A program made the position numbers and the translations under genes. From Propionibacteriales bacterium (GTDB lineage Bacteria > Actinomycetota > Actinomycetes > Propionibacteriales > Propionibacteriaceae): a stretch of 10,106 nt of DNA. A model generated the notes under the pieces. The model made no database searches. It was given only the letters and a program-made list of their open reading frames with translations, and was not told where the DNA came from. Below, piece after piece: positions 1 through 10,106 of this stretch. Position 1 is the first letter of the stretch, and the number at the start of each line of letters is the position of its first letter. The DNA is taken from NCBI GenBank assembly GCA_030453285.1, contig JAKDKP010000033.1, positions 1 to 10,106 on the forward strand. Direction: 5' to 3'.

Positions 1-82
1 CATGGACCACCACCGAGGAATGTCTCCCCAGCCCGAGCCGGGTCAACCCGGCGGCGATCTCATTGACGCCAAGGCCTGCCAT
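1..82 (-). CDS. Aminoglycoside N(3)-acetyltransferase family protein, 5' end only
   Basis: This is the first 27 codons of a minus-strand gene that runs off the left edge. Read from the ATG at 82-80 it begins MAGLGVNEIAAGLTRLG and reaches RHSSVVVH at the edge. Seen: a helix ending in a 'xLxxLGL' pattern, then a short strand ending VVVH, which is how AAC(3) antibiotic acetyltransferases start (LRxLGLxxGDxVLVHxSL). A strong purine ribosome binding site (GGGGGAGGG) lies about 10 bases upstream of the ATG. Family knowledge: these enzymes transfer acetyl from acetyl-CoA to the 3-amino group of 2-deoxystreptamine aminoglycosides; many chromosomal members have no proven drug substrate. It is divergent from the phosphotransferase gene. 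The catalytic part lies outside the window, so activity cannot be judged. The opposite strand is also open from position 2, but that reading has no family resemblance here. Confidence 0.72.
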   Translation of the reverse strand, partial: MAGLGVNEIAAGLTRLGLGRHSSVVVH

Positions 83-156
83 GACGCCCACCCTCCCCCA
101 CCGGCAGCGGGCTCGGCAACCGCACCCGACGCCGGGTCTTCCGCGCCTCGGCGGCA

Positions 157-162
157 TAGATT
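157..162 (+). promoter_or_regulatory. -10 box for leaderless phosphotransferase mRNA
   Basis: TAGATT fits the actinobacterial -10 pattern TANNNT and is followed by exactly 7 bases and then the in-frame GTG at 170-172. That places the transcription start at or next to the start codon. No convincing -35 is visible, which is common for leaderless promoters. This box is the main reason for choosing GTG 170 as the start. Confidence 0.5.
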
Positions 163-169
163 GGCGTAC

Positions 170-1483
170 GTGGATGATCATCGCCGAGTGAGCCCCTGGG
201 CCAGGTCTGTACCCACCACTGGTGCCGTGGCGCAACTGGTCGCCGACCACTACGCACTGGCGCCCGCGCAGGCGACGCTGGTGCGAACGTTCGTCAATGA
301 CGTCTATCGGATCGACACCGAGCAGGGACCCTATGCGCTGAAGCTCTACGGCCATGGACGCTGGAGTGCCGACGAGGTGCGCTGGGAGCAGTCGCTGGCG
401 CATGAGCTGGACGCGGCCGGCGTCCCGGTGGCGGGCGACGTCGCCCTGTGCGGTGGCGATTCGGTCGGAATCCTGACAGCACCAGAAGGTGAACGTCCCT
501 TCGCCCTGACGACATGGGTGCCCGGTGAGAAGCCCCAACCGCCGTGGAGCGATGTCCTGTACGCAGCAGTCGGTGCAGCCCTGGCGAGGTTTCATGCCGC
601 AGTGGATGCGTTCGATTGCGAACATCCGCGCCCGCCCGTACGCAAGGGTGACGAACCGGCCCGCGTGGTCGCGGTCCTCGACCAGAGCGATCCTCGTCGC
701 GACCTGGTGCAGCACAGTGCCGATGCGGCGAACAGTGCCCTTGATCAACTGGCCGCTCGCGGCCTGCGGTGGGGCGTCACCCATGGCGACGCGTCGTTGG
801 ACAATCTCCATGTCGATGAGCGTGGGGTCGTGCACTTCTACGATCTCGACTTGGCCGGACCCGGATGGCAGATGTCCGACCTGACCGGGGCAATGTCCAC
901 CGAGTTCGCCGCACCCTTCCTGGCTGCCTACGTCGCCGAACGGCCGTTGTCCGACGTCGAGTTGGCGGCGTTGCCCTGGTTGCGCATCCTGGGCCACATC
1001 GACAATCTCGCGTTCCATCTCATCGACAAGCCGGCCGCGATGGGCTCAGCCACCCTGGCCGAAGGCTGGGTCGATCGCGGGTTCGCCGGGCTGGCCGACG
1101 CCGCCGGTCAAGCTGGTCTCGACGTTGACGACCTCGCCGTCGGCCACGGTCCGGACGACGAGGAGGCGCAGCAGGTGGGACACGAGGAGACGCTGTTGCC
1201 GTCTGCCTCGGTATTCGACTACCGGCGGGCGTCGAGGCAACGGGCCGAGGGACGTTTCGGATCCACGGCACACGCCGGCGATGGTGAGCACGCTGCTCGG
1301 ATGGGTGACGATCGGGCGAAGGAGTTCGAACAGCGGCTCCTGGCGTTGACCACCGACTACTTCTCCCCCGGCGCTGCCGACCCATGCATGCCAACCAAGT
1401 ACGGCTTCCGGTGGATGCTGACCCCGGTCGACCTCGCGCCGGCAGATGATCCTCGAGTCCAATGCGATGACCTGACGGAGTAG
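170..1483 (+). CDS. APH-fold phosphotransferase (aminoglycoside/homoserine kinase-like) with long C-terminal tail
   Basis: Predicted 437 aa from GTG 170. The kinase fold is clear: N-lobe strand pair FVNDVYRI...YALKLY with ATP-binding Lys58, catalytic loop THGDASLDN (His205, Asp207, Asn212) and the metal-binding DLD motif at 225-227, followed by helical C-lobe segments ending near residue 313. Members phosphorylate small hydroxyl compounds (aminoglycosides, macrolides, homoserine, choline) with ATP in the cytoplasm; the substrate here cannot be inferred. The frame is open back to position 2, but that stretch overlaps the opposite-strand AAC(3) start and is low-complexity, so it is not taken as coding. 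GTG 188 (no ribosome binding site seen) and GTG 227 are alternative starts. Odd: about 120 residues follow the kinase domain, with weaker third-position GC and no recognisable fold. The gene converges on the MFS gene, with 31 bases between their ends. Confidence 0.85.
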   Translation: MDDHRRVSPWARSVPTTGAVAQLVADHYALAPAQATLVRTFVNDVYRIDTEQGPYALKLYGHGRWSADEVRWEQSLAHELDAAGVPVAGDVALCGGDSVGILTAPEGERPFALTTWVPGEKPQPPWSDVLYAAVGAALARFHAAVDAFDCEHPRPPVRKGDEPARVVAVLDQSDPRRDLVQHSADAANSALDQLAARGLRWGVTHGDASLDNLHVDERGVVHFYDLDLAGPGWQMSDLTGAMSTEFAAPFLAAYVAERPLSDVELAALPWLRILGHIDNLAFHLIDKPAAMGSATLAEGWVDRGFAGLADAAGQAGLDVDDLAVGHGPDDEEAQQVGHEETLLPSASVFDYRRASRQRAEGRFGSTAHAGDGEHAARMGDDRAKEFEQRLLALTTDYFSPGAADPCMPTKYGFRWMLTPVDLAPADDPRVQCDDLTE

Positions 1484-1494
1484 TTGGTCCGTCT

Positions 1495-1521
1495 CATGAT
1501 CAACTGCAACATGATCAACTG
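1495..1521. repeat. 12-bp tandem direct repeat CATGATCAACTG
   Basis: CATGATCAACTG occurs at 1495-1506 and again at 1510-1521, separated by CAA, giving a 15-base period. Each copy contains the palindrome TGATCA. The repeat sits between the convergent ends of the phosphotransferase and MFS genes, and the second copy covers the MFS stop codon (1517-1515). Confidence 0.7.
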
Positions 1522-2738
1522 TGCTGCCTCAGGGAATCCTGGTCGGCAGTAGTGCGGTGTCGCCGATCGGTGAGGATGATGGCAGCAACGCCGACGAGTG
1601 CCATGGTGATGAACCCCAGTGAGGACGCTGGCGCGAGAAGGTAGTCACTCTGATTGGCCGAGATCACCATTCCGGCGACGGCGGGGCCGATGGCATTGCC
1701 AAGATTCAGCATGGAGATGTTCATCCCCGACGCAAGGGTTGGTGCATCTCCGGCGAGGGCGAAGACGCGACCATTGAGTGCGGCGGAGATGGAGAAGGCC
1801 GAGACGCCGAACCCGAACACGACCGCGCCGATCACAAGCACCGGCTGACGGATGAGCACCATCAACAGGATCAGGGTCAGCGATGTCGCGACCAGACTCA
1901 AGGTCACGTTTCGTAGCAGACCCCGGTGAGCCACGGCGCCGCCCAGGGCAACACCGATGAGCGTGCCGAGACCGAACACGGCAAGAAGTCCACCGGTGGC
2001 CGACGGGCTGACTCCGCCAACGATCGTGGTGAGCGGCTGCAGAAAGGTGAACGTGGCGAACATGCCTGCCTGGAACATGATCACGATGGCAAAGGTGATC
2101 AGCATGGTCGGCCGCACCAGCACCCGTACCTCGGCAACCAGTTGCTGACGTAGTCCCGTCGCCGTCGACGGCGCAGGATCGATTCTGGTCCAGACAAGGA
2201 CGGCACATGCCGCTGCCGCCAGGACCGCCACCAACCAGAATGCGGCCCGCCATCCGAGCGCAGTGCCCACCCATGCTGCTACCGGCAGACCGACGACGTT
2301 CGAAACGGTCAGACCGCCAACCATGATCGAGATCGCACGGGGTGCCATGGCCGGCGTGACCATCCTCACCCCCGTCACGGTGCCCACCGACAGGAAGGTC
2401 GCGCAGGCGACACCGGCGACCAGCCGCAACACGAGCATCACCCAAAAGACCGGGACCAGAGCCGTCACCAGGTGGGCGGCGACGAACGTCACCATTGCAC
2501 CCACCAGGGTGGCCTTGGGTCTGAGCAGGACGGTGAGGGCGGATGTCGCGGGCGCGCTGAGAACGACCGCGGCCGCGAAGGCCGTGACCATCAACGCTGT
2601 CGTTGGCTCCGATCGGCCGAGCGAGGCCGACATCGGTGCCAGGAGCCCGGCAATCATGAACTCACTCATGCCGAGGGTGAACACGCATCCCGAGAGCACG
2701 AACAGTCGGCAGGGGATCCTTCCGTTGCCTTGAGTCAT
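1515..2738 (-). CDS. MFS drug-efflux transporter (DHA1 type, chloramphenicol-efflux-like)
   Basis: 407 aa, the usual length for 12-TM major facilitator proteins. Alternating long hydrophobic segments run the whole length. The N-terminal segment LGMSEFMIAGLLAPMSASLG matches the GxSEFMxxGLLPxxAxxLG signature of TM1 in DHA1 proton antiporters such as the actinobacterial chloramphenicol exporters. Later 'GxTVSNVVGLPVAAWVGTALGWRAAFW' gives the TM5 antiporter motif C pattern. Inferred role: proton-driven export of small hydrophobic drugs across the cytoplasmic membrane; substrate unknown. The ATG at 2738 has no good ribosome binding site; a poor -10 (GATCGT) lies 7 bases upstream, so it may be leaderless. 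It is divergent from a MerR gene, the classical arrangement in which the regulator controls the pump. Confidence 0.9.
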   Translation of the reverse strand: MTQGNGRIPCRLFVLSGCVFTLGMSEFMIAGLLAPMSASLGRSEPTTALMVTAFAAAVVLSAPATSALTVLLRPKATLVGAMVTFVAAHLVTALVPVFWVMLVLRLVAGVACATFLSVGTVTGVRMVTPAMAPRAISIMVGGLTVSNVVGLPVAAWVGTALGWRAAFWLVAVLAAAACAVLVWTRIDPAPSTATGLRQQLVAEVRVLVRPTMLITFAIVIMFQAGMFATFTFLQPLTTIVGGVSPSATGGLLAVFGLGTLIGVALGGAVAHRGLLRNVTLSLVATSLTLILLMVLIRQPVLVIGAVVFGFGVSAFSISAALNGRVFALAGDAPTLASGMNISMLNLGNAIGPAVAGMVISANQSDYLLAPASSLGFITMALVGVAAIILTDRRHRTTADQDSLRQHS

Positions 2739-2745
2739 GCCCGAT

Positions 2746-2778
2746 ACGATCGCTCGTTGACGCTAGGGAGAAGGTCAA
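2746..2778 (-). promoter_or_regulatory. Candidate MerR-type operator/promoter of the MFS gene
   Basis: On the minus strand TTGACC (2778-2773) resembles a -35 box. It overlaps the left arm of the dyad TTGAC-12 bases-GTCAA (plus 2757-2761 and 2774-2778). The overall pattern, TTGAC, pyrimidine run CTTCTCC, CTAG, then GTCAA, recalls MerR-family drug-sensor operators. A weak -10 (GATCGT, 2751-2746) lies 21 bases beyond the -35 and 7 bases before the ATG. MerR promoters usually have a 19-20 base spacer, so the exact boxes are uncertain. Confidence 0.4.
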
Positions 2779-2839
2779 GTCCGTTGCACCGTCCGAGGGG
2801 TTCGTGCCGACCACGACGGCACGGTGGAAGGGATCGAGT

Positions 2840-3217
2840 ATGCAGATCGGCGAGTTCGCCGCCGCGACGGGCACAACCCCACGCATGCTGCGTCACTATG
2901 AGTCACAGGGATTGCTGACGCCTGCTGGCAGAAGCCCCAACGGATACCGCGAGTACGGCGAGAATCAGATCACGGCGGCCCGGCAGGTCAACGCACTGAT
3001 TCAGGCAGGCCTGCCCAGCAGGCTGGTCAAGGACCTGCTCGGCGCCGTCAGCGACACCGACGGCATCCATCCGCAGCACGTTGACACCGCGATGATCAAC
3101 ACCGTGGAAGGCGAATGGGAACGCATGTGCCGGTGCGTCGACTGCATGGCGCAGCGACGCGACGCGCTCCGTGACTACCTCGATCAACTCAGCTCCCCCG
3201 AGCGGACCGAGAACTGA
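2840..3217 (+). CDS. MerR-family transcriptional regulator with CxCxxC motif
   Basis: 125 aa from ATG 2840. This start is chosen over ATG 2804 because GGAAGGGAT lies 6-8 bases upstream and because MerR proteins begin right at the helix-turn-helix. Seen: MQIGEFAAATGTTPRMLRHYESQGLLTP, then NGYREYGENQ, the winged HTH of MerR proteins (residues 1-45). A second helical segment (ALIQAGLPSRLVKDLL) and a C-terminal dimerisation helix ending RRDALRDYLDQL follow. Odd: Cys97, Cys99 and Cys102 form a CRCVDC cluster in the dimerisation helix, where typical one-component drug sensors have RI..RI.EL. Cys in this area of MerR-family proteins binds metals or an Fe-S cluster, so metal, redox or electrophile sensing is a reasonable inference. 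It has no separate large effector domain. Its likely target is the divergent MFS gene. Confidence 0.9.
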   Translation: MQIGEFAAATGTTPRMLRHYESQGLLTPAGRSPNGYREYGENQITAARQVNALIQAGLPSRLVKDLLGAVSDTDGIHPQHVDTAMINTVEGEWERMCRCVDCMAQRRDALRDYLDQLSSPERTEN

Positions 3218-3222
3218 AGGGG

Positions 3223-3237
3223 TCTCCCGAGCGGAGA
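3223..3237 (+). terminator. Weak stem-loop after the MerR gene
   Basis: TCTCC (3223-3227), a 5-base loop and GGAGA (3233-3237) form a short stem five bases after the MerR stop, followed by GTTTGGG. The stem is only 5 bp and the T-run is short, so this is at best a weak terminator. Confidence 0.25.
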
Positions 3238-3263
3238 GTTTGGGCCTCTGCGGCGTCCTTGTG

Positions 3264-3310
3264 TGTGTACACATTCTCCCATGCTGGGAGGCGGCTCGGG
3301 CTCGAGTCCG
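3264..3310. repeat. Cluster of three small dyads before the GNAT gene
   Basis: The 147-base gap between the MerR and GNAT genes holds three inverted repeats. They are a perfect 10-bp palindrome TGTGTACACA (3264-3273), a 6-bp stem with a 3-base loop CTCCCA-TGC-TGGGAG (3276-3290), and the near-palindrome CGGGCTCGAGTCCG (3297-3310). Any could be an operator or the leader of the GNAT transcript. None matches a site I can name. Confidence 0.4.
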
Positions 3311-3364
3311 GCTTGGGCAGATCACTCTTGCGCGCAACTGGTCCATCGCCGAGGGTCGTACGCC

Positions 3365-4294
3365 ATGACCACTTCACCGCAGCCGTACGAGATCCGTCCT
3401 CTGTCCGAGGGTGACGTCGTCGCCCAAGAACTGCCCACGCCGGCCCCTGATCAGGACCAGCCGCGAGGTCGCCGTACCGTGGCCGCGGTCAGCAGGGAGA
3501 CGGTGATCGGGTTCGCCACCATGACCTGGGCGGCGGTCACCGAGCAGTACTTCTGCGAGGTGTCGGTGGCCACCGCCCATCGTCGCCGAGGCGTCGGAAC
3601 AAGGCTCTTCGACGCCGTACGGGAGCTGGCCGACCCCGGGTTCCCCATCGTGGCCCGGGCGATGAACAGTGCACCACACCGGCGGGCGTTCGCCGACTCC
3701 CTCGGGTGTTCGGTGCTCGTGCACTGTCCGATGCCGCGGATCGATCCGACGGCGCTGTCCGTACGGGACTGGATGGCACGCCAGGGCGTCCTCGTCGGGT
3801 GTGTCATCAGAGCCACGGCCGAGGCGGATGGTGATCAACTCCAGGCCGCCTGGGTGAGCAGCTACCTCTGGGTCCATGAACCGTTCGCCGCCGTGCACAC
3901 CGAGCGGCTGGTCGAACAATGGACCCGGCAACGGGGAGTATTCGATCCGCAGGCCTCCCGGGCATGCCTCGACGAGGCGACCGGACAGATCCTTGCCCTG
4001 AGCCTGGTGGCCCTTGACGCCTGGGACGGCCACAACCTGCTGGTGGCCGAAACCGTACGACGTGATCAACCAGACGGTGATGCCATCCTGGCCGCCACTG
4101 TCGCTGCTTCGATCAGCGAACTCGCTCGGCGAGGAGTTGACCGCGTTGAGTTCGAAGGCCATGCGACCGATGCGCACACTCCGACACTGTTCGAGATCCT
4201 GCCGACCTCGGGCGCTGATCCGATGGACATCCTCGAGCTCAGCGGACGGTCCGGGGAGCCCTCGCGTCGGTCCGCAGCGGCCGGCACTTCTTGA
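3365..4294 (+). CDS. GNAT-family N-acetyltransferase, probably two-domain
   Basis: 309 aa from ATG 3365, chosen because GAGGG lies 9 bases upstream; the open frame continues back to 3263 without family-like sequence. The N-terminal half is a GNAT domain: strand FCEVSVA followed by the acetyl-CoA pyrophosphate loop HRRRGVGTRLF (Arg73-x-x-Gly76-x-Gly78) and a helix. The C-terminal half (about residues 145-300) has a similar size and order but lacks a clear second R/QxxGxG loop, so it is probably a degenerate GNAT copy. Members move acetyl from acetyl-CoA to amines, amino acids, drugs or protein N-termini; the acceptor is unknown here. It ends only 9 bases from the convergent stop of the second GNAT gene, with no terminator between. 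Confidence 0.85.
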   Translation: MTTSPQPYEIRPLSEGDVVAQELPTPAPDQDQPRGRRTVAAVSRETVIGFATMTWAAVTEQYFCEVSVATAHRRRGVGTRLFDAVRELADPGFPIVARAMNSAPHRRAFADSLGCSVLVHCPMPRIDPTALSVRDWMARQGVLVGCVIRATAEADGDQLQAAWVSSYLWVHEPFAAVHTERLVEQWTRQRGVFDPQASRACLDEATGQILALSLVALDAWDGHNLLVAETVRRDQPDGDAILAATVAASISELARRGVDRVEFEGHATDAHTPTLFEILPTSGADPMDILELSGRSGEPSRRSAAAGTS

Positions 4295-4303
4295 TCGACG
4301 TGA

Positions 4304-5173
4304 TCAGGCGCCGCCCCAGCGTCGATCCCGGCTCTCCGGACCGGGTGTGAACCCGGCCGAGACGTAGGTTGCCACCGCACCGCTGTTGGCCGAAGGGGTT
4401 GCGACCACGGCACTCGAGGCGCCCATCTCCTGCAGGGCGGCGGCCGCGGCCAGACTGATCGCCCGACCGTACCCGTGGCCGCGATATTCGGCGTGCACGC
4501 CCAGAGGTTCGATCAGACCGGGCCGTCCCTCCCCCGCCGACCAGACCGTCGCGGTCGCCACGGCGTTGTCCCGATCGTCGTAGCCGACAATGCCGCGCGC
4601 GTTGTCGTACGCCGGACCACTGATCAGGTTCCGCCAACGCTCATCGGTGAACTGTTCACTGCCGAACGAGGACCGGTGCACCGCGGTGAGGTCCCCTTCC
4701 CGCCCGGGGGTGATCACCTCGATCCGGAGGCTGCAGTCCTCCACCGGAGACTCGAAGCCTCGCCGCAACGGAGTCCACGGCTCGTCGGGCTCCCAGCCGT
4801 CACCATCCAACAAGTGCGCCAGCGCAGCACCTGAGCGGGCCTCGACATGAACCGGTCCGGCCGGCAGCACGCCGCGCTCGGACCGAATGAAGTCCGAAAC
4901 CAATTGCGCGGCCAGCTCCTGATCATGGTCGGCCTCGGGCGAGATGCCCATCCGGATCAGATCGGGCTCGTCCAGGAATCCGACGGCGAGGAGTCGTCCT
5001 TTCCGGCGCCAGGTTCGTACGGCGGCCGCCGTGGCGTCGCCGCCGAACTGCCAGTACCAGCCGATGTCACCTGGATGCAACTGCACCGGAGACCGGTCAT
5101 GCTGCCACTCCCCCAGCTCGGAGATCACTTCGGAGAGCGCGTCGACATCGGGTTGGTCCAGGGCAATGGTCAT
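4304..5173 (-). CDS. GNAT-family N-acetyltransferase, tandem-domain actinobacterial type
   Basis: 289 aa from ATG 5173; ATG 5191, six codons upstream in frame, is an equally open alternative, and neither has a strong ribosome binding site. The N-terminal half (about 1-140) is a degenerate acetyltransferase-like domain: LGEWQ..GSPVQLHPGD-like opening (LGEWQHDRSPVQLHPGDIGW) and AVRTWRRKGRLLAVGFLD. The C-terminal half holds the intact GNAT core: IEPLGVHAEYRGHGYGRAI with Arg231-x-x-Gly234-x-Gly236, then the SSAVVATPSANSGAVATYVSAGF strand-helix that closes the fold. I recognise it as a family common in actinobacteria with no assigned substrate. It lies 41-59 bases downstream of the nucleotidyltransferase gene on the same strand, so the two are probably co-transcribed. 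Confidence 0.87.
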   Translation of the reverse strand: MTIALDQPDVDALSEVISELGEWQHDRSPVQLHPGDIGWYWQFGGDATAAAVRTWRRKGRLLAVGFLDEPDLIRMGISPEADHDQELAAQLVSDFIRSERGVLPAGPVHVEARSGAALAHLLDGDGWEPDEPWTPLRRGFESPVEDCSLRIEVITPGREGDLTAVHRSSFGSEQFTDERWRNLISGPAYDNARGIVGYDDRDNAVATATVWSAGEGRPGLIEPLGVHAEYRGHGYGRAISLAAAAALQEMGASSAVVATPSANSGAVATYVSAGFTPGPESRDRRWGGA

Positions 5174-5232
5174 GTCCCGATCCCACACCATGATCGGTCC
5201 GGACGTCACCCCGTTTGAAGGATGGTCACCGC

Positions 5233-5898
5233 CTACAGCGTTCTGGCCCATTCGTGGTCGGGGCTGAACCGGGCGATGGTGTCGCGCAACCAGGCTCGCG
5301 CCGGTGCCTCCAGCAGGGGCAGCGTGACCTGCGCATCGATCCGATCCTTCTCCCTGGCCTGGGCCGCCTTGAACATCAAGGTCACCTCCGGCTTGGCGTA
5401 CCGCAGGCCATCGGCGGCCACCCAGGTGACGTCCGCCAGGTCTTCGGTGTGCGCAAGATGTCGCTTGTTGGTCCAGCGTCCTTGGGTTGACGGGGTGAAC
5501 GGGACGTCGAGCACCCACCGTGACCGGGCGTCCCGACGAATCCACACCTGACTGTCTGGACGGACGTCGGTGAACCGATCGTCGAACGGTCGGAACCAGC
5601 CGTCGTCGACGTTCCACGGTGTCCACCGGTCACCGAGGAAGAGCCGGAAGGCTTCGGCATCAGTGGACAGGATGGAGATGTCCATGTCTTCGTGCGGACG
5701 AGCGATTCGGGTGTACGCCTCCAGGCTCCAACCACCGACGATCCACCACGGCCGTTCGAAGCCGTCCATGAACTCACCAATGGTCTGGGGCGTCAGCGGA
5801 TCCCATTCCCCGTACCAACGATCGAATGCCTCATGCCCGAGCGGGCGAGCCGATGCCGGTTGCGGAGCCGGCGGTCCGGTTGGTGATACGGGCGACAT
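5233..5898 (-). CDS. ANT(2'')-like nucleotidyltransferase
   Basis: 221 aa. Residues 50-75 read PWWIVGGWSLEAYTRIARPHEDMDISI. This is the nucleotidyltransferase signature GGW...RxHxDxD, with the metal-binding pair Asp71/Asp73 and a likely third carboxylate Asp131 in WVLDVPF. The tail KPEVTLMFKAAQAREKDRIDAQV matches the KxxxLxFKA...KDxxDxx helix of the ANT(2'')/Lnu/MNT group. Such enzymes move AMP from ATP to a drug hydroxyl (kanamycin, gentamicin, lincosamides) or to a protein partner; which applies here is not visible. No small HEPN partner gene is adjacent, which argues against a toxin-antitoxin pair. The first about 20 residues are Pro/Ala-rich linker. The ATG has a TACGGT -10 box 8 bases upstream, and a GTGAGG that could act as a ribosome binding site overlaps that box. 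Probable operon with the downstream GNAT gene. Confidence 0.85.
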   Translation of the reverse strand: MSPVSPTGPPAPQPASARPLGHEAFDRWYGEWDPLTPQTIGEFMDGFERPWWIVGGWSLEAYTRIARPHEDMDISILSTDAEAFRLFLGDRWTPWNVDDGWFRPFDDRFTDVRPDSQVWIRRDARSRWVLDVPFTPSTQGRWTNKRHLAHTEDLADVTWVAADGLRYAKPEVTLMFKAAQAREKDRIDAQVTLPLLEAPARAWLRDTIARFSPDHEWARTL

Positions 5899-5906
5899 GG
5901 TGCCTC

Positions 5907-5912
5907 ACCGTA
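5907..5912 (-). promoter_or_regulatory. -10 box for the nucleotidyltransferase gene (leaderless)
   Basis: On the minus strand TACGGT is followed by 8 bases and then ATG 5898. This fits TANNNT at the distance expected for a leaderless transcript. It lies 22 bases from the opposing -10 box of the divergent gene. No -35 is evident. Confidence 0.5.
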
Positions 5913-5934
5913 GCGGCTCCTCAAGGCAATGGCA

Positions 5935-5940
5935 TAGCGT
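5935..5940 (+). promoter_or_regulatory. -10 box for the toroid-protein gene (leaderless)
   Basis: TAGCGT fits TANNNT, and the 7 bases after it lead directly to ATG 5948. No Shine-Dalgarno sequence precedes that ATG, which supports a leaderless start. Confidence 0.55.
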
Positions 5941-5947
5941 CAGCGCC

Positions 5948-6916
5948 ATGGCATCCGACGCACAGGTGATCGGCTGGCTGCAGGACTCCGATCCGAGTCT
6001 TCGCTGGCAGGTCGAGCGGGACCTCCTCGGCGCTCCGGAATCGGTCTGGAAGGCGACCCGTTCCCGAGTTGCCACAGAGGGATTCGGTGCCCAACTCATC
6101 GCGCACCAGGATCCGGATGGCCAGTGGGACGGGGGCGCCTTCTTCCCGGCTGGCTTTTTCGGCAGCGACGAGGCCGAGCAGCCCGGACAGCCATGGACGA
6201 CCACCACATGGGTGCTGCGTGACCTTCGCGAATGGGGGCTCGACGCCGCGGCGCTCGAGGGAACGGCGGACAAGCTCAAGGCCAACAGCCACTGGGAATT
6301 CGAGGACCGTCCCTACTGGGATGGCGAGGTCGATGTCTGCATCAACTCCTACACCCTCGCTGCTGGCGCCTGGTTGGGCGTCGACGTCTCCGGTCTCGCG
6401 GCTTGGTTCCCGGCCCACCGCCTCGCCGACGGCGGCTGGAACTGTGAGGCTGAGGAGGGCACCTCGGTGCGCTCCTCCTTCCATTCCACTCTCAACGCGT
6501 TACGCGGCCTGCTGGCGTACGAGCAGATCACCGGAGACACGTCCCTCCGCAGCACCCGCCACAACGCAGGCGAATACCTGCTGGAGCGACGCCTGATGAA
6601 TCGTGCTACGAGCGGTGAGCTGGTCGGAGACTTCGTCACGCACTTCGTGTACCCCCATCGATACCGCTACAGCGCGCTCATCGCTCTTGATCATTTCCGT
6701 GCGGCAGCCCTGCATGATCAGGTCCGGCCCGACCCGCGGCTGGCCGAGGCGATCGGGGTGGTGCGTTCAGCACGCCAGCCCGACGGCACCTGGCGGCAGG
6801 GACGTCGTCTGCCGGGACGTGTCTGGTTCGACGTCGACGCCGGGGAGGGCGAACCGTCACGGTGGCTGACGTTGCTGGGGCTGCGCGTTCTCCAGTGGTG
6901 GGACTCAACCCGCTGA
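5948..6916 (+). CDS. Squalene-cyclase/prenyltransferase-like alpha/alpha-toroid protein
   Basis: 322 aa from ATG 5948; the frame is open back to 5570 but that part is antisense to the nucleotidyltransferase gene. Repeated D-G-x-W turns mark the alpha/alpha-barrel repeats of terpene cyclases and prenyltransferases: QDPDGQW (54-60), LADGGWNCE (159-167) and RQPDGTW (277-282), spaced by amphipathic helices. It is about half the length of a true squalene-hopene cyclase (about 630 aa). I see no DxDD acid motif of protonating cyclases and no membrane-anchoring segment, so cyclase activity is doubtful. It may be a single-barrel binding or enzyme domain of unknown ligand. Cys166 in GGWNCE and two conserved-looking His pairs (THF, YPHRYRY at 231-241) could be functional. 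It is divergent from the nucleotidyltransferase and convergent with the Imm-5-like gene. Confidence 0.75.
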   Translation: MASDAQVIGWLQDSDPSLRWQVERDLLGAPESVWKATRSRVATEGFGAQLIAHQDPDGQWDGGAFFPAGFFGSDEAEQPGQPWTTTTWVLRDLREWGLDAAALEGTADKLKANSHWEFEDRPYWDGEVDVCINSYTLAAGAWLGVDVSGLAAWFPAHRLADGGWNCEAEEGTSVRSSFHSTLNALRGLLAYEQITGDTSLRSTRHNAGEYLLERRLMNRATSGELVGDFVTHFVYPHRYRYSALIALDHFRAAALHDQVRPDPRLAEAIGVVRSARQPDGTWRQGRRLPGRVWFDVDAGEGEPSRWLTLLGLRVLQWWDSTR

Positions 6917-6933
6917 CCGTACGCGGCACAGCC

Positions 6934-6960
6934 ACCCGCCACGACGACCTCCAGGCGGGT
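6934..6960. terminator. Stem-loop between convergent genes
   Basis: ACCCGCC (6934-6940) pairs perfectly with GGCGGGT (6954-6960) across a 13-base loop, in the 52-base gap between the toroid gene and the Imm-5-like gene. It could terminate both strands. There is no T-run on either side, which is common in high-GC actinobacteria. Confidence 0.45.
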
Positions 6961-6968
6961 CTGCGCGT

Positions 6969-7478
6969 TCACACGTCGAACACTGACCAGCAGACGTCGT
7001 TGCGTCGCCGTTGATCATCCAGGACGAGCTCGCGGATCTGCAGAGGAAGTTGATCATGCTGCCAGTGGCACTCGACGAGAGCTGCCTCGGACGGGTCGTC
7101 AGCGGTGGCACGGACGGCCTTGATGGCGTACGCAGCGGCGCCGAGTTCGTGCTCGGCAACATGGGCGACGCAGGCGGCCTGCCCTGCAGCATAGGCGGCG
7201 TGCCGGGCGGCTCCGGTGAGCGAACGGGCAGCCCCCATCGCATGCCCGCCGGCGGCCCGCGACACCATCATGGTCACCTCGCCACGGACCCAGGCTCGGA
7301 CGTGGGCGATGGCCTCGCGGGGCCGGGTGTCGGCGCGGCTGACCCGCTCGAAGTGATCAAGGACGTGTTCGGCACAGTCCGCTGCCCAGAGGGCGAGCAG
7401 ATGGTGGTCGGCATCGGTCAGTGACCCACCGCGACGAATCGTGATGAGGCGGGGGTCACGAACCGCGGGAAGGATCAT
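6969..7478 (-). CDS. Imm-5-like putative immunity protein
   Basis: 169 aa, mostly helical and Ala/His-rich. I recognise the pattern DPRLITIRRGGSLTDADHHLLALWAADCAEHVL at the start, HARAW-like AHVRAWVRGEVTMM, GAARHAAYAAGQAACVAHVAEHELGAAAYAIKA in the middle, and the end QIRELVLDDQRRRNDVCWSVFD. This is the family named 'Imm-5 like putative immunity protein', often seen as a lone gene in actinobacteria and sometimes mislabelled as exonuclease SbcC. Family members are proposed, not proven here, to neutralise polymorphic toxins; no toxin gene is adjacent. It lies 22 bases after the lipoprotein gene. ATG 7478 has no ribosome binding site, and an 8-codon mini-ORF (7498-7475) ends in an ATGA overlap with it, suggesting coupled translation. 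Confidence 0.82.
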   Translation of the reverse strand: MILPAVRDPRLITIRRGGSLTDADHHLLALWAADCAEHVLDHFERVSRADTRPREAIAHVRAWVRGEVTMMVSRAAGGHAMGAARSLTGAARHAAYAAGQAACVAHVAEHELGAAAYAIKAVRATADDPSEAALVECHWQHDQLPLQIRELVLDDQRRRNDVCWSVFDV

Positions 7479-7498
7479 GGTGCGAGCTTGTTGGTCAT
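7475..7498 (-). other. Mini-ORF linking lipoprotein and Imm-5-like genes
   Basis: ATG 7498 begins two bases after the lipoprotein stop (7503-7501) and encodes MTNKLAP before a TGA whose first two bases are the TG of the Imm-5-like ATG (ATGA, 7478-7475). It may pass ribosomes from the first gene to the second, since the second has no ribosome binding site of its own. It could also be chance. Confidence 0.35.
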
Positions 7499-7500
7499 GG

Positions 7501-8049
7501 TCAACCGCCCAGGCGTCGCGCCAGGTCCTCGGCTTCTTGCTGGGTGTAGTTGCCGGTGATGATCACCGTTCCCCCGGCAATGGGGCCAGCAACGGCCGGC
7601 GCGGTGATGATCTTCTCATCGAGCAGGACGGCCAACCGGTTCTGCGGATCACTGTTGTCGGCCAGGTCGGTGGTCAACTCAGCCATCGCCTGGGCGTCGT
7701 CGGGCTCAAGGGTCATCGTGACCTGCCAGGTCATTGTGGTCTGGTTGGGGGGTATCTCGGCCTTGACGTCGGCGAGTCGGTCAACCGTCAGCCTGGCCTG
7801 ATCACCTCGCAGACAGGAGGACTCCGGTGACGACGGGTCAGGTAGCCCGGGGGGAACGGTGGCCTCGGCGGCACACGGCGCGGGATTGACTTCAAGGACC
7901 GGGTGGAAGCTGAGCGCGTTCGCAGGCTTCTGCCTGTCGGGCGACGGCATGCCGGGCAGTCGGTTGATCAGCCCGCAACCAGTCGTTGCCGGGATGATCA
8001 CCAAGGACACCAACAGGACGACACACGATCGGACCAGATGACGGCGCAT
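7501..8049 (-). CDS. Lipoprotein with stand-alone SecD P1-head-like domain
   Basis: 182 aa from ATG 8049. A short basic start (MRRHLVRS), a hydrophobic core (VVLLVSLVIIP) and ATTGC with Cys25 make a lipoprotein signal, although position -3 is Thr rather than Leu. The mature part ends with WQVTMTLEPDDAQAMAELT, RLAVLLDEKIITAPAV and GGTVIITGNYTQQEAEDLARRL. These match, in order, the P1 head region of SecD/SecDF (WxVxLxL, LAIVLDGxVxSAPxV, ggxxxITGNFTxxEAxxLA). SecD itself is a 6-TM partner of the Sec translocon; this protein has only that extracytoplasmic domain, anchored by lipid outside the membrane. Its job is unknown; it may bind or help exported proteins. The open frame continues upstream of the ATG without similarity. 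It is likely co-transcribed with the Imm-5-like gene. Confidence 0.85.
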   Translation of the reverse strand: MRRHLVRSCVVLLVSLVIIPATTGCGLINRLPGMPSPDRQKPANALSFHPVLEVNPAPCAAEATVPPGLPDPSSPESSCLRGDQARLTVDRLADVKAEIPPNQTTMTWQVTMTLEPDDAQAMAELTTDLADNSDPQNRLAVLLDEKIITAPAVAGPIAGGTVIITGNYTQQEAEDLARRLGG

Positions 8050-8110
8050 GGATCCATTGTGCCTTCGTGACGTCCGCCCGGCACCAGTTCCAGCAAATCT
8101 CCAACGGGGA

Positions 8111-8139
8111 TCAACAAAAGGTTGACAACATTGTGTTGA
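8111..8139. promoter_or_regulatory. Cluster of TCAACA/TGTTGA half-sites in divergent promoter region
   Basis: The 109-base gap between the lipoprotein gene (minus) and the HTH gene (plus) holds TCAACA (8111-8116), TTGACA (8122-8127) and the dyad CAACA-TTG-TGTTG (8126-8138). TGTTGA at 8134-8139 is the exact complement of the first half-site. This looks like an operator for a dimeric regulator, perhaps the HTH protein itself. TTGACA could also be a -35 box, but no -10 follows at the right distance. Confidence 0.4.
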
Positions 8140-8158
8140 AGCAAGGAGGGTGAGCACC

Positions 8159-8542
8159 ATGCCCGATGCCGAGGAACCCGACCAGTTGCGAGCCGCCACG
8201 TACGCGCGTGCCCGACAACGCCTGAGTTCGACCAGTGATCTGCCGCCGATGCCTTGGCAAGCAGCCGGCGTACCGCCCGATGACGTGACCTTGATCAGGA
8301 ACGTCCTGTGGCGCGCCAACCGGGGTGCCGACGCCGATACCGTACGAGCAGAGCTCGAGTCGGCCCTGCAATTGATGGACTCGGCGAGGGCCGAACTCGA
8401 CGCCCTCGAAACCGGGCTGCTGTTCGTCGCCCGGGCCGAAGGACTCACTTGGGGGGAAGTGGCGCGCCACAGGGGACTCAAGTCACCGCAGGCCGCCCAA
8501 CAGCGTCAGGACCGCCTGTCCACGCGAACGGCCCTGCCGTGA
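8159..8542 (+). CDS. Small helix-turn-helix DNA-binding protein
   Basis: 127 aa from ATG 8159, fixed by a near-perfect Shine-Dalgarno AAGGAGG at 8143-8149, 9 bases upstream; GTG 8150 overlaps that site and is rejected as start. The N-terminal and middle parts are helical (ELESALQLMDSARAELDALETGLLFVARAEG). The C-terminus LTWGEVARHRGLKSPQAAQQRQDRL is a helix-turn-helix of the sigma-region-4/resolvase type, a pattern I know from actinobacterial proteins labelled only 'DNA-binding protein'. Its stop overlaps the next start by GTGA (8539-8542), so the two are translationally coupled. Inferred role: regulator acting with the adjacent winged-helix protein, possibly on the half-site cluster just upstream. 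Confidence 0.75.
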   Translation: MPDAEEPDQLRAATYARARQRLSSTSDLPPMPWQAAGVPPDDVTLIRNVLWRANRGADADTVRAELESALQLMDSARAELDALETGLLFVARAEGLTWGEVARHRGLKSPQAAQQRQDRLSTRTALP

Positions 8543-9192
8543 CCTCGGCTCCGTCCGCGTCGGCGCCGACCCTGCTGGTCCTGCACGCCCTGCGCCTGGC
8601 GGGGACGGCCAACGAGGCGCAGGTGGCCGGGCGCACAGGACTTGGTCTGGCGGACGTCTCCACCCTGCTGCTGGACTTCGCCGCGTACGGCTGGGCGAGC
8701 AAAGTCTCGTTCTCCGATGTGGATGCCTGGGCTCTCACCGCACGGGGCCACGATCGGGATGACCACCTGCTTGCCGCCGAGCTCCAAACCGTGGACCGTG
8801 CCACCCTGGCCGACGGCCACCGGGCATTCGAGGAGCTGAACCCTGCCCTGGTCAAGGCGTGCACCGACTGGCAGTTGCGCCCCCGGCGCGGTGATCGATT
8901 CGCCAGCAACGATCACCGGGACCGACGATGGGACCGACGCATCCTTGGTGAACTCGTCACGATCGGGGAAGGTCTGGTGCCGATCGCCGTCCAACTGCGC
9001 AGCGTCCTGACCCGATTCGACGGCTACGATCGCCGCTTCGCCGCGGCGCTGGAACGTGCCGACTCCGGCGAGCACCAATGGGTGGCTGGGGTTGAGGTGC
9101 CGTCCTGCCACGCGGTGTGGATGGAGTTGCACGAAGATCTGTTGTCCACGCTCGCCATCCCCCGCAGTGCGGAGATCGGGAAGAGCCGATGA
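8539..9192 (+). CDS. Winged-helix regulator-like protein
   Basis: 217 aa from GTG 8539. The N-terminal 75 residues look like a winged helix: LLVLHALRLAGTANEAQVAGRTGLGLADVSTLLLDFAAYGWASKV...WALTARGHDRDDHLL, that is helix, helix, recognition helix, then a wing ending in xLTxxGR. The C-terminal part (about 85-210: ALVKACTDWQLRP, NDHRDRRWDRRILGEL, LTRFDGYDRRFAAALERADSGEHQWV, CHAVWMELHEDLLSTL) is a conserved actinobacterial module. I recall it, with moderate certainty, next to or fused with PEP-utilising/PPDK-like proteins. Its ligand is unknown; the His/Asp/Glu-rich motifs could bind metal. It is the middle gene of an overlapped operon (GTGA before, ATGA after). Confidence 0.7.
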   Translation: MTSAPSASAPTLLVLHALRLAGTANEAQVAGRTGLGLADVSTLLLDFAAYGWASKVSFSDVDAWALTARGHDRDDHLLAAELQTVDRATLADGHRAFEELNPALVKACTDWQLRPRRGDRFASNDHRDRRWDRRILGELVTIGEGLVPIAVQLRSVLTRFDGYDRRFAAALERADSGEHQWVAGVEVPSCHAVWMELHEDLLSTLAIPRSAEIGKSR

Positions 9193-9776
9193 GCATCCGT
9201 ACCCTCTTCATCGCCAGACACGGGATGGCCGATGCTTTCGGAGACCTCACGCCGGAGGGTGCCGACCAGATGCGCCTGCTCGGTCGGCGACTTGGCGCCT
9301 CCGGCGTGCAACAGGTCTGGCATTCCCCGCTCCCCCGGGCCGTCGCCAGTGCCGCGGCGCTGGCGTGGCCGGATGTTCCCACCGCCAGAGCCGACGAACT
9401 CGTCGACCACATTCCGTACGTGCCGCCGGCCGATCAGATGCCTTCGGGTTGGCGCGGCTTCTTCGACGGCTTCGATGAGCAGGAGGCCCGTACGGGGGAA
9501 CGTACGGCCGAGGCGATGCTGTCGCGTTTCTTCGAACCCCGGGCCGAGGATCGGACGGAGTTGTTGATCACTCACGCCTATCAGGTGTCATGGTTCCTGC
9601 GCGCAGCCCTGGCCGCACCGGCAGCGGGCTGGTTGTCGGTGGCCACCGTACCCAATGCGGCACTGACCATGATCAAGATCAGTGACCAGGCGCCCAACGT
9701 CGTGCTGGTCAACGACATGACACACCTGCCGCCGGAGTTGCGGTGGACCGGTTTCGGTGGAGTTGTCGCCCCCTGA
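9189..9776 (+). CDS. Histidine phosphatase (phosphoglycerate-mutase-like) protein
   Basis: 195 aa. The start overlaps the previous stop (ATGA, 9189-9192). The phosphohistidine motif is ARHGMAD (Arg10-His11-Gly12). The second Arg is in WHSPLPRAVASAA, and the second catalytic His is His129 in LLITHAYQVSWFL; these are the hallmarks of the branch-2-like small histidine phosphatases. Glu residues of ERTAEAM may supply the proton donor. The family includes phosphoserine, sugar-phosphate, nucleotide and SixA-like protein phosphatases; the substrate cannot be chosen here. Being the last gene of a coupled operon with two DNA-binding proteins, it may serve a signalling or metabolite-repair role rather than glycolysis. 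Confidence 0.85.
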   Translation: MSIRTLFIARHGMADAFGDLTPEGADQMRLLGRRLGASGVQQVWHSPLPRAVASAAALAWPDVPTARADELVDHIPYVPPADQMPSGWRGFFDGFDEQEARTGERTAEAMLSRFFEPRAEDRTELLITHAYQVSWFLRAALAAPAAGWLSVATVPNAALTMIKISDQAPNVVLVNDMTHLPPELRWTGFGGVVAP

Positions 9777-9831
9777 CGACTCGACTCAGGCCCGTCCGGG
9801 AGCGTCGCGCATCGTGCTCAAAGATGACAAA

Positions 9832-9856
9832 TGGCAGGTGCTGAACACCCCTGCCA
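9832..9856 (+). terminator. Strong stem-loop downstream of the histidine phosphatase operon
   Basis: TGGCAGGTG (9832-9840), a 5-base loop and CACCCCTGCCA (9846-9856) form a 9-bp stem with a 2-base bulge, 55 bases after the operon's stop. There is no T-run on the plus strand. On the minus strand the stem is followed by TTTGTCATCTTT, but no minus-strand gene ends here. Most likely it ends the operon or insulates the helR promoter. Confidence 0.45.
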
Positions 9857-9878
9857 CTACCAAGATATAGCTGACCCG

Positions 9879-9897
9879 GGGCCTTGCCGCAAGGCCC
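9879..9897. promoter_or_regulatory. Rifamycin-associated element (RAE)
   Basis: GGGCCTTGC-C-GCAAGGCCC is a perfect palindrome with 9-bp arms around one central base, preceded by one more G at 9878. It closely matches the RAE, the conserved inverted repeat (GGGGCTTGCxGCAAGGCCCC type) found upstream of rifamycin-inducible genes in actinomycetes: rifamycin phosphotransferase, monooxygenase and helR. It lies 93 bases upstream of the helR ATG. Nearby promoter parts are TATAGC (9866-9871) just before it, and TTGCCG (inside it, 9884-9889) with CACAAT (9909-9914). The active promoter cannot be told from sequence. Confidence 0.85.
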
Positions 9898-9935
9898 AGG
9901 TGGTCCTGCACAATGGCGTGCCCAGCCACCACCTG
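9897..9935 (+). other. Leader stem CAGGTGGT/ACCACCTG after the RAE
   Basis: CAGGTGGT (9897-9904) is the exact complement of ACCACCTG (9928-9935) across 23 bases. It starts on the last base of the RAE. Its right arm lies five bases before a second, stronger stem, so RNA of this leader could fold into two stacked hairpins. Confidence 0.45.
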
Positions 9936-9939
9936 CCGA

Positions 9940-9972
9940 CCACCGGAGCCTGCTCAGCAGGCGTGCCGGTGG
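9940..9972 (+). other. Strong two-part stem-loop in the helR 5' leader
   Basis: CCACCGG (9940-9946) pairs with CCGGTGG (9966-9972) and GCCTGC (9948-9953) with GCAGGC (9957-9962) around loop TCA, with a small internal loop (A versus GTG): 13 base pairs in all. It ends 18 bases before ATG 9991. No T-run follows, so it is not a classical terminator; it could pause polymerase, block or position ribosomes, or be coding if translation starts at ATG 9913. Confidence 0.55.
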
Positions 9973-9990
9973 ACGACGACGCGAGACGAG

Positions 9991-10106
9991 ATGATTGTCG
10001 TGCCACCCAGCCCCACCACCGCTTTCGACCTCCCCGCCCACTTGGCTGCCACGGCTGACCCTGAGTTGATCACCGATGATGATCAACACTTTGCCGCCAT
10101 CGCCCG
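9991..10106 (+). CDS. helR: RNA polymerase recycling helicase-like protein HelR, 5' end only
   Basis: The first 38 codons of a gene that leaves the right edge. The product begins MIVVPPSPTTAFDLP and continues AHLAATADPELITDDDQHFAAIA. The pattern (T)xAFDLPxxLxxKxDPxLIxxDExHFAAIAxSLE is how actinobacterial HelR proteins begin. HelR is a UvrD-like ATPase that binds RNA polymerase, displaces rifamycin-stalled enzyme and gives intrinsic rifamycin tolerance. The perfect RAE upstream strongly supports this call, because RAE control of helR is established in related genera. ATG 9991 has only a poor ribosome binding site (GAG 3 bases before). An in-frame ATG at 9913 with AGGTGG 9 bases upstream would add 26 residues of unlikely sequence. 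The ATPase motifs lie outside the window. Confidence 0.83.
   Translation, partial: MIVVPPSPTTAFDLPAHLAATADPELITDDDQHFAAIA

Follow-up and report, generated by a model that had tools for sequence, protein, structure and literature searches.

HelR belongs to the class II HelD ATPases. For relatives of the protein found here it is established, according to a review, that they bind the rifamycin-stalled RNA polymerase, strip it from the DNA and help the drug to be released (PMC10719064). Pairs of helR with the rifamycin-associated element (RAE) have been reported in Streptomyces venezuelae, Mycobacteroides abscessus and Nonomuraea (PMC8655204, PMC10719064). The HelR grouping also lists Microbacterium, Nocardia, Rhodococcus and mycobacteria, and a clear RAE is not present in all of its members (PMC8655204). 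In the accounts consulted, RAE-helR is described with two sense promoters and a factor not yet known, and with no antisense promoter (PMC10719064, PMC8655204, PMC12802891). The RAE regulator and its mechanism were still to be elucidated in January 2026 (PMC12802891). A related alarm has been described in Bacillus subtilis, where helD carries no RAE (PMC10719064). There, the helD/pps promoters are convergent with 39 bp between their starts, and an antisense promoter with a 19-bp spacer, which gives an intrinsically terminated RNA of about 90 nt, holds helD down until rifampicin is present. According to the model, the sense polymerase knocks off the stalled one, which needs convergent promoters (PMC12802891).

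The window analyzed here is the entire contig C502 (10106 bp) of a fragmented MAG of 3.39 Mb (769 contigs, 82.6% complete), and the end of this contig cuts an ORF after 38 residues. The preliminary description had placed a 19-bp palindrome with 9-bp arms 93 bases before this ORF, and both position and letters proved to be exact: the element reads GGGCCTTGC-C-GCAAGGCCC, and the ATG of the ORF follows at that distance, with an in-frame GTG at 10000 as an alternative start (Table 1). The element is the sole match at up to three mismatches in the window (0.01 expected in shuffled sequences). The genome scan that had been proposed gave no other perfect copy in the incomplete genome, in which two other places match with three mismatches. 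It corresponds to the definition of RAE, being a 19-bp palindrome that matches this element upstream of a rifamycin-resistance gene, helR.

Table 1. Features of the window discussed in the text.
Feature	Position	Strand	Remarks
APH-fold gene	263-1018		
Cmx/CmrA-like MFS transporter	1515-2738	-	divergent from the MerR-family regulator
MerR-family regulator	2804-3217	+	
Imm5-like putative immunity protein	6969-7478	-	PF21805, 119 bits (cut-off 25)
Antisense hairpin, 8 pairs and one internal mismatch, weak T-rich tail	9833..9855	-	terminator-like in part of the relatives
Whole cassette	9848..9923	+	match to cassette profile R1, E 2.4e-17 for the genome
GG, predicted start of antisense transcription	9854..9855	-	
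Antisense -10-like box TATCTT	9862..9867	-	
RAE, rifamycin-associated element, 19-bp palindrome	9879..9897	.	perfect palindrome here, a form found in a minority of RAEs
Candidate sense -35 TTGCCG, in RAE	9884..9889	+	predicted from the fixed +12 offset; 19-bp spacer
Candidate antisense -35 TTGCGG, in RAE	9887..9892	-	predicted; 19-bp spacer
Sense -10-like box CACAAT	9909..9914	+	lacks T1, as in almost all relatives
helR 5' end, 38 codons	9991..10106	+	remainder on contig G000:C308 (L054:1243-3379, minus strand)

The continuation of the ORF was found on contig C308 by searching the genomes of the family, the MAG itself included, with the 38 residues. The minus strand of C308 opens with the last 63 bases of the window, with one mismatch, and then presents 711 open codons. 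The two contigs were not joined, and the C308 piece, read alone, reached 1188.2 bits with the NCBIfam model NF041254 (motor_HelR; cut-off 750) and an E value of 8.7e-95 against the solved HelD of M. smegmatis. The closest among the matches listed was 75% identical and annotated as HelR of a Propionibacteriaceae bacterium, and the best 15 places listed from the plasmid collection, also annotated as HelR, were 65-69% identical. The stretch that we take to be the primary-channel loop of M. smegmatis HelD aligns with gaps to the C308 HelR. By its sequence, therefore, the cut-off ORF is a true HelR, with 711 aa on C308, and the assignment made from the first 38 residues is corroborated. The contig break inside helR, a 63-bp overlap of C502 and C308 that differs at one base, is as strain variation in an assembly would give. 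In addition, the MAG carries two rpoB genes (on C104 and C320; L414 and L415); compared with two family members, identity is 82-84% for one of them and 73-74% for the other. Since the two share only 73% identity, DNA of a second organism is suggested, and some contigs of the MAG probably come from it.

The genes that accompany the pair in the window were also evaluated. The preliminary description had taken the AAC/APH/ANT-type genes and the MFS pump as suggesting a rifamycin response, and this part was not supported. The APH-fold gene scored 96.8 bits with Pfam APH; in NCBIfam, the homoserine and serine/threonine kinase models outscored APH(3'), and all of these remained under their cut-offs. 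The "ANT" gene reached 23.8 bits where Pfam sets its cut-off at 21, the GNAT matches in the window were generic, and the Cmx/CmrA-like pump remained below its cut-off (279 against 400). A second RAE, searched in the window at up to three mismatches, was not found, and the aminoglycoside-type genes and the pump have no RAE. The neighborhood was therefore rejected as evidence of a rifamycin response. The divergent arrangement of the MFS transporter and the MerR-family regulator is likely a self-contained efflux/regulator unit unrelated to RAE. An Imm5-like putative immunity protein is also encoded in the window.

A sample of 394 genomes from the class has the exact RAE pattern (GGGNCTTGCSGCAAGNCCC) in 157 and, as read from the result table, a reversed control pattern in 3. 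The loci fetched contained 166 sites, of which 161 were unique, and 158 of these precede one of five rifamycin-resistance families, assigned by similarity in 146 cases and by eye in 12 (10 arr, one rox and the helR of the window). The targets of these 158 oriented RAEs are helR (77), rox (44), rgt (15), rph (12) and arr (10). L096, L146 and L163 were excluded from the set; L163 proved to have an ABC transporter in the opposite orientation, and in L096 (G360, family f7) a cassette-like RAE lies before a gene that, read by eye, encodes an amidase-like secreted protein. The RAE-helR pairs of Streptomyces and mycobacteria mentioned in the preliminary description had indeed been published (PMC8655204, PMC10719064), and the pair found here is in itself ordinary, a new member of that kind. 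Its characterization as "perfect" is true for the window copy and is not typical of the element, as perfect palindromes make up 23 of the 158 oriented RAEs, and in 75 of the 158 the bases at 4 and 16 read G..A.

The conservation extends well beyond the palindrome. In an ungapped, RAE-anchored comparison of the 158 sites it runs from about -32 to +26, and RAE is the centre of a cassette of about 80 bp. The strongest columns outside RAE are T -13 (156 sites), A -12 (156), A -17 (155), A +13 (157) and T +17 (156), and therefore a motif xAnnnT is present on both sides at the same place, +12 to +17 outward. When the boxes are counted in the gene-oriented sites (n=157, the flank of L066 being too short), the antisense one is a complete TAnnnT, with T1 in 155, A2 in 155 and T6 in 154. 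The sense box is CAnAAT-like; it conserves A2 (156/157) and T6 (155/157), and presents T1 in only 2 of 157. The position of both boxes is fixed: TAnnnT was found at antisense +12 in 152 of 156 sites and in at most one at each of the other offsets between 1 and 29, and xAnnnT at sense +12 in 154 of 156, where the complete TAnnnT occurs in 2; the looser xAnnnT appears elsewhere in up to 38/156 (sense +15) and 83/156 (antisense +18). Furthermore, none of the 75 aligned cassettes, the first 75 of 87 chosen at less than 80% identity, departs from the A and T of either box. On both sides, the spacer from TTGCSG to the -10-like box is 19 bp.

A profile (R1) was built from the sequence of these 75 cassettes, the window among them, which bears on the E value given in Table 1. 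At E 0.01 or better it matches 208 of the 394 class genomes, 7 of which are matched no better than 0.004-0.009, compared with the 157 reached by the exact palindrome, and the additional loci include transporter genes outside the five usual targets. From the profile loci, 59 new cassettes were read. L250, which scores poorly (5.4), was retained. Together with L163, the 59 cassettes precede helR (25), rox (20), rgt (8), rph (2) and ABC-transporter ATPases (3), and two, L238 and L258, have no recognized gene downstream. The ABC-transporter ATPases (L163, L217 and L220), a non-usual target, belong to three genomes of one family. In 38 of the 59 cassettes the RAE falls outside the exact pattern; these degenerate elements keep CTTG and CAAG in at least 37 of 38 per position, and both the adjoining GG and CC and the boxes in 36-38, while the three central bases vary (CGG, TGG, CCA, AAA, TTT).

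A further set came from a scan of a named genome collection, which gave at least 119 stretches (121 sites, two of them lost at edges). After removal of 6 sites identical to earlier cassettes, 113 remained, and their orientation was predicted from the flanks alone. Among the matches listed, 105 of the 113 are followed, on the side that was predicted, by one of the five genes (helR 43, rox 33, rgt 12, rph 9, arr 8). Within these 105 listed sites the lowest flank score was -32.3; the antisense TAnnnT is present in 102, the sense xAnnnT in 102 and both in 101, and of the four exceptions three are apparently shifted by one base on one side and one (L348) lacks both boxes. The 8 listed sites without such a gene comprise three probable chance palindromes (L290, L316 and L321; in an archaeal MAG, a Nitrospirae MAG and Paraburkholderia) with flank scores below -50, two cases that read as truncated rox, one MFS transporter and two others, and no resistance-family gene was found on the opposite side of these 8 sites either. 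The MFS-like transporter, read by eye, lies 94 bp behind the RAE cassette of L282 (Actinoplanes aureus), and it is a possible rifamycin exporter. The three probable chance palindromes were omitted from the offset counts and the hairpin test (n=110). It should be noted that this set overlaps phylogenetically with the earlier one, since among the matches listed 67 of 110 sites are less than 85% and 37 of 110 less than 80% identical to any earlier cassette; those 37 listed sites conserve antisense T1 in 34, A2 in 35 and T6 in 36, and sense A2 in 36 and T6 in 34. In three of the 105 loci (L305, helR; L334, ABC; L370, rgt), a second resistance-family gene is located farther off on the antisense side, and the antisense promoter may serve the gene there. 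RAE cassettes were also present in MAGs labelled as non-actinobacterial (L340, Xanthomonadaceae, arr; L327, Chloroflexi, rph), which points either to misbinning of these contigs or to a cassette that was transferred whole, gene included.

Over all 326 sites (157 gene-oriented, 59 from the profile and position matrix, and the further 110), T1 is present in 319 antisense and 4 sense boxes; 169 of the 326 were oriented by the cassette itself, so the box counts in the 59 and the 110 lean toward presence. A pair of G residues lies seven positions beyond the antisense box (G at distance 24 in 316/326 sites and at 25 in 300/326), and this start-site region agrees with an antisense reading. Both boxes flank RAEs of named relatives of the Streptomyces and mycobacterial groups as well, for example before arr in two Mycolicibacterium records (L273, L306) and before rox in Streptomyces zaomyceticus (L300). 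A scan for consensus promoters and terminators between 9760 and 10106, which takes spacers of 16-18 bp only and requires 5 T, and an Rfam search of the window gave nothing. No protein family was common to more than 5 of the 158 upstream flanks (mostly 0.8-1.5 kb, a few shorter); therefore, neither a common antisense gene nor a linked regulator was found there. Taken together, the directional two-box architecture of about 80 bp is a result in which we place considerable confidence.

An inverted repeat starts directly at the GG of the predicted antisense start. In the window itself this hairpin is weak, with -13.5 kcal/mol and a z of -1.5, and its fold is matched by 18 of 200 shuffles. Across the sites, the antisense strand folded from GG reaches a mean of -16.4 kcal/mol against -13.1 for shuffles, and 56 of 156 antisense sequences beat their own shuffles by over 5 kcal/mol, compared with 7 of 158 on the sense side. 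The two arms depend on each other: with its own arm the stem score averages 6.11, and with swapped arms 4.83 (top of 200 swaps 5.07; n=210), whereas the sense-side control gave 3.54 and 3.48. The difference was maintained in the 104 sites that have a 5' arm other than the commonest one (4.93 against 4.25; top of 300 swaps 4.53). Stem scores of at least 7 were found in 89 of 210 antisense sites and in 4 of 158 mirrored sense controls. A long stem is present in 94 of 210 sites, and in 60 of 210 the 8 bases after it include 4 T or more. Among the matches listed from the further set (n=110), own arms scored 6.28 and swapped arms 4.96 (top of 300 swaps 5.28), strong stems appeared in 52 with the arm taken from distance 24 and in 0, 5, 3 and 1 with the arm from distances 10, 17, 31 and 38, and 37 combined a long stem with such a T-run. 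These tests indicate that the hairpin arms covary and that, in some of the sites, the antisense strand carries what resembles an intrinsic terminator.

What the comparison of sequences establishes is the position, symmetry, orientation and conservation of the boxes, together with the covarying hairpin. With fixed boxes on both sides and a hairpin on the antisense one, RAE looks like a shared operator/-35 region of a weak sense promoter and a stronger-looking antisense promoter. As the best explanation we propose, with somewhat better than even confidence, an RAE-controlled helR unit with two back-to-back promoters on RAE. Both promoters would take the RAE region as their -35/operator, with equidistant -10 boxes behind 19-bp spacers; the sense box would be kept weak by the lack of T1, the antisense box being a full TAnnnT. 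Transcription from the latter, at the predicted start, would give a very short RNA with, in many sites, a terminator-like hairpin from its first bases. Because both promoters share RAE, RNA polymerase at one of them would exclude polymerase from the other. Without the drug the antisense side would dominate and helR would remain low, and rifamycin would turn this in favour of the sense side. A protein that binds the GGnCTTG half-sites of the DNA as a dimer probably takes part, since GGnCTTG is conserved beyond what a -35 needs; the GGn..nCC invariant outside the -35 points to a protein that was not found among the genes examined.

The explanation that competes best is that RAE is simply an operator, bound by a transcription factor that responds to rifamycin and acts at the sense promoter, with an upstream box and hairpin that are incidental or insulating. 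We give it serious weight, at less than an even chance. The near-invariant GGnCTTG/CAAGnCC with a variable centre in the 38 degenerate RAEs is typical of a dimer-binding site, and two papers propose such a factor as a possibility (PMC10719064, PMC12802891). The persistence of the cassette in four genomes with a changed RNA polymerase, described below, also speaks for it. However, a factor acting on the sense promoter leaves unexplained why T1 is present in 155 of 157 antisense boxes and in 2 of 157 sense boxes, and why a covarying hairpin lies at the predicted antisense start. In addition, no regulator was common to the flanks and none was recognized behind the RAEs, where all but a few genes were assigned.

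Within the two-promoter explanation, the sensor could be RNA polymerase itself. A strong antisense promoter, which yields a terminating hairpin RNA of about 30-40 nt, would silence the crippled sense promoter, and rifamycin bound to RNA polymerase would tip the balance. We regard this version as rather doubtful. A stalled antisense polymerase would still cover RAE, and therefore the collision logic of B. subtilis is not simply copied; something would have to clear that polymerase, be it the instability of the complex, HelR itself or the protein bound to GGnCTTG. The rpoB genes bear on the same question. They were sought in 40 cassette-bearing genomes and 40 loci were read, one from each genome except for two from the MAG of the window. 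There was no locus from G163, and the fragment of G213 ends too early, which leaves 39 readable loci. In four of these, L408 (G264), L410 (G226), L412 (G166) and L417 (G203), the RpoB residue that we take to be number 531 is N instead of S, and the rifamycin region is otherwise the usual one. These four genomes, each with one long rpoB match among the matches listed, keep both boxes before helR (G203) or rox (G166, G226 and G264), the rox frame of G264 appearing broken near its start. The same change at the rifamycin site of M. branderi may confer resistance (PMC13246000). If N531 does so here, it would blind a sensor made of RNA polymerase, which would speak for a separate sensor. On that condition, the presence of N531 in cassette-bearing genomes weakens the polymerase-as-sensor version and raises the transcription-factor explanation, and we consider a dedicated factor more likely. 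The four genomes are natural candidates for studying this question.

Another possibility is that both boxes belong to tandem sense promoters, the upstream box being the -10 of P1 and the downstream box the -10 of P2, whose -35 would lie in RAE, with no antisense promoter. Mycobacterial helD has been described in this way, with sense promoters P1 and P2 and RAE overlapping the -35 of P2, and in M. smegmatis P1 starts about 20 bp upstream of RAE (PMC10719064). The upstream box may therefore also, or instead, act in the sense direction, and the upstream 7-mer YARNNTA read on the sense strand likewise gives xAnnnT. Nevertheless, we judge this alternative unlikely: in the sense reading, T1 of the upstream box is found in 33 of 158 sites and in 8 of 110 (the latter among the matches listed), and the place 17 bp upstream where its -35 would lie shows no conserved one (0.02-0.51 bit from -41 to -36), while the antisense reading gives T1 in 155 of 157 and places RAE at -35.

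An RNA hairpin formed by RAE in the 5' UTR, as attenuator or pause, is very improbable and was rejected: although the arms could pair in an RNA and P1 is described as starting upstream (PMC10719064), it is sequence and not pairing that is conserved, as seen in the frequent G..A at positions 4 and 16 and in CTTG/CAAG without covariation in the 38 degenerate sites, and the consensus has no T-run after RAE. A chance palindrome has a negligible probability: exact palindromes with unrelated flanks do exist outside actinobacteria (L290, L316, L321), but the window presents the full cassette match (with the window among the 75 model sequences) before a true HelR, which refutes it.

With respect to the RAE-helR loci of S. 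venezuelae (SVEN_6029) and M. abscessus (MAB_3189c), the window contains the same kind of 19-bp element and the same HelR family in a different, Propionibacteriaceae-like lineage. The cassette extends RAE from 19 to about 80 bp and gives it a direction, and it makes the open question of RAE regulation testable by a few reporter experiments. In the open-access literature, outside which most subscription papers lie, and in its accessible parts, we found no description of an antisense promoter at RAE, and the two-sided promoter anatomy appears to be new. Divergent transcription from symmetric promoters is known in bacteria, where opposite starts lie close together as a result of the symmetry of the sequence. 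In contrast to these, the shared part here would be the 19-bp -35/operator and not the -10, and the antisense RNA would run into a hairpin at once. The B. subtilis alarm and the cassette have a helD-type target and a 19-bp antisense spacer in common; they would also share an antisense promoter opposed to a weaker sense promoter and a short antisense RNA with an intrinsic terminator, both of which are predicted for the cassette, the terminator in part of the sites. The geometry is different, since the B. subtilis promoters converge and the boxes described here point away from RAE on both sides and share it. With back-to-back promoters on a common RAE, the B. subtilis collision is therefore not the mechanism as described, and the RAE cassette looks like a divergent cousin of that convergent-promoter alarm. 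If RNA polymerase did prove to be the sensor, Actinobacteria and Bacillus would have reached the same type of alarm with opposite geometry.
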